Shown here piece after piece: positions 1 through 64,000 of a DNA stretch of 64,000 nucleotides. Source of the DNA: Natrinema saccharevitans (lineage in GTDB: Archaea > Halobacteriota > Halobacteria > Halobacteriales > Natrialbaceae); assembly GCF_001953745.1 (NCBI RefSeq), contig NZ_LWLN01000001.1:1054001-1118000 (forward strand). The letters run 5' to 3'. Made by a program: the position numbers and the translations under genes. Numbering within the stretch: position 1 is the stretch's first letter; each line of letters begins with the position of its first letter. Below the pieces are notes generated by a model, which saw only the letters and a program-made list of their open reading frames with translations, searched no databases and had not been told where the DNA came from.

Positions 1-774
1 GCCGGCAGCACCAGGAAGGTGACGATCTCCCGAAAGAGGTTTGCGAGAAACGCGATCGTCCCCAGTTCGACCCCGCCGAGATCGAACACGACGACCCCCG
101 CGTAACTGTACCACCCGAACCCTGCTGCGACCGCTGCGGCGTGGGTGACCGGCATGCCGATAACCGTCCCGAGCAACACGCCACCGAGAATGCTTCCGAC
201 GGCCACAGCCAACGGGATCAGGAGGACGCCCCAGCCGATCCGGACGATATGACTCACGGCCTCGGTATCTCCACCAACCGTAACGCCGACGCCGAACAGC
301 AGCGCCAAGAGCGCGTAATCGGAGATCGAGACGACACGTGTGACGACGTGTTCCGGAAGTCCGACGGCCGAGAGTCCGAAACCGAGCGTAAGCGAGACGA
401 AGATGAGGCCCGTGATCTTCCAATCGAAGCCGTCAGCGCCCAGTTCCGACGGCGTGTCCGGCCGGGTGATCGCGTTCTCGTCGGCCGAGGCGGCTACCGG
501 ATCGACGATCGACGTGGCCGTGATGAGGAGGTAGACACAGACGACGCTGCCGACGATACTCCCCAGACACAACACGAGTGCCGATCCGCCGATCGTATTC
601 AAATCCCGCAGGATCCGATCGTCACCGCCGAGTTGCGTCCCGATCGAAACGAGCAAAACGGCGAGACCGGCGAAAATAATACCATCGCCGATCTCCCCGA
701 GCCGGTGCAGAGATGCGTAGTATCCGACCAGACTACCGAGTAACAGTGCGGCGAGTAGCAGTTCGATACTCATG
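1..774 (-). CDS. lysO: LysO-family lysine exporter, 3' part cut by window edge
   Basis: 258 codons are visible and the frame is still open at base 1, so the C-terminus is missing. The product is an integral membrane protein with about seven hydrophobic segments visible (roughly residues 1-20, 30-48, 64-86, 120-140, 150-168, 178-205, 212-232). The block GWYSYAG at residues 220-226, followed by ANLFRE at 244-249, is the conserved signature of the LysO (YbjE, former DUF340) family, which exports L-lysine and toxic analogues across the cytoplasmic membrane. The ATG at 774 starts directly before a hydrophobic helix. It lies 80 bp downstream of the isopentenyl-diphosphate isomerase gene on the same strand, but the two functions are unrelated. 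Substrate is inferred from family only. Confidence 0.85.
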
Positions 775-854
775 TTGCTCTACGAGCCGATACGGCACAA
801 CGGGGTTTCATCGATGATCGTCGCATCGTTGGACGGTGGTCACAAATACAGTTG

Positions 855-1937
855 TTACTCGCTACTGGTCCGTTGTTCGACGTATTCTCGCGTTTCCCCG
901 TGCAACACGTACTCCGTCCCTCGCAGCGCTTCGATCGAACCCGAACCGGTGACGAACATCGCCGTCCGTAACTCGGCGATCAGGTCCTCGACGCGTTCGA
1001 TAACGGCGTCCGGTCCGTTCGCGGCCGGTTTCAGGAACGGTTTCGCCAGCCCGCCGGCGCGGGCACCTAACGCGATCGCCTTTGCCACGTCCAGTCCCGT
1101 CCGCACGCCGCCGCTTGCGATCACGCAGTCGTGTTCGGTGACACACTCGAGCGTACTCGCAGCGGTCGGGATGCCCCAGTCTCGGAACAGGGTCCCGATC
1201 CGTTGCTGGCGTGGTTCGTTCGCGGTAGCCGCACGGTAGGCCTCGATCCCGGACCACGTCGTGCCACCTTTGCCGGCGACGTCGATCGCGCTCACACCCG
1301 CCGCGGACAGCTTTCGGGCAATCGCTCCGGAAATACCGTTGCCGGTCTCCTTGACGATGATCGGAACCGAGAGATCCTCGGCGACGCGTTCGATCGCAGC
1401 CAGACAGTTCCGCCCGTCGACGTCGCCTTCGGGTTGCACGGCCTCCTGGAGGAAGTTCAGGTGGACGGCGAGCGCGTCGGCGTCGATCATCGAAACAGCG
1501 CGCTCGACCGTTTCGATGTCGTACTCCCGAAGCTGTGCAGCGCCGAGGTTCCCGTAGATGAACGCGTCGGGTGCGACGTCACGGACGACGGTATACGATT
1601 CGAGGACGCCGTCGTCGTCGAGTTCGAGACCGGCCCGCTGGCTCCCGAGCCCCATCGCGATGCCCGTCTCGCCGGCGGCGCGAGCCAGTGCCCGATTGAG
1701 TGCCGTCGTGTTTTGATGCCCGCCGGTCATGCTCTCGATGAAGATCGGGGCGGCTAACTCGTGTCCCAGAAAGTCGATGGACGGATCGATGGCGTCGTAA
1801 TCGAGTTCGGGCAGCGCTTCGTGGACGAGTCGTACGTCTTCGAAGCCCGTTCCCGTGGTTTCGACGTCTCGCTCCTGAACGATCCGGATATGATCGTCTT
1901 TCCGGTCTTCAGTCTCCGACGAACCCTGCTCCGTCAT
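855..1937 (-). CDS. fni: Type 2 isopentenyl-diphosphate delta-isomerase
   Basis: The 360-residue protein is the usual length for the FMN- and NADPH-dependent type 2 IPP isomerase, a cytosolic TIM-barrel enzyme that interconverts isopentenyl and dimethylallyl diphosphate for archaeal lipid and carotenoid synthesis. Family marks visible are RKDDHIRI at residues 12-19, ESMTGGH near 68-74, GLGSQRAG near 97-103, KETGNGIS around 196 and the glycine-rich phosphate-binding loop of the C-terminal barrel half (ASGGVRTG). The ATG at 1937 follows an acidic, unstructured N-terminus typical of halophiles. It is followed on the same strand by the lysO-like gene with an 80-bp gap; co-transcription is possible but not shown. 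Confidence 0.93.
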
Positions 1938-2227
1938 TGGCCGAAAATTGCAAAAGGAGGGCCAAAAGGGTATTGTTATTCCGACTCTCCCCTCCCGGAT
2001 TGGACTGGCATCCCACTCCCGTCCCCGCTACGGACGCCGTATCCGTCGCGGGATTCACTGCCGAGTCTTAAGGCTCGACCCCGGGAGTTGCCCCGTCTCT
2101 CCGACTCGACGGCACGAGCGGACGGCAGAAGCGGTCCGGTGGACGCGTTTCCGCGACAGCTACGCGGAGGAGTCCCGACGACGTCATCCTCCCGGAACCC
2201 GATCCGACACGACCACGGACGGCACGG

Positions 2228-3559
2228 CTACCGATCGCGCAGTCTGGTCGTCGCCAGCCAGCCCAGGCCGACGACGGCACCGGCGGCGAGTCCCGCACCG
2301 AGCCCGAGCAGGCCGAGCGAGTCCGAGCCGCTGCCCGGTGCCGGCGCGACCGCGACGGTCGAAAGCGCGGTCACGTTCGCTTCGAGTCGGTACGCGCCGT
2401 CGGACTCCGAGAGGACCGTGGTCTCGGCCTCGGTCCACCCGTCACCAGTCCGCTCGTAGAGGACGACTTCCTCGGGCTCGAGGCCTGCCTCCTCGAGTCG
2501 GTCTTTCCGGACGGCGACGGAGACGGTCCCCGATGCGTTGGCGGTCCCCGACTCGTTCGCGATGGTCAGATACGACAGCGGCTCGACGCCGTCGAGGCCG
2601 CTCCCGGAGAGTTCGGAGAACCGGCTCTCGAAGCCGATCGAGGCCTCGCTCTCGAGACCGGTCAGCTCGACGCCGTCGAATCGGACGCCGTCGTCGGTCC
2701 CGCGGGTCGGCTGCAGGAAGACGCGATCCTCGGGCACGGCGTCGGTCACGGTCGCGGTGATCCCGCCGTCGGTCCGGTCGTACGTGACCGACGGGTCGTC
2801 GCAGGTGCCGGACCGGATCGTCACAGGCTCTTCGAGGGAGGGCAGTTCCGTCCGATCGGGGTCGTCGGCCGCGCCGGAGAGGATGTCCCACCGTTCGATC
2901 TCGCCGCCGCCGTCGAAGTCGGGGTCGTACAGCTCGCTGCGGCTGTCGGCGAACGCCGAGTCCTCGTTGAAGCCTGGGCGGACGGTCACGGCAAACTGGC
3001 CGTCGAGGCCGCCCCGGATCGCGCCGCCGTCGGTCCGTCCCTCTTGAAAGATCCAGGAGGCCGACGTCCACCCGTCGCCGCGATCGAACTCGTCCATCCG
3101 CGTTTCGGCCGTGTAGTTGTCGTCCCGGACGACCCACTCGCTCTCGGCGGGCAGGCCGGCGATCTCGTAGGTGACCAGTCCGCCGGGGGTCTCGGTATCG
3201 AGCCGGTCGTGGACCGTTACGAGACTCAGCCCCTCCGGGCCCTCGTGGAGGAACAGACTGGACGTGTTGTCCCGCTGCAGATGAGTCGTCCCGTAGGAGC
3301 TGTAGAACCGGTCGGTCCCCTCCGGATGGGTCTCGTGGCTGCGATACTCGTAGAACGATTCGACCGTCTCGCCGGACGACAGCGGTTCGATTTGTTGACA
3401 GAGCGAACCCTGTTCGACGACGTAGGTGTCGGGTGGCTGCGCGGCCGTCTGTGCGATCGGCGGACCGGTGTTCGCGCCGGACTGGCCGGCGACGCCGCCG
3501 ACGAGCAGCAATGCGGTGACGACGACTGCCGCGGTACCTGTGGGGAGTCGCGCACTCAT
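2228..3559 (-). CDS. Secreted, membrane-anchored protein with PGF-pre-PGF-like domain
   Basis: 443 residues from the ATG at 3559, chosen because it forms a 4-bp ATGA overlap with the stop of the deacetylase upstream and begins a signal peptide (hydrophobic residues about 9-23, ending VAGQSG). Much longer ORFs exist in this frame but run across the deacetylase gene. The middle region is a beta-rich extracellular domain I do not recognise, with few cysteines. The segment reading VSVAVRKDRLEEAGL onward resembles the PGF-pre-PGF domain found near the C-terminus of archaeal surface proteins. A glycine-rich linker and one helix (GLLGLGAGLAAG, followed by basic residues) anchor the C-terminus. It is the last gene of a three-gene overlapping operon with a sugar epimerase and a deacetylase, so a role at the cell surface in glycan assembly is inferred; the function is unknown. 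Confidence 0.8.
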   Translation of the reverse strand: MSARLPTGTAAVVVTALLLVGGVAGQSGANTGPPIAQTAAQPPDTYVVEQGSLCQQIEPLSSGETVESFYEYRSHETHPEGTDRFYSSYGTTHLQRDNTSSLFLHEGPEGLSLVTVHDRLDTETPGGLVTYEIAGLPAESEWVVRDDNYTAETRMDEFDRGDGWTSASWIFQEGRTDGGAIRGGLDGQFAVTVRPGFNEDSAFADSRSELYDPDFDGGGEIERWDILSGAADDPDRTELPSLEEPVTIRSGTCDDPSVTYDRTDGGITATVTDAVPEDRVFLQPTRGTDDGVRFDGVELTGLESEASIGFESRFSELSGSGLDGVEPLSYLTIANESGTANASGTVSVAVRKDRLEEAGLEPEEVVLYERTGDGWTEAETTVLSESDGAYRLEANVTALSTVAVAPAPGSGSDSLGLLGLGAGLAAGAVVGLGWLATTRLRDR

Positions 3560-4620
3560 GAGTGTACCTGTGTGAATCGAAACTCGGTGGGGTCGGTTTC
3601 GGCGCGATACGATCGGTCGGCTTCGATACGGTTCGATCGATCGGGCTCGCCCTCGAGCGACGCGTGCAGGGCTCGCGGCGGGCCGATCCAGGCCCCCAGC
3701 TCCCGCGCTCGCTCGATCAGCCAGCGATACAGCGTCCGGTAGCCGGGGAACTCCGCTTCGCTGAAATACCGCGGATGCCAGAGGACGGTCACGACGGCTC
3801 CGTTCGCCGCCGCCTCGGTCAACAGTCGCTCGCAAGTCCGACGGGCCGCGCGGGGCCGGCCGTCGGGGTCCGGCAGCGCCTGCTCCATGATCGTCAACGG
3901 AAACACGAGGAAGTCGTCGCCGAAGGGCCGGATCGGGTCGTAGCCCGCGTGAAAGCCACACTCGGTACTCGAACCGAGGCTCGCGTCGTACTCGAGGCCG
4001 ATCGCCCGGTGGGAGCGCCAGGTCTCGGGAACCGACAGCCGCAAGTAGTGTTGGCGACCGCCGGCGATCGGGCCGTCGAGAACGTCCTCGAGGATCCGCT
4101 TCTCCTCGCGGAGCCGCTCCGGTTCGTCCGCGGAGTGATAGGAGCCGTGGAGGCCGACCTCCCAGCCGCCGGCATCGAGGTCCCGGACGACGGCGGCGAT
4201 TTCGGGAGCGGTCACGTCGTAGCGGCCGAGGTGCTGAACCCAGTTGGCCGGCGAGAGCCACTCCCGGACCGGCCGGTCCGCCAGCAGGTGCTGTTCGTTC
4301 AGGAAGTAAAACGCCGACCGAACTCCCAGCTCGTCCTCGAGGGCCATGATCTCCTCGAACTGCCAGTAGGGATTGTCCCCGGAGATCGCGGTCCGAAGGT
4401 GGTGTGTCGGCCGCTCCTGGAGGGCGTAGTACAGCGACCGGATCCCCTTGAACGGCCGGTCGACGTCGTGGGTCAGACAGAGGGCGAACGAGGCGTCGCC
4501 GGGGGGATCGAACCGCGCCCGCGGTAAGTCGGCCACCCGGTCGAAGACCGCGTCCGACGAGCGGTCGTCGTCGGTCGACGCCCCGGGTTCGGGCCGCCCA
4601 CCAGTGGGTGTCTCAGTCAT
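3556..4620 (-). CDS. Polysaccharide deacetylase-family protein (NodB-like)
   Basis: 354 residues. The start at 4620 is preferred over upstream ATGs because it overlaps the stop of the 2-epimerase gene by 8 bp and the upstream extension is low-complexity, out-of-frame epimerase DNA. The NodB-type motif 1 is CLTHDVD at residues 48-54, supplying the paired aspartates. Motif 2 is the histidine-rich GLHGSYHSA near residue 150. These residues bind the divalent metal that removes N- or O-linked acyl groups from sugars. No signal peptide is visible, so the enzyme probably works on cytosolic nucleotide- or lipid-linked sugar. It sits between an epimerase and a secreted protein in one translationally coupled unit. 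The exact substrate cannot be read from sequence. Confidence 0.87.
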   Translation of the reverse strand: MTETPTGGRPEPGASTDDDRSSDAVFDRVADLPRARFDPPGDASFALCLTHDVDRPFKGIRSLYYALQERPTHHLRTAISGDNPYWQFEEIMALEDELGVRSAFYFLNEQHLLADRPVREWLSPANWVQHLGRYDVTAPEIAAVVRDLDAGGWEVGLHGSYHSADEPERLREEKRILEDVLDGPIAGGRQHYLRLSVPETWRSHRAIGLEYDASLGSSTECGFHAGYDPIRPFGDDFLVFPLTIMEQALPDPDGRPRAARRTCERLLTEAAANGAVVTVLWHPRYFSEAEFPGYRTLYRWLIERARELGAWIGPPRALHASLEGEPDRSNRIEADRSYRAETDPTEFRFTQVHS

Positions 4621-5677
4621 CGTCGACGTGTCGCTCGAGCGTCGTGACGATTCGCGCCGCTGCGTTGCCGTTCCCGTAGAGGTCGGGCTTGGCGGGCGGG
4701 TTCTCGGCGGCCCGGACGGCGTCGACGATCCGGTCGGCGTTCGCCCCGACGAGGTCGTTCCAGCCGGCGTCGACCGTCGCCGTCCACTCCGTCCGATCGC
4801 GGAGGGTGACACACGGCGTGTCCAGGTAGAACGCCTCCTTCTGGACGCCGCCGGAGTCGGTCGCGACGCAGGTCGCGCCCTCGACCAGTCGGACGAACGT
4901 GGCGTAGCCGACGGGATCGACGACGCGGACGTCCGCCGTCAGTCGCTCCCAGAGACCGTGGTCGTGGAGGGCGTCGACCGTCCGCGGGTGGGCCGGGAAC
5001 ACGACCGGCCGCTCGAGTCGCGCCAATCCGTCGACGATCGACTCGAGGCGCTCGGGCTCGTCGGTGTTTTTCGCGCGGTGGACCGTCGCGAGGACGTACT
5101 CGTCGGGGACCGACGGCCCGTCGCCGGCCACCGCGTCGAGTCGGTCCCGGATCGCCAGCAGCGTATCGTACATCACGTCCCCGGGAACCGAGACGCCCTC
5201 GGTGATCCCCTCCCGCTCGAGGGTCCGCTTCGCGTCCGGGCCGGGCGCGAACAGGAGGTCGGCGGCGTGATCGGTCAGCCGGCGGTTGACCTCCTCGGGC
5301 ATCGACGGGTCGTACGAGCGCAGGCCGGCCTCGACGTGTGCGAGCGTCGCCGACGACTTGGCCGTCACCAGCGCGCCCGCGAGCGTCGAGTTCGTGTCGC
5401 CGTAGACGAGGACGACGTCGGGCGACTCGTCTTCGACGATCGATTCCAACGCCGTCATCATCTCGGCGGTCTGGGTCGCGTGGGGGGCCGACCCGACGCC
5501 GAGGTGGTACGCCGGCACGGGGAGGGCGAGTTCGTCGAAGAACACCGCGGAGAGTTCGGGATCGTAGTGCTGGCCGGTGTGGACGAGGCGTTCGTCGTGG
5601 GCGTCACGGAGCCGTCGAGAGATGGCCGCGGCTTTGACGAACTGCGGTCTGGCACCGACGACCGACACCACCTTCAT
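4613..5677 (-). CDS. wecB: Non-hydrolysing UDP-N-acetylglucosamine 2-epimerase (WecB/WbpI type)
   Basis: 354 residues, full length for the family. The N-terminus VVGARPQFVKAA (6-17), the block VYGDTNSTLAG (91-101), HVEAGLRSYD and the C-terminal SGGVQKEA near residue 275 are the substrate and UDP-binding signatures of WecB/MnaA. WecB interconverts UDP-GlcNAc and UDP-ManNAc; the close homologue WbpI epimerises UDP-2,3-diacetamido-glucuronic acid. Because this window also carries WbpA-, WbpB-, WbpE- and WbpD-like genes at 18.8-23.1 kb, the WbpI role is a real alternative and cannot be separated from WecB by eye. It overlaps the downstream deacetylase by 8 bp and an upstream 47-codon ORF by an ATGA. 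Confidence 0.9.
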   Translation of the reverse strand: MKVVSVVGARPQFVKAAAISRRLRDAHDERLVHTGQHYDPELSAVFFDELALPVPAYHLGVGSAPHATQTAEMMTALESIVEDESPDVVLVYGDTNSTLAGALVTAKSSATLAHVEAGLRSYDPSMPEEVNRRLTDHAADLLFAPGPDAKRTLEREGITEGVSVPGDVMYDTLLAIRDRLDAVAGDGPSVPDEYVLATVHRAKNTDEPERLESIVDGLARLERPVVFPAHPRTVDALHDHGLWERLTADVRVVDPVGYATFVRLVEGATCVATDSGGVQKEAFYLDTPCVTLRDRTEWTATVDAGWNDLVGANADRIVDAVRAAENPPAKPDLYGNGNAAARIVTTLERHVDDD

Positions 5678-5817
5678 TCGGCGTCCACCTCCGCGACTCG
5701 CTCGCGGCCGGTCGCGAGCGCGCTGGCGTCGGCTCTCGTACGCGTCTCGAGTCCGTCCGCGGGTCGTCGGTCGGTCCCGGCGGGGAGCGGGCCGCTCCGA
5801 GTCTGACCTCGATTCAT
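5674..5817 (-). CDS. Possible 47-residue leader ORF upstream of wecB
   Basis: An ATG at 5817 opens a 47-codon frame that ends with a TGA overlapping the wecB ATG (ATGA), the same coupling used throughout this operon. The peptide begins MNRGQTRSG and is rich in Arg, Ala and Thr, with no hydrophobic segment and no family I recognise. The exact overlap is the main argument in favour. The composition looks like translated GC-rich non-coding DNA, which argues against. It could be a genuine small protein, a translational coupler, or chance. Confidence 0.3.
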   Translation of the reverse strand: MNRGQTRSGPLPAGTDRRPADGLETRTRADASALATGRERVAEVDAE

Positions 5818-5957
5818 TGTCTGTTTGACCGATTACGTCTCATCACAGACACGGTGTTAGTAAATAGTCGCATACCGGAGAGTCCCCGTCGACGACGGGT
5901 CGCGGCCGACGGTACCGAAACCGGGCGGCCGGGCGCCGGGACCACGACCTCCACTCG

Positions 5958-6173
5958 TCACGGCTGCCGGAATATGGGATCGAGGGAGGCGGACACGCGC
6001 CGACCGAACCGGCGTTCCCCGCTCGTGCCGTCCCGCGGGACCGTCGGCTCGGTGTCTGCCTGCTCCGATCCATCGGCCCGGCGGGCGATCGATGCGAAGC
6101 GACCGGATTCGACGAGCGTTACCGCCCCGACCACCGCGGTTGCGACCGCGACCAGTAGCTTCCGTCGACTCAT
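5958..6173 (-). CDS. Small hypothetical protein with Tat-like N-terminus
   Basis: 71 residues from the ATG at 6173. The N-terminus is MSRRKLLVAVATAVVGAVTL, a basic SRRKLL motif followed by a hydrophobic stretch, as in Tat signal peptides or a signal anchor. The remaining 45 residues are polar, arginine-rich and unrecognised. An AT-rich TATA-like block (6268-6283) lies about 100 bp upstream on the same strand. The reading frame extends further upstream to an ATG at 6257, but that extension lacks sense as a signal peptide. It may be a tiny exported protein or the remnant of a longer secreted one. Confidence 0.4.
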   Translation of the reverse strand: MSRRKLLVAVATAVVGAVTLVESGRFASIARRADGSEQADTEPTVPRDGTSGERRFGRRVSASLDPIFRQP

Positions 6174-6496
6174 CGTACCACTCGAGGGAGACGCGTTCGA
6201 CACGCCGGCTGCGTCGAAGACGACGCCGAGTACGGGTACATGCGTACGACCGGTCACTGAGACCGACTCTATTAATTATATATCCGTTTCCCTTCGGATC
6301 GGGGCTCCTGCCGTCCCGTAGCGTTCACGTACCGACGGTAGTATCCTGTTACAGCTCGCGTTTCGGTGTCAACAGTCCCCGTGACGGCGATCTGTGCGCC
6401 CGCTCAATCCAGTCATCCGGCCCCGATGATGTTGTCGTGGCAACACTGACCATACCCTTTTCGGGCTCTAACACTAACCCGCATCACAACAGTCGT
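6174..6496 (+). other. Intergenic region, 323 bp, AT-rich core
   Basis: No supported gene. The notable element is an AT-rich block at 6268-6283 (TATTAATTATATATCC-like) that could be a TATA box for the minus-strand small gene or, less well placed, for the histidine kinase gene at 6497. The rest is ordinary GC-rich spacer ending in the region just upstream of the kinase start. Confidence 0.5.
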
Positions 6497-7885
6497 ATGG
6501 AGGTGAATGATCTCGCGTCCGTGTTGCTCGAGCACGCCCGGGAAAAGCTCGCGGTCGTCGACGCGGCTGGGACGTTCGCGTACGTCAACGAAGCCAGTAC
6601 CGCGATCGTCGGCTACGAGCCGGCCCAGCTCGTCGGCGACCGCGCCATCGAGTACGTTCATCCCGACGACAGAACGACCGTTCTCGAGCAGCTCGAGGCC
6701 GTCACGGCGGAGACGGGGTCGTCGGCGACGGTCCGCTACCGCCACGCGGCCGCGGACGGCGAGTGGGTGTGGCTCGAAAGCCGGTTCACGAACCCCTCGG
6801 ACGAGAGCCTCGAGGGCTGTGTCGTGAGTTCGCGAGATATCTCCGAGCAGGTGTCTGCGGAGCAGGAACGCCGCGACGCGGAGAATCGCCTGCGGACGAT
6901 CACCGGCACGGTCGGCGACGTTCTCTGGATGTTCGACGGCGACTGGGAGGAGGTCCTGTTCGTCAACCCCGCGTACGAGGAGGTCTTCGGCCAGCCGGTG
7001 TCGATCCTCGAGGACGATCCGCAGGCGTTTCTCGACGTCGTCCACCCCGACGACGTTCCCCGCGTCCAGGGGAGTATGCAGCGGGTCGCAAGCGGCGAAT
7101 CGATCGAACTCGAGTATCGAGTCAACCCCGCGGCCGACTACGGCCGCTGGGTCTGGGTCCGCTCGGAACCGATCCTCGAGGACGGTGATGTCGACCGGAT
7201 CGCCGGCTTCTCCCGGGACATCACCGACCGGCGACGGCGCGAACGCCAGCTCGCGGTCATGGACAACCTCCTGCGACACAACCTCCGCAACGACATGTCC
7301 GTCATCCTCGGCAACGCCGAGCGTATCGCCAGCGAGGCGTCGGAACCCGCTCGCAGGCACGCGAAGATCATCCGAATGCAGGGGCAGGACCTCCTCGAGA
7401 GCGCGCACAAACAGCGCGAGATCATCGAACTGCTGACCGATCGACCGGTCCCGGAATCGATCGACCTCGTTCCGGTCGTCGCCGACTCGATCGACCGGGT
7501 CCGCGACGCATACCCCGAGGCGACGATCGAGGCGAGCCTGCCGGACGCGGCGACCGTCCGCACCGTACACGAGGTCGAACTAGCGGTGACGGAACTGCTC
7601 GAGAACGCCGTTCGCCACAGCTTGAACGGGTCGCCGGAGCTGTCGGTAGCCGTCCGCATCCGAACGGATGCGGTCGATATCGTGATCCGCGACGACTGCC
7701 CGCCGATTCCGGAGGTGGAGTTTCGCGTCCTGACCGGCGACTGGGAGATGGACGACATCTATCACACCTCGGGGCTGGGGCTGTGGCTCGTCCACTGGGT
7801 CGTCGATCTCTCGGACGGCCACATCGCCTTCGAGCGCTCCGAGGGGGGAAACACGGTCGTCGTGTCGCTGCCTTGGGTCTCGTAG
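6497..7885 (+). CDS. PAS-PAS sensor histidine kinase
   Basis: 462 residues from the ATG at 6497, preceded by GTCGT and followed directly by the first PAS domain; longer upstream ORF sequence is arginine-rich and non-domain-like. Order: PAS domain 1 (about 12-118), PAS/PAC domain 2 (about 135-245, with WVWVRSEPI and GFSRDITDR), a histidine phosphoacceptor region RHNLRNDM near 258-265 that is the haloarchaeal H-box, and a HATPase domain with N-box ELLENAVRHS near 365 and G-box GLGLWLVHWVV near 427. No membrane segment is present, so it is a soluble cytoplasmic sensor. No receiver partner is adjacent. Its location in the glycan locus may be incidental; signal and target are unknown. Confidence 0.92.
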   Translation: MEVNDLASVLLEHAREKLAVVDAAGTFAYVNEASTAIVGYEPAQLVGDRAIEYVHPDDRTTVLEQLEAVTAETGSSATVRYRHAAADGEWVWLESRFTNPSDESLEGCVVSSRDISEQVSAEQERRDAENRLRTITGTVGDVLWMFDGDWEEVLFVNPAYEEVFGQPVSILEDDPQAFLDVVHPDDVPRVQGSMQRVASGESIELEYRVNPAADYGRWVWVRSEPILEDGDVDRIAGFSRDITDRRRRERQLAVMDNLLRHNLRNDMSVILGNAERIASEASEPARRHAKIIRMQGQDLLESAHKQREIIELLTDRPVPESIDLVPVVADSIDRVRDAYPEATIEASLPDAATVRTVHEVELAVTELLENAVRHSLNGSPELSVAVRIRTDAVDIVIRDDCPPIPEVEFRVLTGDWEMDDIYHTSGLGLWLVHWVVDLSDGHIAFERSEGGNTVVVSLPWVS

Positions 7886-7930
7886 CGGGCGACCGTCTAC
7901 CGGGCCGTGCCCGCAGTTCGCGGGGCGGAA

Positions 7931-9523
7931 TCACTCCATGTAGCCCAACCCCTTCAGCCGGTCTTCGACGTCGTCGAAGTCCTCGTCGACGTCGTCGCCG
8001 GTATCGATCGCCGTGACCGCCGTCCGTTCGACCCGGCTCGTCGCCGGGGTACTCGCCTCGTCGAAGGCGTCGAACAGAACACGCCCGTCCGCGTTCTTCG
8101 GAACCGGCTCGTCGATGCCGTGCAGCAGGGTCGGGGCGACGTCCACGACTCGAGCCCCGCGTAGGGTCGCGCCGGAATCGATCGACGGCCCCCGACAGAG
8201 GACGATTCCCTCGCTGCGGTGGCTCGCGTCGTAGGTTCCGGTGCCGCCCCGCACCTCGTCGGCCATCCCGCTGCGGGACTCGTAGACGTCGCGTCCGCCG
8301 ACGACCAGGTCCGGCGAGTCGTCGTCCGTCGGGAACAGTTCGTCCCCGTCGCGGACCTCGAGCAGCGGCTCCCCCGTCTCGTCGGTCACCGACTCGAGGG
8401 CGGCCCTGACGTCCGCTTTCACCTCCGAGATTTCCGTCGGCGAGACGACGCCGCCGTCGAAGCGCTCGGTATCGTTGATATAGCAGTTGCCGGTGTCGTG
8501 GACGAACGCGACGGTCCGATCGAAGTCCACGTCGTAGAGGGCGTGATCGCCGGGGATCTGTTCGGCGACGGAGTCGACCAGCCGCCGGGGCAGCGACTGA
8601 ACCAGCGTCTCCTCGGTGATCCCGACGCGGCTGAGCGCTCCCGTGATGGTGTCCCGGGAGATCCCGAGACTGGCGAGCGCGCCGCGGGTCCCGTCGTCTT
8701 CGCGCCTGACCAGATACCCCTCCCGCTCGAGGATCCGGTTGGCGTAGACGAGTTCCTCGATCGGACCGAATCCGTGGTCGGAGACGACGTAGAGGTCGGC
8801 GTCGTGGTCGTCGGTGTAGGCCATCACTTCCCCGAGGATCTCGTCTAGCTGCTTGTAGTGTGCGAGCAGCCGATCCATCTCCCAGACGAGGTGCTGGAAG
8901 CGGTCCGGCGCGGTGAAGACGAAGAAAAACAGCTGCCAGTCGTCGCCGGCCCGTTCCAGCTGTAACTCGAGGAGTTCGCGGCGGTTCGTGAGCATCTCGT
9001 CGACGGCGACCTCGAACTCGTCGGGGCGGTCGGCGTACTCGGGGTAATCGAGGCTGATCTCGTAATCGGGGATCCGCGCGTCGATCTCCTCGCTCAGTTC
9101 GGGCGGATGCGTAAACTCCCGGTCCGTCGCGGGCGTCATCATCCCGGTCACCATCGTGCCGTCGATCTCGCGGGCCGGATACGTCATCGGGACGTTGCCG
9201 ACGTGGGCCGGGGCGAGCTGGTCCCACAGGGCCGGCTGCGCCAGGTCCCGGCTCGTGTACATCTCGTGGCTGTACTCCGACGAGAGGTTCTGGAAGCCGT
9301 ATATCCCGTGTTTGTCCGGCCAGACGCCGGTCGCGATCGACGGCCACGCAAGCGGCGTCGTCGGCGGGCGCGTACTCTCGAGTGGGCCGGCGGCACCCTC
9401 CTCGCGCATCCGGGCGAAGTTCGGGAGTTCGCCCTCGTCGCTCCATCGCTCGATGAGTCGCCACGGGACGCCGTCGAGTCCGAGTACGAACGCTCGCTCG
9501 GAAGGGGGTATAGATCCGCTCAT
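7931..9523 (-). CDS. Alkaline phosphatase-superfamily phosphodiesterase / nucleotide pyrophosphatase
   Basis: 530 residues. The N-terminal VLGLDGVPW holds the first metal aspartate and RPPTTPLAWPSIATG holds the nucleophile threonine region. TAPDRFQH, VSDHGFGP and ASHRSEG provide the remaining Asp/His metal ligands of the two-zinc AlkP fold. The C-terminus VAPTLLHGIDEPVP is typical of the haloarchaeal type I phosphodiesterase group frequently found among glycan-synthesis genes. There is no signal peptide or membrane helix, so it acts in the cytoplasm. It may hydrolyse or transfer phosphodiester-linked sugars or nucleotides. The exact substrate is unknown. It is transcribed divergently from the deacetylase gene at 9780 and convergent with the kinase gene. 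Confidence 0.88.
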   Translation of the reverse strand: MSGSIPPSERAFVLGLDGVPWRLIERWSDEGELPNFARMREEGAAGPLESTRPPTTPLAWPSIATGVWPDKHGIYGFQNLSSEYSHEMYTSRDLAQPALWDQLAPAHVGNVPMTYPAREIDGTMVTGMMTPATDREFTHPPELSEEIDARIPDYEISLDYPEYADRPDEFEVAVDEMLTNRRELLELQLERAGDDWQLFFFVFTAPDRFQHLVWEMDRLLAHYKQLDEILGEVMAYTDDHDADLYVVSDHGFGPIEELVYANRILEREGYLVRREDDGTRGALASLGISRDTITGALSRVGITEETLVQSLPRRLVDSVAEQIPGDHALYDVDFDRTVAFVHDTGNCYINDTERFDGGVVSPTEISEVKADVRAALESVTDETGEPLLEVRDGDELFPTDDDSPDLVVGGRDVYESRSGMADEVRGGTGTYDASHRSEGIVLCRGPSIDSGATLRGARVVDVAPTLLHGIDEPVPKNADGRVLFDAFDEASTPATSRVERTAVTAIDTGDDVDEDFDDVEDRLKGLGYME

Positions 9524-9779
9524 GATTGGGTTTTGAAGTGTCTGAGACGCCTGCTACCCCGGGAATCGCTCGATGCGCGTTTTGTTATAGAGCGTGTTCA
9601 GGCAGTTTCGCGTCGACCCGGCCCCTGTTCGGTTCGGTTAACCCGGCGGCGAGCGCGGCCCGTCCCGCCGCCGCGGGCCCGTCGCCGGACGATAGCGCCG
9701 GACTCGGCTCCGCGGGCGGCAAGATCTCCATAACAAAGTCATCCCGTCGGAACCGTCCGGATATGAAACGCGTCCAACC

Positions 9780-10724
9780 GTGGTGGGATCCGTGGGCAGC
9801 GTCGTAATCTCGCTCGACGCGGAACTCGGCTGGGGGTTTCACGATCTCGTGACGCCACCGACCGAGCGAGTCGAGGCCGGCCGTCGCGGCTGGTCGGTCA
9901 TGCTCGAGTTACTCGAGGAGTTCGAGGTGCCGGCGACCTGGGCCGTCGTCGGCCACCTCATGCTCGACAGCTGTGACGGAGTCCACGCCGACCATCCGGC
10001 CCCCGAGGGCTGGTTCGCCCGCGAACGGGGCGAGTGGGCCGACCGCGAGGACCTCCGATACGGCCCCGACCTCGTCGCGGCCGTCCTCGAGGCCGACGCC
10101 GACCACGAGTTCGCCAGTCACTCCTTTTCGCACGTGCTGTTCGGTCGCCCCGAGACCGACCGCGAACTTGCGGCGGCCGAACTCGAGCGCAGTCGCGAGA
10201 TCGCGGCCGATTGGAACCGGTCGATCGACACGCTGGTCTATCCGCGCAACGACGTCGGCCACCGCGACGTACTGGCCGAGCAGGGAGTTACGGCCTATCG
10301 CGGGCGGTCGCCGACCCGCGACGGCGTTCGCGGCCTGTTCGACTCGACGGTCCGGGATCGGTCGATGCTCGTGGAACCGGTCGTCGACGAGTACGGACTG
10401 GTCAACGTTCCGGCCTCGATGTTCCTGTTCGGGTTCGAAGGAGCCGCCCGCACCGTCGCCGAGTCGATCTGGGCGGATCCGATGGTCGAACTGGCCCGTC
10501 GCGGCATCGACGAGGCCGCCCGTACCGACGGGCTCTTTCACATGTGGCTGCACCCGAACAACCTGACCGACGAGCGCGACGACCGGCGCATGCGGGCGAT
10601 CCTGTCGCATCTCGACCGCCAGCGGGCCGCGACGGACCTCCGGGTCGAGACGATAGCCGACGTCGCCGGTCGGGTCGCGCCCGAATCGGGGTTTAGCGAG
10701 CGGGCGACGGCGAGTTGGCAGTGA
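9780..10724 (+). CDS. Second polysaccharide deacetylase-family protein
   Basis: 314 residues if translation begins at the GTG at 9780; a second in-frame GTG at 9792 is an equal candidate because the conserved domain begins at SVVISLDAELGWG. The catalytic D-x-E/D of NodB motif 1 is at residues 13-15 and the metal histidines lie in FASHSFSH near residues 111-118. LHMWLHPNN-like sequence toward the C-terminus is the final histidine motif. The enzyme is cytosolic by sequence. It is similar in architecture to the deacetylase at 3556 but clearly not a duplicate. It precedes the Gfo/Idh-DUF362-SDR operon by 167 bp on the same strand and probably serves the same surface-glycan pathway. Confidence 0.87.
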   Translation: MVGSVGSVVISLDAELGWGFHDLVTPPTERVEAGRRGWSVMLELLEEFEVPATWAVVGHLMLDSCDGVHADHPAPEGWFARERGEWADREDLRYGPDLVAAVLEADADHEFASHSFSHVLFGRPETDRELAAAELERSREIAADWNRSIDTLVYPRNDVGHRDVLAEQGVTAYRGRSPTRDGVRGLFDSTVRDRSMLVEPVVDEYGLVNVPASMFLFGFEGAARTVAESIWADPMVELARRGIDEAARTDGLFHMWLHPNNLTDERDDRRMRAILSHLDRQRAATDLRVETIADVAGRVAPESGFSERATASWQ

Positions 10725-10891
10725 GCGGTTGAGACGGGTTGTCGTACCGAGTTCCCGGTGAGACCGCAGGACGACCGCGGCCCCACCGGGAACGACGGAC
10801 AGGAGGCCGTCTGAAAGGGATCGCTACACGAAAGCGCGGCGAGACGTACGACGGCGATAACAAAGCCCGCTGCCGGCCCCGTTTCGGGCAG

Positions 10892-12046
10892 ATGACTCCA
10901 CCGCTTCTGAATCGTTGGACGGACTCGAGTGCGCTCTCGCTCGGTATCCTCGGCGTCGGCAACATCGGCATGGTACACCTGAAATCGGCGGCGGCGATGC
11001 CGTCGGTCGAACCCGTTGCGGCCGCCGACGCCGTCCCGGCAAACCGCGAGCGGGCGGAACGGGCCGGCGTCTCGCGGACCTACGACGATTACGCCGCGTT
11101 GCTCGCCGCCGAAGACCTGGACGCGGCAGTGGTCGCACTGCCGCCCTTTCTCCACGCCGACGCCGTCGAGCGGGCCGCGGAGGCCGGCGTCGACGTCTTC
11201 GTCGAGAAACCGCTGGCCCGCTCGACCGAGGAGGCCGACCGGCTCCTCGAGACGGCCCGCGAGGCCGACATCGCCGTCGGCGTCGATCACACGCTGCGCT
11301 ACCAGCCGGACATGCAAGGCGTCAAGGCGGCCTACGATGAGGGCAGCGTCGGCCACGTCCCCTACGCCTCGATCACCCGCCTCAACGACGGGCCGCTCGG
11401 CCGACCGCCGGCCGCGGACGCCCCCGCGTCCTGGCCGCTCGACGCCGACGCCGCCGGCGGCGGCTCCCTGCTGGAACTCGGCGTTCACTGCTTCGACGTC
11501 CTCGAGTGGCTGTTCGGCGACCTCGAGGTGCGGGACGCGTCGACGGGGCGGACGCTCGAGACCGACGTCGAGGACGCGGCGACGGTCCTCATGGCCGCTC
11601 CCGAGACGGAGACGACGATCACGCTGCACTGTGGCTCCTACCAGTGGGAACAGCTCCCCGAGGTCAACACCCGACTGCGCCTCGAGGGCGTAACGGGGAC
11701 GATCAGCAACGACGCGTACCTGCCGGAGAACTTCTACGCCGACGCGGCCAGATCGGCGCTCTCGAACGTCGCGAGCCGGCTCGCGGGCGACGAGCCGGAC
11801 GTCTTCGGGCCGACCTTCTACTTGCAGGCCCACTACGACGCGCTGGCGGACTTCTGCGAGGCGGTTCGCGAAGGCGAGCGGCCGCCGGTCGACGGCGAGG
11901 ACGGCCGCCGGACGCTCGCGCTGGCCGAACGGGCCTACGAACTCGCCGCCGCCGAAGCGGGCGAGACGGACGGTGCGGCTGACGACGCGGACAGTGAGAC
12001 GGGCGGTACCGCGGACGACCCCGGAACCCCGGAGGTGACCCGATGA
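10892..12046 (+). CDS. Gfo/Idh/MocA-family NAD(P)-dependent sugar oxidoreductase
   Basis: 384 residues from the ATG at 10892; the frame is open back to 10739 but the Rossmann motif GILGVGNIG starts 17 residues after this ATG, as expected. FVEKPLARS is the conserved EKP motif that contacts nicotinamide and substrate; the C-terminal alpha/beta domain includes the typical GGGSLLELGVHCFD. Members oxidise or reduce a hydroxyl or keto group on nucleotide or free sugars. The last 25 residues are an acidic tail. It overlaps the downstream DUF362 gene by ATGA, so the two are translationally coupled. The specific sugar is unknown; it is distinct from the WbpB-like paralogue at 20293. Confidence 0.9.
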   Translation: MTPPLLNRWTDSSALSLGILGVGNIGMVHLKSAAAMPSVEPVAAADAVPANRERAERAGVSRTYDDYAALLAAEDLDAAVVALPPFLHADAVERAAEAGVDVFVEKPLARSTEEADRLLETAREADIAVGVDHTLRYQPDMQGVKAAYDEGSVGHVPYASITRLNDGPLGRPPAADAPASWPLDADAAGGGSLLELGVHCFDVLEWLFGDLEVRDASTGRTLETDVEDAATVLMAAPETETTITLHCGSYQWEQLPEVNTRLRLEGVTGTISNDAYLPENFYADAARSALSNVASRLAGDEPDVFGPTFYLQAHYDALADFCEAVREGERPPVDGEDGRRTLALAERAYELAAAEAGETDGAADDADSETGGTADDPGTPEVTR

Positions 12047-12975
12047 AAAACGAGACGGTCCGTGCGGCCGGCGTCGACGACCCCGATCGCCGCGGCGGCT
12101 GGGACCCCGACGTCGACGCCCGGCTGGCCGCCCTCGAGTCGCCCGTCCGGGACGTCCTCGGCCCTGCACTCGAGGACCTGGGCGACGCCGATCGGGTTAC
12201 GGTCGTCCCCGACGCACACTACCCGTTCCACCCCTCCTCGGGGATGGTGACCGATCCCGCGGTCGTCGCCGCGATCGTCGCCCGTCTCGAGGAGCGGACC
12301 GACGCCGAGATCGCCGTCGCGGGCGCGACCGACGACCGGATCCACTTCGATCGGACCGCGACGTATCTGGGGTATCCGGCCCTGCTCGAACGGTTCGACG
12401 CCGATCTCGTCGATCTCGCGGACGAGCCCCGCACCGGCGGCCTCAGCGGGGTCGAGGACGAGCCGGTCGCGCTCTCCGTTCCGACCCGGCTCGCCGGGGA
12501 CGCGGTCGTCGTCGTCCCGTCGCTGCGGCCGACCGTCGACGGTCCCGTCGCTGGCGCGATGCGGACCCTCGCCGCCCGCGTCGACTGCGACGCGGGAGCG
12601 GATCGGGGCCCCGTCGCGGTCACCCGGTCGGTCGAACCGACCCTCGCCGTCCTCGACGCGACGGTCGCCTACGGCGGCGACCCGATCGCCGCGGACGCGC
12701 TGTTCGCCGGCTCGGCTCCCGCCGTCGACGCCGTCGCCACCTCCTTGCTCGGGCGCTCGCTCGAGGCCGACCCCGCGCTCGCGACCACCCGTCGTACCGA
12801 CGAGCCGGTCGCCGTCGAGGGGGCTGGCGTCGACGTCGATCGCCTGCGGGACCGGATCGCAGGCGGCGACCTGCCGCCGGCGGACGATCCCCACCCCGCC
12901 GTCACGACCGCCTATCGAGTCTACGCGGCGGTGGCCGGCGACGCCGTGCCCCCGCAGCTCGAGGGGGGTCGATGA
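12043..12975 (+). CDS. DUF362-family protein
   Basis: 310 residues. The N-terminal half (VTVVPDAHYPFHPSSG, then a segment predicting alternating helix and strand) matches the DUF362 fold found in uncharacterised prokaryotic proteins, many of which are fused to ferredoxin domains. Here there is no cysteine cluster (only one cysteine near residue 185), so no iron-sulphur function is expected. It is coupled by 4-bp overlaps to the oxidoreductase before it and the SDR epimerase after it, strongly suggesting that the three work in a single sugar-modification pathway. The biochemical role of DUF362 in such operons is unknown. Confidence 0.78.
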   Translation: MKNETVRAAGVDDPDRRGGWDPDVDARLAALESPVRDVLGPALEDLGDADRVTVVPDAHYPFHPSSGMVTDPAVVAAIVARLEERTDAEIAVAGATDDRIHFDRTATYLGYPALLERFDADLVDLADEPRTGGLSGVEDEPVALSVPTRLAGDAVVVVPSLRPTVDGPVAGAMRTLAARVDCDAGADRGPVAVTRSVEPTLAVLDATVAYGGDPIAADALFAGSAPAVDAVATSLLGRSLEADPALATTRRTDEPVAVEGAGVDVDRLRDRIAGGDLPPADDPHPAVTTAYRVYAAVAGDAVPPQLEGGR

Positions 12976-13952
12976 CCGTGCCAGCCGACGCCCCCACTGC
13001 GGCGGTCACCGGCGCGACGGGGTTTCTCGGCTCGCACCTCTGCGAGCGGCTGCTGGCCGAGGGCTGGACCGTTCGAGGCCTCTGCCGGCCGACCTCGGAC
13101 CGGGGCGACCTCACGGGCGTCGACTGGTACGTGGGGGATCTCGCCGACGGCGAGACGCTCCGAGAGCTCGTCGACGGCGCGGACGTGGTCTTTCACCTCG
13201 CGGGGATCGGGCTCTGGAGCGCCGGCCCGGCGACGATCTGGGCGGTCAACCGCGACGGCACGGAGCGGGTCCTCGCGGCCTGTCGCGGCGGCGACGTGGG
13301 TCGAGTCGTGTTCACCAGCACGGCCGGGACGCGCCGCCCGCAGGGCGACGACGCGTTCGCCGACGAGACCGACGTGGCCGAGCCGGTCGGGGCCTACCAG
13401 GCCTCGAAGGCCGCCGCGGAGGAGCTGGTCGACGACTACGCTGCCGACGGCGGCGACGCCGTCACCGTCCATCCGACCTCGATCTTCGGCCCCGGCGACG
13501 GGGCGTTCACCGCACAGCTGCTCGCGATGGGCGTCGAACCGACCATGCCCGCCCACCTCCCCGGCGGGCTCAGCATCGTCGGTGTCGCCGACGTCGTCGA
13601 CGGGCTGGTGGCGGCCACAGAGCGCGGCGAGAGCGGCGACCACTACATCCTCGGCGGCGAGAACCTCACCTACGACCGCGCCGTGTCCCGGATCGCCGAC
13701 GCCGTCGACGGCTCCCCCGCGCGGATCCGCGTGCCCGCGACCGCGATCCGCGCCGCCGGCCCCGTCGCCGAGGTCGTCGACGCCGTCGCCGATCGCCGAG
13801 TGTTCCCCTTCGACCGGGACATGGCCGAGCTGGCGACCCGGCGGCTGTTCTACACCTCGAGAAAGGCCAGCGAGGAGCTAGGGTACGAGTATCGGCCCCT
13901 CGAGGCCCACGTCCCCGAAGCGATGGAGTGGTACCGGGCGGAAGTCCAATAA
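12972..13952 (+). CDS. Extended-SDR NAD-dependent epimerase/dehydratase
   Basis: 326 residues. The NAD-binding motif TGATGFLGS is at residues 14-22; FTSTAGTRRP carries the catalytic serine/threonine region and YQASK provides the YxxxK pair of the extended SDR fold. The substrate domain ends with the common C-terminal YEYRPLEAHVPEAMEWY. The family includes nucleotide-sugar 4-epimerases, dehydratases and dihydroflavonol-4-reductase-like enzymes; the FTSTAG pattern is more like the reductase group, so the product may reduce a keto sugar or lipid. It closes the operon that starts at 10892 and overlaps the DUF362 gene by 4 bp. Confidence 0.88.
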   Translation: MTVPADAPTAAVTGATGFLGSHLCERLLAEGWTVRGLCRPTSDRGDLTGVDWYVGDLADGETLRELVDGADVVFHLAGIGLWSAGPATIWAVNRDGTERVLAACRGGDVGRVVFTSTAGTRRPQGDDAFADETDVAEPVGAYQASKAAAEELVDDYAADGGDAVTVHPTSIFGPGDGAFTAQLLAMGVEPTMPAHLPGGLSIVGVADVVDGLVAATERGESGDHYILGGENLTYDRAVSRIADAVDGSPARIRVPATAIRAAGPVAEVVDAVADRRVFPFDRDMAELATRRLFYTSRKASEELGYEYRPLEAHVPEAMEWYRAEVQ

Positions 13953-13994
13953 CTGCGAGACGGAGCGATCGCTGACGATCGTTCCTCGTCGGGG

Positions 13995-14426
13995 TTACGG
14001 CTGGTTTTCGTTCGAATTGAGGACCGCGAGATCACCGGCCTCGAGCGCGTCCCACCAGCACTTGATGACGGCGAGTGTGACCAGTTCCGGCTCCTCGTGC
14101 GTGATACACGACTCGCGGTGTTCGGTCGGATTCCCGGGCGGATGGAAGTGTTTGCCCGGAGACGAAGGCCGGATCTCCCAGCCGAACCGGAACTCGAGGT
14201 CGGCCTCGCTGTAGTGGTACTTGTAGCCGTGGTTCGTCCACCACTGAACGTCGAACCGACAGCGATCGGCGTCGAAGCCGGCGGCGAGGGTCACCCGCAG
14301 TTCGACCGGGTCGATCGCGTCGGGGACGTATTCGGCGTCAGTGACCAGTCCGTTCAGTCGGTCCCGAAAGACGCCCTCGACCGCGCGGAGCGCGTCCCAG
14401 TCGATCGGTCCCCGTTCGTCAGGCAT
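13995..14426 (-). CDS. TumE-like (DUF6516-like) putative toxin component
   Basis: 143 residues. The central part reads YKYHYSEADLEFRF followed by KHFHPP, which resembles the Y-x-YH and K-x-H motifs of the TumE/DUF6516 family proposed as toxins of type II-like modules. The protein is soluble, acidic at the N-terminus, and ends in a helix ahead of NSNENQP. Its start lies 8 bp inside the end of an HTH protein gene, the usual arrangement of a regulator/antitoxin upstream of its toxin. Toxicity is inferred from family resemblance and gene pairing; the family match was made by eye and could be wrong. Confidence 0.6.
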   Translation of the reverse strand: MPDERGPIDWDALRAVEGVFRDRLNGLVTDAEYVPDAIDPVELRVTLAAGFDADRCRFDVQWWTNHGYKYHYSEADLEFRFGWEIRPSSPGKHFHPPGNPTEHRESCITHEEPELVTLAVIKCWWDALEAGDLAVLNSNENQP

Positions 14427-15006
14427 TCTCCGTGTGTCTCGTCTCGGTACTCCTCGCGTCGACGAGTCGCGTCTCCGCGAACGATCGGGCCGTCTTCGCG
14501 AACGCGAGGTTCCGACGCGTCGTCTTCCATCGGGAAAGGTCGTCCCAGCCGTCCTGGTCGTCCGGTTCCAGCCGATCCACGAGTTCGTCGGGACCCGTCG
14601 CGTCGTAGCGCTCTTCGAACTCCCGGATCCGCGCCTTCATCTCGCGGATCGAGCGCTCGAGTTCCGCCCGCGAGTGGTCGTCGGCCAGTCGCTGGACCCG
14701 CTCGAGCCGTCGCCGATCGGGATCGCGACGGAACCGTTTCCCCGTGCCGGTCTCTTTCGTCGCCGCCCGCCCCGTCTCGGCGAGCGCCGTGAGGTGTTTG
14801 CGTGCGGTCGGTTCGGAGACGCGGGCGCGATCGGCGATCTCGCTCGCGCGCTGCCAGTCGGTCGTCCGACCTAACACCGCGTCGACGCGTTCGAACGCCG
14901 TCGTCGCGGCCCGCCATTCCGTCTCCGCGGCGTCGTTGACCTCGTCGTCGGCGTCCGTCTCCGGAAACGGCTCGAGGTCGGCGACTCGTGGACCGTCCTC
15001 GCTCAT
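14419..15006 (-). CDS. Winged-helix regulator (DUF7342-like), partner of the TumE-like gene
   Basis: 195 residues from the ATG at 15006, chosen because a TATA-like block at 15046-15057 would place transcription start about 20 bp upstream, making upstream ATGs unlikely. A winged-helix domain spans about 35-95: ASEIADRARVSEPTARKHL is the HTH helix pair and ALAETGRAATKETGTGKRF the wing. A charged coiled-coil-like helix (DHSRAELERSIREMKARI) follows. The arrangement with the downstream 143-residue protein, with an 8-bp overlap, fits an antitoxin or autoregulator. It is separate from the glycosyltransferase downstream in the window, which is also minus-strand. Confidence 0.75.
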   Translation of the reverse strand: MSEDGPRVADLEPFPETDADDEVNDAAETEWRAATTAFERVDAVLGRTTDWQRASEIADRARVSEPTARKHLTALAETGRAATKETGTGKRFRRDPDRRRLERVQRLADDHSRAELERSIREMKARIREFEERYDATGPDELVDRLEPDDQDGWDDLSRWKTTRRNLAFAKTARSFAETRLVDARSTETRHTENA

Positions 15007-15045
15007 ACGCCACCGTACGCGCCGGTGAAACATATGCTTTCTCCA

Positions 15046-15057
15046 GAAAAATATACT
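15046..15057 (-). promoter_or_regulatory. TATA box of the TA-like pair
   Basis: On the minus strand this reads AAGTATATTTTT, an AT-rich TATA element in otherwise GC-rich sequence. It lies about 40 bp upstream of the ATG at 15006, so a start site about 25 bp downstream gives a short leader of roughly 15-20 nt. Confidence 0.5.
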
Positions 15058-15088
15058 TGGAGTCGGATCTCGAAGGCGAGACCGACGT

Positions 15089-16075
15089 TTACTCGAGCCG
15101 ACCCGTCCCCGCGACGCGTCGCCGCTCACGCTCGGCCGTGGTCTCGATCACCGTGCCCGCGACCCGCTCGTAGACCTCGAGCAACCGGTCCGCGGTTCGA
15201 TCGATGCTGACCTCGCGGGCGGCCGCGCGACCGTTCGATCGCTCGTCGCGCTCGAGGACCGCGAGCAGCCCCTCGACGAGTTCCTCGTCGCTCGTCGCGA
15301 CGACGGCGGGGTCGACGCCGGCAAGCCGTTCGGGAACGTCGCCGACGTCCGTGGCGACGACGGGGAGGTTGCAGGCCAGTGCCTCCTTGACGGAGTTGGG
15401 CGACCCCTCGCTATCGGAGGTCAAAAGCAGCGCGTCGGCGGCGTTCATGTAGTCCGCGACGGCGTCGTGGGCGACGCCGTGGACGGTCCGGAGCCGCACC
15501 GGCACCTCGCGGAGGTTGTCCACGACGGAGACGATCCGCTCGGCGCGCGGGTGGTTCTTGACCTCTCGGGCGGGAGGATACGGAAAGAGGACGTCGCGGC
15601 CTTCCTCGTCGTCCCAGCCGACACGCGCTTTCGCCCGGGCCCGCGGCTCGGGGCGGAACCGCTCGAGGTCGACCCCGTCGGGGATCACCGTACACTCCCG
15701 CCCGAGCGCCTCGCGCATGCGCTCGGACATGACGACGACTTCGTCGCAGAACGGCGCGGCCGCCTTGCTGATGGGGGCGACGGGGCCGTGGATGTCGGAC
15801 CCCCACAGCGAGAGGACGACCGGCGTTCCGAGCCCCGCCAGCGCCAGCGGTGCCGTCAGCCCGTAGTGGGCGTGGATCAGGTCGTAGCCGGTCGCCGCCT
15901 CCCGAACGACCCGCGGGACGGTCCGGACGTAGTCGACGGGCCGCCGATCGGTGTCGGCGGCGACTTCCCCGGCCACCGACAGCGTCGAAAACGAGACGCC
16001 GCGTTCCTCGAGGGCGGCCTGTTGCTGAGTCATGAACGGGGCGTCGGCGTACGTCGTGAGCGTGAGGACCTCCAT
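15089..16075 (-). CDS. Glycosyltransferase family 4 protein
   Basis: 328 residues with the GT-B fold. The N-terminal domain includes DLIHAHYGLTAPLAL and VLSLWGSDIHG; the donor-binding domain has VIPDGVDLERF near the middle and the E-x7-E type segment SEGSPNSVKEALACNLPVV, the sugar-nucleotide phosphate-binding signature of GT4 retaining transferases. It lacks membrane helices and would work at the cytoplasmic face of the membrane on lipid-linked glycan. The gene ends about 80 bp upstream of the TA-like regulator and is divergent from the DUF354 gene. The sugar added is unknown. Confidence 0.92.
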   Translation of the reverse strand: MEVLTLTTYADAPFMTQQQAALEERGVSFSTLSVAGEVAADTDRRPVDYVRTVPRVVREAATGYDLIHAHYGLTAPLALAGLGTPVVLSLWGSDIHGPVAPISKAAAPFCDEVVVMSERMREALGRECTVIPDGVDLERFRPEPRARAKARVGWDDEEGRDVLFPYPPAREVKNHPRAERIVSVVDNLREVPVRLRTVHGVAHDAVADYMNAADALLLTSDSEGSPNSVKEALACNLPVVATDVGDVPERLAGVDPAVVATSDEELVEGLLAVLERDERSNGRAAAREVSIDRTADRLLEVYERVAGTVIETTAERERRRVAGTGRLE

Positions 16076-16239
16076 CTCGACTGCGGGGGACGACGGTCCG
16101 GTGTCGCTTCGTTATCCGTGGCCTCGAGGACGTTTTTGTTCACGTACAGCGGGACGTGACGATCGCCTCCCGACCGTTCGTCCCACGCCCGTCTGTAGTA
16201 ATGCGATTACAAAGCCTCGAGGTGCCCTAGCCACCGGCG

Positions 16240-17340
16240 ATGCGGATCCTCGTTCTGGCGAACACGCCGGCACACGTTCACCTGTATCGACACGCGGTCG
16301 ACCGACTGGAGCGGGCGGGCCACGACGTCCTCGTCCTCACCCGGGAGTACGCCTGTACGACCGACCTACTCGAGTTCTTCGGGATGCCCTCTCGGGTCTA
16401 CGGCGGCCACGAGACGGACGGCTATTCGCGGCTCGGGTTCGCCCGCGAACTTGGGGGGCAGTTCCTGACGATCGGAATCGAGGCGTTGCGATTCGATCCG
16501 GACGTGATCTTCGGCCGGGGACCCTACGCGGCTTACGCCGGCACGCTCTCGCGGTCGCCGGTCGTCCTCGTCCTCGACGACGAGCCCGGCGACTTCAACC
16601 ACACCGTCTCCCGGCCCTTCGCCGACTGCATCATCTCGCCCGACGTGACCCGCCGCGACCTCGGCGACGCCCACTACACGTTCGACGGCTTCAAGGAGTG
16701 TGCCTATCTCCACCCCGAGGTGTTCGAGCCGACCGGCGACGTCCGGGCGTACCTCGACGTCGACCCCGACGAGCCCTACGTCATCGTCCGGTTCAACGCG
16801 CTCGACGCGCTCCACGACACCGACCTCGAGGGGTTCCGGCCCGAGCAGCGCCGGGACCTGATCGAGCGACTCGGCGAGGCGGCGACGGTCTTCGTCTCCG
16901 ACGAAGGCGACGAACTGGACCTGCGGGACCTCCCGGCGCGACCGTACGATCTCCACCCCGCGCTGATCCACGACGCGATGGCCGAGGCCGAACTCCTGGT
17001 GGCCGATACCGGCACGATGGCCACCGAGGCCGCGCTGCTTGGCACCCCGTCGCTCCGGTACCGGGGCACCGACGACCACGAGTACGGCGAGTTCCGCGAA
17101 CTCGAGCGAGCCGGGCTGGCCGAACAGTTCGACGCCTACGACGCGGTCCGGGACCGCTCGCTCGAGATCCTCGCCGACGACGGAGCGAGCGACCGCTGGG
17201 ACCGTCGGCGGCGGGAGTACGTCGGCGACCTGGTGAACCTGACCGACCTGCTGGTCGCGGTCGCGGAAACCAGGGGCTCGATCGCCCGTCTCGACGGAGA
17301 GGCAAAGCGGGCGCTCCGCCCCCGATCGCGCTCCTCGTGA
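16240..17340 (+). CDS. DUF354 protein, GT-B-like glycosyltransferase homologue
   Basis: 366 residues. The N-terminus MRILVLANTPAHVHLYRH and the block GRGPYAAYAG followed by LVLDDEP match DUF354, an archaeal family with a GT-B-type Rossmann fold related to UDP-GlcNAc 2-epimerases and MurG-like transferases. VADTGTMATEAALLGTPS near residue 250 is the nucleotide-sugar-binding-like loop. Members are usually found in surface-glycan clusters, as here next to a GT4 gene on the opposite strand. The catalytic reaction has not been assigned. The upstream AT-rich stretch near 16130-16145 may be its promoter. Confidence 0.88.
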   Translation: MRILVLANTPAHVHLYRHAVDRLERAGHDVLVLTREYACTTDLLEFFGMPSRVYGGHETDGYSRLGFARELGGQFLTIGIEALRFDPDVIFGRGPYAAYAGTLSRSPVVLVLDDEPGDFNHTVSRPFADCIISPDVTRRDLGDAHYTFDGFKECAYLHPEVFEPTGDVRAYLDVDPDEPYVIVRFNALDALHDTDLEGFRPEQRRDLIERLGEAATVFVSDEGDELDLRDLPARPYDLHPALIHDAMAEAELLVADTGTMATEAALLGTPSLRYRGTDDHEYGEFRELERAGLAEQFDAYDAVRDRSLEILADDGASDRWDRRRREYVGDLVNLTDLLVAVAETRGSIARLDGEAKRALRPRSRSS

Positions 17341-17436
17341 GATCTCGGTCGGTCATTCAGTACCGATACTGTCGTTCCGGCGGTCGCGAAACACTTATGA
17401 CTCGCTCCGGAATAGGACCGATCACTACCCCGTTCT

Positions 17437-17640
17437 ATGAGCCTCTCCTCCCTCCTCGGTGACCTGTTCTCCGACGCGGAGTCGGGGACGGACACCCCCG
17501 AAACCGCTACGGAGAACGGGGAGGACGGGTCGGTCACCGTCCTCCACGAGTGCCGAAACTGCGGGACCAACGTCTCCGCCGAGACGAGCCGTTGTCCCGC
17601 CTGCGAGAGCGACGAGATCGTCACCTACTCCATCGAGTGA
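17437..17640 (+). CDS. Small zinc-ribbon protein
   Basis: 67 residues. An acidic N-terminal half is followed by two CxxC knuckles, CRNCG and CPACE, spaced 14 residues apart, which form a single zinc-ribbon. The sequence ESDEIVTYSIE closes the domain. Such short zinc-ribbon proteins are common in haloarchaea and often act in protein-protein or nucleic-acid contacts, but no role is known for this one. A TATA-like ACTTATGAC at about 17394-17402 precedes it by about 40 bp, consistent with its own promoter. Confidence 0.85.
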   Translation: MSLSSLLGDLFSDAESGTDTPETATENGEDGSVTVLHECRNCGTNVSAETSRCPACESDEIVTYSIE

Positions 17641-17733
17641 GCCGGGAATCCGGGGCAGGCGACGACGTCTCTCGAGCCGTCGCTGTCGCTCTCGAGTCAC
17701 TGTCGCCCCCCGTCCTCCCCCGGAGACGCGTCG

Positions 17734-18813
17734 CTACGGGTCCCGCCGTGCCGGCGTTCGATCCGCACGACGGACGCGTTCCGCGTCGACCCCGCGGTCT
17801 GCACACGGGCGCTCGAGGTCCTCGTTCGCCGCGGCGTCGAGCCGGATCGCGGAACCGAGCGAGACGAGTCCGAGCATGGTCGTGACGAACGACGCGACCC
17901 CGGCGGTGAACCCGTCCGCGCCGCGGGTCGCTCGCGCGGCGGCCCCGACGAGCCCGATCAGCCCGCCGGCCAGGCCCAGCGAGCCGACGGCGTAGTGGAC
18001 GACGGCCGGGTTGAACGACCGGGCGACGTACTCGGTCTTCAGCCGCCAGCAGAAACTACGGAGCAACAGCAGGGAGACGAACCGGACGAACGGCACGTAG
18101 CGGATACTGCTCTCCTCGTCGCCGTAGACGGCGGTCATGGGGACGTCCGCGACCCGACGGTCGGCGACGTTGAGGTGGGTCAGTATGTGGTTGAGAAAGC
18201 CGTATCGGTCGGTGATCGCCTCGAGGTCGAGTTCTTCGATCGCCTCCCGCGAGATCGCGGTGTACCCGTTCTGCGGATCGCCGATCGACCAGTACCCCGA
18301 CGCGAACTTCGAGAGGCCGGTGAGCACGGCGTTGCCGAACAGGCGGAACGTCGACATCTCCGCGCGGTCCGCGGGGCTGCGCAGCCGGTTGCCCTTCGCG
18401 TAGTCGGCCTCGCCCGTGGCGACCGGGTCGACGATCCGATCGAGGATCGCGGGATCCATCTGGCCGTCGCCGTTCATCACGGCGACGACGTCCATCCCGT
18501 CCTCGGCGGCTCGCCGGTAGCCGGTCTTGACGGCCGCGCCGTAGCCGCGGTTCTCTTCGTGGCGGATCGGGACGACCCGCCGATCGTCGCCCCCGTCGGC
18601 CACGGCGACGGCCGGATCGGCACCCTCGCTCGCCGCCCGCTCGTTGAGCCGTTCGGCGACCCGCCGAATCACGCTCCAACTCTCATCCGGCGAGGCGTCG
18701 TCGACGGCGTAGATCCGATCGACGAACTCGGGGACGGTCTCGATGACACGCCCGACGAACGCCGCCTCGTCGTAGGCCGTGACGACGACGCCGATCCGCT
18801 TGCCCTTATACAT
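17734..18813 (-). CDS. Glycosyltransferase family 2 (dolichyl-phosphate sugar synthase-like)
   Basis: 359 residues from the ATG at 18813, which overlaps the stop of the dehydrogenase gene by 8 bp; the GT-A domain starts at once with GVVVTAYDEAAFVGRVI. VDDASPDESW, ENRGYGAAVKTG and VMNGDGQMDP (the D-x-D metal site) are the donor-binding motifs of the DPM1/AglJ-like GT2 group. Two or three hydrophobic helices (about 265-330) anchor the C-terminus in the membrane, so it probably transfers a nucleotide sugar to dolichyl phosphate. As the last gene of the five-gene operon, it is a good candidate to use the sugar made by the four genes before it (inference). Confidence 0.9.
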   Translation of the reverse strand: MYKGKRIGVVVTAYDEAAFVGRVIETVPEFVDRIYAVDDASPDESWSVIRRVAERLNERAASEGADPAVAVADGGDDRRVVPIRHEENRGYGAAVKTGYRRAAEDGMDVVAVMNGDGQMDPAILDRIVDPVATGEADYAKGNRLRSPADRAEMSTFRLFGNAVLTGLSKFASGYWSIGDPQNGYTAISREAIEELDLEAITDRYGFLNHILTHLNVADRRVADVPMTAVYGDEESSIRYVPFVRFVSLLLLRSFCWRLKTEYVARSFNPAVVHYAVGSLGLAGGLIGLVGAAARATRGADGFTAGVASFVTTMLGLVSLGSAIRLDAAANEDLERPCADRGVDAERVRRADRTPARRDP

Positions 18814-20293
18814 CGGTTCCCCCGTCGATCGTCGCCGGCGTCGTCCCGGCGTCGCCGCCGTCCGTTCCGTCGCCCTCACGATGCCGGCCTCGAGGCGGTC
18901 GCCCGTCGCCCGAGCCCGCGAGGTCGTACTCCCGATGGTGCGTCCCCGAGAGGTCGACCGCGTCCCGGCCGTCGACGACGACCATCGGCTCGAGGGCGTC
19001 CCACTCGATGCGATCGAACGCGGCGTGAGGCGTGACGACCACCGCGGCGTCGAACGCCTCGTCGCCCAACTCGTCGATGCCGACGGGACGCGCGCCGTAG
19101 TCGGTCGGATCGACGAGCGGGTCGACGCCGGCGACGTCGGCCCCGAACTCGGCCAGCGCGTCGATGACCCCCAGCGCGGGCGAGGCGCGGGTCTCCTCGA
19201 CGCCGGGCCGATAGGTGATTCCGAGGACGACGACCGCGGCGTCCGCGAGGGCGGTGTCGTCGCGGGCGAGTTCCCGCTCGAGGCGCTCGACGACGGCCGC
19301 GGGCATCCCGTCGTTGACCCGGCGGGCCGTCTCCGTCACGGCCATGGGCTCCTCGGTTCGCCCGAGCAGGAAGTGCGGGTAGTAGGGGATGCAGTGGCCG
19401 CCGACGCCCGGACCGGGGTCGTGGAGCTGGCACATCGGCAGGTCGTTGGCGACGTCGATCGCCTCGCGTGCCGAGATCTCGAGTTCGTCCGCGAGTCGGC
19501 CGAGTTCGTTGGCCAGCCCGATGTTGACGTCGCGGTAGATTCCCTCGAAGACCTTGACCGCCTCCGCGGTCGTCGCGTCCGAGACGGGGTGGACCGCGTT
19601 CTCCGAGAGTTCGTCGTAGACGACGGCCGCGGCCCGCGTACTCTCGGAGTCCACCCCGCCGACGACCTTGGGGTACTGGCCGCGGATGTCCCGCAGGGCG
19701 GTCCCCGAGGACGTCCGTTCCGGACAGAACGCCAGTCCGAACTCGTCGGGCGCGAGCCCGCTCTCGCTCGCGAGGTGGGGCCGGAGGACGTCGCGGCAGG
19801 TCCCCGGCGGCAGCGTCGACTCGGCGATCACGAGGTCGCCGGGAGCTAACCCGGCCGCGATGTCGTCGGCCACCGACTCGACGGTCGTCAGATCCGGCTC
19901 GTTCTCCGCGTCCAGCAGCGTCGGCACGATAATTACGTGGATCCGCGCCGCCGCGGCAGCCGTCGGGCCGTCGGTCGTCGCCTCGAGCCGACCTGCTGCC
20001 ACCTGCTTCGCGACCAGCTCGTCGAGTCCGGGTTCGCCGACGACGTGGCTCCCGCCGTCGGCGACGGTCTCGACCACGTCGGGATCGATATCGACACCGG
20101 TGACGTTGCCCGTGGTCTCGGCGTAGACCGCCGCCAGCGGCAGCCCCATCTTGCCGAGTCCGTAGACGGCGACCGGAATCTCGCCCGCCGCCAGGCGCTC
20201 GCGCTGGCGGTCCGGTAACAGGCGCGAGCCGTAGAGCCCCTCGACGGTCGTCCCGCCGCGCTCGCCGCGTTCGCCGCTCGAGTCCGCGTCCAT
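18806..20293 (-). CDS. UDP-sugar 6-dehydrogenase (WbpA/WecC type)
   Basis: 495 residues from the ATG at 20293, which overlaps the previous stop (TGATG). The Rossmann motif AVYGLGKMGLPLA starts near residue 42. CPERTSSGTALRDIRGQYPKV is the central-domain signature, and GPGVGGHCIPYYPHF carries the catalytic cysteine near residue 300. The C-terminal UDP-binding domain has VVVLGITYRPGVEETR. This architecture matches enzymes that oxidise the C6 hydroxyl of UDP-GlcNAc or UDP-ManNAc to the uronic acid using 2 NAD+. The placement with WbpB/E/D-like genes favours UDP-GlcNAc as substrate. The N-terminal 38 residues are a low-complexity extension. Confidence 0.9.
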   Translation of the reverse strand: MDADSSGERGERGGTTVEGLYGSRLLPDRQRERLAAGEIPVAVYGLGKMGLPLAAVYAETTGNVTGVDIDPDVVETVADGGSHVVGEPGLDELVAKQVAAGRLEATTDGPTAAAAARIHVIIVPTLLDAENEPDLTTVESVADDIAAGLAPGDLVIAESTLPPGTCRDVLRPHLASESGLAPDEFGLAFCPERTSSGTALRDIRGQYPKVVGGVDSESTRAAAVVYDELSENAVHPVSDATTAEAVKVFEGIYRDVNIGLANELGRLADELEISAREAIDVANDLPMCQLHDPGPGVGGHCIPYYPHFLLGRTEEPMAVTETARRVNDGMPAAVVERLERELARDDTALADAAVVVLGITYRPGVEETRASPALGVIDALAEFGADVAGVDPLVDPTDYGARPVGIDELGDEAFDAAVVVTPHAAFDRIEWDALEPMVVVDGRDAVDLSGTHHREYDLAGSGDGRPPRGRHREGDGTDGGDAGTTPATIDGGTDV

Positions 20294-21318
20294 CAGGCTT
20301 CCACCTCCCGGTCTCGAAGCCGTCCCTCGTCGGGCTCGTCGGACGGCCCCGTGGCGAGCCGGTCGATCAACTGGACCGTCTCGAGGGCCGCGATCCCGTC
20401 GTCGGCGGTGACTTCCGGCGCCGAGCCGGTCCGGACGGCCTCGAGGAACGACTCGAGTTCGTACCGGAGCGGCTCGCCGTTGTCGACGTGGGGTCGTTCG
20501 ACGACGCTCTCGTGGCGGTAGCGGGGCTGGCCGTCGTCGGCGAGGTACTCGGGGTAGGAGTCGCGGTGGATCAACACCGACTGCTCGAGGTAGTCGACCT
20601 CGACGAGACACTCGCGGGCGGTGACGGTCAGTTTCCGCACTTTCTTCTGGGTGACGCGGCTCGCGGTCACGGTGGCGACGGCGTCGCCGTACTCGATCGT
20701 CGCAGTGGCGTACCGACCGTTCTCGACCCCCATCGCGGCGACCGATCGGGGCCGCTCACCCAGCAGCGCGCCGACGATGTCGACGTCGTGGACCATCAGA
20801 TCGAAGACGACGTTGTCCGTCGCCGTCCGATCGATCGGCGGGCCGAGCCGTTCGGCCTCGACACTGATCACGTCCAGGTCGTCGATCAGGTCCCCGATCG
20901 TCCGCACGGCCGGGTTGAACCGCTCGATGTGGCCCACCTGGAGGACCCGCCCGGCCTCCCGGGCCTGCTCGGCGAGCCGCTGGCCCTGCTCGACGGTCTC
21001 GGCGATCGGCTTCTCGACGAGGACGTCGACCCCCGCCTCGAGACACGTCGAGACCGTCTCGTAATGCGCGCGGGTCGGCACCGCAACCGTCACGGCGTCA
21101 CAGCGTTCGCAAAGCGTCTCGAGGTCGACCGCCTCCGTTCCGTACTCGGCAGCGACGCGGCGGGCGACCTCGTCGTCGTGATCGGCGACGCCGGCGAGTT
21201 CGACGCCCGGGAGTTCGCCGTAGACACGCGCGTGGTTCTCGCCCATGGATCCGACGCCGACGACACCGGCGCGGAGCTGTTCTTCGGTCGTCGCGTTCGC
21301 TCGATCGTGGGAATTCAT
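20293..21318 (-). CDS. Gfo/Idh/MocA-family oxidoreductase (WbpB-like)
   Basis: 341 residues. The Rossmann motif GVVGVGSMGENHA and the active-site VEKPIAET are clear; the C-terminal domain has the MVHDVDIVGALLG segment. In the WbpA-B-E-D order, WbpB uses NAD+ to oxidise the C3 hydroxyl of UDP-GlcNAcA to the 3-keto sugar that WbpE aminates. The gene overlaps the aminotransferase before it (ATGA) and the dehydrogenase after it (TGATG). The frame is open far upstream, but that stretch belongs to the aminotransferase. Specificity is inferred from neighbours. Confidence 0.9.
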   Translation of the reverse strand: MNSHDRANATTEEQLRAGVVGVGSMGENHARVYGELPGVELAGVADHDDEVARRVAAEYGTEAVDLETLCERCDAVTVAVPTRAHYETVSTCLEAGVDVLVEKPIAETVEQGQRLAEQAREAGRVLQVGHIERFNPAVRTIGDLIDDLDVISVEAERLGPPIDRTATDNVVFDLMVHDVDIVGALLGERPRSVAAMGVENGRYATATIEYGDAVATVTASRVTQKKVRKLTVTARECLVEVDYLEQSVLIHRDSYPEYLADDGQPRYRHESVVERPHVDNGEPLRYELESFLEAVRTGSAPEVTADDGIAALETVQLIDRLATGPSDEPDEGRLRDREVEA

Positions 21319-22508
21319 TGGGTCGTGAAGTGATCGCGGACTGCTTCGACGACGAGCCGCCTGTCGCGTTCCGAGAGGGTCGGATGGACTGGCAGGGACA
21401 GCACCTCGTCGGCCGCCCGCTCGGCCGCCGGGAACGTCGCCGCGGCCGAACTCACCGTCTCGTAGGCCGGCTGCCGGTGGATCGGCGTCTCGTAGTAGAT
21501 CCCCGTCCCGACGTCGCGTTCCTCGAGGGTCGCCGCGAGGGCGTCCCGATCGTCGGTCCGGATCGTGTACTGGTGGTAGACGTGCCGGTGGCCGGCCGGC
21601 TCCGTCGGCGTCTCGACCGGGAGGTCGGCCAGCGCCTCGTCGTAGACCGCGGCGGTCTCGCGACGCGTCCGATTGAGTTCGGCGAGCCGATCGAGCTGGA
21701 CGCGGCCGATCGCCGCCTCGAGGCTGGTCATCCGGTAGTTGTGGCCCAGTTCGACGTGGTCGTAGCCGCCGGTTCCGTCGTCGGCTCGCCCGTGGTTGAC
21801 GTAGCTGGCGGCCCGTTCGGCGACGTCGTCGCGGTCGGTGACGATCATCCCGCCCTCGGCGGTGGTCATGTTCTTCGTGGGGTAGAACGAGAAGCAGGCG
21901 GCGTCGCCGAAACCGCCGACGCGGGTGCCGTCGACGGCCGCACCGTGGGCCTGACAGGCGTCCTCGAGGACGAACAGGTCGTGGTCGTCGGCGATCGCAC
22001 ACAGGGCCGGCACGTCGGCGGGCAGCCCGTAGAGGTGGACCGGCAGGAGGCCGGCGACGTCGTCGCGCTCGCGGAGAACGCGCCGGACGTCGGCAGGGTC
22101 CAGCGTGTACGTCTCGGGGTCGATATCGGCGAAGACCGGCGTACCGCCGGCCAGTCGGATCGCGTTCGCGCTCGCGACGAAGGAAAACGGCGAGGTTATC
22201 ACCGCATCGCCGTCTTCCAGGCCGATCGCCTCGAGGGCGGCGTGCAGCGCGGTCGTGCCGTTCGAGGTCGCGACTCCGGCGTCAGTTCCGCAGTAGGCGG
22301 CGAACTCCTCCTCGAAGGCCCTGACTTCCGGCCCGTCGGCGAGCCGGCCGTCATCGAGGTGCGACTCGACCCGCTCGACGGCCGCCTCGCTCAGTTCCGG
22401 ATCGGCGATCGGGACGGGGTCGGCGTCGGCCTCGACCGTCGCCTCGCCCGACCCGGCCGTTTCCTCGATATCGGCGTCGAGCTCGGCGTTCGTTTCGGTA
22501 TCGGTCAT
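21315..22508 (-). CDS. DegT/DnrJ/EryC1 PLP-dependent sugar aminotransferase (WbpE-like)
   Basis: 397 residues; the start at 22508 overlaps the acetyltransferase stop by ATGA. After a 35-residue acidic leader, the fold-type I aminotransferase begins. Visible motifs are [11 protein letters not shown] (PLP phosphate site), [22 protein letters not shown] with the Asp that pairs with the PLP ring nitrogen, and [13 protein letters not shown] with the Schiff-base lysine. The C-terminal part YHQYTIR and IYYETPIH is typical of the family. It should transfer an amino group from glutamate to a keto sugar, here probably the 3-keto UDP-GlcNAcA formed by the neighbouring oxidoreductase. Confidence 0.93.
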
Positions 22509-23095
22509 GCGAGCCGGTTCTCCCCCTCGAGCGGATCCGGTAGCGGTCGCATCGTCGCCGGCGATCCGACGGCCAGTCGCCCGGCCGGCACGTCCTCGGT
22601 GACGACGGCTCCGGCCGCAACGAAGGCGTTCTCGCCGATCGTCACGCCGGGCAGGACGGTCGCGTTCGCGCCGACCGACGCGCCGTCCTCGATCGTCGGC
22701 CCCTCGAGTCCGTCGTCGGTCCGGACCGGGTACTCGTCGTTCGTGAGGACGGCACCCGGCCCGACGAACACGTTGGAGCCGATCGTCGTCTCGGTCGGGA
22801 CGTAGACGTTCGTCTGGAGGCTGACGTGGGAGCCGATCGTCGTCTCGCCGTCGATGACCGTCTTGGTCCCGACGAGGACGTCGTCGCCGATGGTCGTCCC
22901 TTCGCGGACCAGGACGTCGTGGCCCGTCGCGAACCCGTCGCCGATCCGGACGTCGCCGTAGACGATCGAGCCGGCCCTGATCGTCGCGCCGTCGCCGAGC
23001 CGGGTCGGCTCGTCGAACTCGCCGTAGCCGACCGTCGCGTCGTCGTCGATCGTACAGCCGTCGCCGCGGACGACCTCGCGTACCGTCTCGCTCAT
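22505..23095 (-). CDS. Left-handed beta-helix N-acetyltransferase (WbpD-like)
   Basis: 196 residues made almost entirely of hexapeptide repeats: [69 protein letters not shown] and further copies, followed by the NDEYPVR loop and a final coil with [11 protein letters not shown]. This is the WbpD/WlbB type of trimeric acetyltransferase that N-acetylates the 3-amino group of UDP-GlcNAc3NA. It is the first gene of the overlapping operon running down to the GT2 at 17734. The upstream 450 bp carries the probable promoter. Confidence 0.92.
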
Positions 23096-23548
23096 CGTCC
23101 ACCTCGCGTTCGGCCGGGCGCGATCCGGCGCTCGCCCGGGCGAGCGCGGTCACGCGCGGTCCGCGTTCGCACCGCCGTTCGTCGTCGATCGTGTAGTCGT
23201 TCCATAGTGAATCGATACCCGCGTGGGCAGTCGTGCTGACACACCCGGTAACGAGGCTTTGTTATCCCCGACCTGAGCGGCCCGTAGCCGCGAACTACAG
23301 CGTCGCTGGCGGCCGCTTCCAGCGCTCGTCGGGGCTCCCCGTCGTGACCGTGATCGAGGGCTCGGACGCCGACGAATCGACGAAACGTCGGTATCAGCGT
23401 CTGTCACGGACGCTAACTGGTACAATTCGATTTCGGACGGGTAGCCCGGCGATAGTAAAGTGTCAATCGCTGTCACTCGAGTCCGTGAGCTATCCGAATA
23501 CACCCGTCGGATCGGAACGGGACCCACTGGGACACAACGAGGGCACAC
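23096..23548. other. Divergent intergenic region, 453 bp
   Basis: No gene is supported here. It separates the start of the WbpD-like operon (minus) from the DUF7344 gene (plus). Base composition falls towards the right half (around 23400-23470), where promoters for the DUF7344 gene would be expected. A 107-codon plus-strand frame and a much longer minus-strand frame cross it, but neither resembles a protein family. Confidence 0.5.
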
Positions 23549-24085
23549 ATGTCTGAAAGCGACCTCACGCAGGCCGAACTGTTCGACGTCTTCAGCAACG
23601 CGCGCAGACGACACGCGGTCCAGTATCTCAAACGCACCGGCGGCACCTGTGATCTCGCACCGCTCGTCGAACAGGTCGCCGCCTGGGAGAACGACACCGA
23701 CCCCGACGACGTCACCCGGACCCAGCGACGCCGGGTCTACATCTCGCTGTACCAGACCCACCTCCCCATGCTCGAGGACCACGGCATCGTCGACTGGGAC
23801 CCCGACGGCCACCGGATCGAACTGCTGCCGAGCGAGGAGCGGTTCGATCCGTATCTGGATCGCCACCTCGAGGACCAGCGGCCGTGGCAGTACCTCTACG
23901 GGGGCGTGACGGTCGTCGGCGTAATCGCCGTCGTCCCGTCGATACTCGCCGTCGGTCCGTTGACGACGGCCGCCGCGCCGCTCGTGGCGTTGGGTCTCTG
24001 TCTCGTCGTTCTCGGGCTCGCGGCGGTTCAGCACGTGTCTCGTCGGTCCGATCTTCGCCGTTCGATCGGGCTCGCGGGCCGGTAG
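23549..24085 (+). CDS. DUF7344 winged-helix protein with C-terminal membrane helices
   Basis: 178 residues. Residues about 8-95 form the haloarchaeal DUF7344 winged-helix domain (FDVFSNARRRHAVQYL, TQRRRVYISLYQTHLPML, GIVDWDPDG), a likely DNA-binding regulator. Two hydrophobic helices follow (about 113-133 and 137-160, with AVGPLTTAAAPLVALG) and a short basic tail, so the regulator is probably membrane-tethered with the wing in the cytoplasm. A second copy of the same architecture lies at 27591. The target is unknown; its position beside the glycan operon could indicate control of that operon. Confidence 0.87.
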   Translation: MSESDLTQAELFDVFSNARRRHAVQYLKRTGGTCDLAPLVEQVAAWENDTDPDDVTRTQRRRVYISLYQTHLPMLEDHGIVDWDPDGHRIELLPSEERFDPYLDRHLEDQRPWQYLYGGVTVVGVIAVVPSILAVGPLTTAAAPLVALGLCLVVLGLAAVQHVSRRSDLRRSIGLAGR

Positions 24086-24411
24086 TTCGGCCGTCGTGTC
24101 TCCGGTCACCAGTTCGGACGCGATCGCTCCTCGACGGAGTAACTCGTCTCGGCTCCCGTCGCCACTGACACGATTCGACCACTGATCCGACGTCGTCGTG
24201 CGATCGGGTGGACAACGACTCGCAGTGGGTGCGATATCGCTCGGTGAGTCGTCCGTGCGAACGGTTTCTCCCGGTCGTAAGTAGTGGCGTCCCACCCGCG
24301 TCTTCTCGACCACGATCTCACGCGCCGTGACGGGGGCCCGAACGGGCTCGAGCGAGAGCCGAGTTACGGAGAATCGAGAACGAAGCCCCGTCCTTTAGGG
24401 CGGGGAGGATG
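24086..24411. other. Intergenic region, 326 bp, carrying an IS1341/TnpB-type end relic
   Basis: The first 200 bp have no gene. From about 24325 to 24412 the sequence resembles the extreme right end of haloarchaeal IS1341-type (TnpB-only IS200/IS605 group) elements: a fragment that would read RRDGGPNGLEREPS in one frame, like a degenerate TnpB tail, then the GAAGCCCCG...CGGGGAGG hairpin. No tnpB, tnpA or left end is present. The relic abuts the stop codon of the DUF1616 gene. Confidence 0.5.
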
Positions 24412-24412
24412 T
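24382..24412 (+). mobile_element. Solo right end of an IS1341/IS605-type element, with hairpin
   Basis: An 8-bp stem at 24386-24393 and 24398-24405 (one G-T/G-U pair) encloses a TTTA loop, followed by GAGGATGTCA. This hairpin with a CCCCG stem and TTTA/TTCA loop is the typical terminus of haloarchaeal TnpB elements and of their guide (omega) RNAs. The absence of any transposase gene makes it a remnant or a minimal end. The minus-strand gene DUF1616 stops at 24412, so the hairpin could now serve as its terminator. Confidence 0.55.
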
Positions 24413-25401
24413 CAACCGTCGGTGACCGTCACCCAGAAGTGCGTACTCTCGGCCGCGTTTTCGTTCGTCGGGGTCGACGGCGGCTCGTCCTCGTAGAGCA
24501 ACACGCTGATCCGAACCGTCTCGCCGGGATCGGCCGTCGGCGTGACCGATCGCTCGCCGTTTTCCGTCTCCCCCGCCGGGACGGTCGTCTCGGTCCGCTC
24601 CAGTTGCGTCCGCTCGACGACCGCGCCGTCCTCGAGGACCTGCTGCTGGACGACGGTCGTGTACGCCCGTTCCTCGCCCTCTCCGTTCTCGATCTCGACG
24701 ACGGTCGGGATCGCCTCGCCCGCCTCGACCTCCTCGGGGAGCGCGCCGGCGACGACCTCGCCGTCCTCGTTCTCGCTGTACAGCGCGAGTTCGGTGAACC
24801 CGCCGCCCGAGACGGGAACGAGGACGCCGACGAGCAACGCGCCGACGGCCGTTCCGATCGCCACGACCAACACCACCGTCGACACCGTCGCCGCCCCTCG
24901 CCCGTTCCGCCGGAGCCGCTCGAGGCCGGCCAGCGGCGAGACGGTAAACCGCTGTGACGCCGGCGTTCGGAGCCGCCGGACCACGCCGAGCTGGGCCAGA
25001 CAGACGGCGAGGCCGGCCAGCCCCGCCGACACGGAGGCCGTCGTCAGTCCCCACGACGTGATCGGCAACACCAGCACGACCAGCGGTGCGATCGTCAGCG
25101 ACAGGACGAACGCCAGCCCGATCCGTTCCACGGCATCGATTCCGCGGGGGCGGGCGTCGGCGGCCGTCGCCGCCGTCTCACGGTCCTCGCGTTTGGCGGC
25201 CGGGAACAGCACCGCTCCCAGCCCGTAGCCCGGCAGAAACAGGGCGAGCGGCAGCGTCGCCAGCAGTCGAAGGACTTCGTTCCCGCTCTCGCCCGTCACG
25301 AGCAGGTACGCGACGACCGCGCCGACCGAGACGGCGGCGAGATCGAACGGGTAGCGGCGAACGATCCCGAACCGCGTCCAGGTACTCGTTCGATGACTCA
25401 T
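24412..25401 (-). CDS. DUF1616 membrane protein
   Basis: 329 residues from the ATG at 25401; the in-frame ATG at 25509 would add 36 polar residues ahead of the first helix and is less likely. Two N-terminal helices (about 18-60, including LLATLPLALFLPGYG) match DUF1616, two more lie near 88-125, and another at about 180-205 precedes an extracellular domain of about 120 residues with a CARDB-like, beta-rich pattern (EAGEAIPTVVEIENGEG, ETVRISVLLYED). DUF1616 proteins occur in archaeal surface and glycan clusters, but have no assigned biochemical role. The gene lies between the IS relic and a PadR gene. Confidence 0.85.
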   Translation of the reverse strand: MSHRTSTWTRFGIVRRYPFDLAAVSVGAVVAYLLVTGESGNEVLRLLATLPLALFLPGYGLGAVLFPAAKREDRETAATAADARPRGIDAVERIGLAFVLSLTIAPLVVLVLPITSWGLTTASVSAGLAGLAVCLAQLGVVRRLRTPASQRFTVSPLAGLERLRRNGRGAATVSTVVLVVAIGTAVGALLVGVLVPVSGGGFTELALYSENEDGEVVAGALPEEVEAGEAIPTVVEIENGEGEERAYTTVVQQQVLEDGAVVERTQLERTETTVPAGETENGERSVTPTADPGETVRISVLLYEDEPPSTPTNENAAESTHFWVTVTDG

Positions 25402-25657
25402 CGGTCCACCGCCGTCGACGCGTTCGGTCTCCGTTCGGACGATCCGAATGCCATTCTCCTCCGATCGGTATACACTGCCGTTCTTCGTTATGGCCGTCTT
25501 ATCGAACAAAACGTGTGTCGTACAACGCGCTCGAGGCCGCTACTGGCCACACTCGAGCGATCGACCTGTCGATGTACAGTCGGTGTCTGACACACGGCGA
25601 TCGGCAATCGCGAACGACGGGCGACGACCGCGGGCCGACGATCGGGCTGGCGGCCGT

Positions 25658-25933
25658 TCAGAAATCGACGTACTGCGATTCCCACTCCCGACGCTCTTGG
25701 ATCTGCTCTCGACCGGCATCGGTGATCGCGTAGTAGTTCGTTCGCCTGTCGAGTTGCCCCTTCTCGACTAACTCCTTGTTGACGAGCGTGTCCAGGTTCG
25801 GATACAGCCGCCCGTGATTGATCTCCGAACTGTAGTACTTCTCGACTTCGTCCTTGACGGTCTGGCCCGACGGACGGTCGGCACCTGCGATCACGTACAG
25901 CAGGTCGCGCTGGAAGCCGGTCAGATCGTGCAT
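25658..25933 (-). CDS. PadR-family transcriptional regulator
   Basis: 91 residues, the short form of the family. The winged helix includes LTGFQRDLLYVIAG, QTVKDEVEKYY, INHGRLYPNLDTLVNKELV (recognition helix) and RRTNYYAITDAGREQIQ (wing and following helix), all strongly PadR-like. No C-terminal dimer helix beyond the wing is present. A perfect 7-bp inverted repeat separated by 5 bp (25962-25980) is centred 38 bp upstream of its start and is a good candidate for the regulator's own operator. Its target may be itself or the DUF1616 gene downstream on the same strand. Confidence 0.93.
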   Translation of the reverse strand: MHDLTGFQRDLLYVIAGADRPSGQTVKDEVEKYYSSEINHGRLYPNLDTLVNKELVEKGQLDRRTNYYAITDAGREQIQERREWESQYVDF

Positions 25934-25961
25934 TGCTCAATCACACTGACCGTTCCAGTGA

Positions 25962-25980
25962 ACGGATATTTGTTATCCGT
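25962..25980. promoter_or_regulatory. Candidate PadR operator, 19-bp palindrome
   Basis: ACGGATA at 25962-25968 and TATCCGT at 25974-25980 are exact reverse complements around a 5-bp TTTGT spacer. The palindrome lies 29-47 bp upstream of the padR ATG, where TATA box and start site of a short-leader haloarchaeal gene are expected. Autoregulation by binding here is inferred. Confidence 0.5.
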
Positions 25981-26134
25981 ATCATACAGTCATCGATCCC
26001 CGATTTTACGCCGTATTACTGGCAGAAACGACGTCCGATCCAGACTGTCACTCGTTTCCGATGGGTCGAACGCTCGAGCCCTCGCACCCACGCCCGCTCG
26101 AGTCTGACCTGTCGGTCTCGAACGCGTCACGTCG

Positions 26135-26488
26135 TCACTCTCGGTCCGACAGGTCCGGCTCGTTCGGCTCCGACACCGCGACCTCGATCCCGTCGGCGTC
26201 GATCCGAACCCGAAGGCTATCCACGGTCGCCTCGTAGGCGGTCGTGTGCGAGCCGTCGTCCTCGAACCGCACACACTCCGCGATGAGGTCGCTCTCGAGG
26301 AGGTTGTTGATCCGGCGATAGACGGTCGCCGACGAGCTGTCGGTCCGCTCGGTCAGTTCCTTGGCCGTCTTCGGTCCCTCGCTGGTCGCGACGAGGATCG
26401 TCCGGGCGCAGTCGTCCCCGAGGACGTCCAGCTGTGTCGCGGAGTTGGTCGTCGATTCCGATCGCGTGTCACTCGCGTGCGTTGACAT
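26135..26488 (-). CDS. Winged-helix (ArsR/TrmB-like) transcriptional regulator
   Basis: 117 residues from the ATG at 26488; an in-frame ATG 12 bp upstream is also possible. The helix-turn-helix is clear: DDCARTILVATSEG, KTAKELTERTDSSSATVYRRINNLLESDLI, then a wing with VRFEDDGSHTTAYEAT. This is the common haloarchaeal helix-turn-helix group that precedes genes for halocyanins, sensors and membrane proteins. The C-terminal 30 residues are acidic. There is no gene immediately downstream on this strand before padR, so its target is not apparent. A TATA element on this strand at 26629-26639 lies about 145 bp upstream. Confidence 0.87.
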   Translation of the reverse strand: MSTHASDTRSESTTNSATQLDVLGDDCARTILVATSEGPKTAKELTERTDSSSATVYRRINNLLESDLIAECVRFEDDGSHTTAYEATVDSLRVRIDADGIEVAVSEPNEPDLSDRE

Positions 26489-27043
26489 AGTGGGAGTCAC
26501 CGAATGGGATGTGTCTGGTCCGTTCGCTCTTCGTGAGAGGATGCGATTCGAGAGAGTTCATAGGGGGGCAGCCACTGTCTGGGGGTCCACCGATACATTC
26601 CGGCACGAGGATCGGTAAGCCATAGTGGTATTTTATAACGATGTACCTTATGCGCGTTTGGCACGTCCTTCGACAACGTAAGATCGTATTTCGGCCCGGA
26701 AACGACTGGTTTCGAGCGGCTCAATTTCTCGTTTGGAGACCGACACAGCGCCAAGACGACTGAATTCGGGTTGAGATCGATCGCTCGGATCGTTCCGGAA
26801 CAGTGAATTAGAGCCGCTTCAGCCGTCGTATCGGGAAGCAATCGGCTATTTCCCGCGTTCGCGTTCCGAGACACCGGTGAACGGTCGGCGTCCTTTATTC
26901 TCGTTTGCTCCCCTCGATACGATGATGCCCGGACGGGTATCGCGGGATATCGGCGGCGTTGCCGTCGCCCTCCGTCACGGACCACACCTGGTTCCGCTCG
27001 ACGGGACGGCTCCCGCGCCCGTTCGAGTACACCCCCACCACCC
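26489..27043. other. Intergenic region, 555 bp, lower GC
   Basis: No convincing gene. The minus strand has TATA-like GTTATAAAATA (26629-26639) that could drive the winged-helix gene. A 40-codon plus-strand frame starts at 26641 (MYLMRVWHVLRQ...) but resembles nothing. A 182-codon minus-strand frame covers most of the gap with low-complexity, arginine-rich translation and no domain. The region 26640-26880 is noticeably less GC-rich than the surroundings, so promoters, a small RNA or decayed gene are all possible. Confidence 0.45.
26629..26639 (-). promoter_or_regulatory. TATA-like element
   Basis: Reads GTTATAAAATA on the minus strand, a good archaeal TATA sequence. A transcript starting about 25 bp downstream would carry a 115-nt leader before the winged-helix gene at 26488, which is long for a haloarchaeal gene. 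Confidence 0.4.
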
Positions 27044-27235
27044 ATGAACGCTCACAAACACGACTGGAAGCCCATGGAATCGTCGACAGCCGGCGCTCGC
27101 TGTCGAAACTGCGGGACACACGTCACACAGCAGTTCGCTCGCGTCTTCGGCGATAACGGCGACGTCGTCCACGGCTGTCCGTCCTGTACGACCTATCGCG
27201 AGATGCAGTCCGGCGGCCACCTCCCCGGTGACTGA
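27044..27235 (+). CDS. DUF7563-family small zinc-finger protein
   Basis: 63 residues. Two CxxC pairs, CRNCG at residues 21-25 and CPSC near 46-49, with the intervening THVTQQFARVFGDNGDVVHG and the ending TYREMQSGG, match a small haloarchaeal family annotated as DUF7563. The four cysteines should bind one zinc ion. No function is known; families like this are often small regulators or protein partners. It stands alone, with 190 bp of leader-like sequence before it and a 355-bp gap after it. Confidence 0.85.
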   Translation: MNAHKHDWKPMESSTAGARCRNCGTHVTQQFARVFGDNGDVVHGCPSCTTYREMQSGGHLPGD

Positions 27236-27590
27236 CCGCGGCCGGAGTCGAGCGACGACGCTGAACTCTCCGACTCGCCGGTACTCGGCCGCCGGTTCGA
27301 CGTTCCATCGGTCGCTTCGCCGGCCGCCCCGATCGGTTCGCCGCGCCGGTTCGCAGTTCCGAGAGGCGTTTCACCCTTTTCAGAGACGGACCGCTGACCG
27401 ACACACCGTCCGTCGCGGTCTCGCCGCTGTACCTGCTCCCTACCCCGGTTCCCGAACCTCGCCGGCTCGCGGCCCCGGCCGGCGACCCCCGTAACCTGCA
27501 AAAGTTAAAGTCACTGGTGGCGGAACTAGGGGGATATGGTCACTGGTGGTGGATCGCCCTTCGAGAATCGGCTCCCCTTCTCCCTGATCG
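27236..27590. other. Intergenic region, 355 bp
   Basis: No supported gene. Near the right end the motif GTCACTGGTGG occurs twice (27510-27520 and 27539-27549), 29 bp apart, flanking the probable promoter of the DUF7344 gene that starts at 27591. AAAGTTAAAG at about 27501-27510 could be its TATA region. Confidence 0.45.
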
Positions 27591-28094
27591 ATGTCAGTTC
27601 AAACGAACCGAGCTGACCCGTTGGCGGAGAGCGAAGTGTTTCACATCCTTGGCAACGACAGGCGACGAGCGATCGTCCAGTTGCTCGCCGAGGACGGCGG
27701 ACAGATCGACGTCTCCGACGTTGCGAGCGAAATCGCCGCGACCGAATCCGACACGACCTCGGTCCCGAACAACCTCTACAAGAGCGTCTACGTCTCCCTC
27801 CAGCAGACCCATCTCCCCCAACTCGAGGAAGACGACGTGATCGAGTACGACTCCGACGCGAAGACGATCCAGCCCGGTCGGCACTTCGACGAGGTCCTGC
27901 AGTACGTCGACGGCCACGCCGACGACCACTCTCGAGTCCTGCAGTTACATCTCGGCTGCTGTTTCCTCGGACTCGTGATCATCGCGCTGGTCGGGCTCGG
28001 CCTCCCGGTGGTTTCGGCTCTCGATCCGGTCCTCTCGAGCGTGGCGGTGTTGCTCGTCGTCGGCGCGAGCAGCCTCTATCGATTGCTCGCCTGA
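27591..28094 (+). CDS. DUF7344 winged-helix protein with C-terminal membrane helices (second copy)
   Basis: 167 residues. The N-terminal DUF7344 winged helix (EVFHILGNDRRRAIVQLL, NNLYKSVYVSLQQTHLPQL, DVIEYDSDAK) is followed by two membrane helices (about 122-143 and 145-162). Same layout as the protein at 23549, although the sequences differ throughout. The protein is probably a membrane-tethered regulator. No partner gene is adjacent. The pair of direct repeats in its promoter region may be a self-binding site. Confidence 0.88.
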   Translation: MSVQTNRADPLAESEVFHILGNDRRRAIVQLLAEDGGQIDVSDVASEIAATESDTTSVPNNLYKSVYVSLQQTHLPQLEEDDVIEYDSDAKTIQPGRHFDEVLQYVDGHADDHSRVLQLHLGCCFLGLVIIALVGLGLPVVSALDPVLSSVAVLLVVGASSLYRLLA

Positions 28095-28244
28095 GGACCA
28101 CACCAGCGCGGCTCTCCGTGTCTAGCCGGTCCGGACTGGCTCCTCGTCGCTGTCGGCTCCTGAGACGACCCCGACGCTCCTGTCGCGTCCGATCACCGTC
28201 GAGGCCGATCGCCTTGACGGTCCGGTCGCTCGAGTCGTCGGTTC

Positions 28245-28256
28245 AAAATGAAAAAG
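28245..28256 (-). terminator. T-rich terminator of the acidic surface-protein gene
   Basis: About 26 bp downstream of the stop at 28282 the minus strand has a CTTTTTCATTTT tract after a GC-rich stretch. Archaeal termination commonly uses such T-runs without a strict stem. Confidence 0.5.
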
Positions 28257-28281
28257 CGCGCCGTCCGTTGGGATAGTCTCC

Positions 28282-30342
28282 TCAGGCGCCGACGAGTGCG
28301 GTTTCTTCGTCGGTGTCGTTGTCGAGACCGCTGTCCGCGGTTTCGTTGTCGTCGGTGTCGTTCTCGAGGCCGTCGTCGCCGTCCTCGAGTTCGGTGTCGT
28401 CAGTCTCGGTGTCGTCGGTCGCCTCGGTCAGCTCGAGGGTCGCGACTTCACCGGTCTGGTCGGCCAGGATCATGTGGATGTAGTCGCCGGCCGCGAGGTC
28501 GCTCGTGTCGACTTCGAACTCGACGTCGTCGCTCTCGCCGCCCTCGAGCGTGACGTTCTGCTCGTCGACGAGGTCACCGTCGAGACGGAACTGTGCCGTC
28601 TCGGTGCGTTCCTCGTCGCTCGGGTTCTCGATCGTCGCCGTCACGGTGATCGTGTCACCGACTTCGGCGCTCGCGGGCGCATCGAGGTTACTGACCTCGA
28701 AGGCCTCCGCCGGTTCCGTCTCGACCTGGTCGTCTTCAGTTTCGTTGTCCTCGGTTGGCTCTTCGTCATCGAGGCCGTCCTCGGTCTCGTTGTCCTCGGT
28801 CTCGTTGTCCTCGGTTGGCTCTTCGTCATCGAGGCCGTCCTCGGTCTCGTTGTCCTCGGTTGGCTCGTCCTCGATCGGCTCGAGGTCGTCTTCAGTTTCG
28901 TTGTCGTCGGTCGGCTCCTCTTCGACCGGTTCCTCTTCCTCAACCGGCTCTTCCTCGACGGGCTGCTCGTCCATGTCGCCGAGGTTGACGTACACGGTGG
29001 CCTCTTCGATGGTCACCTGAATCTGGTCACCGTCGTCCGCGACAGCGTCATCGGCACCGTCTGCAGCGTCGTCGGTGTCGGTTTCGGTGTCGTCAGTCCC
29101 GGTGTCGAGTTCATCTTCGGTTCCGTCATCGTCCGAAGGGGTTTCGGACGCGCTCTGGATCTCGATGTTCTCGACGTCGACGGTGATCGTCACCTGCTCG
29201 AAGGACATGTCACCGTGATCGAGCAGTCCGGCGGCGTCCGTCGTAGTCTCGTCATCGGTGTCCGACTCGGTTTCGTCGTCGACGGCTCCGTTATCGTCCT
29301 CCAGAGCGTCGTCGTCAGTGTCCGTCTCGTTTCCGTCGTCGGCCTGCTCGTCTTCGTGTTCGGCGTCCGTCTCGCCGTCCATCTCGAGACCGTCACCGTC
29401 CTCGCTGACGATGACGGTGAGCTGTTCGATCACGACGTTGATCGTTAGCCCGTCGTCCGTCTCCGGCTCGTCGACGACGGTTTCGTTGTCGTCTTCAACC
29501 GGTTCCTGGTCGACGATAGTTTCGTTGTCGTCGACGGTGTCGTTATCTTCTTCAACCGGTTCCTGGTCGACGATAGTTTCGTTGTCGTCGACGGTGTCGT
29601 TATCTTCTTCAACCGGTTCCTGGTCGACGATAGTTTCGTTGTCGTCGACGGTGTCGTTATCTTCTTCGACCGGTTCCTGGTCGACGACGGTGTCGTTGTC
29701 ATCTTCGGCCGGTTCCTCCGCAACGGGTTCCTCGTCGGCCGCGACGACGGTGACCACCGCGTCGTCGGTCACCGGCTCGTCGTCGGCCGTGAGGTACGGC
29801 CCGTCGGCCGCGCCCTCACTCTCGACGAAATCGTACGCCTCGTTTGCGTTCGTATCCCGATGCGGCATCGCGATCAGCGTCTCGTCCTCCTCGAGCGGTT
29901 CGTCGAGGGTGACTTCGACCTGTTCGTGGGTCCCCGCCTCGAGATACTCGGAGGTTCCGATGACGCTCTCGACGACGTCACCGACCAAGAGGCTGCTGTT
30001 GTGGATCGTCACGAAGCCGCCGCTGGCGAGCGTGACGTTCTCGACCACGACCGTCTGCCCGTCGGTCTCTTGGTCTTCGAACGTCACGTACGCGGACTGC
30101 TGGCCGGCCGCGTCTTCCTCGAGATCAGTTTCGTCGTCCGCCGTCTCGTTCTCGTCGGCGGCTGTATCGTCTGTCGTTGTGTCGTCGCTCTCCGTCTCGT
30201 TCGCCGAGTCGTATTCGCCGTCGCTGGCAGTGTCACCCGAATCGACGGCCCCAGAGCCCGAAGCTGCTGTGACCATCGCCCCGCCGGAGCAAACTACCAT
30301 CAGCGCGGTGAGTACGACTAGTACCTGTTTGCGTGCGTTCAT
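28282..30342 (-). CDS. Acidic secreted surface protein with DUF7282, repeats and CARDB-like domain
   Basis: 686 residues with an N-terminal signal peptide (about 1-27, VLVVLTALMVVCSGG). After an acidic linker, residues about 85-205 form the DUF7282 domain (VTFEDQETDGQTVVVENV, VTIHNSSLL, ETLIAMPHRDTNANEAYDF). Residues about 226-282 are three near-perfect 19-residue repeats built on DNDTVDDNETIVDQEPVEE, and a second region (about 494-535) has 20-residue repeats of EPTEDNETEDGLDDE. A CARDB-like domain lies at about 545-635. No membrane anchor or sortase-like motif is visible at the C-terminus. Extremely acidic, it probably coats the cell surface or is released; a specific role is unknown. Confidence 0.85.
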   Translation of the reverse strand: MNARKQVLVVLTALMVVCSGGAMVTAASGSGAVDSGDTASDGEYDSANETESDDTTTDDTAADENETADDETDLEEDAAGQQSAYVTFEDQETDGQTVVVENVTLASGGFVTIHNSSLLVGDVVESVIGTSEYLEAGTHEQVEVTLDEPLEEDETLIAMPHRDTNANEAYDFVESEGAADGPYLTADDEPVTDDAVVTVVAADEEPVAEEPAEDDNDTVVDQEPVEEDNDTVDDNETIVDQEPVEEDNDTVDDNETIVDQEPVEEDNDTVDDNETIVDQEPVEDDNETVVDEPETDDGLTINVVIEQLTVIVSEDGDGLEMDGETDAEHEDEQADDGNETDTDDDALEDDNGAVDDETESDTDDETTTDAAGLLDHGDMSFEQVTITVDVENIEIQSASETPSDDDGTEDELDTGTDDTETDTDDAADGADDAVADDGDQIQVTIEEATVYVNLGDMDEQPVEEEPVEEEEPVEEEPTDDNETEDDLEPIEDEPTEDNETEDGLDDEEPTEDNETEDNETEDGLDDEEPTEDNETEDDQVETEPAEAFEVSNLDAPASAEVGDTITVTATIENPSDEERTETAQFRLDGDLVDEQNVTLEGGESDDVEFEVDTSDLAAGDYIHMILADQTGEVATLELTEATDDTETDDTELEDGDDGLENDTDDNETADSGLDNDTDEETALVGA
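28742..28860 (-). repeat. 60-bp tandem repeat inside the surface-protein gene
   Basis: Two consecutive 60-bp units (28742-28800 and 28802-28860, in register) are identical over 59 positions. They encode the EPTEDNETEDGLDDE repeat. Exact identity at the DNA level indicates recent duplication. Confidence 0.9.
29496..29666 (-). repeat. Three 57-bp tandem repeats inside the surface-protein gene
   Basis: Units begin at 29496, 29553 and 29610; a diverged fourth copy starts at 29667. The three units are nearly identical in DNA and encode a 19-residue acidic repeat. A length change by 57 bp keeps the frame, so copy number could vary between strains. Confidence 0.93.
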
Positions 30343-30497
30343 GGTTGCCGTAATGGCATCCGTCCCGTCGTGACTTCGGCGGATAAACCGGCAGAACCAT
30401 TACGCTGAGAAATCGGAAACTACGGCCCAACAGTGGCGGATTCAGTCTCTCGTTCTGATTCCGAAACCAACGATTGCTGATAGGAACGGTGGCCCCG

Positions 30498-30992
30498 TTA
30501 GTCGTCGCCGGCCTGTTCGGGCGATTTCGACGCGGTCGGCTCGTGTCCGGGAAGACAAACGAGATTCTCCCGACCGAGACGCAGTTTCGTGATCTGGCCG
30601 TCCTCCTCGAGGTCGGCGAGCAGCCGGCTGACCTTCGCCTTCGACCAGTCGACGGAGTCGACGATGTTCGATTGTTTCATCCGACCGCCGTTGTCCCGGA
30701 GCAGTTGCCGGACTCGCTCCCGGTCGGTGACGAACTCCTCCCGATCGGGTTCCGTCTCGTGACCGGTCCCGGGGCCCTCGTATCGGTTTCGAGCGACGAG
30801 CACGCCGCCGAGAAGCGCGAGCGCGACCATGCCGACGAGAGCCGCGAGATGTGCGCTTCCCTCTAGCTGGAGCGGCTCGGCGACTCCCGAGACCTCGGGT
30901 CGGAACCCGAACCCGACCGTCGTCGCGACCGCCCCGCCGGTCGACGGTCCGAACGCGTCGACGGTCGCGGACGCCCGTCGTCGGATAGTCAT
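30498..30992 (-). CDS. Membrane-anchored helix-turn-helix regulator
   Basis: 164 residues. Weak signal-like N-terminus, then one clear membrane helix at about 48-66 (LAALVGMVALALLGGVLVA), then a cytoplasmic winged-helix domain at about 90-150: DRERVRQLLRDNGGRMKQSNIVDSVDWSKAKVSRLLADLEEDGQ, an MarR/TrmB-like recognition helix. The layout (outside N-terminus, one helix, DNA-binding C-terminus) is seen in haloarchaeal transcription factors that sense the membrane or surface. It is transcribed with the acidic surface-protein gene on the same strand (155 bp apart) and could control it. Confidence 0.85.
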   Translation of the reverse strand: MTIRRRASATVDAFGPSTGGAVATTVGFGFRPEVSGVAEPLQLEGSAHLAALVGMVALALLGGVLVARNRYEGPGTGHETEPDREEFVTDRERVRQLLRDNGGRMKQSNIVDSVDWSKAKVSRLLADLEEDGQITKLRLGRENLVCLPGHEPTASKSPEQAGDD

Positions 30993-31467
30993 AACTCCGG
31001 AGGTGTTGTCTTTCGGTGGTTCATGTCCTGTACCCTCGTGACCGTCTCACAAATCATTTTTTATAACCCATATGCTGTTAGTCGCCGCGGTGTCTCTCAC
31101 GCCGACCGAACGGTCCGCGCGTTCGATCGATCCGGACGGACGCGTCATCGTCGATCGACGCCTCTCGGCGGCGGAATCACGTCGGTCCTGTCGGTGCCGG
31201 ATTTCGGTTGACACTCCCTAGTCATGATATGGCCACTCGTTGCTCGACGGGAGGAATAAACCGGCCCGGACGTTTCGATCGGTTAGCCCGGATTCGCTCC
31301 CGATTCAGACGGTAATCCGATACTGTCGTGACTCTCCGCGGAACCAACACAGGTGGTCGCCGCTCGAGGCCGACGAGACGACGCCGTGTCGGTCAGTTCG
31401 GACGGCCGCAGTCCCCCGTGGGTGTCCCGTCAGCAGGGTCGCGCGGAGCCAGCTGGCGGTCGCGGGT
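30993..31467. other. Intergenic region, 475 bp
   Basis: No gene. On the minus strand GTTATAAAAAATG (about 31055-31067) is a good TATA box about 65 bp upstream of the membrane-anchored regulator at 30992. The rest, about 31070-31467, is GC-rich and holds frames that read as shadows of no known family. It lies between that gene and the 3' end of the epimerase gene. Confidence 0.5.
31055..31067 (-). promoter_or_regulatory. TATA box of membrane-anchored regulator
   Basis: Minus-strand GTTATAAAAAATG is AT-rich against a GC-rich background. A start site about 25 bp further on gives a leader of roughly 35-45 nt before the ATG at 30992. Confidence 0.5.
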
Positions 31468-32442
31468 TCACTCTCCGGACAGTTCCACCGCCGTCTCGGG
31501 ATCCCCGGGAGTCGGGACGCCTACATCGCGCTCGACCAGCGACCGGACTCCCGACTCGAGGCTCACCCGCGCCTCGAACCCGAGTTCGCGGGCGGTCTTC
31601 GTGGTATCGGCACCGCTGTGTCTGATGTCGCCGGGACGGGGCTCGCGGTGGACGATCGACGAGGACGATCCGGTGGCGTCCCGGACGGTCTCGGCGAGTT
31701 CTCGGATCGCCGTCCGCTCTCCCGTGCCGACGTTGTAGGCCTCGCCGACCGCGTCGGTCGTCGCCGCTCGCAGGTTCGCGCGGACGACGTCGCTGACGTG
31801 GACGAAATCGCGGCTCTGCTGGCCGTCGCCCTCGATCGTGATCGGCTCGTCGGCGCGGGCCTGCTCGAGGAACGTCGAGATGACGCCGCTGTAGGGACCC
31901 CGCTGGCGCGGCCCGTAGACGTTGAAGTACCGCAGGGCGACCGTCGGGAGATCGTACAGCTCCGCGTAGAGGCGGGCGTACTCGTCGAGGGCCAGTTTCT
32001 GCACGCCGTAGGGCGAGGTCGGGTTCGTCGGTGCCGCCTCCGAGACGGGCAGTTCCTCGGGGTGACCGTACACCGCGGCGCTCGAGGCGACGACGACCCG
32101 AGCGTCCTCCTGGCGGGCCTGCTCGAGGACGAGCAGCCCCGCCTCGAGGTTCGTCCGGTTGCTCTGTCGGGGCCGATCGACGCTCTGTGTGACGCTGACG
32201 ACGGCGGCGTGATGGAAGATGACGTCGACGCCGCGAGCGGCTTCCTGCAGGGCGATCGGGTCCCCGATATCGCCTTCGATCACCGTCACGACGTCGGGGA
32301 GATGTGTCCGGTCGCCGGTCGAGAAGTTATCGAGGACCCTGACCTCGTTGTGCGGGGTCAAGGCGTCGACGAGGTGGCTCCCGATAAAGCCCGCCCCGCC
32401 GGTCACGAGTACCGTGCTGTCGCGGATCGCTGGGGAGTCCAT
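31468..32442 (-). CDS. NAD-dependent nucleotide-sugar epimerase (GalE/WbpP-like)
   Basis: 324 residues from the ATG at 32442. A TATA-like block at about 32465-32478 places the start site just before this ATG, whereas the ATG at 32463 would lie inside it. The extended-SDR signature is complete: VTGGAGFIGSHLVDAL, SSAAVYGHPEELP, YGVQK as the YxxxK pair, and ALRYFNVYGPRQRG. The protein resembles UDP-GlcNAc/UDP-glucose 4-epimerases. It lies divergent from the dihydroorotase-like gene and away from the main glycan operons. Which sugar it epimerises cannot be read from sequence. Confidence 0.9.
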   Translation of the reverse strand: MDSPAIRDSTVLVTGGAGFIGSHLVDALTPHNEVRVLDNFSTGDRTHLPDVVTVIEGDIGDPIALQEAARGVDVIFHHAAVVSVTQSVDRPRQSNRTNLEAGLLVLEQARQEDARVVVASSAAVYGHPEELPVSEAAPTNPTSPYGVQKLALDEYARLYAELYDLPTVALRYFNVYGPRQRGPYSGVISTFLEQARADEPITIEGDGQQSRDFVHVSDVVRANLRAATTDAVGEAYNVGTGERTAIRELAETVRDATGSSSSIVHREPRPGDIRHSGADTTKTARELGFEARVSLESGVRSLVERDVGVPTPGDPETAVELSGE

Positions 32443-32510
32443 CCCCTGAAGCGACCGGATCATCGCTGTTTAGTATCGCGCTCGTACCCCGCCGGGTCGG
32501 CGGTCGCTCG

Positions 32511-32532
32511 CCCGTAAGGCACTGCTTACGGG
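32511..32532. other. Perfect hairpin in divergent promoter region
   Basis: An 8-bp inverted repeat, CCCGTAAG and CTTACGGG, encloses a 6-bp loop. It lies 69 bp upstream of the epimerase start and 188 bp upstream of the dihydroorotase-like gene. It is not followed by a T-tract, so an operator or RNA element is more likely than a terminator. Confidence 0.4.
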
Positions 32533-32719
32533 CCCGCTCGGTGGGTCCTGTCGACGATCGTCTCGCCCCAGCACAGGCGACGCCGGGAGGCCGAACGGGC
32601 GCTCGAGGAACCGCCGGCCGACACTCGGCGCGAAAACCGCTAACTCGCCGGTTCGGCCGCACCGACTCGACGACCCGTTTGGGGAAGCTATATGCGCCGC
32701 CCTCGGCAACCCCACGGCA

Positions 32720-34090
32720 ATGACCGTCGATCTCGTCGTGCGCAACTGTACCGTCGTCACGCCCGCGGGGCGGACGCCCGACGCGGGCGTCGCCGTCGAG
32801 GACGGGGAGATCGTCGCCGTCGGGCGAAGCGATCGGCTTCCCGACGCCGACCGCGCCCTCGACGCCGAGGGCAACGTCCTCGTGCCGGGCATCGTCGACG
32901 GCCACATCCACAACCGCGAGCCCGGCCTCGAGTACAAGGAAGACTGGGAGTCCGCGACCCGGGCCGCGGCCGCCGGCGGCGTGACGACCGTCGTCGGCAT
33001 GCCCAACACGGACCCGGTCATCGACCGGCCCGACCACCTCGAACTGAAGTTCGAGCGCGGCGAGGCCTCTGCCCACGTCGACTTCCAGAGCTACGCCGTC
33101 GTCACGAGCGAGAACCTCGATCTCATCCCGGCAATCGACGAGGCCGGCGCGCTCGGATTCAAGATCTTCCTCGGCTCGACGGTCGGCGACGTCCCACCGC
33201 CGAACGACGGCGAGATCATAGAGGCCATGGAGAAGATTCGCGAGACCGATAAGCGACTGGGCTTCCACGAGGAGAACGGCGAGATCATCGACCATTACAC
33301 CGAGAAGTTCCGGGCCGAGGGCCGCAACGAGCCGATCGATCACTCCCACTCCCGGCCCGTGATCGCCGAGCAGGAAGCCGTCGAACGAATGCTCACCTTC
33401 GCCGAGGAGACCGGCGCGAAGATCCACATGTTCCACGTCTCCTCCGGTTCGGCCGCCGAGGCCGTCGCCCGCGGCAAAGAGCGCGGCGTCGACGTCACCG
33501 CCGAGACCACGCCCCACTACCTCTGGTTCTCCGAGGAGGTCATGCGCGAGAAAGGGAACCCGGCCCGCATCCAGCCGCCGATCCGGAACGCCGAGGAACG
33601 CGCGAAACTCTGGGAGGTCGGCATCGACGACGGCGCGATCGACTCCATCGCCACCGACCACGCGCCACATACCCCCGAGGAGAAGAAAGTCGACGACCCG
33701 TTCGGGAACACCTGGGAGGCCATCTCCGGCTTCGTCGGCCTCGAGACCGAAGTCCCGGTCATGCTGACGTTCGTCGATCAGGGGCGACTCACGATGGAGG
33801 AGTGGGTCCGCCGGCACTCGACGCGACCGGCCCGGATCTGGGGCATGTACCCCCAGAAGGGGTCGCTACAGGTCGGCACCGACGCCGACTTCACGATCGT
33901 CGATCCCGACCGGGAGTGGACGCTCGAGGACGCCGACGAACTCCATTCGAAGAACTGCGTCACGCCGTTTATTGGCGAGTCTTTCACGGGGAAAGCGGTC
34001 GCGACGGTCGTCCGCGGCGAGATCGTCGCCGAGGACGGCGACGTCGTCGGCGAGTCGGGGTACGGAACGCGCGTCGACGTCGACACCTGA
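32720..34090 (+). CDS. pyrC: Dihydroorotase-like cyclic amidohydrolase
   Basis: 456 residues. The metal site is visible: DGHIHNREPG (the H-x-H of the first motif), the carboxylated lysine in GFKIFLG, KIHMFHVSSG and ETTPHYL histidines, and the aspartate in ATDHAPH. The C-terminal beta-sandwich ends GKAVATVVRGEIV. The length and motifs fit dihydroorotase (pyrimidine synthesis) but also allantoinase-like relatives; the asparagine in HIHNREPG is unusual for dihydroorotase, which normally has HVHLREPG. The next gene on the opposite strand is dihydroorotate dehydrogenase, which supports dihydroorotase. Confidence 0.82.
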   Translation: MTVDLVVRNCTVVTPAGRTPDAGVAVEDGEIVAVGRSDRLPDADRALDAEGNVLVPGIVDGHIHNREPGLEYKEDWESATRAAAAGGVTTVVGMPNTDPVIDRPDHLELKFERGEASAHVDFQSYAVVTSENLDLIPAIDEAGALGFKIFLGSTVGDVPPPNDGEIIEAMEKIRETDKRLGFHEENGEIIDHYTEKFRAEGRNEPIDHSHSRPVIAEQEAVERMLTFAEETGAKIHMFHVSSGSAAEAVARGKERGVDVTAETTPHYLWFSEEVMREKGNPARIQPPIRNAEERAKLWEVGIDDGAIDSIATDHAPHTPEEKKVDDPFGNTWEAISGFVGLETEVPVMLTFVDQGRLTMEEWVRRHSTRPARIWGMYPQKGSLQVGTDADFTIVDPDREWTLEDADELHSKNCVTPFIGESFTGKAVATVVRGEIVAEDGDVVGESGYGTRVDVDT

Positions 34091-34229
34091 TCGGTTCGGC
34101 CCGCTGGCACCATTCTTTCGACGGTCGTCGAACCGAAACATGTCGTTTCACGTGAGAATTCTCAGCGACTGAAAGTGGCGGCCTGTTTATATTCCCGTTC
34201 GGCCCTCCGATGCCGACAGGGACCGCGCT

Positions 34230-34469
34230 ATGACCGATTCAGACTCTCAGACGGATGCGGGCGACGAAACGGGCGGGACGGACAAGACGGAACAGCTCCG
34301 GTCGCTGTATCTCTCCGTGACCGACGGCGACGCCGAGCCGGTCGTCGAGTCACAGCGGGAGGATTCGGACCGACGGGAACTCGACGAAGCGCGGGCCGAC
34401 GAGGCCGTCGGGCCGGCCGAAATCCACGGGCTCGGCGACGCGATCGAGGATCCTGAACCCGCCGACTGA
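34230..34469 (+). CDS. Small acidic haloarchaeal protein of unknown function
   Basis: 79 residues from the ATG at 34230. Very acidic and polar, no hydrophobic segment, with the conserved-looking core TEQLRSLYLSVTDGD and an ending AEIHGLGDAIEDPEPAD. The strong codon-third-position GC pattern and the precise fit between two genes (6 bp before the stop of the convergent pyrD gene) support it as real. The sequence is of a type conserved among haloarchaea next to housekeeping genes, but I cannot name a family. It is probably a cytosolic intrinsically disordered protein. Confidence 0.7.
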   Translation: MTDSDSQTDAGDETGGTDKTEQLRSLYLSVTDGDAEPVVESQREDSDRRELDEARADEAVGPAEIHGLGDAIEDPEPAD

Positions 34470-34475
34470 CCCCCC

Positions 34476-35546
34476 TTACTCGAGGTCCGCACCGACCGCG
34501 TCCTCGACCGAGGAGAACCCGTCACGCTCGAGCAACGCGGCCAGTCCGCGGTTGATCCGCTTTGCGGTCGAGGGTCCCTCGTAGACGAAGCCGGTGTACA
34601 ACTGGACGAGCGAGGCACCGGCCCGGATCTTTTCGTACGCACTCTCCGGGGAGTCGACGCCGCCGACGCCGATGATCGGCAGGTCCCCGTCGGTGTACTC
34701 GGCGAGCGACCGAATGACGGCTGTCGAGCGATCCGCGATCGGCTTGCCGCTGAGCCCGCCCCACTCCTCCCGCCGGGGCGACGCGAGCCCCTCGCGGCTC
34801 GTCGAGGTGTTCGTCGCGACGATACCGTCGAGGTCGAATGCCTGAACGATATCGACGAGGTCGAAGATCGACTCCTCGGGTTCGTCGGGGCCGATCTTCA
34901 CCAGAATCGGGACGTCGCGGTCGTTCTCGGCCTCGAGGGTCTCGAAGATCGCCCGGAGATGCTCCGGCGACCCCTCGTCGAACTCCTCGGGCGTGTTCGG
35001 ACAGGAGACGTTGACGACCACGTAGTCGGCGAACGGCGAGAGCCGGTCGAAGACGCGCCGGTAGTCCTCGATCGCCTCGCGCTCGCTCGAGGAGTTCATT
35101 TTCCCGACGTTGACGCCCAGCGGGATCGCTGGGGTGCCGTCTTCCTCGAGCCGCGACTTGACCCGTTCCATCCCCTGACCGTTGAAGCCCATCCGATTGA
35201 CCATCCCCTCGTCCTCGCGCAGGCGGAAGAGCCGGGGGCGGTCGTTGCCCTCCTGTGGGTAGGGCGTGACGGTGCCGATCTCGACGAAGCCAAAGCCCAG
35301 CGCTGCGAGCGCGTGGGTCACTTCGGCGTTCTTGTCGAAGCCGGCGGCGACGCCGACCGGGTTCGGGAACGTTGTCTCGAACAGGTCGACCTCGAGGGCC
35401 GGATCGTCGTACTGATAGGCATACGAGAGCGCCGCCCGCGTCGGTCGCGTGGACTGGGCCGCCCGGAGCGTTCGTTTGCCCAGATCGTGGGCCGTCTCGG
35501 CCGGCAGTTTGAACGCGAGGGGGCGAACCCGCGAGTACAGCGTCAT
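34476..35546 (-). CDS. pyrD: Quinone-dependent dihydroorotate dehydrogenase (class 2)
   Basis: 356 residues from the ATG at 35546; the longer upstream frame begins in AT-rich intergenic DNA. Residues 1-40 form the N-terminal membrane-associated, quinone-access helices typical of class 2. Motifs are FPNPVGVAAGFDKNAEV, VNVSCPNTPEEFDEG, ILVKIGPDEPEE, GIVATNTSTSREGL and GVGGVDSPESAYEKIRAGASLVQLYTGFVYEGP, the FMN-binding core. It oxidises dihydroorotate to orotate in pyrimidine synthesis, passing electrons to membrane quinone. It is convergent with the small ORF that follows the dihydroorotase-like gene. Confidence 0.94.
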   Translation of the reverse strand: MTLYSRVRPLAFKLPAETAHDLGKRTLRAAQSTRPTRAALSYAYQYDDPALEVDLFETTFPNPVGVAAGFDKNAEVTHALAALGFGFVEIGTVTPYPQEGNDRPRLFRLREDEGMVNRMGFNGQGMERVKSRLEEDGTPAIPLGVNVGKMNSSSEREAIEDYRRVFDRLSPFADYVVVNVSCPNTPEEFDEGSPEHLRAIFETLEAENDRDVPILVKIGPDEPEESIFDLVDIVQAFDLDGIVATNTSTSREGLASPRREEWGGLSGKPIADRSTAVIRSLAEYTDGDLPIIGVGGVDSPESAYEKIRAGASLVQLYTGFVYEGPSTAKRINRGLAALLERDGFSSVEDAVGADLE

Positions 35547-35783
35547 TGCCGGACCCTGGGGGCGGCCAACAGGTAAACGTCCCGAAGCGGCGCGGTCGGT
35601 GATCCCGATCAGAGCGACTCGAGGAGCATGTCGCTGTCGGCGATGGGCGAGATTAGATAGCCACTCACGCAGAAGAAGCCGATGGTAGTCGTAGGACGGA
35701 CGACTGTGTGACTTTCCTCTCGTCCCCGCGTTACGTACAATGGCTGCTCCGTAAACTACAGCTGCCATAAAACATTGGAAAAA

Positions 35784-35795
35784 TTTTAATATTAG
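35784..35795 (+). promoter_or_regulatory. Candidate TATA box of halocin-like gene
   Basis: TTTTAATATTAG is strongly AT-rich. A start about 25 bp downstream gives a leader of about 100 nt, unusually long for a haloarchaeal gene, and places a stable hairpin next to the start codon. Confidence 0.45.
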
Positions 35796-35880
35796 TGATT
35801 AGGTAATTACAGTTATTATGAAGGAATACAACCCATGAAAATGTTAGCAAGACTAGTAATATTACATACAGAAATATGCA

Positions 35881-35900
35881 TGGGTGCTTGAATGCACCCA
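35881..35900 (+). promoter_or_regulatory. Hairpin next to the halocin-like start codon
   Basis: TGGGTGC and GCACCCA form a perfect 7-bp stem with a TTGAAT loop. It ends 16 bp before the ATG at 35917. It could hide or present the translation start; this is inferred from position. Confidence 0.45.
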
Positions 35901-35916
35901 ATAAGAGTAACCAGAT

Positions 35917-36759
35917 ATGAACAGGAGAAAAATACTCCGAACGGTAGCCGCGAGTGGAATTAGTGGTGCGAGTATGGTCGCCGCCGGCATGTCCGCTGCT
36001 GGTGCAGAGACCTCTGACGGCGAGTTCACCATCAGTAATGTACGACTCAAACAGACGAGCGCTGCGCATGCGGACCGCGTTGCTATCGAAGAAACGGCGG
36101 AAACGAGCCAATTGGCATCCGTGATGGCTCAAGAAACGGGCCGAGAAAGCAGCGATAAGACGATCTCCTACCATCTGGAGGCGGAAGAACGGGATGTTCG
36201 GGAGCAAGCTCCCGCGCTCACGATCGTTCCGATGAAACCGGGAGACAAAGAGTGGAGCGAACTGTCGATTTCCGATGTCGGTCTACAGTTCGTTCTGACC
36301 GCGGAGGAGAACAGCACTCGATCTCCGGTCGCCGCGATGGGAATGTCCTATCGCGACTCCACCCCGAAAACACCCGATTCGGACACTGTCTCTACCGCGA
36401 GTAATGGTCTCGCTCTTGACCTCTACGGGCAGGATGAAACTGGTTCGATCGGCACCGTGGCCACGCAGTCCGTCGATGGCGCCGCCTCGACGGCTGTACC
36501 GGGTTCGGACGGAGTGAGTACCGCCGGTCTCGGCTGTGACGGCTGTAAGGTCGTCGTCGGTGCTATCTGTGTCGGTGTCAACGGAACTCTCGGCCGTTCG
36601 GGATGTGTTTCCCGTTGTGTCCCGATCGTCGTTAGTAACCCTGCTCTCGGAGGAGGCTGCGCAGCGCTCTGTTATGCCCTCACGTCGCAACTAGGCAAAA
36701 TCGCCTGTGGTTCTGGAGGTCTGTCGACAGCAGTCTGCCACACGATCGACTTCTGTTGA
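35917..36759 (+). CDS. Halocin C8-like precursor: Tat signal, immunity region, C-terminal microhalocin
   Basis: 280 residues, close to the 283 of the halocin C8 proprotein. Residues 1-30 form a Tat signal (RRK at 3-5, hydrophobic core, then SAAGA). Residues about 31-202 are a polar, cysteine-free region that corresponds by position to HalI, the immunity half. Residues about 203-280 form a compact, glycine-rich peptide with exactly ten cysteines (207, 210, 218, 230, 234, 248, 252, 264, 274, 280), ending in DFC; halocin C8 also has ten cysteines and ends in a cysteine. By analogy, the precursor is exported folded, then cut to release a heat-stable antimicrobial peptide. Neighbouring DNA is AT-rich, suggesting a recently acquired island. 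Confidence 0.85.
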   Translation: MNRRKILRTVAASGISGASMVAAGMSAAGAETSDGEFTISNVRLKQTSAAHADRVAIEETAETSQLASVMAQETGRESSDKTISYHLEAEERDVREQAPALTIVPMKPGDKEWSELSISDVGLQFVLTAEENSTRSPVAAMGMSYRDSTPKTPDSDTVSTASNGLALDLYGQDETGSIGTVATQSVDGAASTAVPGSDGVSTAGLGCDGCKVVVGAICVGVNGTLGRSGCVSRCVPIVVSNPALGGGCAALCYALTSQLGKIACGSGGLSTAVCHTIDFC

Positions 36760-36762
36760 CTG

Positions 36763-36784
36763 ATAGGGTAGCACCCTATTTTTT
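36763..36784 (+). terminator. Intrinsic-type terminator after the halocin-like gene
   Basis: ATAGGGT (36763-36769) and ACCCTAT (36773-36779) form a perfect 7-bp stem with an AGC loop, followed by six T (36779-36784). It begins 4 bp after the halocin-like stop. On the other strand the same DNA holds the last codons of the convergent small membrane-protein gene. Confidence 0.8.
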
Positions 36785-36955
36785 GGGAAGGCCTCGTATC
36801 AGTAGTTCACTGATTCCGGACGCTACCGCCCCTACGGTTAGTATATAATACCATTGCAGGGACGTGGCTAGCCCCAGCAGTGCGATAAGGCCGATACCGA
36901 CGACGAGCGTTATCCAGTGATCCTCACCGACTATTGCTATTCCGGCTCGATTCAT
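36776..36955 (-). CDS. 59-residue two-helix membrane protein, convergent with the halocin-like gene
   Basis: 59 residues from the ATG at 36955 (MNRAGIAIVGEDH); an in-frame ATG at 37033 would add 26 residues from AT-rich leader and is less likely. Two hydrophobic helices (about 15-31 and 35-53) are joined by a short QW turn, and the tail RGLPKK is basic. The stop lies in the terminator hairpin shared with the halocin-like gene. The AT-rich base composition matches that gene and not the rest of the window. It may assist immunity or export, or be an unrelated small membrane protein; I do not recognise the family. Confidence 0.65.
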   Translation of the reverse strand: MNRAGIAIVGEDHWITLVVGIGLIALLGLATSLQWYYILTVGAVASGISELLIRGLPKK

Positions 36956-37191
36956 ACTAATAGCTTTCCGACATAAAACAATATTACTTTCGGTAGTTGT
37001 CACCGATGTCTTATGCCGTTTCCCCAATTTCACTTTACCCGACCGTTTCCGCTCAGCGGTCGAAACTGCATCAAATTCCTCGTTCCGGGTTCACAAATCA
37101 GCGACACGTCGGTTCGCGTCCTGACGTCGCGGGCCCGCCCGATCCCGTTGCCCGAGGCGACGTTCCGACTCGAGGCTGCAAGAACGTGCTG

Positions 37192-38826
37192 TCAGGCCGT
37201 GAACCGATCGCGGACCCGGTCCCGGAGAGCCGATTTCCGGACTTTCTCCCCGTTCGGCCCCTCGGTCGTCGGGAACCCGTCGACGACCTCGACCGCCTCG
37301 GGAATCTTGTAGTCGGCGACGCGGGCATCGAGGAACGCCTCGAGGTCGTCGGTCGGGACCTCGCCGTCGGCGGGGACGACGAACGCGACCGGCACCTCGC
37401 CGTGGCGCGGGTGGGGCGCGCCGACGACCTCGCAGGCGCGGACGGCGGGATGGGCTTCGACGGCGGCCCCGATCTCGCGGGGCGCGACGAGAAACCCCCG
37501 GACCCGCAGGGCGTCGTCGAGTCTCGAGCGGTAGTAGACGTAGCCGTCGGCGTCGATCTCGGCGAGATCGCCGGTGTAGAACCACCCCCGCTCGTCGAAG
37601 GCCGCGGCGGTCGCCTCGGGTTTCCCGAGGTAGCCGTCGGCCAGGGGGTACCCCCGGATCGCGAGTTCGCCTTCCTCGCCGGCCGGCAGTTGCTCGCGTG
37701 TTTCGGGATCGACGATCGCCGCCTCGATGGCCGGGTGGATCGGCGGGCCGCCGACCCGCTTGCGCCGCTCGGCGGGGTCGGCCGGGTCGCCGACGAAGAG
37801 TTGGCTGTTGGCCTCCGAGAGGCCGTAGGGCTGGACGACCGGGAAGCCGAACGTCGACTCGATGCGCTCGAACAGTGTCTCGTCGAACCCCTTGCTGATG
37901 AACCCCACGACGCCTGTGTCGACGGTTTCGACCCGTGCGGTGTCGAACGACTCGTCCTCGAGCATCCGTTCGAACATCACACCCAGCCCGGTGAGGGAAG
38001 TGGCGTCGTACTCGTCGACCAGCCGGATCGTCTCACCGGGGTCGAAGTGGGTCTGCGCGACGAGCGTACCGCCGGTCGCGAGGACGCTGAACAGCGTGTT
38101 GTAACCCCAGATGCCACAGAACGGCAGCGTCGCCACGCTGACGTCGTCCCCGTCGACCCCGAGGTGGTCGGCGACGTGTGTGGCGTGGTTCAACAGCGAC
38201 CGACTCGACTGGAGACACCCCTTCGGATCGCTCGTGGTCCCGCTCGTGTAGAAGATCGCCGCCGGAGCCTCGGGATCGGCGGCGGGCTCGAGGCCGTCCC
38301 ACCCTCGCGCTCGCCCCGTCGCCAGCACGTCGTCGTAGTCGCGTAGCGCCGGGCGTTCGGCCGCCGACTCGAGGCTGACGATCGCCTCGAGAGTCGGGAT
38401 CGAGTCGGGGTCGAACGCGTCGGGCGACGCCGTCGCGACTTCGGGGACCGCCGTCGCGAGCATCTCGTGGTAGTCCCGTCCGAGCAGAGCGTCCTCGGTG
38501 AGCAGTACCGACGCGCCCGAGTCGGCGAGCATGTACTCGAGTTCGTGGGTCCGGTAGCGGGTGTTGACCGCGACGGTCGCCGCGCCCAGCATCGAGGTCG
38601 CCAGTTGGCAGGCGATCCACTCGGGGCGGTTCCCGAGCCAGACGGCGACGACGTCGCCGTCCGAGACGCCCAGTTCGGCGAGTCCAGCCGCGAGCGCCCG
38701 GCTCTCGGCGAGCAGGTCGTCGTAGGTCCACTCGGTTCCCTCGAAGACGACGGCCCGCCGATCCGGCCGGTCCGCCGCGACCGACGCGATCCCCTCGTAG
38801 ATGGTTTCGTCTGGCCACGCGAGCAT
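37192..38826 (-). CDS. Acyl-CoA synthetase (class I AMP-forming, long-chain fatty acid-CoA ligase-like)
   Basis: 544 residues from the ATG at 38826, chosen because a TATA-like element (about 38855-38863 on the minus strand) puts the start site near 38833, making the ATG at 38847 unlikely. The adenylation domain has FYTSGTTSDPKG (P-loop for ATP), QPYGLSEANSQ and YTGDLAEIDADGYVYYRSR; the C-terminal hinge and catalytic lysine are in GPNGEKVRKSAL. The enzyme ligates CoA to a carboxylic acid through an acyl-adenylate. A medium- or long-chain substrate is likely but not proven. No fatty-acid operon partner is adjacent. Confidence 0.92.
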   Translation of the reverse strand: MLAWPDETIYEGIASVAADRPDRRAVVFEGTEWTYDDLLAESRALAAGLAELGVSDGDVVAVWLGNRPEWIACQLATSMLGAATVAVNTRYRTHELEYMLADSGASVLLTEDALLGRDYHEMLATAVPEVATASPDAFDPDSIPTLEAIVSLESAAERPALRDYDDVLATGRARGWDGLEPAADPEAPAAIFYTSGTTSDPKGCLQSSRSLLNHATHVADHLGVDGDDVSVATLPFCGIWGYNTLFSVLATGGTLVAQTHFDPGETIRLVDEYDATSLTGLGVMFERMLEDESFDTARVETVDTGVVGFISKGFDETLFERIESTFGFPVVQPYGLSEANSQLFVGDPADPAERRKRVGGPPIHPAIEAAIVDPETREQLPAGEEGELAIRGYPLADGYLGKPEATAAAFDERGWFYTGDLAEIDADGYVYYRSRLDDALRVRGFLVAPREIGAAVEAHPAVRACEVVGAPHPRHGEVPVAFVVPADGEVPTDDLEAFLDARVADYKIPEAVEVVDGFPTTEGPNGEKVRKSALRDRVRDRFTA

Positions 38827-38897
38827 CGGTAACAGGTGTGGTATCACAAACCACGGGTAAAACGGTTGCGTCCCGTCGGCCTCGCACCGCTGCGGAC

Positions 38898-39227
38898 TCA
38901 GGTCTCGCCGACTCGTTCGGCGTCCGGCCCGAAAACCGACTCGAGCAACGCGGGGACATCCTCGGGGGAGACGTCCGAGTACCAGCGATTTCGCGGCTGG
39001 ATCGTGATCGCGGTCCCGCCCTCGCTACAGAGGCCGAGACACGAGGTTTCGCTGACCGAGACGGCGGTCCAGAAGGCGTCGCGCTCGCGCAGCCACTCTT
39101 TGACCGCCGCGACGGTCTCGTCGGCACCGACCGCGCCACAGCTCGCGTGTTCGCCCTCGCGGTCGTTCGTACAGACGAAGACGTGGGCGTCGAGCCGCTC
39201 GGTGTGTTGCTCGGTCCGGTCGTTCAT
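38898..39227 (-). CDS. Thioredoxin-like (2Fe-2S) ferredoxin
   Basis: 109 residues from the ATG at 39227, overlapping the cbtA stop (ATGA). Four cysteines, in HVFVCTNDREGEHASCG and ETSCLGLCSEGG, are spaced as in the thioredoxin-like 2Fe-2S ferredoxins (Nqo2/CbiW-like). TAITIQPRNRWYSDVSPEDVPALL is the usual C-terminal part. In haloarchaea it follows cbtAB and lies near cobalamin-synthesis genes, so a role in electron supply for cobalt insertion or corrin reduction is inferred. A longer frame runs into cbtA and is not real. Confidence 0.9.
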   Translation of the reverse strand: MNDRTEQHTERLDAHVFVCTNDREGEHASCGAVGADETVAAVKEWLRERDAFWTAVSVSETSCLGLCSEGGTAITIQPRNRWYSDVSPEDVPALLESVFGPDAERVGET

Positions 39228-40000
39228 GGGCTCGTCAGCAGGTCGTCGCGGCGTTCGGCGGCCGACTGCACGCCGGCCCGCGTCTGGAGCCAGCCGAAGC
39301 AGGCGGCCACCAGCGCCCAGAGCGCGGCCTGACTCAGGACGGTCAGCCCGCGGAACGCGGTCACCAGTTCGGCCGACAGTGTACCGGCCTCGACGATCGT
39401 CGGTGCCGCGATCGTCGTGACGGCGACGAGCGCGACGATCGGAACCGCGGCCGCGCCGACCCCGAGCGGACGGTTTTCGGGCGACAGGCGGCCGTAGCCG
39501 TAGACCGACGCCGCGGCGACGACGGCTCCGACGGCCATCATCCCGGCGTAGATCGCGCTTCGCAACGTCGGGTCGAACGCAAGTTCCGCCCCCGGCGTCG
39601 TCGGCGGCAACACCAGCCACGGGGCGACCGAGACGGTCAGGAAGCCGGCCGCGGCCAGCACGTAGGTCTTGACCCGCCCGCGGCCGGGCAGCGCCGGCTC
39701 GAGGAAGTAGAAGGCGAGCGCGAATGCGCCGCCGAGCAGGATCCCCCAGAGAACGCCGCTGCCGATGCTGACGGCGGCTGTCGTCGCCTCGCTGACCGCG
39801 TGGGCGTGTTCGCCGGCGGCCTGGGCGTGTTCACCCGCCGCGTGGGCGTGTTCACCCGCCGCGTGGGCGTGTTCGCCGCCCTCGGCGCGCGTCTCCATGT
39901 GACCGACGAGCGGGTTCGCGACCAGCGCCACGTAGGCCCCGTAGGCGATCCCCGCGATCGCCCCGGCGAGGACGCCCCGCTCGAGGTAGTCGGCGAGCAT
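39224..40000 (-). CDS. cbtA: CbtA-family membrane protein, proposed cobalt transporter
   Basis: 258 residues, about six hydrophobic helices. The N-terminus LERGVLAGAIAGIAYGAYVALVANPLVGHME and the conserved pattern GVLWGILLGGAFALAFYFLEP followed by FLTVSVAPWLVLPP match CbtA (proposed cobalt transport partner of CbtB). The loop after the first helix contains a repeat of HAHAAGE, four copies (about residues 44-68), rich in histidine. Such loops bind Co or Ni ions and may pre-load the channel. Starts at the TGATG overlap with cbtB and overlaps the ferredoxin gene by ATGA, so all three are translated together. Confidence 0.88.
   Translation of the reverse strand: MLADYLERGVLAGAIAGIAYGAYVALVANPLVGHMETRAEGGEHAHAAGEHAHAAGEHAQAAGEHAHAVSEATTAAVSIGSGVLWGILLGGAFALAFYFLEPALPGRGRVKTYVLAAAGFLTVSVAPWLVLPPTTPGAELAFDPTLRSAIYAGMMAVGAVVAAASVYGYGRLSPENRPLGVGAAAVPIVALVAVTTIAAPTIVEAGTLSAELVTAFRGLTVLSQAALWALVAACFGWLQTRAGVQSAAERRDDLLTSP
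39790..39890 (-). repeat. 21-bp tandem repeats coding for HAHAAGE
   Basis: Four 21-bp units (GGGCGTGTTC and its neighbours on the plus strand) lie inside cbtA. They keep the frame and encode the histidine-rich metal-binding loop. Third copy varies (HAQAAGE). Confidence 0.85.
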
Positions 40001-40185
40001 CAGTGACAGATGACCCCGGCCGCGTGCCGGAAGTTGTGCATCGCGTCGTGGGCCAGCGGCTCCTGCAGGAACAGCAGGGCGAACGCCGTTGCCGCGACGA
40101 ACGCGAAGACGGCAAGCAGTTGTGCGGTCGTGAGATCGTCACGTGCGGTCCCGATACGATCGTGAACGGTGTCGGTCGTCGTCAT
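40000..40185 (-). CDS. cbtB: CbtB-type small membrane protein, proposed cobalt transport subunit
   Basis: 61 residues from the ATG at 40185; an ATG 9 bp upstream is also in frame. One membrane helix (about 22-42, AQLLAVFAFVAATAFALLFL) precedes the conserved histidine-rich tail EPLAHDAMHNFRHAAGVICH, the CbtB signature that binds Co. Overlaps cbtA by TGATG. Likely transcribed divergently from the Mrp operon. No riboswitch was recognised upstream. Confidence 0.9.
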   Translation of the reverse strand: MTTTDTVHDRIGTARDDLTTAQLLAVFAFVAATAFALLFLQEPLAHDAMHNFRHAAGVICH

Positions 40186-40427
40186 GCAAGTCAATTTTCT
40201 CTACTGAAACTCCGCTTGTAAAACTACCGATCGTCCGACGACGGCACCGGATTTCACCGCTGTCAACCGCTCGGCGGGACGGAACCAAGATAGTCACGAA
40301 TAATCCGAACGAATTCGCCGGATCGGGCGACTTCGGGGAATAACGAAATCGTTTTCCTACGGCTGACGCTTGACTCGACCAACGAGAGTCATGCATATCC
40401 AACGACGGTCACCCGGAGGGAACGGCC

Positions 40428-41459
40428 GTGGCGGTTGAACGCCTGCTCGTCCCGCTGTCGGACACGGTGACCGTCCGGCAGACGGTCGGATACGCCGTCC
40501 AATCGGGCCTCGAGCGCGCCGATTCGCTCGAGTGTCACCTGGTCGTTGCCCTTCCCTACGACGACGACGTCCCCGAGAATGCGCGCCAGCGCGAGGACGC
40601 CGACGACCTGCTGTCGCGGGCGCGAAACTGGGTCGAAGAGGACGCCGGCGACGCCGACGTGACGATCGAGACGGCGACGCTGGGTGCCGACGAATACCTC
40701 TTCGGTCCCCGCGACTACGCGGAGATTTTCGACGGGTACGCCGCGGAACACGGCCTCGATCGGGTCGTCCTCGATCCGGAGTACCAGCCCGGCGTCACCG
40801 CCCGCATCCTCCAGCCCCTCGAGCGGGAACTCGACCGGATCGGCCTGACCTACGACGAGGCACCGGTCGAGCGCTCGACTCGCCGCGGACGCCTCTCGGG
40901 GAGCGAGGACTTCGACCGGCTGTTCGCCACGTTCATGATCTCCTACGGCTTCTATCTCGTCCTGGGCGATCCCACCTACTGGTTCGATCTGGTCACCGGC
41001 GCGGCGGTCGCGGGCATCGTCGCCGTCTCGCTCGCGCGGGTGACGTTTTCGGTCCCGCTGGACCGCGTTCAGTCGCCGATCCGGGTCGTCCGTTTCGCCC
41101 TCTACATTCCCTACCTGCTCTGGGAGATCGTCAAGGCGAACATCGCGGTCTCGGCCGTGATACTCCGGCCGTCGATGCCCATCGAGCCGACGCTGACGCA
41201 GGTCGATTCGCGAGTCAGAAGCGGGCTGCCCCTGACCGCGCTGGCCAACAGCATCACCCTCACCCCGGGCACGCTGACCGTGCGGGCCACCGACCAGCGG
41301 CTGCTGGTCCACACGCTGATCCCCGCCGCCCGCGAGGACCTCTTCGACGGCGGCCTCGAGAAGGCGATCCGGTTCGTCTTCTACGGCCGCGAGTCGGCCG
41401 CGATCCCCTCGCCGCGCGAACGCGACGACGCCGAGATCGTCGGGGGTGACGAGCTGTGA
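40428..41459 (+). CDS. mnhE: Mrp antiporter subunit E with N-terminal UspA-like domain
   Basis: 343 residues from the GTG at 40428, about 8 bp after GGAGGG. Residues 1-145 form a UspA-like domain (ERLLVPLSDTVTVRQTVGYAV, RVVLDPEYQPG), an adaptation seen in haloarchaeal MnhE. Residues about 160-300 form the MnhE domain with hydrophobic helices (FMISYGFYLVLG, WFDLVTGAAVAGIVAVSL), then the loop RSGLPLTALANSITLTPGTLTV, the hallmark of MnhE. First gene of the nine-gene cluster and coupled to the F subunit by GTGA overlap. It helps assemble the Na+/H+ antiporter. Confidence 0.92.
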   Translation: MAVERLLVPLSDTVTVRQTVGYAVQSGLERADSLECHLVVALPYDDDVPENARQREDADDLLSRARNWVEEDAGDADVTIETATLGADEYLFGPRDYAEIFDGYAAEHGLDRVVLDPEYQPGVTARILQPLERELDRIGLTYDEAPVERSTRRGRLSGSEDFDRLFATFMISYGFYLVLGDPTYWFDLVTGAAVAGIVAVSLARVTFSVPLDRVQSPIRVVRFALYIPYLLWEIVKANIAVSAVILRPSMPIEPTLTQVDSRVRSGLPLTALANSITLTPGTLTVRATDQRLLVHTLIPAAREDLFDGGLEKAIRFVFYGRESAAIPSPRERDDAEIVGGDEL

Positions 41460-41737
41460 CGCCGACCTCGCTCGAGGACGTCTTCCTCGTCGCGGCCGGC
41501 CTGTTCGTCGTGTTGGCGATCGCGATGTTCTACCGGGCGGTCGTCGGCCCGACCACGCAGGACCGGCTGCTCGCGGTCAACGTCCTCGGGACGAACACGG
41601 TCGTCATCCTCGCCCTGCTGGCGGCGGGGCTCGACCAGCGGTGGTTCCTCGACGTGGCGCTGATCTACGCCCTGCTGAACTTCCTGATGTCGGTCGCCAT
41701 CTCGAAGTTCACCGTCGAGCGGGGTGGTGTGCTGTGA
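41456..41737 (+). CDS. mnhF: Mrp antiporter subunit F
   Basis: 93 residues, three helices (about 12-32, 40-60, 66-84). The segment MFYRAVVGPTTQDRLLAVNVLGTN is the MnhF/PhaF hallmark. It starts at the GTG overlapping the mnhE stop by 4 bp. It acts with the other subunits as a small membrane component. Confidence 0.93.
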   Translation: MTPTSLEDVFLVAAGLFVVLAIAMFYRAVVGPTTQDRLLAVNVLGTNTVVILALLAAGLDQRWFLDVALIYALLNFLMSVAISKFTVERGGVL

Positions 41738-42117
41738 TCGAACCGACCCCGCTGCAGGTGACCCTCGAGACGGCCCGATTCTGGGCGATCGTCGTCCTGT
41801 TGGGACTGGGCGTGTTCTTCACGCTCGTCTCGACGGTCGGCGTCCTCCGCCTGCCGGACATCTACGCGCGGGCCCACACCGCCTCTCAGACGGACACGCT
41901 CGGGGCGGGCTTTGCCCTGGCCGGCGTCGCTCTGGCCTTCGGCTGGCAGCACGCGGCGGTTTACACCGTCTTGCTGCTGTTTTTCGTGTTCGTCACGAAC
42001 CCGACGGCCGCCCACGCGATCGCGCGATCGGCGGCCGAGACCGGCGTCGAGCCGGTCCTCGCCGAGGAAGGCGAGACGGACGAGGCGGCCGCCGACACGG
42101 AGGGTGAGACGCGATGA
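41734..42117 (+). CDS. mnhG: Mrp antiporter subunit G
   Basis: 127 residues. The GTG at 41734 overlaps the mnhF stop by 4 bp (GTGA), which fixes the start; a longer frame opens before it but runs through mnhF. Three helices, with STVGVLRLPDIYARAHTASQTDTLG as the MnhG signature (the RLPDxYxRxHA motif). An acidic 25-residue tail follows the third helix. The next gene overlaps by ATGA. Confidence 0.93.
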   Translation: MIEPTPLQVTLETARFWAIVVLLGLGVFFTLVSTVGVLRLPDIYARAHTASQTDTLGAGFALAGVALAFGWQHAAVYTVLLLFFVFVTNPTAAHAIARSAAETGVEPVLAEEGETDEAAADTEGETR

Positions 42118-42653
42118 GCCTCTTCGTCTACTCGCTCGTCGCCTTCGTCCTCGCGACGGCGGTGGCGACGGCGCTGTTTCGCGACGTGTTGTCCGCGATC
42201 ATCGTCTTCGGGGCCTACAGCCTCGGGATGGCGATCCTCTATACGTTCCTGCTGGCCCCGGACGTGGCGATGACCGAGGCCGCGATCGGTGCCGGCGTCA
42301 CGACGCTGTTGCTCCTGTTAACGATCGCGCGCACGACCCGCCCCACGACCGACCAACTCAGAGAACGGATCCACGTCCCGGCGGTCGTCGTCGTCGGCGC
42401 GTTCGTCCTCCTGCTGTGTACCGCAGTCTTACCGGAGATGTACGCGGTCGGTAGCACGGAGGCGCCCGTCTGGTCGAACCCCGACGTGACCCAACACTAC
42501 ATCACGGAGACGTACCACCAGACCGGCGTCGAGAACGCCGTCACCGCCGTTCTCGCCGCCTACCGTGGGTTCGACACCTTCGGCGAGGCGGTCGTCGTCT
42601 TCGCTGCCGGCGTCTCCACGCTGCTCGTCCTGAAACGCGAGGTGTTCGCCTGA
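42114..42653 (+). CDS. DUF4040-domain protein, MrpA C-terminal/MbhD-E-like subunit
   Basis: 179 residues with about five helices. The first 75 residues (VLSAIIVFGAYSLGMAILYTFLLAPDVAMTEAAIGAGVTTLLLL) match the DUF4040 domain that forms the C-terminal part of MrpA in bacteria and the MbhD subunit of archaeal hydrogenases. The rest (about 130-179, RGFDTFGEAVVVFAAGVSTLLVL) resembles MrpB N-terminus or MbhE. Here it is a separate subunit, a split arrangement typical of haloarchaea. It is preceded by ATGA overlap and followed directly by mnhB. Confidence 0.9.
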   Translation: MSLFVYSLVAFVLATAVATALFRDVLSAIIVFGAYSLGMAILYTFLLAPDVAMTEAAIGAGVTTLLLLLTIARTTRPTTDQLRERIHVPAVVVVGAFVLLLCTAVLPEMYAVGSTEAPVWSNPDVTQHYITETYHQTGVENAVTAVLAAYRGFDTFGEAVVVFAAGVSTLLVLKREVFA

Positions 42654-43184
42654 ATGGCAGACTACGACGATACCTACACCGAAAGTCAGGTGATCATGAC
42701 CGCCGTCAAGATCATCGCACCGTTTACGCTGACCTACGGACTGTTCATGACCTTCCACGGGGGCGACGCCCCCGGCGGCGGGTTCCAGGGCGGCACCATC
42801 GTCGGCGTCACCGTCCTCATGCTCGCTTTCGCCTTCGGCATCGAACCCACCCGCCAGTGGCTGCGCAACTCCTTCATTACGGGTATCGTCACCGGCGGCG
42901 TCGTCATCTTCGGCGCGATCGGCTTCGGGATGATCGCGCTGGGCGGGGAGTTTCTCGAGTTTTACAAACTCAAGGAGGTCTTCGACATCAAGCCCAAGTG
43001 GGGGCTCGAGGCCGTCGAGATCGGTGGGATCTCGCTGATCGTCTCGGGGGTCATCATCAGCCTCTTTTTCACGATGGCCGCGGGCTTTGCGCCCGACCGA
43101 CGCAGCGACACCGGCGGGGCCAGCGGCGTCGACGTCGACGACGCCCCGGACGCGACCGAGCCGGAGGTGAGCGACGATGATTGA
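42654..43184 (+). CDS. mnhB: Mrp antiporter subunit B
   Basis: 176 residues, four helices in the MnhB pattern: IIAPFTLTYGLFMTFHGGDAPGGGFQGGTIV is the conserved signature (GHxxPGGGF type). The last 40 residues are an acidic cytoplasmic tail. Starts directly after the previous stop and overlaps mnhC by 8 bp. Confidence 0.93.
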   Translation: MADYDDTYTESQVIMTAVKIIAPFTLTYGLFMTFHGGDAPGGGFQGGTIVGVTVLMLAFAFGIEPTRQWLRNSFITGIVTGGVVIFGAIGFGMIALGGEFLEFYKLKEVFDIKPKWGLEAVEIGGISLIVSGVIISLFFTMAAGFAPDRRSDTGGASGVDVDDAPDATEPEVSDDD

Positions 43185-43554
43185 ACTGTTGACGACACAC
43201 TACATCTACGTCCTGACGTTCGCGTTGCTCGGACTGGGGATCTACATGGTGATCGCCAGCGAGAACCTCGTGAAGAAGCTGATCGGCGTCAACCTGTTCC
43301 AGACGGCCATCTTCCTGTTTTTCGTCGCGATGGCCTACATCGACGTCGACGGTGCTTCGGCACCGATCGTCCCTCACGAGGGCACGCCGGGGGAGGTCAT
43401 GGTCGCGAGCCCGCTACCGCAGGTCATCGTGCTGACCGCCATCGTCGTCGGCATCGCGCTGACCGCGGTCGGGCTGGCGCTGATCATCCGCATCTACGCG
43501 GAGTACGGGACCCTCCGCGAGGATACCCTTCGGGAGGTGCGTGCCGATGAGTAG
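43177..43554 (+). CDS. mnhC: Mrp antiporter subunit C (NuoK-like)
   Basis: 125 residues, three helices with the NuoK-like pattern LLGLGIYMVIASENLVKKLIGVNLFQTAIFLFF and PLPQVIVLTAIVVGIALTAVGLALIIRIY. The conserved glutamate in the first segment lies in the NuoK-like proton path. Overlaps the next gene by 8 bp. Confidence 0.94.
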   Translation: MIELLTTHYIYVLTFALLGLGIYMVIASENLVKKLIGVNLFQTAIFLFFVAMAYIDVDGASAPIVPHEGTPGEVMVASPLPQVIVLTAIVVGIALTAVGLALIIRIYAEYGTLREDTLREVRADE

Positions 43555-45094
43555 CGCCGATCTGCTCCTGCCGTTGCTGATCGCCGTCCCGATTCTGGCG
43601 GCGACGCTGCCGATCGCGCTCGGCCTGTGGTTCGATCGGACCGGCTGGTACGTCGCCGCGGCCACGACCGGCGGCCTCTTCGTCGGGGCCGTCGCCCTCG
43701 CGAACGAAGTCTACACCGGCGGGAACGTGATTCACCGACTCGGCGGCTACCCCCGCGAGTACGGAATCGAACTCGTCGCCGACGAGTTCTCGACTCTCAT
43801 CGTGTTGCTCGTGACCGCCGTCGCCGCCGGCGTCCTCGCCTACACGCGACGCGGCGGCCCGCGCGGGAACACGTTTTACACCGCCTACCTGCTGCTGGTC
43901 AGCGGCCTACTGGGTATCTCGATGACCGGCGACGTGTTCAACCTCTTTGTCTTCCTCGAGATCACGAGCATCGCGACCTACGCTCTGGTCGCCAGCGGCG
44001 ACGGCCCCGAGGCGGCGGTCGCGGCCCTGAAGTACCTGATTCTGGGAACCGTCGCCGCCTCGATGTACCTGATCGGGGTCGCGTTCGTCTTTATGGCGAC
44101 CGGGACGCTCAACATGGTCGAACTCGCCGCCGCGATCCCCGAGGCGAACGCCACCCTGATCCGGGCCGGCATCGGGTTCATGATCGTCGGCTTCGCCGTC
44201 AAGGTCGCCCAGTGGCCGCTACACACGTGGCAGCCAAGCGCCTACCACCGGGCCCCCGACGGCGTGACGCCGCTGATCGCGGCGCTCGTCTCGACGGCCT
44301 CCGCGTACGCGTTCGGCCGCGTGATCGTCACCGTCTTCGGTGTCGACTACCTCACCGCCGTGCCGAACCTCGCTCCGATCGTCCTGACGATCGGCTGCGT
44401 GAGCGTCCTCGCCGGCACCGTTCTGGCGGTGATTCAGACCGACGTCAAGCGGATGCTCGCCTATTCGTCGGTGTCGCAGTTCGGGCTGGTGATCGCCGCC
44501 TACGGCGTCGTCGTCGCCGGCGAGTCCGAAACCGCGCTGGTCGGTGCCGTCGTCCATCTGGTCGGGCACGGCCTCTTGAAGGCCGGCCTCTTCCTCGGAG
44601 CCGCCCTCGTCGCGACGAGCTACGGCGCGCGCACCGTCGACGAGTACGCCGGCCTCGCCAAACGCCGGCCGTTCGTCGCCGGCTCCATGGCCGTCCTCCT
44701 GTTCGCGCTGGTCGGCGTCCCGCCGGGCGTCGGCTTCGTCGGCAAGTGGTACATCGCCCTGGGTGCCGTCGAATCGCAGCTCTGGCCGGTCGCCGCCGTG
44801 ATCTTCCTCAGTACCATGCTCACCCTCGCCTACGCCGCCCGCCTGCTCGAGAAGATGTACTTCACGCCGTCGGCACCGGCCGACGCGACTCACCCGGGGA
44901 CGGCCGCGACCGACGGCGGCACGACCGACGCCGACGCGGCGGCCGCCATCCGCGGCGCGGAGTCGGCTGATCCGGTCTCGGTCGGCATGATCGCCGTCGT
45001 CGTGGTCGCCGCCGTCGCCGCCGTCGCGCTCGGCTTCGCCGGCGGGACCGTCGCCGACCTGCTCGAGCCGTTCCTCACGGAGGTGTTCAACTGA
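43547..45094 (+). CDS. mnhD: Mrp antiporter subunit D (NuoN/L-like proton channel)
   Basis: 515 residues from the ATG at 43547. A GTG 6 bp upstream is in frame, but GGAGGTG at 43532-43538 is better spaced for this ATG and the 8-bp overlap matches the operon pattern. About 14 helices; FLEITSIATYALVASG, the lysine in ALKYLILG, VAQWPLHTWQPSAYHRAPDGVTPLIAALVSTASAY and the central HLVGHGLLKAGLFL are the proton-conducting antiporter core motifs. It forms a proton-translocating channel of the complex. Confidence 0.95.
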   Translation: MSSADLLLPLLIAVPILAATLPIALGLWFDRTGWYVAAATTGGLFVGAVALANEVYTGGNVIHRLGGYPREYGIELVADEFSTLIVLLVTAVAAGVLAYTRRGGPRGNTFYTAYLLLVSGLLGISMTGDVFNLFVFLEITSIATYALVASGDGPEAAVAALKYLILGTVAASMYLIGVAFVFMATGTLNMVELAAAIPEANATLIRAGIGFMIVGFAVKVAQWPLHTWQPSAYHRAPDGVTPLIAALVSTASAYAFGRVIVTVFGVDYLTAVPNLAPIVLTIGCVSVLAGTVLAVIQTDVKRMLAYSSVSQFGLVIAAYGVVVAGESETALVGAVVHLVGHGLLKAGLFLGAALVATSYGARTVDEYAGLAKRRPFVAGSMAVLLFALVGVPPGVGFVGKWYIALGAVESQLWPVAAVIFLSTMLTLAYAARLLEKMYFTPSAPADATHPGTAATDGGTTDADAAAAIRGAESADPVSVGMIAVVVVAAVAAVALGFAGGTVADLLEPFLTEVFN

Positions 45095-47034
45095 TGGTGG
45101 CAGACATCCGTCCGCTCGCGGCCGTTCTCGTCTCGGCGGTCGCGATCGTCCTGATCGTCGCGTCGCATCGCCGGCCGAACCTCCGCGAGGGATGGTCCGT
45201 GTTGGCCGCCCTCGCGAAGTTCGCCATCGTCGCGAGCATGCTCCCGGCCGTCATGGACGGGACCGTCTTCCGGTGGAGCCTCGCCGACTCGACGGGACTC
45301 GAGTTCCTCGCGGGGCTGGACTTCGCCCTGCAGGCCGACCCGCTGGGGATCTTCTTCGCCCTGCTGGCGAGTTTCCTCTGGATATTCACGTCGTTCTACG
45401 CGGCGGGCTACATGCGCGGGCTCGACGAACACGCCCAGACCCGCTTCTTCGCCTCCTTCGCGGCCAGCCTCTCGACGGCGGTCGGGATCGCCTTCGCCGC
45501 GAACCTGGTGACGATCTTCGTCTTCTACGAACTCCTGTCGCTGGTGACCTACCCGCTGGTCGCCCACAACGAGGACGACGAGGCCCGGATCGCCGGCCGG
45601 AAGTACCTCACCTACACGTTCTTCGGCGGCGGAGTCTTCCTGCTGGCCGGCACCGTCGTGATCTACTGGCTGACGAGCCTCGTCGGCGAGCCGACGCTGG
45701 CCTTCGAGGCCGGCGGGATGGAGGCGCTGGCCGCCGCGGCAGGGGCGGAGCCGGTCTACGCACAGGCCGCCTTCTTCCTGCTGATCGCCGGCTTCGGCGT
45801 CAAGGCCGCCCTGATGCCGATCCACTCCTGGCTGGCCGACGCGATGGTCGCGCCGACCCCCGTCTCCGGGCTGCTCCACGCCGTCGCTGTCGTCAAGTCC
45901 GGCGCCTTCGGCATCGCGCGGGTCATCCTCGAGGTCTACGGGCCGGGACTCATTTACGATCTCCCGCTCGACGTCCCGGGGATCGGCGAGGTCGGGCTCA
46001 ACATCCCCGTCGCCGTCGTCGCCGCGTTCACGCTGACCGCGGCCAGCATCATCGCGATGCGGAAAGACCACCTCAAACGCCGGCTGGCCTACTCGACGAC
46101 GGCCCAACTCTCGTATATCGTGTTGGGGCTCTCCTTGCTCCATCCTTACACCGTGGTCGGGGCCCTGTTCCACATCCCCGCCCACGCGTTCGCGAAGCTG
46201 ACGCTGTTCTTCTGTGCCGGGGCGATCCACGTCGAGACCCACACCGACTACATCAGCGAGATGGCCGGCATCGGCAAGCGGATGCCGCTGACGATGTCGG
46301 CGTTCACGATCGGCGCGGCCGGCATGGCCGGGCTGCCGCCGGTCGCCGGCTTCGTCAGCAAGTTCTACATGCTGATCGGGAGCGCCGACGTCGGCGGCAG
46401 CTACTGGCTCTTCGCCGGCGCATTGCTGCTCTCGGCGGTCCTCAACGTCGGCTACTTCTGGCCGGTCGTCTACACCGCCTTCTTCGAGAGCGAGGACGAC
46501 CACGACGCCAAACCGCTGCTCGAGTTCCCGGCCGGCGGGCTGGTTCAGTCCTACGCCGCCGATGACGACGTCGCCGCCGACGGCGGTCGGCCGACCGACG
46601 GCGGGGCCGATCGGGCCGATGCGAACGCGGCCGATTCGGACGCCGACGACGCCGACGTGACCGAGTCGGAACGCCCCGCTGCGGCCGACGACGGCGACTA
46701 CGAGTACGCCGTCGACGAGTATCCGAGCGACGCCGACGTCCCCGCTGGCGAGCAGGTCAGCTCCGTCGATCACCACGGCGACCACGACGACCACCTCACC
46801 GGCGGCCCGCCGGCCGACGTCTGGCAGCGCCGCTCGCCGTTTACCGAAAGCACGTGGCTCATGCTCGCGCCCATCGCCGTCATCGCGACGGGCGCGGTCG
46901 TCCTCGGGGTCGGCCCCGACTACGCGGTCTTCCTCGAGCTGGCGACGCGAATCGTCGAAGAGGTCTTCGGGATGTCCTTCGAAGAACTGGGGACCGTCCC
47001 CTTTGACGAACTCATGACGGAGGTGAACGAATGA
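45094..47034 (+). CDS. Mrp-type proton-conducting subunit (MnhA/D paralogue) with acidic His-rich insert
   Basis: 646 residues. About 13 helices with the antiporter core: FYELLSLVTYPLVAHN, GRKYLTYTFFGGG, MPIHSWLADAMVAPTPVSGLLHAVAVVKSG and FHIPAHAFAKLTLFFCAG. Between the last core helices an insert of about 90 residues (about 490-585) is rich in Asp, Ala and Gly with VDHHGDHDDH, then one final helix near 592-612. Overlaps the previous and next genes (TGATG and ATGA). It is one of three large antiporter-like subunits in this cluster, so the operon has more proton channels than a minimal Mrp set. Confidence 0.93.
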   Translation: MVADIRPLAAVLVSAVAIVLIVASHRRPNLREGWSVLAALAKFAIVASMLPAVMDGTVFRWSLADSTGLEFLAGLDFALQADPLGIFFALLASFLWIFTSFYAAGYMRGLDEHAQTRFFASFAASLSTAVGIAFAANLVTIFVFYELLSLVTYPLVAHNEDDEARIAGRKYLTYTFFGGGVFLLAGTVVIYWLTSLVGEPTLAFEAGGMEALAAAAGAEPVYAQAAFFLLIAGFGVKAALMPIHSWLADAMVAPTPVSGLLHAVAVVKSGAFGIARVILEVYGPGLIYDLPLDVPGIGEVGLNIPVAVVAAFTLTAASIIAMRKDHLKRRLAYSTTAQLSYIVLGLSLLHPYTVVGALFHIPAHAFAKLTLFFCAGAIHVETHTDYISEMAGIGKRMPLTMSAFTIGAAGMAGLPPVAGFVSKFYMLIGSADVGGSYWLFAGALLLSAVLNVGYFWPVVYTAFFESEDDHDAKPLLEFPAGGLVQSYAADDDVAADGGRPTDGGADRADANAADSDADDADVTESERPAAADDGDYEYAVDEYPSDADVPAGEQVSSVDHHGDHDDHLTGGPPADVWQRRSPFTESTWLMLAPIAVIATGAVVLGVGPDYAVFLELATRIVEEVFGMSFEELGTVPFDELMTEVNE

Positions 47035-48863
47035 TGGAACTCGAATTCCTGTCGCTTGCCTACCCGCCGATTTTGATCTTCGCGGCGGCGCTGCTCGTCC
47101 TCGTCCTGCCCCGGATCGCCGGCTTCGCCGCCGGCGCGCTCAGCCTGGCCGCCGTCCTCGCGATCTCGCTGGTCGCGCCCGAAGGCCAGCACCTCGCTGG
47201 GACCTTCCTCGGGTTCGAGGTCGTCCCCTACTACGTCGACGACTTCTCCCGGATGGTCGGGCTCGGTCTGGGCTTCCTCGGGGTCTGTAGCGTCATCTAC
47301 GCCTACTCGAGCGAGGCCAGCAAGACGCTGGTCGCGTTCGCGCTCGTCTACGTGGCCTCGTCGGTCGGCGCGGCCGTCGCCGGCGACTGGCTCGTCTTGC
47401 TGTTCATGTGGGAGCTGATGGCCGTGACCAGTACGCTCGTGGTCTGGCACTACGGCGGCGACGCGGTCCGGGCCGGCTTCCGGTACGCCCTCTTTCACGG
47501 TACCGGCGGCGTCCTCGTGATGCTGGCGGTCGCCGCCCACTACGTCCAGACGGGCACCTTCATTTACGACGGGACCGGGATCGCGGACGGGATCCCGGCC
47601 CTGCTCGCGGTACTCGGAATGGGCGTCAACGTCGCCTTCATCGGCTTTCACACGTGGCTGCCCGACACCTACCCGCGGCCCCACATCGCCGCCTCGGTGT
47701 TCCTCTCGGTCTATACGACCAAGACCAGCGCGTTCGTCCTCTACCGGGCGTTCCCGCTCGAGGGGAGCCACGACGTCTCGATCTACGTCGCCTACATGGG
47801 CGGACTGATGGCCGTCTACGGCGCGACCTTCGCCCTGTTACAACACGACATGCGAGCGCTGCTGTCCTACCACATTCAGGCCCAACTGGGCTACATCGTC
47901 GCCGCGATCGGGATCGGCTCGCCGCTTGCCGTCGCCGGCGCGATGAGCCACCTGTTCAACAACGTCCTGTTCAAGAGCCTGCTGTTCATGGCCGTCGGCG
48001 TCGTCATCTACCGGACCGGCGAGGAGGACCTGTACGAACTCGGTGGCCTCTGGCGGGAGATGCCCCTGACCGCCGTCGGCTTCGGGCTCGGCGCGCTCTC
48101 GATCACCGCGATCCCCGGCTTCAACGGCTACGTCAGCAAGGGGATGATCTTCGACGCCGCCGATCCGGGCTACTACGGCCAGCCCGAGTACCAGGCGCTG
48201 TACTGGCTGCTCTGGCTCGGCGCGATCGGGACGCTGCTCTCCTTTATCAAGCTCGGCTACTACGTCTTCTTCCACGGCGAGAGCGATATCGAGGTCGCCG
48301 ACGCCAAGCCCGGCCAGACCGTCGCCATGCTCGGACTCGGCGGGGCCTGTCTCCTCTTCGGCGTCTGGTGGCAGGGGCTGGCCGACCTCGCGCCGACGAT
48401 CCACGGGGCCGACTTCGCGTTCGCATACCCCGGCGGCGAGAGCCACCTCCACCCCTACAGCCCGAGCCACCTCGAGACGGCGGGGATCCTGACGGGCGTC
48501 GCCGCGGTCACGTTCGTCGTCGTCCGCAAGCCCCTCTCGAAGCTCGATCTCGGTGATCCGGCGATGATCGTCTACCCCGCGACCTACCACGTCAGTCGGT
48601 GGACGATGCTCGCGGTGACCGAGACCTACGCCGCCGTCGACCGGGCCGTCGTCGGCGGCGTCAAGCGCTGCTACTGGATCGGGAACAACCCCGTCCTCGC
48701 GGTCGACGCGGCCGCGCGGCGGCTCCCGCTGGTCGAGGTCGACGACCGGCGACCGACCGACGGCGGCCGGCCGTCGACGATCCACCTCCGGACGAGCATC
48801 GGGACGACCGTCCTCCTGCTGACGCTCGTCCTGACGGTGATCCTCTGGCTGCTCGTCGTCTGA
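47031..48863 (+). CDS. Third large proton-conducting antiporter subunit (MnhD-like)
   Basis: 610 residues. Hydrophobic throughout with the family motifs FMWELMAVTSTLVVWHYGG, FHTWLPDTYPRPHIAASVFLSVYTTKTSAFVL, LLSYHIQAQLGYIVAAIG and MSHLFNNVLFKSLLFMAVG. A further membrane helix closes the C-terminus (about 585-608), after a conserved-looking TYHVSRWTMLAVTETYAAVDRAVVGGVKRCYW segment shared with Mbh/Nuo-type large subunits. Last gene of the operon. Confidence 0.93.
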   Translation: MMELEFLSLAYPPILIFAAALLVLVLPRIAGFAAGALSLAAVLAISLVAPEGQHLAGTFLGFEVVPYYVDDFSRMVGLGLGFLGVCSVIYAYSSEASKTLVAFALVYVASSVGAAVAGDWLVLLFMWELMAVTSTLVVWHYGGDAVRAGFRYALFHGTGGVLVMLAVAAHYVQTGTFIYDGTGIADGIPALLAVLGMGVNVAFIGFHTWLPDTYPRPHIAASVFLSVYTTKTSAFVLYRAFPLEGSHDVSIYVAYMGGLMAVYGATFALLQHDMRALLSYHIQAQLGYIVAAIGIGSPLAVAGAMSHLFNNVLFKSLLFMAVGVVIYRTGEEDLYELGGLWREMPLTAVGFGLGALSITAIPGFNGYVSKGMIFDAADPGYYGQPEYQALYWLLWLGAIGTLLSFIKLGYYVFFHGESDIEVADAKPGQTVAMLGLGGACLLFGVWWQGLADLAPTIHGADFAFAYPGGESHLHPYSPSHLETAGILTGVAAVTFVVVRKPLSKLDLGDPAMIVYPATYHVSRWTMLAVTETYAAVDRAVVGGVKRCYWIGNNPVLAVDAAARRLPLVEVDDRRPTDGGRPSTIHLRTSIGTTVLLLTLVLTVILWLLVV

Positions 48864-48956
48864 TCGCCGCCCTCTCGCTCCCCATCGGACCGTATTACGA
48901 CCCGCTCGCGTAGACTCGAGACTCGGTGAGAATCGTCAAATCGCAGTTCAGTTCTG

Positions 48957-50081
48957 TCAGTCCGTGTCGGTCGACTCCTCGCCCTCGACCGGTTCGGCGT
49001 CGACGACCAGCGGCTCCTCGGGTGGGACGGCGATCGACTGCTCCAGGACCGAGGCCCGTAGCGTCGGCTTCGATGCCGTCGCCTCCTGTCGGTACTCGTC
49101 CCCGGAGCGACCCCCACGAACGCCACGCGGCGTCAGGTAGTCGCCGTCGACCTCGAGTCCCGCCGCCTCGCAGAGCCGTCGCAGCACCGACCGGGCCCCC
49201 TCGGTGGTGATCGCCGGGGGCGCGATCGCGCGCTCGCGGGCGAGTTCCCGGGCCGTCGCGGACTCGAGCAGCGACTCGATCTCCGCTTCGTCGTGGTCGC
49301 GCTCGGCGAGTACCGTCCGCACGCGGCGGGCGATCGACGGCGCGTGGCCGGTCGGGAACAGCGGCCAGTCGTTCGCGGGCGGGTCCAGCACGATCCGGTA
49401 GCGACGCAGCGGCGTCCGCGCGCGGGCCGGGAGGGGGACGTCCTCGAGGCGCTGGGACTTGCCCAGCACGCGGATCGTTCCGGTGTAGAAGTCGACGTCG
49501 TCCCACGTCGCGCCGGTGCGGCGGTCGTCGTCGGGCACTCGGAACAGCTCCGAGCCCCGGACCGTCGAGTGGGCGAGGACGGCCACCATCGCGTACTCGC
49601 GCAGCCGCCGCCGGCGCTCGCTCGTCGACTGGGCCCCCGACTCGAGCGCCCGCTCGCGGACGTGGCGCTCGAGTTCGCGTCGCTGGTCGGCCGTCCACGA
49701 GTCGCTGGCGGGCCGGGCGTCGGCGGTCGGCAGCGCCGACTCGGCGCGGTCGGTCGCGGCGGGGTTAGTCTGGAGGATGCCGCCGCGAACGCACCACGAG
49801 AGGAAGGCCCGGACCACGGCGTAGTAGGTGCCGGCGGTCGAGGCGGTGTACTCTCCCCGCTCCGTCCGACGGCGAAGCTCCGCGGCGTAGGCGCGCATGT
49901 GGTCGACTTCAAGGGCGGCGATCGATCGGATCCCGTGGTCGGCCTCGAGCCACTCGGCCCACCGCCGCAGGATCGACTCGGCGTTGGACGCGTAGGCACC
50001 CGCGCCAGAGCCGTCGGGATCTCCCACCGCCTTGCGCTGGATGTAGGTGTCGACCGCGTCGGTGATCGCGACGCCGGTCAC
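48957..50081 (-). CDS. Tyrosine-recombinase-like protein lacking catalytic His and Tyr
   Basis: 374 residues from the GTG at 50081, just before the SAM-like N-terminal domain (ITDAVDTYIQRKAV; about 8-110). The C-terminal catalytic domain (about 130-345) keeps the first arginine in TVRGSELF (R175) and a lysine (K208) in the beta-hairpin. In place of the H-x-x-R box it has LTPRGVRGG (residues 317-324), so the histidine is arginine. The normal LRH...T...Y ending is replaced by LRASVLEQSIAVPPEEP with no tyrosine nucleophile, and then an acidic tail. It is most likely unable to cut DNA: either a domesticated DNA-binding protein or a decaying integrase. No attachment site or tRNA is evident near it. 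Confidence 0.8.
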   Translation of the reverse strand: MTGVAITDAVDTYIQRKAVGDPDGSGAGAYASNAESILRRWAEWLEADHGIRSIAALEVDHMRAYAAELRRRTERGEYTASTAGTYYAVVRAFLSWCVRGGILQTNPAATDRAESALPTADARPASDSWTADQRRELERHVRERALESGAQSTSERRRRLREYAMVAVLAHSTVRGSELFRVPDDDRRTGATWDDVDFYTGTIRVLGKSQRLEDVPLPARARTPLRRYRIVLDPPANDWPLFPTGHAPSIARRVRTVLAERDHDEAEIESLLESATARELARERAIAPPAITTEGARSVLRRLCEAAGLEVDGDYLTPRGVRGGRSGDEYRQEATASKPTLRASVLEQSIAVPPEEPLVVDAEPVEGEESTDTD

Positions 50082-50404
50082 GGCGCGATCACCCGCCCGA
50101 CGCCCGCGTCGGCCGTCCCGGATCGTCGCCGGACAGCGCGATTCCTGGTCGCTCGCCGGCGGCGACCGCAGTCGCGGGCGGCGCAGGTCGCGAGGGAGTC
50201 GTTCGGAATCATCTGTTCGTGTGGTACTGTTCCACGGCCCTAAATCTGTGTTTCGATCCCACGAGGGTGGAAAAAACGGACCGTCTCGGCCGCCCACGAC
50301 GACGGCTCCAACATCGGACTCTCGTATGCGATCGCGGCGATTCCATATATCCGAATTTGGGTTATATCTGGTGCCATGATCGGCGAACTCGCTCGAGCCG
50401 CCGG
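50082..50404. other. Intergenic region, 323 bp
   Basis: No gene. It lies upstream of the recombinase-like gene (minus) and downstream of the zinc-ribbon gene (minus). An AT-rich stretch around 50340-50372 (ATTCCATATATCC) could hold the recombinase promoter. A short stem CCAC/GTGG near 50259-50271 precedes an A-rich run. I saw no tRNA or direct repeat that would mark an integration site. Confidence 0.45.
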
Positions 50405-50569
50405 TCAGGACGGATGCTGGTGGCGGATCTTCTCGGCCGTCATCCCCGGTACCGGCGTCCCACAGTCTTTGCATTTCCACTCGGGCGTCGGTGTCCCGCG
50501 TTCCTTCCGCAGGTCCTGTTTGAACTCGAGGCGGGCACCACACGGACAGCGGTAGGTCGTGCGGGTCAT
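50405..50569 (-). CDS. Small zinc-ribbon protein
   Basis: 54 residues from the ATG at 50569. Two cysteine pairs, YRCPCG at the N-terminus and WKCKDCG further on, flank a basic beta strand (FKQDLRKERG). The tail PGMTAEKIRHQHPS is polar. A zinc-ribbon fold is clear; function is unknown. It is divergent from the alpha/beta hydrolase gene at 50704. Confidence 0.8.
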   Translation of the reverse strand: MTRTTYRCPCGARLEFKQDLRKERGTPTPEWKCKDCGTPVPGMTAEKIRHQHPS

Positions 50570-50703
50570 AGTCGGGACGACTCCGTCGGGAGCGATAAAC
50601 GATTCGCCGGCCGGGGCTCGGGCGCTCGAGTCGGCACCGACACCGCGACCCCCTCCCGAGAACAGCGCCGGGATCAAGACGTTGCCGGTCGTCGTTTCGG
50701 ACC

Positions 50704-51435
50704 ATGCCGGAATCACACAGGATCTCGATCGAAACGGCGACGGCGACGGGGGCTGCCCCCGAGGTCGCCGCGGTTCATCACGAGGCCGACTCGGACGACT
50801 GGATCGTGTTTTGTCACGGTCTCCGCAGCGACAAGTCCGGAAGCTACGAGGGCCGGTGTCGGCGGGCCGTCAGGGAGGGGTACAACGCCGTCCGGTTCGA
50901 CTGCCGGGGCTGTGGCGAGTCCGACGGCGCGTTCGTCGACGCCACCCTCGAGGCCCGCTTGGCCGATCTCCGGGGCGTCATCGAGTACTTCGACCCGGAC
51001 TCGTACGTCCTCTTCGGCTCGAGTTTCGGCGGGAAAGTGGCCTTCCACGCCGCCGCGACGGACGACCGGGCGCGGGCGGTCGCGACGCGCGCGCCCGTGA
51101 CGACTACCGATACGTTCGACGACTCTCGGGACACCATCGATCGCGACGGGGCGGTGCAGTTCGAGACCGGCGAGCGGATCGACCGCCGGTTTCTCGAGGC
51201 GCTCGATCGGCACCCCTTCGACGACGTGATCGGGTCGCTCGCGGTCCCGGTCGCGATCTTCCACGGCGGGGCCGACGACGTCGTCGATCCCGCCGACAGC
51301 TTCGCGGCCGCGCAGCGACTCGAGACCGACGTCCTCCTCGAACGGTTCGCGGGCGAAGGCCATCGCTTCTCGCAGGCCGGCGAACGGCGGTTGCGCGACC
51401 GACTGTTCGGCTGGCTCGAGTGGGGCGATAGCTAA
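50704..51435 (+). CDS. Alpha/beta hydrolase
   Basis: 243 residues. WIVFCHGLRSDKSGSYEG is the oxyanion loop, FGSSFGGKVAF carries the nucleophile serine (GSSFG), the aspartate sits in GGADDVVDPADS, and the histidine in GEGHRFSQAG. A complete catalytic triad in the order of the alpha/beta hydrolase fold, with no membrane anchor. Ester substrate unknown; it resembles haloarchaeal esterase/dienelactone-hydrolase-like proteins. Confidence 0.9.
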   Translation: MPESHRISIETATATGAAPEVAAVHHEADSDDWIVFCHGLRSDKSGSYEGRCRRAVREGYNAVRFDCRGCGESDGAFVDATLEARLADLRGVIEYFDPDSYVLFGSSFGGKVAFHAAATDDRARAVATRAPVTTTDTFDDSRDTIDRDGAVQFETGERIDRRFLEALDRHPFDDVIGSLAVPVAIFHGGADDVVDPADSFAAAQRLETDVLLERFAGEGHRFSQAGERRLRDRLFGWLEWGDS

Positions 51436-51483
51436 TCACCGGCCGGTGTCGAACCGAGAGTTGCCGTCCCACCGATCGGGGAC

Positions 51484-51711
51484 TCACGCGTTTGTATCTT
51501 CGCCCGTGTCCTCGTCACTCCGTCTCCAAGGGGCACCACGGATCGGTCTGATCGCCCAAACGATGAGGACGACGATGATGACGAGTCCGACCAGCGCCGT
51601 CTCGAGCGGCGGAATATTCACCCCGAAGAACGCCAGCACCGTCCGTCCCTCGACGAGGATCACGAGGCTCAGTGCGATGAGGATCAGTAATTTAGCTGGG
51701 GAAGTATGCAT
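51484..51711 (-). CDS. cbaC: Small two-helix membrane protein, CbaC-like oxidase subunit
   Basis: 75 residues from the ATG at 51711, which overlaps the subunit I stop (TGATG). Two helices (about 7-28 and 36-56) and a polar acidic C-terminus. Placement after cbaA in the same order as the Natronomonas cba genes supports CbaC. The role is probably structural or in assembly of the ba3-type oxidase. Confidence 0.75.
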   Translation of the reverse strand: MHTSPAKLLILIALSLVILVEGRTVLAFFGVNIPPLETALVGLVIIVVLIVWAIRPIRGAPWRRSDEDTGEDTNA

Positions 51712-53468
51712 CAGGTGACTAACGCTCCAACGTATTCTAGTCCGAACTCGAGATACATGACCGCTTCGCTGGAGACGGGGAACGATCTGATATCCCGGCC
51801 GAAGAGGCCCGTATCGTTCGCGATACTGGCAAGTGGCAGGGCGTAAGCGAGGACGACGAGCAGAAACGCGATTCCGAACCACAGCCGCAGGTTGTCGAGA
51901 ACCCGCGGCGAGTCGTCCGGGCCGGACAGCGCCGCGGGGATCTCCCCGTCGACGACCGGTTCGCTATCGGCGTTGAACACCGTCAGTGCCATGAGCCCGA
52001 GGAAGAGCATTGCAGAGATAAACAGCAAGGTGCCGCCGAGTGCGAGCTGGGCGTTGAGTTCGCCCATCGATCCGACGCCGACGTTGTAGTCGAAGCCCTG
52101 GTACTGTGGCTCCGCCGTTCGGCGCGGGACGCCGACGAGCCCGGCCCGGTACATCGAGTTCGTCATGAACACGATGCCGACGAACCAGAGGACGACCTGA
52201 AAGAGGGCGATCTGCCGGCCGACGAGCCGATTACCGGTCAGCTGTGGGACGAGCCAGTACGACCCAGCCATGAACGTCAGCGCGGACGCGGTTCCCACCT
52301 GCGTGTGGATGTGCCCGGGGATCCACAGCGCGTTGTGGACGAGGTAGTTGATGTTCATGCCTGCGTTGACGATCCCGGTAAAGCCACCAAAGGCAAAGAC
52401 CGCGCCGGCCAGCGCCATCCCGGTGAAGGCGGGATTCCGCCACGGAAGGGCTCGGAGCCACTTGAACGTCCCTTCACCGCCGCGCTGGCGGGCCCCGTGT
52501 TCCATACTGGCGACGACGGTAAAGGCGGTCAACAGGCTCGGCAACAGCAGGAACATCGTGTTCGTCATCGCGATGAACTTGAACCCCTCTGCGATGCCCG
52601 GGTCCATGTACTGGTGGTGGATGCCGACCGGCGTCGACAGCAGGACGAACAGGATGAACACGACCCGTGCGAGCGGATCGCTGAACAGTCGTCCGCCCGA
52701 GAGCTTCGGTAACACGTTGTACCACAGCAGATACGCCGGCAACACCCAAAAGTAGACGACCATGTGGCCGAAGAACCAGAACAACGTCCGGGTCAGCAAG
52801 GGATTGACGCTGTCGATGATCTCGAGCGACCACGGCAGGAGAAACACCAGAAGTGAGGTCGCGACGCCGAGCGTGCCGAGATACCACATGAGCATCGTCG
52901 TCAACACCATAAACGTCGGGAGTGGAATCCGCTCGCCTGGGTTGTCGTCTTTCCAGGTCCACCACGTCCGGAACCAGTCGAACCCGGCCAGCCACGTGCC
53001 GACGACGAAGACGACGAGCCCGATATAAAAGAGCGGATGGCCCAGTAGGGGAGCGTAGAACGTAAAGAGTGTGTCCGAACTCAACTCCGAGCCGAGTACC
53101 ATCGGGGGTTCGTTGAGGAACCCAGCGAGGATCGTGATCCCCGCGAGCAGTGATCCGATCGACATCAGCCCATACCAGAGCCAGGTGAACCGGATGTCGA
53201 CGGGCCCCCGATCGAGGCTGTCCGTTATCGCCCACTGATACAGTCCGACGAGGAAGAAGATCGTGAACGCGATGATGAGGAAGACACCGTGGGCAGTCAG
53301 GGCGGTGTAGTAGTCTGCTGAATCGATGAACCGAAAGAGGTCCGTCCGGTGAAAGGCCTGAATGATTCCGAAGATCGCCCCGATCCCGAACGCGATGAAC
53401 GAACTCAGAAAGGCAGCACGAACGACGCGTGCCTCTGCGGGGTACTCGTCGACGAACAGTGCCGTCAT
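51711..53468 (-). CDS. cbaA: ba3-type cytochrome c oxidase subunit I
   Basis: 585 residues, about 13 membrane helices. Haem ligand candidates are H60 (TALTAHG) and the pair in HIHTQVG. Copper B ligands are H235, in FGHMVVYFWVLPAYL, with Y239 that cross-links to it, and H284-H285 in VGIHHQYMDP. These features identify the B-type haem-copper oxidase that reduces oxygen with electrons from halocyanin or cytochrome c and pumps protons. It overlaps cbaC at its 3' end and cbaB at the 5' end (ATGA). Confidence 0.95.
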   Translation of the reverse strand: MTALFVDEYPAEARVVRAAFLSSFIAFGIGAIFGIIQAFHRTDLFRFIDSADYYTALTAHGVFLIIAFTIFFLVGLYQWAITDSLDRGPVDIRFTWLWYGLMSIGSLLAGITILAGFLNEPPMVLGSELSSDTLFTFYAPLLGHPLFYIGLVVFVVGTWLAGFDWFRTWWTWKDDNPGERIPLPTFMVLTTMLMWYLGTLGVATSLLVFLLPWSLEIIDSVNPLLTRTLFWFFGHMVVYFWVLPAYLLWYNVLPKLSGGRLFSDPLARVVFILFVLLSTPVGIHHQYMDPGIAEGFKFIAMTNTMFLLLPSLLTAFTVVASMEHGARQRGGEGTFKWLRALPWRNPAFTGMALAGAVFAFGGFTGIVNAGMNINYLVHNALWIPGHIHTQVGTASALTFMAGSYWLVPQLTGNRLVGRQIALFQVVLWFVGIVFMTNSMYRAGLVGVPRRTAEPQYQGFDYNVGVGSMGELNAQLALGGTLLFISAMLFLGLMALTVFNADSEPVVDGEIPAALSGPDDSPRVLDNLRLWFGIAFLLVVLAYALPLASIANDTGLFGRDIRSFPVSSEAVMYLEFGLEYVGALVT

Positions 53469-54256
53469 GACTCGTCACCCTCCGCTGATTCGTTGCCCTC
53501 TATTTCCACCGATCCGGTTTCCTCGTAGTCTTCGACGGAGACCGACCAGTCGTGTTCGCCCTCGCCGAGTGTATCGCTCTCGCTTGTAAACGTTACGTTC
53601 TCGCTGCTTTCGCCGTCGACGGTCACGTTCTGTTGGAACGTCTCGTTGCCGAGTTCGGCGTCGACGGTGGTCTCGAGTGGCTCGAATTGCCCGTTTTCGA
53701 CCGTCGCGGTGAGTTCGATCGTCTCGCCCGGAGCGACCTCATCCGGTGCCTCGACGGAGAGGTCGGTCAGGTCGAACTCGTTCTCGGATTGTGCGACGAT
53801 CAGTCCCTCCATGTCGTGATGGGCGGAGCCACAGTACTCGTGGCAGATGAGGCCGTACTCGCCAGGTTCGTCGAATTCGACGGACATCTCCGCGACCTGT
53901 CCCGGAATGGCCATCGCGTTGAGGTTCGTTCCGGGGACGTAGAAGCCGTGGATCACGTCGCGGCTCGTCACGTGGAACGTGACTTCGCTATTCGCCGGGA
54001 CTTCGATCGGATCGGGCTGGAAGACGAACGTCTGGGCGACGACGTAGGCCGCGTACTCGTCATCACCGACCTGTTCGACTCGCGGTTCGCCGAAGCGTTC
54101 GTCGTCGTTGAGTTCGGTCGGTGCGACGTTCTCGTCCTCGTCGTCGATCATCGAGATGCCGAGGCCGACCGAGCCGTACGTGATCGTCACGATGAAGCCG
54201 ACGATCAGGACCATCGAGCCCACGAGCCAGAGCTTCTCGTACGTGTGGATCCTCAT
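53465..54256 (-). CDS. cbaB: ba3-type oxidase subunit II with CuA site and extra C-terminal domain
   Basis: 263 residues from the ATG at 54256, overlapping the cbaD stop. One N-terminal membrane helix (about 10-30), then a cupredoxin domain with CuA ligands H103, C138, C142, H146 and M149 (ICHEYCGSAHHDM). After residue about 165 there is an additional domain of about 90 residues (EVAPGETIELTATVENGQ, then FTSESDTLGEGEHDWSVSVED), a CARDB-like beta sandwich, not found in ordinary subunit II. It accepts electrons from halocyanin. The extra domain may bind partners at the outer face. Confidence 0.93.
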   Translation of the reverse strand: MRIHTYEKLWLVGSMVLIVGFIVTITYGSVGLGISMIDDEDENVAPTELNDDERFGEPRVEQVGDDEYAAYVVAQTFVFQPDPIEVPANSEVTFHVTSRDVIHGFYVPGTNLNAMAIPGQVAEMSVEFDEPGEYGLICHEYCGSAHHDMEGLIVAQSENEFDLTDLSVEAPDEVAPGETIELTATVENGQFEPLETTVDAELGNETFQQNVTVDGESSENVTFTSESDTLGEGEHDWSVSVEDYEETGSVEIEGNESAEGDES

Positions 54257-54432
54257 CCCAGGATCACCGACACGACCGTGCCATACACTGTCAGGTCGTT
54301 CCCGACGAACTCGACGAAGTACGTGAACAGCCACATGAGTACGAGCGCCACGAAGTACAGCGCGATGAGCGCGAGTGTCCCCCATGGATCGTACTCGTCG
54401 TGGCCGATCTCCCGCGAAACAGGAGAATTCAT
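54253..54432 (-). CDS. cbaD: Small oxidase subunit (CbaD-like, single-helix)
   Basis: 59 residues from the ATG at 54432. One long hydrophobic segment (about 21-41, LALIALYFVALVLMWLFTYF) in the place where subunit IIa of ba3 oxidases lies. It overlaps the start of cbaB by 4 bp and is the first gene of the operon. Confidence 0.8.
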   Translation of the reverse strand: MNSPVSREIGHDEYDPWGTLALIALYFVALVLMWLFTYFVEFVGNDLTVYGTVVSVILG

Positions 54433-54509
54433 ATCTGAATCGCCACCACAGTCGAGAAAATAACCCCTGTGGAGTGTTCGCACTCGAAATCCCGACTTGG
54501 ACGACGAAA

Positions 54510-54522
54510 GCGTTTATTACCG
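54510..54522 (-). promoter_or_regulatory. TATA-like element of the cba operon
   Basis: Minus-strand CGGTAATAAACG lies about 80 bp upstream of the cbaD ATG. It gives a leader of about 50 nt. The operator-like 17-bp palindrome at 54604 lies about 85 bp further upstream of it. Confidence 0.4.
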
Positions 54523-54603
54523 TCACTGGCGCCGATCGTTTCGTTCGCCGAGAACGGACGCTCTCGCTATCGAGGCGGGTCGTTACGGCGGCCGGCGACG
54601 GCG

Positions 54604-54620
54604 TTTTCTCACTCAGAAAA
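54604..54620. promoter_or_regulatory. 17-bp palindrome, candidate operator (copy 1)
   Basis: TTTTCT and AGAAAA separated by CACTC. It ends 22 bp before the ATG of the winged-helix gene at 54642, and lies between that gene and the divergent cba operon. A similar palindrome lies 71 bp before the UspA-like gene at 55726, suggesting a shared regulator. Confidence 0.45.
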
Positions 54621-54641
54621 ACCGGACCGCTTTTCATACCC

Positions 54642-55013
54642 ATGCCGGAAGGAACTGCTATACCAGTGAGTGAGGAAACCGATCTGTCGACCCTGCTTTC
54701 GGTTCTCGACGACGAGTACGCACGGGACATCCTCACTCACACGAGCGTCGAACCCATGTCTGCTAGTACCCTGAGCGAACGGTGTGATGCATCCCTCCCG
54801 ACGATCTATCGCCGACTCGATCGCCTCGAGGAATGTCGACTCGTCACCGAGGAGACCGAACTCGCACCCGACGGCAATCACTACAGCGTCTATAGTGCGA
54901 ACCTCGACCAGCTCGAACTGTCCCTGGAGGAGGGCTCGTTCGAACTCGAGTTGACGTATCGCGAGGAAGACGTCGCGGACAAGTTCACCCGAATGTGGGA
55001 GGGGATGCGATGA
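54642..55013 (+). CDS. Winged-helix transcriptional regulator, divergent from the ba3 oxidase operon
   Basis: 123 residues from the ATG at 54642. The HTH has DLSTLLSVLDDEYARDILTHTS, SASTLSERCDASLPTIYRRLDRLEECRLV and a wing TEETELAPDGNHYSVYSAN. This ArsR-like fold is common in haloarchaea beside terminal oxidase and halocyanin genes. It is coupled to the downstream membrane protein by ATGA. Divergence from cbaD and a palindrome at the start make it a good candidate to regulate the oxidase operon. Confidence 0.9.
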   Translation: MPEGTAIPVSEETDLSTLLSVLDDEYARDILTHTSVEPMSASTLSERCDASLPTIYRRLDRLEECRLVTEETELAPDGNHYSVYSANLDQLELSLEEGSFELELTYREEDVADKFTRMWEGMR

Positions 55014-55327
55014 TCGCGAGTCGAAACGTCGTCCGGATCGACGAGGCGACGCTGTTCGAACTGCTGACCGTCGCGAGTCTCTTCCTCGTCGCGTTGTTCG
55101 GCGCGGTCATCGCGTATCAGGCCTACCGGGGGTACCGGCGCAACGACGCACGGTCGATGCTCTATCTCTCCATCGGACTCTCGCTGTTGACGGTGTTTCC
55201 GTTCCTGCTCAACGTCTTCGTGACGACGCTGGTCGATCCCGATCAGGTCGTCATCGCGCTGCTCGAGAACGTGAGTCGATTGCTCGGACTGGTCGCGATC
55301 ACGTATTCGCTGTACGGCCGCCACTGA
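55010..55327 (+). CDS. DUF7521-like membrane protein
   Basis: 105 residues from the ATG at 55010, overlapping the regulator stop. Three helices: about 14-36, 46-68 and 85-100, with YRGYRRNDARSMLYLSIGL linking the first two. The family is commonly next to winged-helix regulators of oxidase or halocyanin genes. It may sense membrane redox or oxygen state and pass it to the regulator (inference). Confidence 0.8.
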   Translation: MIASRNVVRIDEATLFELLTVASLFLVALFGAVIAYQAYRGYRRNDARSMLYLSIGLSLLTVFPFLLNVFVTTLVDPDQVVIALLENVSRLLGLVAITYSLYGRH

Positions 55328-55725
55328 TACGGTTTGCTGTCACGATGTACCGATAGACTGCAGGGCAGTAGGCGGCTCCACCGGTACTGACTCACAGCAA
55401 ACGGTACGAGAATCCGGGCGGACCGACCGGGCCGAAGCGACGGGGACCAACGCTCAGGGAAACGGCCGACGCCGCACGTCTCCGCGCGAGGGGGGATCGC
55501 GGGGACGTGTGGGGCAGGCGTCGCGACCGTGGGATGATCGGATGCGGGGGAGCGGGGGACCACGCAGGCGTGCGGGGTTGGCCTATCTCGTCCCCCGCTT
55601 TCCGCTACCGGCCCGTTCCTATTAGTGATCGGAGAGCGTTTTCCGAGTCGGAAAATCCGCCGGCTCGACGCGTTTCCGATGCTCGATCCCATAGGTTTGT
55701 GTCGACTGCCGCCCTGCTGTCGGCC
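55328..55725. other. Intergenic region, 398 bp
   Basis: No gene. Holds G-rich tracts at about 55489-55565 and the second 17-bp palindrome at 55639-55655. Longer frames that cross it read as GC-rich low-complexity sequence. Confidence 0.5.
55639..55655. promoter_or_regulatory. 17-bp palindrome, candidate operator (copy 2)
   Basis: TTTTCC and GGAAAA separated by GAGTC. The half-sites are perfect reverse complements. It differs from copy 1 only in the sixth half-site position and spacer, consistent with TTTTCY-N5-RGAAAA. Confidence 0.45.
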
Positions 55726-56115
55726 ATGCAGTATCTCGCCGGGACCGACTCGGTCCACACCACCGCAGCGATCTGTGACTACCTCGAGGGGCGAGCGACC
55801 GGCGACGACGCCGTCACGGTGGTCGCCGTCGCGCCGGCCGACGACCCGACGGCACGTCGGGACTGCGAGGAGGCACTGAACGTCGCTCCGGTCCGGCTCG
55901 CGACGGTCGGCGACGTCGAGACCGAGGTCCGCACCGGCTCCCCGGTCGCGCAACTCCGCGACGCGGCGGCGGAATCGTCGGCCGACGAACTCGTCGTCGG
56001 AGCGCACGGCGGGGATCCCGAGACGACGCGCGAACTGGGATCGACGACTCGGGGACTTCTCGCGGACGCAGACGCGGACCGACCGGTCGTCGTCGTGCCG
56101 ATCCCGGACCTCTAG
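55726..56115 (+). CDS. UspA-like universal stress protein (divergent member)
   Basis: 129 residues from the ATG at 55726 (MQYLAGTDSV). The Rossmann-like order fits UspA: TVVAVAPADDP, then SSADELVVGAHGGD near the end, then VVVVPIPDL. The ATP-binding GxGxxG-GS loop is partly replaced (GAHGGDPETTRELGSTTRGLL), so ATP binding is uncertain. The palindrome at 55639 may control it. Confidence 0.75.
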   Translation: MQYLAGTDSVHTTAAICDYLEGRATGDDAVTVVAVAPADDPTARRDCEEALNVAPVRLATVGDVETEVRTGSPVAQLRDAAAESSADELVVGAHGGDPETTRELGSTTRGLLADADADRPVVVVPIPDL

Positions 56116-56190
56116 CGTCGCCTTCGTAGCCGACGACTCGAGTGCCGACCGGCTCGATACGGCCCGAAAAACGGAGAGAACGCCCGGAGT

Positions 56191-56979
56191 TCAGAACGGG
56201 AACAGCGAGTCGGCCTCGAGGTCGCGCTCGATGAGTTCGATCTCGTGGCCGTCCTGGTCCTTCGTGAACGCGTACATGTTGTCGCAGCTCTCGGGGTCGC
56301 GGTAGTCGGGAGCCTCCCGGGTCATGAGCTGTTCCCAGTCGTCCTGCAGGTCGTCGAGGCGGACACAGAGGTGACCCCACGCGTCGCCCATGTCGTACGT
56401 GCGGCCGTCGTAGTTGTAGGTCAGCTCGACGGACATCGCCTCGTCGGCGACGTCTGCGGGCTCGACGAAGTAGTTCGCGAAGGTGTCGGCCTCCCAGCGG
56501 CCGACCTCGTCGTAGCCGAACTTGCGGGTCCAGAAGCCCAGCGCCTCGTCGGCGTCCTCGACCCGGATCATGGTGTGATCGAGCGACCACAGTGCGCCGG
56601 TCTCGCGCTGGACGATCTCGATCTCGTGACCGTCGGGATCTGTAACGAACGCGTACCGCCCGCCACAGGACTCGGGATCCCGGTAATCGTCGACGCCTTC
56701 GTCCATGAGCTGCTGGTAGTACTCCTCGAGTTCGCCCTCCGGAACTCGCACGGCGATGTGGCCCCAGGCGTCGCCCAGCTCGGGCTCCTCGCCCTCGTTG
56801 TGGGTAATCTCGAGCATCGCACCCTCCTCGTGCATCTCCTCGGGGCCGAGGTAGACGATAGTGAAGCCGTCGCCCTCGTAGCGGTCTTTCTCCTCGTAGT
56901 CGAGGTGGGTCCCGTACCACTCGAGCGATTCCTCGAGGTCGGCGACGCGAATCATCGTGTGATCGAGCGTTCCGTCCAT
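56191..56979 (-). CDS. Two-domain VOC (glyoxalase/bleomycin-resistance) protein
   Basis: 262 residues from the ATG at 56979. Two similar VOC halves, each beginning LDHTMIRV (residues about 5 and 135), with YAFVTDPDGHEIEIV and YAFTKDQDGHEIELI as the closing glutamate-bearing strands. In glyoxalase I the two halves form the metal site. With two complete halves it is self-sufficient. Could be glyoxalase I, a ring-cleaving dioxygenase or a resistance protein; the histidines and glutamates of a glyoxalase-type site (H7, E130-region) support lactoylglutathione lyase-like activity. Confidence 0.85.
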   Translation of the reverse strand: MDGTLDHTMIRVADLEESLEWYGTHLDYEEKDRYEGDGFTIVYLGPEEMHEEGAMLEITHNEGEEPELGDAWGHIAVRVPEGELEEYYQQLMDEGVDDYRDPESCGGRYAFVTDPDGHEIEIVQRETGALWSLDHTMIRVEDADEALGFWTRKFGYDEVGRWEADTFANYFVEPADVADEAMSVELTYNYDGRTYDMGDAWGHLCVRLDDLQDDWEQLMTREAPDYRDPESCDNMYAFTKDQDGHEIELIERDLEADSLFPF

Positions 56980-57027
56980 ACGCGAAGACAGGCCAGCAGA
57001 CGGCAAAAACGTGGCGAAGACGGCGGT

Positions 57028-58740
57028 CTAATCGAGGTCGTCGGGGGTCGAACCGGGGTCGGTTCCGGGGCCGCGTTCGCCGAGGTCGACCTCGACCGAG
57101 GCGGCTTTCGGATCGAGTCCCTTGCGGAGGGCGTCGAGTTCCGAGAGGGCGTAGACCAGGCCGACGAGCAGGACGGCGCCCAGCGGCAGGAAAAAGACCG
57201 GCGAGACGCCGAGGAAGCCGTAGAGGGCGTAACAGACGATCACGACGAACAGGACGGTGCCGGCGTAGGACAGTTGCGTCCGGATGTGGTCGATGAGGTC
57301 GGCCCCGGTGAACGTCGACGAGAGGACCGACGTGTCCGAGATCGGCGAGGCGTGATCGCCGAAGATCGCGCCCGAGAACACTGCCCCGACCATCGCCGGC
57401 ATCAGCTCGAACGTCCCGGTCAGTTCGTAGGCGACGGGGATCGCGATCGGCGTGACGATCCCCATCGTCGCCCACGACGACCCCATGGTGAACGCGACGA
57501 ACGCCGAGACGAGCAACACGACGATCGGGAGGACGGCGGGCGAGACGACGCCCTCCGCGGCGCCGGCGACGTACTCGCCGGTCCCGAGGTCCTCGGCGAC
57601 CGCGCTGATCGACCACGCGAGGACCAGCACCGTCACCGCCGTCAGCATGAGGCCGAACCCGTCGAGGATCGACTCGGTACTGTCCCCGATACCGAAGAGG
57701 TCGTAGAACAGACCGATGGCGATCGCGGTCGCCACCATCCCGAACGATCCCCAGACGAGCGCCGCCGCGAAGTTCCCGGAGCCGACGACGTCGATCAGGA
57801 CCGGGACGAGATTGTCGGCCCCGATCGCCGTCTCGAGCGACGTCGTGGCGCCGGCGTCGGCCTGGTCGGCCTGCCACGCCTGATAGCCGGTCCAGAACGC
57901 CCCGGCCAGCGTGACCGCGATCAACACGACGACGGGCGCGAAGAACGTCCGGAGCATCGGTCGGTCCTCGATGGGGGCGCCCAGGTCCTTCTCGACTTCC
58001 TGTAGGGGCTGAGCGTCGTCGCGGTTGACCTTCCCGGTTTGCCGCGCGCGGTGTTCGGCGTCGAGCATCTCGCCGAAATCCCGCCGCGAGACGACGATGA
58101 TCCCGACCATGAGGATCGCCAGCAGCGAGTAGGTGTTAAACGGGATCGAGCCGACGAACGTCTCGAACGCGCCCGGCGTATCGGCCGCCGAAACGCCGTT
58201 GTCCGCGTCCGCGAGCGTACTGTAGCCGTCCTCGATCATCGACAGCTGGAACGCTACCCAACTCGAGAGGCCGAGCGTCGCCACGGGGGCGGCCGTCGAG
58301 TCGACGATGTAGGAGAGTTTCTCCCGGGAGATACGCATCTGGTCGGAGATCTCCCGCATCGTACTGCCGACGATGGCCGTGTTCGCGTAGTCGTCGAAGA
58401 ACATGGCCATCCCGAGGATCCACGTCGCCAGTCCGGTCTTTCGCGGGGTCTCGAGGTTGGCGACCGCCCAGTTGCGGACGGCGGTCGCCCCGCCGAGGCG
58501 CCAGATCAGCGCGACCCCCGACCCCAGCAACAGGGTGAACACGAGGATCTGGGCGTGGAACTCGTCGGCGATCGAGCCGACGATCCAGTCGAACGTTCGT
58601 CCGATACCGAGACTGCCGGTCGCGATGACGCCGCCCGACCAGATCCCGAGAAACAGCGACAGGATCGGCCGGCGGGTCACGATCGCGAGCGCGATCGCGA
58701 GCAGCGGCGGTGCGAGCGAGAGCGCGCCGTAGGTTGCCAT
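57028..58740 (-). CDS. nhaC: NhaC-family Na+/H+ antiporter
   Basis: 570 residues, about 12 membrane helices. Family marks: FLGIWSGGVIATG, MAMFFDDYANTAIVGSTMREISDQ, STAAPVATLGLSSWVAFQLSMI, FGMVATAIAIGLFYDLFGIG and MGSSWATMGIVTPIAIPVAYEL with SGAIFGDHASPISDTSVLSS, typical of the NhaC group. It exchanges cytoplasmic sodium for external protons. Followed at the 5' side by the repeat region 58797-58960. Confidence 0.92.
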   Translation of the reverse strand: MATYGALSLAPPLLAIALAIVTRRPILSLFLGIWSGGVIATGSLGIGRTFDWIVGSIADEFHAQILVFTLLLGSGVALIWRLGGATAVRNWAVANLETPRKTGLATWILGMAMFFDDYANTAIVGSTMREISDQMRISREKLSYIVDSTAAPVATLGLSSWVAFQLSMIEDGYSTLADADNGVSAADTPGAFETFVGSIPFNTYSLLAILMVGIIVVSRRDFGEMLDAEHRARQTGKVNRDDAQPLQEVEKDLGAPIEDRPMLRTFFAPVVVLIAVTLAGAFWTGYQAWQADQADAGATTSLETAIGADNLVPVLIDVVGSGNFAAALVWGSFGMVATAIAIGLFYDLFGIGDSTESILDGFGLMLTAVTVLVLAWSISAVAEDLGTGEYVAGAAEGVVSPAVLPIVVLLVSAFVAFTMGSSWATMGIVTPIAIPVAYELTGTFELMPAMVGAVFSGAIFGDHASPISDTSVLSSTFTGADLIDHIRTQLSYAGTVLFVVIVCYALYGFLGVSPVFFLPLGAVLLVGLVYALSELDALRKGLDPKAASVEVDLGERGPGTDPGSTPDDLD

Positions 58741-58796
58741 AGCTACCTAGTCGTCCGGTCTCCGGATATGCTTCATCGTTCCGATTTGGCCACTGT

Positions 58797-58874
58797 AGTG
58801 GCCACTGAACGTCGATGCACACCTGATCGCACCGCTGTCGTGCGATCGGCGTAGCACTCGTTTCAGTGGCTACT
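58797..58874. repeat. 78-bp palindromic repeat unit 1
   Basis: Starts AGTGGCCACTGAAC and ends TTTCAGTGGCTACT, which pair. The middle keeps TGCACAC-TGATCGCA and TGCGATCGG, so a long cruciform or RNA hairpin is possible. Nearly the same length and layout as unit 2. Confidence 0.8.
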
Positions 58875-58882
58875 CTATCTAT

Positions 58883-58960
58883 AGTAGCTCTTGAAAGTCA
58901 ATGCACACCCGATCGCAGGACAGCGTTGTGATCGGTGTGTAACTCGTTTCAAGAGCTACT
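58883..58960. repeat. 78-bp palindromic repeat unit 2
   Basis: AGTAGCTCTTGAAA and TTTCAAGAGCTACT at the ends are perfect reverse complements, extended to 17 bp if flanking TAT/ATA is included. Interior shares ATGCACACC-GATCGCA and AACTCGTTTCA with unit 1. The terminal arms differ from unit 1 but in compensating ways on both sides. Eight base pairs separate the units. Confidence 0.85.
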
Positions 58961-59015
58961 ATAGTCACCCTCTAGATGGCGAATTGGACCGGTGAACAGG
59001 CGTTCACGGAGGACG

Positions 59016-60128
59016 TCAACGTCGCAGAATCAGTTTCAGTACGTCCTCGTCCTCGAGGACGTGATCTTTCCCGACCTGTTGCTGGTCGTGGGCCGCGCTG
59101 GGGCCGGTGACGCGGGCGAAGCGAAATCGCTCCTCCATCTCTCCGCCGAGCTTCTCGACCGCTTCGCCGACGGTCGCGCCCTCCTCGACGACAAGCGGCT
59201 CCTCCCAGTCGATCCCGCGGCCGGGCTTGTCCATGTAGACCCGGATGAGCCCCAGGTTCTCCCAGAGGCGGTCCTTGAGTGCCTCGAGGCCTTTCTCCTC
59301 CTCGGCGCTGATGAAAGTCACTTCCTCGGGGTCGAGCCCGCGCTCGCGCAGCTGTTCGTCGACGGTCTCCTTGTAGTCGGGGTCGATGAGGTCGACCTTG
59401 TTGACGCAGGTGATCGAGGGGATGTACTCGCGGTTCTCCATCAGGCCGTCGACCAGCCGGTCGATTGTGACGTTCTCCTGGAGGTTGACGACGGCGTTGA
59501 CGTAGCCGTGTTCACGGAGGACCTGTTTGATCGTGTCCTCGTCCAGGTCCTGGTCGGTGCTCGAGGTGATCTTGATGCCGTCTTTGATCTTCGGCCGGAC
59601 CGTGACCCGCGGGGGCTGCTGGTCGACGCGGATGTTGATGTCGTGGAGTTCCTTCCGGAGGCGGTCGTACTGTTCGATCTCGAACACCGAGAGCATGAAG
59701 ACGATCAGGTCGGCGTTGCGCACCACCGCCAGCACCTGCTGGCCGTCGCCCTTGCCCGCGGCCGCGCCCTCGATCAGGCCGGGGACGTCTAACAGCTGGA
59801 TGTTCGCGCCGCGGTGGCTGAGCATCCCGGGGTTGACGTCCAGCGTCGTGAACTCGTAGGAGCCGGTCTCGCTCTCGGCGTTGGTCAGCGAGTTCAACAG
59901 CGAGGATTTGCCGACGCTCGGAAAGCCGACCAGGGCGACGGTCGCGTCGCCGTGTTTCTCGACGGAGTAGCCGCCGCCACCGCCGCTGCCGGACTGCTGG
60001 TTCTCGAGTTTCTCCTTTTTTTCGGCGAGCTTGGACTTCAGCCGGCCGATGTGGGCCTCCGTGGACTTGTTGTAGGGCGTGTTGGCGATTTCTTCTTCGA
60101 TCTCCTCGATCTCGTCCTCGAGCCCCAT
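59016..60128 (-). CDS. DRG-family developmentally regulated GTP-binding protein
   Basis: 370 residues from the ATG at 60128, where a coiled-coil-like N-terminus (LEDEIEEIEEEIANTPYNKSTEAHI) starts. G1 is GFPSVGKSS, G3 is DVPGLIEGA, G4 is NKVD, and a C-terminal TGS domain (about 300-370, IRVYMDKPGRGIDWEEPLVVEEGATVGEAVEKL) ends in the LILRR type. The family is universal in archaea and eukaryotes and associates with ribosomes. Longer upstream ATGs are inside unrelated GC-rich sequence. Confidence 0.95.
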   Translation of the reverse strand: MGLEDEIEEIEEEIANTPYNKSTEAHIGRLKSKLAEKKEKLENQQSGSGGGGGYSVEKHGDATVALVGFPSVGKSSLLNSLTNAESETGSYEFTTLDVNPGMLSHRGANIQLLDVPGLIEGAAAGKGDGQQVLAVVRNADLIVFMLSVFEIEQYDRLRKELHDINIRVDQQPPRVTVRPKIKDGIKITSSTDQDLDEDTIKQVLREHGYVNAVVNLQENVTIDRLVDGLMENREYIPSITCVNKVDLIDPDYKETVDEQLRERGLDPEEVTFISAEEEKGLEALKDRLWENLGLIRVYMDKPGRGIDWEEPLVVEEGATVGEAVEKLGGEMEERFRFARVTGPSAAHDQQQVGKDHVLEDEDVLKLILRR

Positions 60129-60357
60129 TTGTCCGTACACAACCGGTCGCGCCGAAAAACCCTTTCGAGAACGTCGCCCTCCGATCGCTGATCGACCGCG
60201 AGACCCGCTCGTCACAGGATGAGACTCGACCCAGACCCCTTCGCTTCGAGTACGACTATCTGAGTTGCGCCTCGCTTCGATCGACGGCGGATCGTGACCC
60301 GAAACGGTCGGGATACTGTCCAGTTGGGGGAAGGAATTTCTGCGTGCGGCGTTTCCA

Positions 60358-60768
60358 ATGACCATGGTTCGCGTTCTGGTCCCGATCGATGGTTCCCAGC
60401 AGGCGACCGCCGCGCTTACGGAGGCCTTCGAGTTGTTTCCGGACGCGAAGATTCACGTCGTACACGTCGTTCAGGTCACTCGGATTCCGTCGGATCCGGG
60501 AACGTCGCCCTACGAGTACGCCCGGGAGAAGGGAGAAACGATCCTTCAGGAGGCGAAGACGATCGCCGCCGAATCCGATCGGACGATCGAGACGTCGATG
60601 ACCGAAGGCCACGTCGCGCGAACGATCCTCCGCTACATCGAGGATCGGGACATCGAGTACGTCGTGATGGGGAGTCGCGGTCGGTCGGGGGTGTCGCGAG
60701 TACTCCTCGGAAGCGTCGCGGAGACCGTGACGCGTCGCTCTCCCGTTTCGGTCGTGATCGTCAGGTAA
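60358..60768 (+). CDS. Universal stress protein (UspA)
   Basis: 136 residues from the ATG at 60358; another ATG lies 6 bp downstream. Typical: VRVLVPIDGSQQATAALTEAFELF at the start, VMGSRGRSGVSRVLLGSVAETV near the end (GxxG-x9-GS ATP loop) and a final VSVVIVR strand. It probably binds ATP and acts as a soluble homodimer. Confidence 0.95.
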   Translation: MTMVRVLVPIDGSQQATAALTEAFELFPDAKIHVVHVVQVTRIPSDPGTSPYEYAREKGETILQEAKTIAAESDRTIETSMTEGHVARTILRYIEDRDIEYVVMGSRGRSGVSRVLLGSVAETVTRRSPVSVVIVR

Positions 60769-61009
60769 CGATCGGGACGGAAGCCGGCCCGCGTCGGGAC
60801 TCCTCGCGGACCCCCGGTTCGCGGACGAACACGGCGATCACGAAGACGGCGACAGCGGCGGGCGTCGGAAACGACGAACCCACACGGACGGTCGAGTGAT
60901 ACGGGGGACGGATCCGATATGACCCGTTCACCGAGAGTCGTTTTATCGAACCCCTTCGTATCGTCAACGTTCTGTTAGCTATTCGAGCCGAGCGGACGTA
61001 CGTCATCGC

Positions 61010-62632
61010 ATGCGACGGCGAGACTACGTCATGGCGGTGGGAAGCAGCGTGGGCGGGCTCGGAATGGGGACGAGGACCCAGTCGATCTCCCTCGAGCGGG
61101 GCTGTCCGGTCGGCGACGCGACGACGGTCCGGCCCGGCCAGGACGTCGTGTTCGAAGCGGCGGCGACGCCGGGCGTCGAACCGACGACGGCCGAGTGGAC
61201 GGTCGACGGTCCGGGAGCGGCGGATCTCGCGCCGGCCGCACCCTTCTGGAGCTACACGTACCGGACGGGGAACCCGGCGGCTCACGGCCGGTTCGAGGAG
61301 TCCGGCATCTACGAGGTGTCGGTGACCGCCGACGGGGCGACCCTCTCTTGGCAGGTCACCGTCACCGACGACGCGCCGCCGGCCCCGTCCGTCGAGGTGA
61401 CTTGCGAGCCGGGACCGGACGCGACCGTCACGCCGAACGAGTCGATCGAGGTCACCGCGACGGCTGCCGACGACCACGGGAACTTCCACCGGCTCGTCTG
61501 GCAGGAGGGGCGAAACGCCACGTACCTCGAGCGGGTCGACCTGTCGGGATCGACGGCGACGGTTACCTACGCCACGACCGGGGGTGACGCGATCTGGTTC
61601 GTCGGCGGTTATCCGATGATTGCCTGGGTCGTCTGTCGCGACGGTCGGACGCGGGCCGTCCGGACCGACGGCCCGTCGGTCGAGGCGTTGCGAGACGTCT
61701 CGATCACCGGGACGAACGACCCGGTTCACGCGGGCGAGGACCTCGTCGTCGACGCCGAGGTCGCGGTCGAGGGGGACTCGACGTATCACGCGTTCGTCGA
61801 GGCGACCGTCGAGCTGATCGTCGGTCACGATCCGACCCGCGTCGACAGCGAAACCGTCGAGGTGTTCGCGGGCGAGTCCGAGCCGGTCTCCCTCGAGTTC
61901 ACCACCGCGACGGTCCGCAACACCCAGACGTTCCCGGCCCGCCTCGAGACGCGCCACGCGGCTGCCGAGACCGACGTCACCGTCATCGGCACCGAGGACG
62001 ACGGGCAGGGTCACCTCGCGGTGACCGGCCTCGAGACGAACGCGCCGGTGACGGGCGGCGATCGGCTCGAGGTGACGGTCACGCTCGCGAACACGGGCGA
62101 GGGGCCGGCGAGTCGCGAGGTCGAACTCGTGGTGGGGCACGATCCGACGACCGTCGATAGCCGATCGGTCACCGTCGGCGCGGGCGAGACGACGGCGGTA
62201 ACGATGGGCTACGATACTTATCCCGTCGAGAACGACGACGAGTTTCCCGTCCGCGTGCGGACGGGCGACGACAGCGCTTCGCGGTCCGTCCTCGTGTCCG
62301 GTCGCGACGGGGGCGACGGCGGCGACGAGGCGCAGTTTGCCGTGTCGATTACCGGGACGAAGGCACCGGTGTCGGGCGGCGACTTTCTCGCGGTGACCGC
62401 GACCGTCGAAAACGTCGGCGGGACAGCAGGGTCGGGCGACGTCGAACTCGTGGTCGGCCATTCGCCGACGGTGGTCGATACCCGACGCGTCGGGCTCGAA
62501 CCGGGCGAGACGGCGACGGTCCGGTTGGGCTACGACACCTACCCGGTCGCCAACGACGACACGTTCCCGGTGTCGGTTCGGTCGCCCCACACGAGCGACA
62601 CCCGGACGGTGACGGTCTACGGGACGGACTGA
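61010..62632 (+). CDS. Secreted protein with PKD-like and three CARDB-like domains
   Basis: 540 residues. The start MRRRDYVMAVGSSVGGLGMG resembles a Tat signal (RRRDYV). Residues about 30-130 look like a PKD/beta-sandwich domain, a second such domain lies at about 135-225, and three copies of a CARDB-like repeat follow (about 228-330, 335-430 and 440-540), each with ELxVGHDPTxVDS or a close variant and FPV/FPA near the end. No membrane anchor is visible. The domains are adhesive or scaffold modules, so it is probably an extracellular surface protein; target unknown. Confidence 0.8.
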   Translation: MRRRDYVMAVGSSVGGLGMGTRTQSISLERGCPVGDATTVRPGQDVVFEAAATPGVEPTTAEWTVDGPGAADLAPAAPFWSYTYRTGNPAAHGRFEESGIYEVSVTADGATLSWQVTVTDDAPPAPSVEVTCEPGPDATVTPNESIEVTATAADDHGNFHRLVWQEGRNATYLERVDLSGSTATVTYATTGGDAIWFVGGYPMIAWVVCRDGRTRAVRTDGPSVEALRDVSITGTNDPVHAGEDLVVDAEVAVEGDSTYHAFVEATVELIVGHDPTRVDSETVEVFAGESEPVSLEFTTATVRNTQTFPARLETRHAAAETDVTVIGTEDDGQGHLAVTGLETNAPVTGGDRLEVTVTLANTGEGPASREVELVVGHDPTTVDSRSVTVGAGETTAVTMGYDTYPVENDDEFPVRVRTGDDSASRSVLVSGRDGGDGGDEAQFAVSITGTKAPVSGGDFLAVTATVENVGGTAGSGDVELVVGHSPTVVDTRRVGLEPGETATVRLGYDTYPVANDDTFPVSVRSPHTSDTRTVTVYGTD

Positions 62633-62779
62633 CGCTCGATCGCCTCGGTCGACGGCCCCGTGTGGCGTCGCCGGTTGCGGCCCGCGTCGGCCGATAGTCC
62701 CGGATACTACCACCCAGTTTAATTACCATTACCAACGAAATTCCGGTACACCTAAACGACCGGCGGGAGACCCTCGAGT

Positions 62780-62983
62780 ATGTCGAACGCGTCGCAGCTG
62801 CGTGACAGCACCCAGATCGTGCTTCCCGCGGAGACCCTCGAGTCCCTCGAGCCGCAGCTCGACGAGGCGTTCACCGTCACGATCGCGTCGGCCGGCGAGG
62901 ACCGCCGTCGGATCATCGGCAGTCCCGTCGAGATCCGAGCGGTCCACGAGTTTCTCACCCGCCGCGGCGTCAGCGTCCGCTGA
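62780..62983 (+). CDS. VNG_1110C-like small haloarchaeal protein
   Basis: 67 residues. MSNASQLRDSTQIVLPAETLESL and DRRRIIGSPVEIRAVHEFLTRRGVSV match a small protein group conserved in haloarchaea (annotated VNG_1110C-like). No hydrophobic segment. A TATA-like TTTAATTACC lies at about 62717-62726, about 55 bp upstream. Function unknown. Confidence 0.75.
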   Translation: MSNASQLRDSTQIVLPAETLESLEPQLDEAFTVTIASAGEDRRRIIGSPVEIRAVHEFLTRRGVSVR

Positions 62984-63030
62984 TCCCGGCCGGCGCGGAC
63001 GCTGCTACGCCGAGCCGCCCCGCCGATCCC

Positions 63031-64000
63031 CTATCGCTCCGGGTGCGTCGGCGCGTCGAACCCGCCCCGGACCAGCGGCTTCGCGACGTGGCGGCGCGCA
63101 CACGGCGGCACCTCGTACCAGCCGGGCTCGAGGGCGCGCTCGAGGCGTCGGATCGCCTTCTCGTCCCGGCTCGTCCCGCAGTCCCGGCAGCGGTACCCCT
63201 GGTTCCGACCGGCGCTTTTCATCCGCCGGTCGCAGTCGGGACAGGTCGGCGTCACCCGCTCGGTGCGGACGAGGTCGCGGACCGCCAGCTTCTCGAGTTT
63301 GATCGTGCCGTCCGCCACTTCGCCACAGGCCGTAATTCGATCGCCGACCCGGAGCGCCCGTACCCGATCGCGGAACCGCTTCGTCGGTTCGAAGGCGGCA
63401 CAGCTCAGTCGCTCGGTGGCTGCGGTCGCTGCGCTCTCGCCGGCCTCGGGCGGCTCGAGGTCGACGAAGACGTGGCCGCCGCGGCGGGTCTCGGGTTCGC
63501 TGGCGACTCGACCCGGGAGCCGGTAGGCCCGCCCGTTTCTCACCTCGGCGATCGTCCCGTTCCGAAGGTGGACGTCGGTCCCCTGATTGGTCACGAACAG
63601 CTGGCTCGCGGCGGCCGGTTCGCCCTCGATCCGCCGGGCGACCGCCCGGACCGCGTCCGGGTCGTCGCCGCGGATCCCGTGCAGGATCGGGCCCGGCGTG
63701 TGCGGGACGCAGACGGTCTCGTCCTCGCCGCGGTCGACGGTGTCCCAGACCGCGGGATACCCCCAGTCGGCCGCCGCGAAGACGCTCTCGTGATCGACGT
63801 CGCGAGGCGTTCCCCACCGTTCCGGCTCGCGGTAGGTGATGTACTCGTAGGTCCACTCCGAAAGGGCCGCCCACGCGCCGACGGCGGCCACCGCGCCGAT
63901 GCGGCCCCGACCGTCGCCGGCGTGCCACGACCGATAGCCGCAGTCGTCGACGAGCGCCGCGGCGTCGTCGATCTCGAGGTGATCGCGGATCGCCGCCCGC
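63031..64000 (-). CDS. tiaS: tRNA(Ile2) agmatinylcytidine synthetase TiaS, 5' end cut by window
   Basis: The frame is open to base 64000, so the N-terminus and start lie beyond the window; 323 codons are visible including stop. The visible order fits TiaS: EYITYREPERWGTPRDVD, then VCVPHTPGPILHGIRGDDPDAV, then the OB-like TNQGTDVHLRNG, then a zinc ribbon CPDCDRRM and YRCRDCG, and the end YEVPPCARRHVAKPLVRGG. TiaS attaches agmatine to cytidine 34 of tRNA-Ile2 using ATP so it reads AUA. Universal in euryarchaea. Confidence 0.9.
   Translation of the reverse strand, partial: RAAIRDHLEIDDAAALVDDCGYRSWHAGDGRGRIGAVAAVGAWAALSEWTYEYITYREPERWGTPRDVDHESVFAAADWGYPAVWDTVDRGEDETVCVPHTPGPILHGIRGDDPDAVRAVARRIEGEPAAASQLFVTNQGTDVHLRNGTIAEVRNGRAYRLPGRVASEPETRRGGHVFVDLEPPEAGESAATAATERLSCAAFEPTKRFRDRVRALRVGDRITACGEVADGTIKLEKLAVRDLVRTERVTPTCPDCDRRMKSAGRNQGYRCRDCGTSRDEKAIRRLERALEPGWYEVPPCARRHVAKPLVRGGFDAPTHPER

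Follow-up and report, generated by a model that had tools for sequence, protein, structure and literature searches.

In bacteriocin operons, the toxin gene adjoins a small hydrophobic immunity gene, and orphan immunity genes also occur. To our knowledge, the self-protection of halocin producers has been explained in a single case, that of HalI. A 2019 survey in mBio by Makarova and colleagues reportedly enlarged the halocin C8 family; it may overlap with the set analyzed here, and an earlier mention of membrane neighbors in it is possible. The published precursor of halocin C8 (HalC8), ProC8, comprises 283 aa and releases a 76-aa mature peptide (PMC11509114). We analyzed a 64,000-nucleotide stretch of the Natrinema saccharevitans genome (the window), in which an intact ORF with an ATG start (35917-36759, + strand) encodes a protein of 280 aa. 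Like ProC8, this protein is a single precursor of about 280 aa with a Tat signal and a C-terminal peptide of 76-77 aa that contains ten cysteines, starts with CxxC-x7-C and ends with x5-C, and the two show profile homology over their entire length. Unlike HalC8, it has a different cysteine spacing, lacks a match to PF22862 (Hac8_like_N, the HalI-type N-terminal domain) and lies below the detection limit of TIGR04449, the curated halocin C8 domain; moreover, its gene has a small membrane neighbor, which the HalC8 clade does not.

A preliminary description of this DNA had recognized a twin-arginine signal, ten cysteines and an overall agreement with halocin C8 in domain order, length, cysteine number and C-terminal cysteine, all of which held in our analysis. 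The Tat signal (MNRRKILRTVAASGISGASMVAAGMSAAGA, 35917..36006, +; MNRRKILR...AAGA) aligned with the signals of relatives, including its NRR motif, and would be cut after residue 30. It is followed by a cysteine-free pro-domain (residues 31-203; 36007..36525, +) and a predicted mature peptide of 77 aa (residues 204-280; 36526..36756, +), with a calculated mass of 7352.5 Da with five disulfides. The ten cysteines lie at positions 207, 210, 218, 230, 234, 248, 252, 264, 274 and 280, and there are no others in the protein. The pro-domain ends in a putative processing motif, VSTA (residues 200-203; 36514..36525, +). The corresponding pattern V-[ST]-x-[QAPN], which was picked after inspection, was enriched ten-fold across the family in the 22 residues preceding the first cysteine (p 2.5e-11), directly before the cysteine domain. 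The halocin gene is single copy, with no second copy found in its own genome. An inverted repeat (gggtgc-ttgaat-gcaccc, window positions 35882-35899) was observed shortly 5' of the start codon; a scan with a sigma-70 promoter model, which is not applicable to archaea, found none.

Family membership emerged from the relatives of the query. The query itself had no match at a meaningful score in Pfam or NCBIfam, and no solved structure was found for it; matches to EGF_LRP2 and PHROG were weak, at chance level, and were rejected. Its score against TIGR04449 was below the cut-off, with 0 matches in its own genome. Full-length relatives were found in 25 of 391 genomes of the class, the weakest of which may be chance matches, and TIGR04449 matched in 43 of the same 391 genomes, several of these matches being the very genes that also matched the query; no relatives were present among plasmids, phages and viral contigs. 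We use the name type II for the clade of 17 proteins (16 relatives plus the query) that is sister to type I, the type to which HalC8 belongs. TIGR04449 was matched by 13 of the 17 type II and all 30 type I proteins, whereas PF22862, which HalC8 itself matches with E 1.7e-48, was matched by 17 of the 30 type I and none of the 17 type II proteins. In a profile-profile comparison, types I and II were homologous across almost their whole length (E 4.6e-20, a score of which the shared Tat signal is part); the cysteine domains alone gave E 3.6e-6, and the pro-domains alone gave E 2.6e-5 over only their initial ~50 residues. When profiles were made from type II without the query (16 proteins), the cysteine-domain profile picked the query ORF as the sole one among the 789 reading frames of the window (E 3e-16), and the pro-domain profile ranked it first of the 789 (E 4e-19). 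The next-ranked frame in the latter, unfiltered search was a weak match at window positions 25993-26352 (-; E 8e-4). In the maximum-likelihood tree, which is unrooted and in which many rows are long, a single branch with 100/99 support divided types I and II, and the query fell within type II.

Within the halocin C8-like superfamily, these profiles and the tree place the query in type II, apart from HalC8 proper; it has the superfamily's combination of a Tat signal and a C-terminal cysteine-rich peptide in one precursor, and homology over both the pro-domain and the cysteine domain. Thus, the halocin C8-like assignment of the preliminary description stood at the level of the superfamily but not for type I; the profile search against halocin C8-type domains that it had proposed missed with the query alone and succeeded through the clade profiles. 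The type II relatives in three genomes (G059, G041 and G375, C1:166016) and in Haloterrigena salina (L174) share the clade, the cysteine framework and the pro-domain with the query at about 18-31% identity overall, and their annotation is nameless or merely "halocin C8-like domain-containing." The type II framework suggests a peptide fold that the curated TIGR04449 model can miss, and such genes are therefore under-annotated. In another genome of the same genus (G004), a type I gene encodes a 283-aa precursor, the peptide of which we take to be identical to HalC8.

The difference between the two types is most apparent in the cysteine framework. In HalC8 and its clade, the spacing is 2-7-3-7-13-7-8-8-5, a framework that was not found in the query, which has 2-7-11-3-13-3-11-9-5; most ten-cysteine type II members deviate slightly from the latter. 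As a result, type II is characterized by CX3C-X13-CX3C (C230, C234, C248 and C252 of the query; 36604..36672, +), against CX7C-X13-CX7C in type I. Joint losses of cysteines point to the pairing: five type II proteins have lost both C207 and C280, and two have lost both C234 and C248, each of these joint losses tracing to roughly a single event on the tree; among the aligned type I proteins, one has lost both the third and the eighth cysteine. An alpha-hairpin-like fold would follow from the pairing of C234 with C248 and of C230 with C252. Low-confidence helices were predicted at residues 226-240 and 242-257; the AlphaFold model of the cysteine domain, built from a two-sequence alignment (pLDDT 51.5), has helices in the right places and is too weak to count.

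The pro-domain raises the question of immunity. Mei et al. in 2008 (cited in PMC11509114), judging by their title, reportedly located at the HalI N terminus a helix-loop-helix that HalI immunity requires, and it is only a suggestion that this is the HalI stretch with which the type II pro-domain aligns. One reading of the locus is that the pro-domain gives immunity in cis, as the preliminary description assumed and as HalI does for HalC8 (PMC11509114 and works cited there), with the small membrane gene playing an accessory part or none at all. The domain order shared with ProC8, the alignment, albeit weak, of the initial ~50 pro-domain residues with the N-terminal part of HalI (prob 75%), and a type II pro-domain as conserved as the peptide are consistent with it. 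Nevertheless, the lack of PF22862 throughout type II argues against this reading, as do two observations described below: the membrane gene recurs beside halocins and remains open where the halocin has been lost, and small membrane ORFs downstream are typical of the family. We consider the reading doubtful.

Evidence of selection came from H. salina JCM 13891 (G356), in which the orthologous site downstream of pyrD carries a broken halocin copy, with the N-terminal part missing and the frame disturbed. The final 52 codons of this relic are 92% identical to the query in protein, with dN 0.04 and dS 0.9-1.2 (dN/dS about 0.04). Therefore, strong purifying selection acted on the peptide, and the low dN and high dS also indicate that the ORF is not a chance one.

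The gene lies in a low-GC island of 1.52 kb between pyrD and an AMP-dependent ligase gene (35626..37149). The AT-rich setting noted in the preliminary description was borne out: with 53.7% GC against 67% for the window as a whole, the island ranks lowest among 625 sliding segments of 1.5 kb, and the 200-bp spacer upstream of the halocin gene has 36% GC. All 29 genomes of the genus matched the island flanks in some part, but the island was absent from the pyrD/ligase site in those relatives that had both flanks aligned on one contig. Other genes occupy the site there, with names read from translations: two genomes (G375 and G395) have an MmgE-like gene, four (G025, G091, G307 and G028) have longer metabolic inserts, and G107 has, where the halocin island would be, an IS transposase fragment plus a two-helix ORF of 80 aa (L165:3327-3772). 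Besides the query, island-like DNA was found in the genus only in G393, at a different locus. With such varied fillers in relatives, the island looks like a sporadic insertion. A rival reading takes the cysteine-rich peptide for a secreted structural, signaling or surface protein without an antimicrobial role. We know of no assay of any type II protein; however, the peptide is homologous to HalC8, the best-described halocin, and its patchy occurrence, repeated decay and location on a sporadic island fit a conflict gene, so that a non-antimicrobial role appears highly improbable. In contrast, a halocin-like antimicrobial precursor is, by homology, very probably what the gene encodes.

A gene for a 59-aa membrane protein with two hydrophobic segments (36776..36955, -) is convergent with the halocin gene, whose stop codon is ~16 bp away. 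An inverted repeat read from the sequence between the two convergent stop codons (atagggt-agc-accctat, 36763..36779) might serve as a shared terminator, and it was not among the calls of a terminator scan. The orthologue of the 59-aa protein in H. salina is an open frame that adjoins the halocin relic, with 83% identity and a dN/dS of ~0.16-0.23. In G393, at a locus unrelated to that of the query, a homologous 67-aa gene is convergent with another halocin relic, which covers residues 239-280 at 79% identity. Thus, the membrane gene is open in two genomes in which the halocin has decayed. In G393 it is also doubled, the 67-aa gene adjoining its tandem paralogue, which has a SHOCT tail (L164:5782-6498), and these tandem two-helix genes are possibly stacked immunity genes. 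In a genome from another family (G323), a type I halocin gene is followed, two genes on, by a homologue of the 59-aa gene; with 12 strong loci of the membrane family in 391 genomes, we roughly estimate that such a coincidence would arise by chance a few times in a thousand. We rejected the idea that members of this family always serve as dedicated partners of halocins, because most of its loci are solitary: at 9 of the 12 strong loci, no halocin-like gene lies closer than about 5 kb. The two-helix family alignment excluded L161, a spurious ORF. At one solitary two-helix gene (G067, L150:3113-7456), Tat-secreted proteins without a Pfam function flank the gene, and one of them is apparently frameshifted.

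Like a bacteriocin operon, the query locus thus pairs a putative toxin gene with an adjacent candidate immunity gene that is small and hydrophobic; unlike one, it is archaeal, the toxin is predicted to be Tat-exported with a large pro-domain, the two genes are often convergent, and the immunity gene is a candidate. The assignment of HalC8 immunity to HalI alone counts against the 59-aa gene in this role (PMC11509114). Given its pairing with halocins, we nevertheless regard the 59-aa gene as the likeliest immunity candidate, stronger than the pro-domain, and put its being the immunity gene at an even chance.

Such pairing extends across the halocin family. We grouped the halocin C8-like genes into 41 clusters at 50% identity and, with 278 other genes in the same loci as controls, searched for companions, defined as ORFs of 45-135 aa with at least two hydrophobic segments at most 300 bp downstream. 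Gene calls and helix counts were simple heuristics (ORF plus Kyte-Doolittle), identical for halocins and controls. Small membrane ORFs with 2-4 helices were found downstream in 22 of 41 halocin clusters compared with 19 of 278 controls (p 3e-12), and upstream in only one of 41; three alternative settings gave 19-26 of 41, and the 59-aa gene of the query itself was counted only under a laxer hydrophobicity cut-off. No such downstream ORF was present in the HalC8 clade. The companions are mostly dissimilar between clades, with some recognizably related between related halocins; those of the type II relatives have four helices, or four helices plus a helix-turn-helix, unlike that of the query. 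In H. salina, on the same contig as the relic, a 223-aa protein of the latter kind follows another type II halocin-like gene (L174:5875-6546). A constant position and membrane nature could also suit a protein that helps the halocin to mature, leave the cell or be displayed and that confers no immunity, the more so as some type I loci run on into large permease-like genes. However, a shared export or processing step would favor one protein family, and a gene that stays open after toxin decay is unexpected for an export factor; we therefore consider this role improbable.

Taking immunity as the preferred function, we tentatively propose, at somewhat less than even confidence, that most halocin C8-like loci are toxin-immunity cassettes of two genes, in which a Tat-exported disulfide peptide would be paired with a fast-changing membrane immunity protein of 2-4 helices, and in which immunity genes would be kept or stacked after toxin decay. 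If this is true, the single-gene HalI scheme is the exception. With a downstream membrane gene found family-wide and open twice beside a decayed halocin, the immunity question becomes directly testable through the 59-aa gene.

For the query, we consider the following course likely as a whole. The gene would produce a secreted, ribosomally made antimicrobial precursor of the type II lineage of the halocin C8 superfamily, which, judging from its signal, would be exported in folded form by the Tat pathway. An extracellular protease may then cleave near VSTA|GLGC, at the enriched motif, and release a hydrophobic peptide of ~77 residues and ~7.35 kDa with five disulfides. Judging by the spacing and the joint losses, disulfides C230-C252 and C234-C248 probably hold a helical hairpin at its core, which C207-C280 would close. 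The expected target of the peptide would be the membrane of sensitive haloarchaea, and the producer would be protected mainly by the convergent 59-aa two-helix protein, with the pro-domain perhaps helping before processing. The neighborhood of the halocin C8-like gene in G323, which contains permease-like genes, also includes a second cysteine-rich Tat precursor of a different type (L066:9310-10380, -).

Follow-up and report, generated by a model that had tools for sequence, protein, structure and literature searches.

The Locus and Its Two Palindromic Units

The window analysed here, a stretch of 64,000 nucleotides, belongs to a genome of 3.98 Mb with three contigs (the host genome, G000, whose contigs 1 and 2 are abbreviated C1 and C2). 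The locus of interest comprises two palindromic units lying between two minus-strand genes, just where an earlier note on this DNA had placed them. The downstream neighbour is a gene for an antiporter-like membrane protein related to NhaC (57028..58740), whose score is below the NCBIfam equivalog cut-off, and the upstream neighbour encodes an Obg/DRG-like GTPase (59016..60128).

Both units are given on the plus strand. Unit 1 (58793..58877, 85 nt) is an older copy with degraded ends (CTGTAGTGGC ... GCTACTCTA), belonging to a subfamily, B, with CAC/CAC arms; unit 2 (58879..58964, 86 nt) is a copy of subfamily A with intact ends (CTATAGTAGC...GCTACTATAG). The two align at 72% over 85 nt, with a start-to-start spacing of 86. 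From TA to TA, unit 2 measures 84 bp, or 82 bp plus the duplicated TA; its left (58880..58881) and right (58962..58963) TA are presumed to be a target duplication, by analogy with four empty sites at other loci. The 18 bp of the left arm (58879..58896) are a perfect complement of the 18 bp of the right arm (58947..58964). Within them, a variable triplet at positions 11–13 (58889..58891, TCT in unit 2) and its partner (58952-58954) differ between subfamilies A and B on both arms. A sequence identical to unit 2 over 86 nt occurs at a second place in the genome, G000:C1:3017720-3017805, and a third, degenerate family copy was found in the window by profile search, on the minus strand (24158..24236; 35 bits, E 3e-9).

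The palindromes described in the earlier note are real: both units fold into hairpins of nearly full length (z –5.96 and –10.05, plus strand), with none of 200 shuffles folding as well. Their bounds, given as two 78-bp units 8 bp apart, were a few bases short: the units of 85 and 86 nt nearly abut and the supposed spacer consists of the two CTATAG-type ends trimmed off the 78-bp units. The paired differences between the ends of the two units are also genuine, three adjacent pairs differing on both sides between the subfamily consensuses. At least 14 of 18 end bases were paired in 7 of the 63,922 stretches of 78 bp in the 64 kb, including unit 2, where all 18 are. The existence of a family of at least 105 members in the genome is stronger evidence against a chance origin than this count.

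A Repeat Family Widespread among Haloarchaea

The element is a non-coding, almost fully palindromic DNA that starts with TAGTAGC and finishes with GCTACTA. The genome-wide search proposed in the earlier note, which had regarded an absence of other copies together with the lack of a transcript as fatal to its reading, yielded by profile at least 105 distinct places in the host genome. Of these, 101 are near full length; contig 1 carries 82 of the places and contig 2 the other 23. The figure of 105 is a minimum, as only part of the places with the end pattern were examined. Dispersed copies on both contigs were also retrieved with the locus and with unit 1 as queries (40 of 149 and 40 of 107 candidates scored, respectively), and the end pattern TATAGTAGCNNNTGAA was counted 74 times on one strand and 75 times on the other, as compared to 0 and 0 for a reversed control pattern. 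Two of the copies, G000:C2:5063-5148 and C2:411479-411564, have equal scores and equal distances to their neighbouring genes and lie near the two ends of contig 2, reflecting either a long repeat or the overlapping ends of a circular replicon.

Within the genus, every one of 29 genomes contained the family, and so did 35 of 61 relatives overall. Across the class it was detected in 135 of 391 genomes and 34 of 86 genera, a survey in which two candidates were scored per genome and which therefore reports presence, not copy number. Among plasmid records, 37 contained the family, and the names they carry all appear to be haloarchaeal; no copy was found in the phage records searched.

Some relatives of the family were noticed along the way. 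At ten places (L079, L096, L105, L118, L153, L154, L156, L176, L183 and L186) the same ends enclose a loop expanded by short repeats such as GCGCGGTTCGGAGCG, with spans of about 111–420 bp where a right end was found; these are possibly another MITE (miniature inverted-repeat transposable element) type that uses the same machinery. At four more (L085, L097, L174 and L198) the same ends flank unrelated interiors (e.g., ...CAGGGCTCACAACCGGTGCC...), with spans of about 118–123 bp, so that one set of ends appears to be common to several interiors.

Insertion at TA and Duplication of the Target

We joined the flanks of 16 host-genome copies and searched for the resulting empty sites across the genus. 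At 4 of the 16 loci, those with readable empty sites, TA was duplicated: N-TA-N in the empty allele corresponded to TA-element-TA, the empty allele reading CTAG or CTAC and the occupied one C-TA-[82 bp]-TA-G. Clean empty sites were found in three genomes for L009, in three for L015 and in one of two for L020, and at L013 the TA was kept in 12 of 13 aligned genomes. The sites at L014, L019 and L035 were ambiguous, and the other nine loci gave no informative junction. Because the empty and occupied alleles differ in this way at four loci, we conclude that TA is the insertion target and is duplicated in the process.

A strong preference for the CTAG context was apparent as well. C...G flanks were found for 55 of the 83 copies with readable ends (21 of the 104 copies, whose TA ends could not be read, are left out), as compared to 117 of 8,181 background TAs (1.4%), which include overlapping stretches of the host genome. 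Insertion at TA with duplication and a preference for CTAG both agree with mobilisation of the IS630/Tc1-mariner type. Tenzen and Ohtsubo, as cited in PMC2170065, are said to have reported in 1991 that IS630 prefers a TA within CTAG. As described in PMC2170065, TA duplication is a signature of IS630/Tc1-mariner transposases, and the IS630-family transposase ISY100 duplicates TA in vitro.

Three of the loci deserve a separate comment. The copy at L015 (G000:C1:3076320-3076405) interrupts a gene-like frame precisely at its TAG stop; an in-frame TGA provided by the element follows a few codons on. The copy at L013 (G000:C2:188783-188868), missing from the 13 aligned relatives, lies a few codons past the start of a gene that we take to encode a 3-hydroxyacyl-CoA dehydrogenase, judging from the motif VGVVGAGTMG. 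The flanks of the copy at L014 (G000:C2:157467-157552) match a sequence that occurs several times in G011, G019 and G023, so that this copy lies inside another repeated, probably mobile, element.

A Candidate Mobilising Element

In related genomes we identified an insertion sequence (IS) of the IS630/Tc1-mariner type, 1,059 bp long, which has the terminus TATAGTA in common with the short repeat. Within the genus, 18 of 29 genomes carry DDE_3 transposase genes, and within the family 71 of 121 do; most of the top-scoring genes belong to an element of roughly 1,059 bp, both termini of which start with TATAGTA, mostly with C...G flanks. At 40 of 52 DDE_3 loci, TATAGTA-type ends were found 1,040–1,075 bp apart, 30 of these 40 having C...G flanks. 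The open frames of the element match HTH_33/HTH_32 and DDE_3.

Up to 23 of 30 terminal bases are equal between the IS and the MITE, the IS ends having been chosen by their TATAGTA start. Over the 22 positions that follow the common first 8 bases, the MITE ends agree with the consensuses of their IS counterparts at 12 and 11, values reached by 419 and 1,454 of 200,000 random genomic 22-mers. Moreover, the left end of the MITE is like one IS end and the right end like the other, including at positions 8, 21 and 24, where the IS ends differ. Thus the ends are related to those of an autonomous transposon, as is typical of a MITE, with a likeness that is moderate past the first 8 bases. Comparison of the ends lends moderate support to the notion that the MITE descended from, or was selected to match, an IS630-type element. 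Among the loci searched for an autonomous element with exactly the ends of the MITE, the pairs at IS-like distances looked like neighbouring or partial MITE copies.

Neither a DDE_3 gene nor IS DNA (with the IS of a relative as DNA query) was detected in the host genome; as a positive control, the identical query found the IS in 6 of 12 genomes searched. The IS was also absent from other copy-bearing genomes, namely G001, G006, G008 and G020. An active pair should have its IS630-type transposase in the same genome, whereas a stranded MITE need not, and since the host genome has no detectable IS copy, its copies may now be stranded, having probably been mobilised by a lost or visiting element. 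Given the lack of a DDE_3 gene and of IS DNA there, the recent burst of subfamily A must have relied on a transposase that has since been lost, was brought in transiently or escaped recognition.

Subfamilies and Changes in the Arms

Two subfamilies dominate among the 93 of 104 host-genome copies considered for this count (11 with indels were omitted): A, to which unit 2 belongs, with 37 copies of 86 nt (many of them 97–100% identical), and B, to which unit 1 belongs, with 54. Two of the 93 fall into neither. Between the A and B consensuses, positions 11–13 and 74–76 change on both sides (T-A to C-G, C-G to G-C and T-A to C-G). Within the subfamilies, changes are mostly one-sided, with 91 one-sided versus 5 two-sided changes in A and 236 versus 39 in B, a pattern that looks like decay and argues against upheld pairing. 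The coupled changes suggested in the earlier note are real for the three A/B pairs, but they mainly reflect two founder lineages and do not represent many independent compensations.

The coupled change probably arose in the founder copies, whose arms were possibly matched by hairpin-templated repair or replication before the founder multiplied. Among 199 sequences of exactly 86 nt (93 from the host genome and 106 of 124 unique near-full copies from elsewhere), a sample that is partly pattern-selected because its genome-contig part was chosen by a pattern fixing C at position 13, 95 had the same triplet in the two arms. The most frequent form was unmatched (CAC/AAC, 43 of 199), and the matched forms TCT/TCT, CGC/CGC, AAC/AAC and CAC/CAC also occur. 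At the two ends of the 1,059-bp IS, positions 8–13 were identical in 1 of 40 copies, a rough contrast, as this block differs in length from the MITE triplet. We tentatively suggest, while regarding it as somewhat less than an even bet, that the two arms correct each other, the short hairpin letting replication copy one arm from the other.

As for the tandem arrangement, side-by-side copies also occur elsewhere in the genome (C1:964599-964759 and C2:366660-366810), the neighbours having border bases in common. A simple explanation for such pairs would be that a later copy inserted at the border of an earlier one, each insertion making TA-rich borders. At the present locus, unit 2 (subfamily A) would be the younger insertion, placed right at the border of the older unit 1 (subfamily B). 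Both units were missing between the nhaC-like and DRG genes in 8 of 8 relatives. In two of these, G026 and G006 (L314 and L316), this gap contains a different, degenerate family fragment on the opposite strand, apparently an independent insertion.

Discussion

Features by which a MITE is recognised are found in this family: it is short, non-coding and multi-copy (86 nt, at least 105 places), and has terminal inverted repeats. Of the explanations put forward in the earlier note, the miniature inverted-repeat element is the one that was borne out, by empty sites, by TA duplication at four loci, by the target preference for CTAG, by the shared TATAGTA terminus with similarity further in, and by the high copy number, together with a candidate mobilising IS family. 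We consider it very likely that the two units are neighbouring MITE insertions, moved in trans by a transposase of the IS630/Tc1-mariner type, and we infer that such an enzyme was the actual mover of the copies. Encoded by the 1,059-bp elements and endowed with HTH and DDE_3 domains, the transposase would recognise matching ends, excise the element and paste it into a TA, preferably within CTAG, thereby duplicating the TA. Subfamilies A and B would each stem from a founder whose arms were already matched, their copies then decaying neutrally.

The earlier note had also considered a structured RNA, and a conserved RNA element, structured or cis-regulatory, whose pairing is preserved by compensatory changes, would agree with the strong predicted hairpins and with the three adjacent pairs in which A and B differ in both partners. 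Furthermore, in a tree built on the 50-bp interior, and therefore weak, partner positions changed on the same branch 56 times versus 10.5 expected. However, partners slid by one column were also above expectation (37 and 42), implying that much of this coupling is block inheritance and tree noise, and decay is prevalently one-armed within both subfamilies. No Rfam match reached the gathering score in the window, and below that score only chance-level matches were seen at the locus. Insertions are polymorphic among close relatives, the pair is missing from the nhaC–DRG gap in all eight relatives, and the gene arrangement around the copies shows no skew, so that we judge a conserved RNA very unlikely. 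A protein that binds to the shape of the palindrome, another idea of the earlier note, finds no support either, in view of the same one-arm decay, lack of a tie to gene arrangement and absence of the pair from relatives. A related question is whether the copies, albeit MITEs by origin, have been exapted as promoters, terminators or insulators of neighbours such as the antiporter gene. Unit 1 does start 52 bp before the start codon of that gene, and 82 of the 105 places are intergenic, 22 overlapping the end of an open reading frame (ORF) and 1 lying inside one, in a window that is about 83% coding (gene calls for these counts came from a home-made codon model). Yet selection against gene disruption alone predicts an intergenic bias: the element contains stop codons (TATAG, TAG, TGA), so insertions inside genes would truncate them and are presumably lost. 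In addition, the convergent, divergent and tandem gaps occupied (13/23/34) are close to the background of intergenic bases in the window (2,255/3,066/5,656). Nothing points to a conserved role for the copies at the nhaC–DRG locus or in the gene arrangement, and we regard exaptation as improbable.

Other short mobile repeats offer further comparisons. A palindrome of the REP/REPIN kind, moved by a single-strand transposase (HUH, Y1/RAYT or IS605-type) like the Haloquadratum PATEs, would likewise be short, intergenic and present in more than 100 copies. HUH elements do not duplicate their target, as described for PATEs and IS605 in PMC3119063, and elements of the PATE/IS605 type have no terminal inverted repeats, whereas the present family has both features, and its ends resemble those of the IS630 type; a HUH-based origin is thus extremely unlikely. 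The small mobile repeats (SMRs) of Haloquadratum (HqIRS40-43 and HqIRS55) are, according to the account in PMC3119063, elements of 80–110 bp from a haloarchaeal host, with prominent inverted repeats and no coding capacity. High copy number agrees too with the notion that our family is an SMR whose mover is unknown. Nonetheless, the SMRs are characterised in PMC3119063 by the lack of a target duplication and by ends unlike any transposon, and on both points, compared by description, the present family differs, with its TA duplication and IS630-type ends (TATAGTAGC). Membership in that class is therefore highly improbable, though in the SMRs a duplication as short as the 2 bp of TA could have escaped notice.

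An IS630-type MITE, the reading we prefer, has precedents in both bacteria and archaea. The RUP element of pneumococcus, as presented in PMC2229807, is 107 bp long, occurs in 108 copies and is mobilised by IS630-Spn1. Like our family, it is a non-coding, intergenic repeat of about 100 bp that has about 100 copies per genome, uses TA as its target and shares its ends with an IS630-family element (PMC2229807); the differences are the domain of life, the sequence, the partner IS missing from the genome and the strong CTAG preference in our case. The Methanosarcina mazei MITE listed in PMC3852290 (89 bp, IS630-type, partner ISMma9, 5 copies, 16-bp inverted repeat, DR 0) shares archaeal host, type and similar length; unlike it, and again compared by description, the present family has at least 105 copies, a TA duplication and a class-wide haloarchaeal spread. 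The Correia/NEMIS elements of Neisseria, as portrayed in PMC2229807, are also small, with TA ends, inverted repeats and a target duplication, and give hairpin transcripts in Neisseria, but differ in sequence, host and internal variants (107 and 155 bp; PMC2229807).

We found no description of the family in the searchable literature; subscription papers and ISfinder fall outside this scope, and an earlier naming there is possible. Among the matches listed, papers containing the bare end strings of 9–10 letters all looked unrelated by title. We regard the family as genuine and widespread but of a familiar sort, namely an IS630-type MITE comparable to RUP or the 89-bp MITE of M. mazei.

What looked like a new structured RNA can now be annotated as a mobile element for which there is a candidate mover, and which is present in 34 of the 86 haloarchaeal genera sampled. 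More generally, when two palindromic repeats differ by 'compensatory' pairs, selection on an RNA need not be the reason, and the 'enigmatic' short mobile repeats of Haloquadratum are worth re-examining for TA duplications and IS630-type ends. If the arms indeed correct each other, a single step could produce new matched ends from which further subfamilies would grow, and the evolution of transposon ends would be driven by the element's own palindrome.
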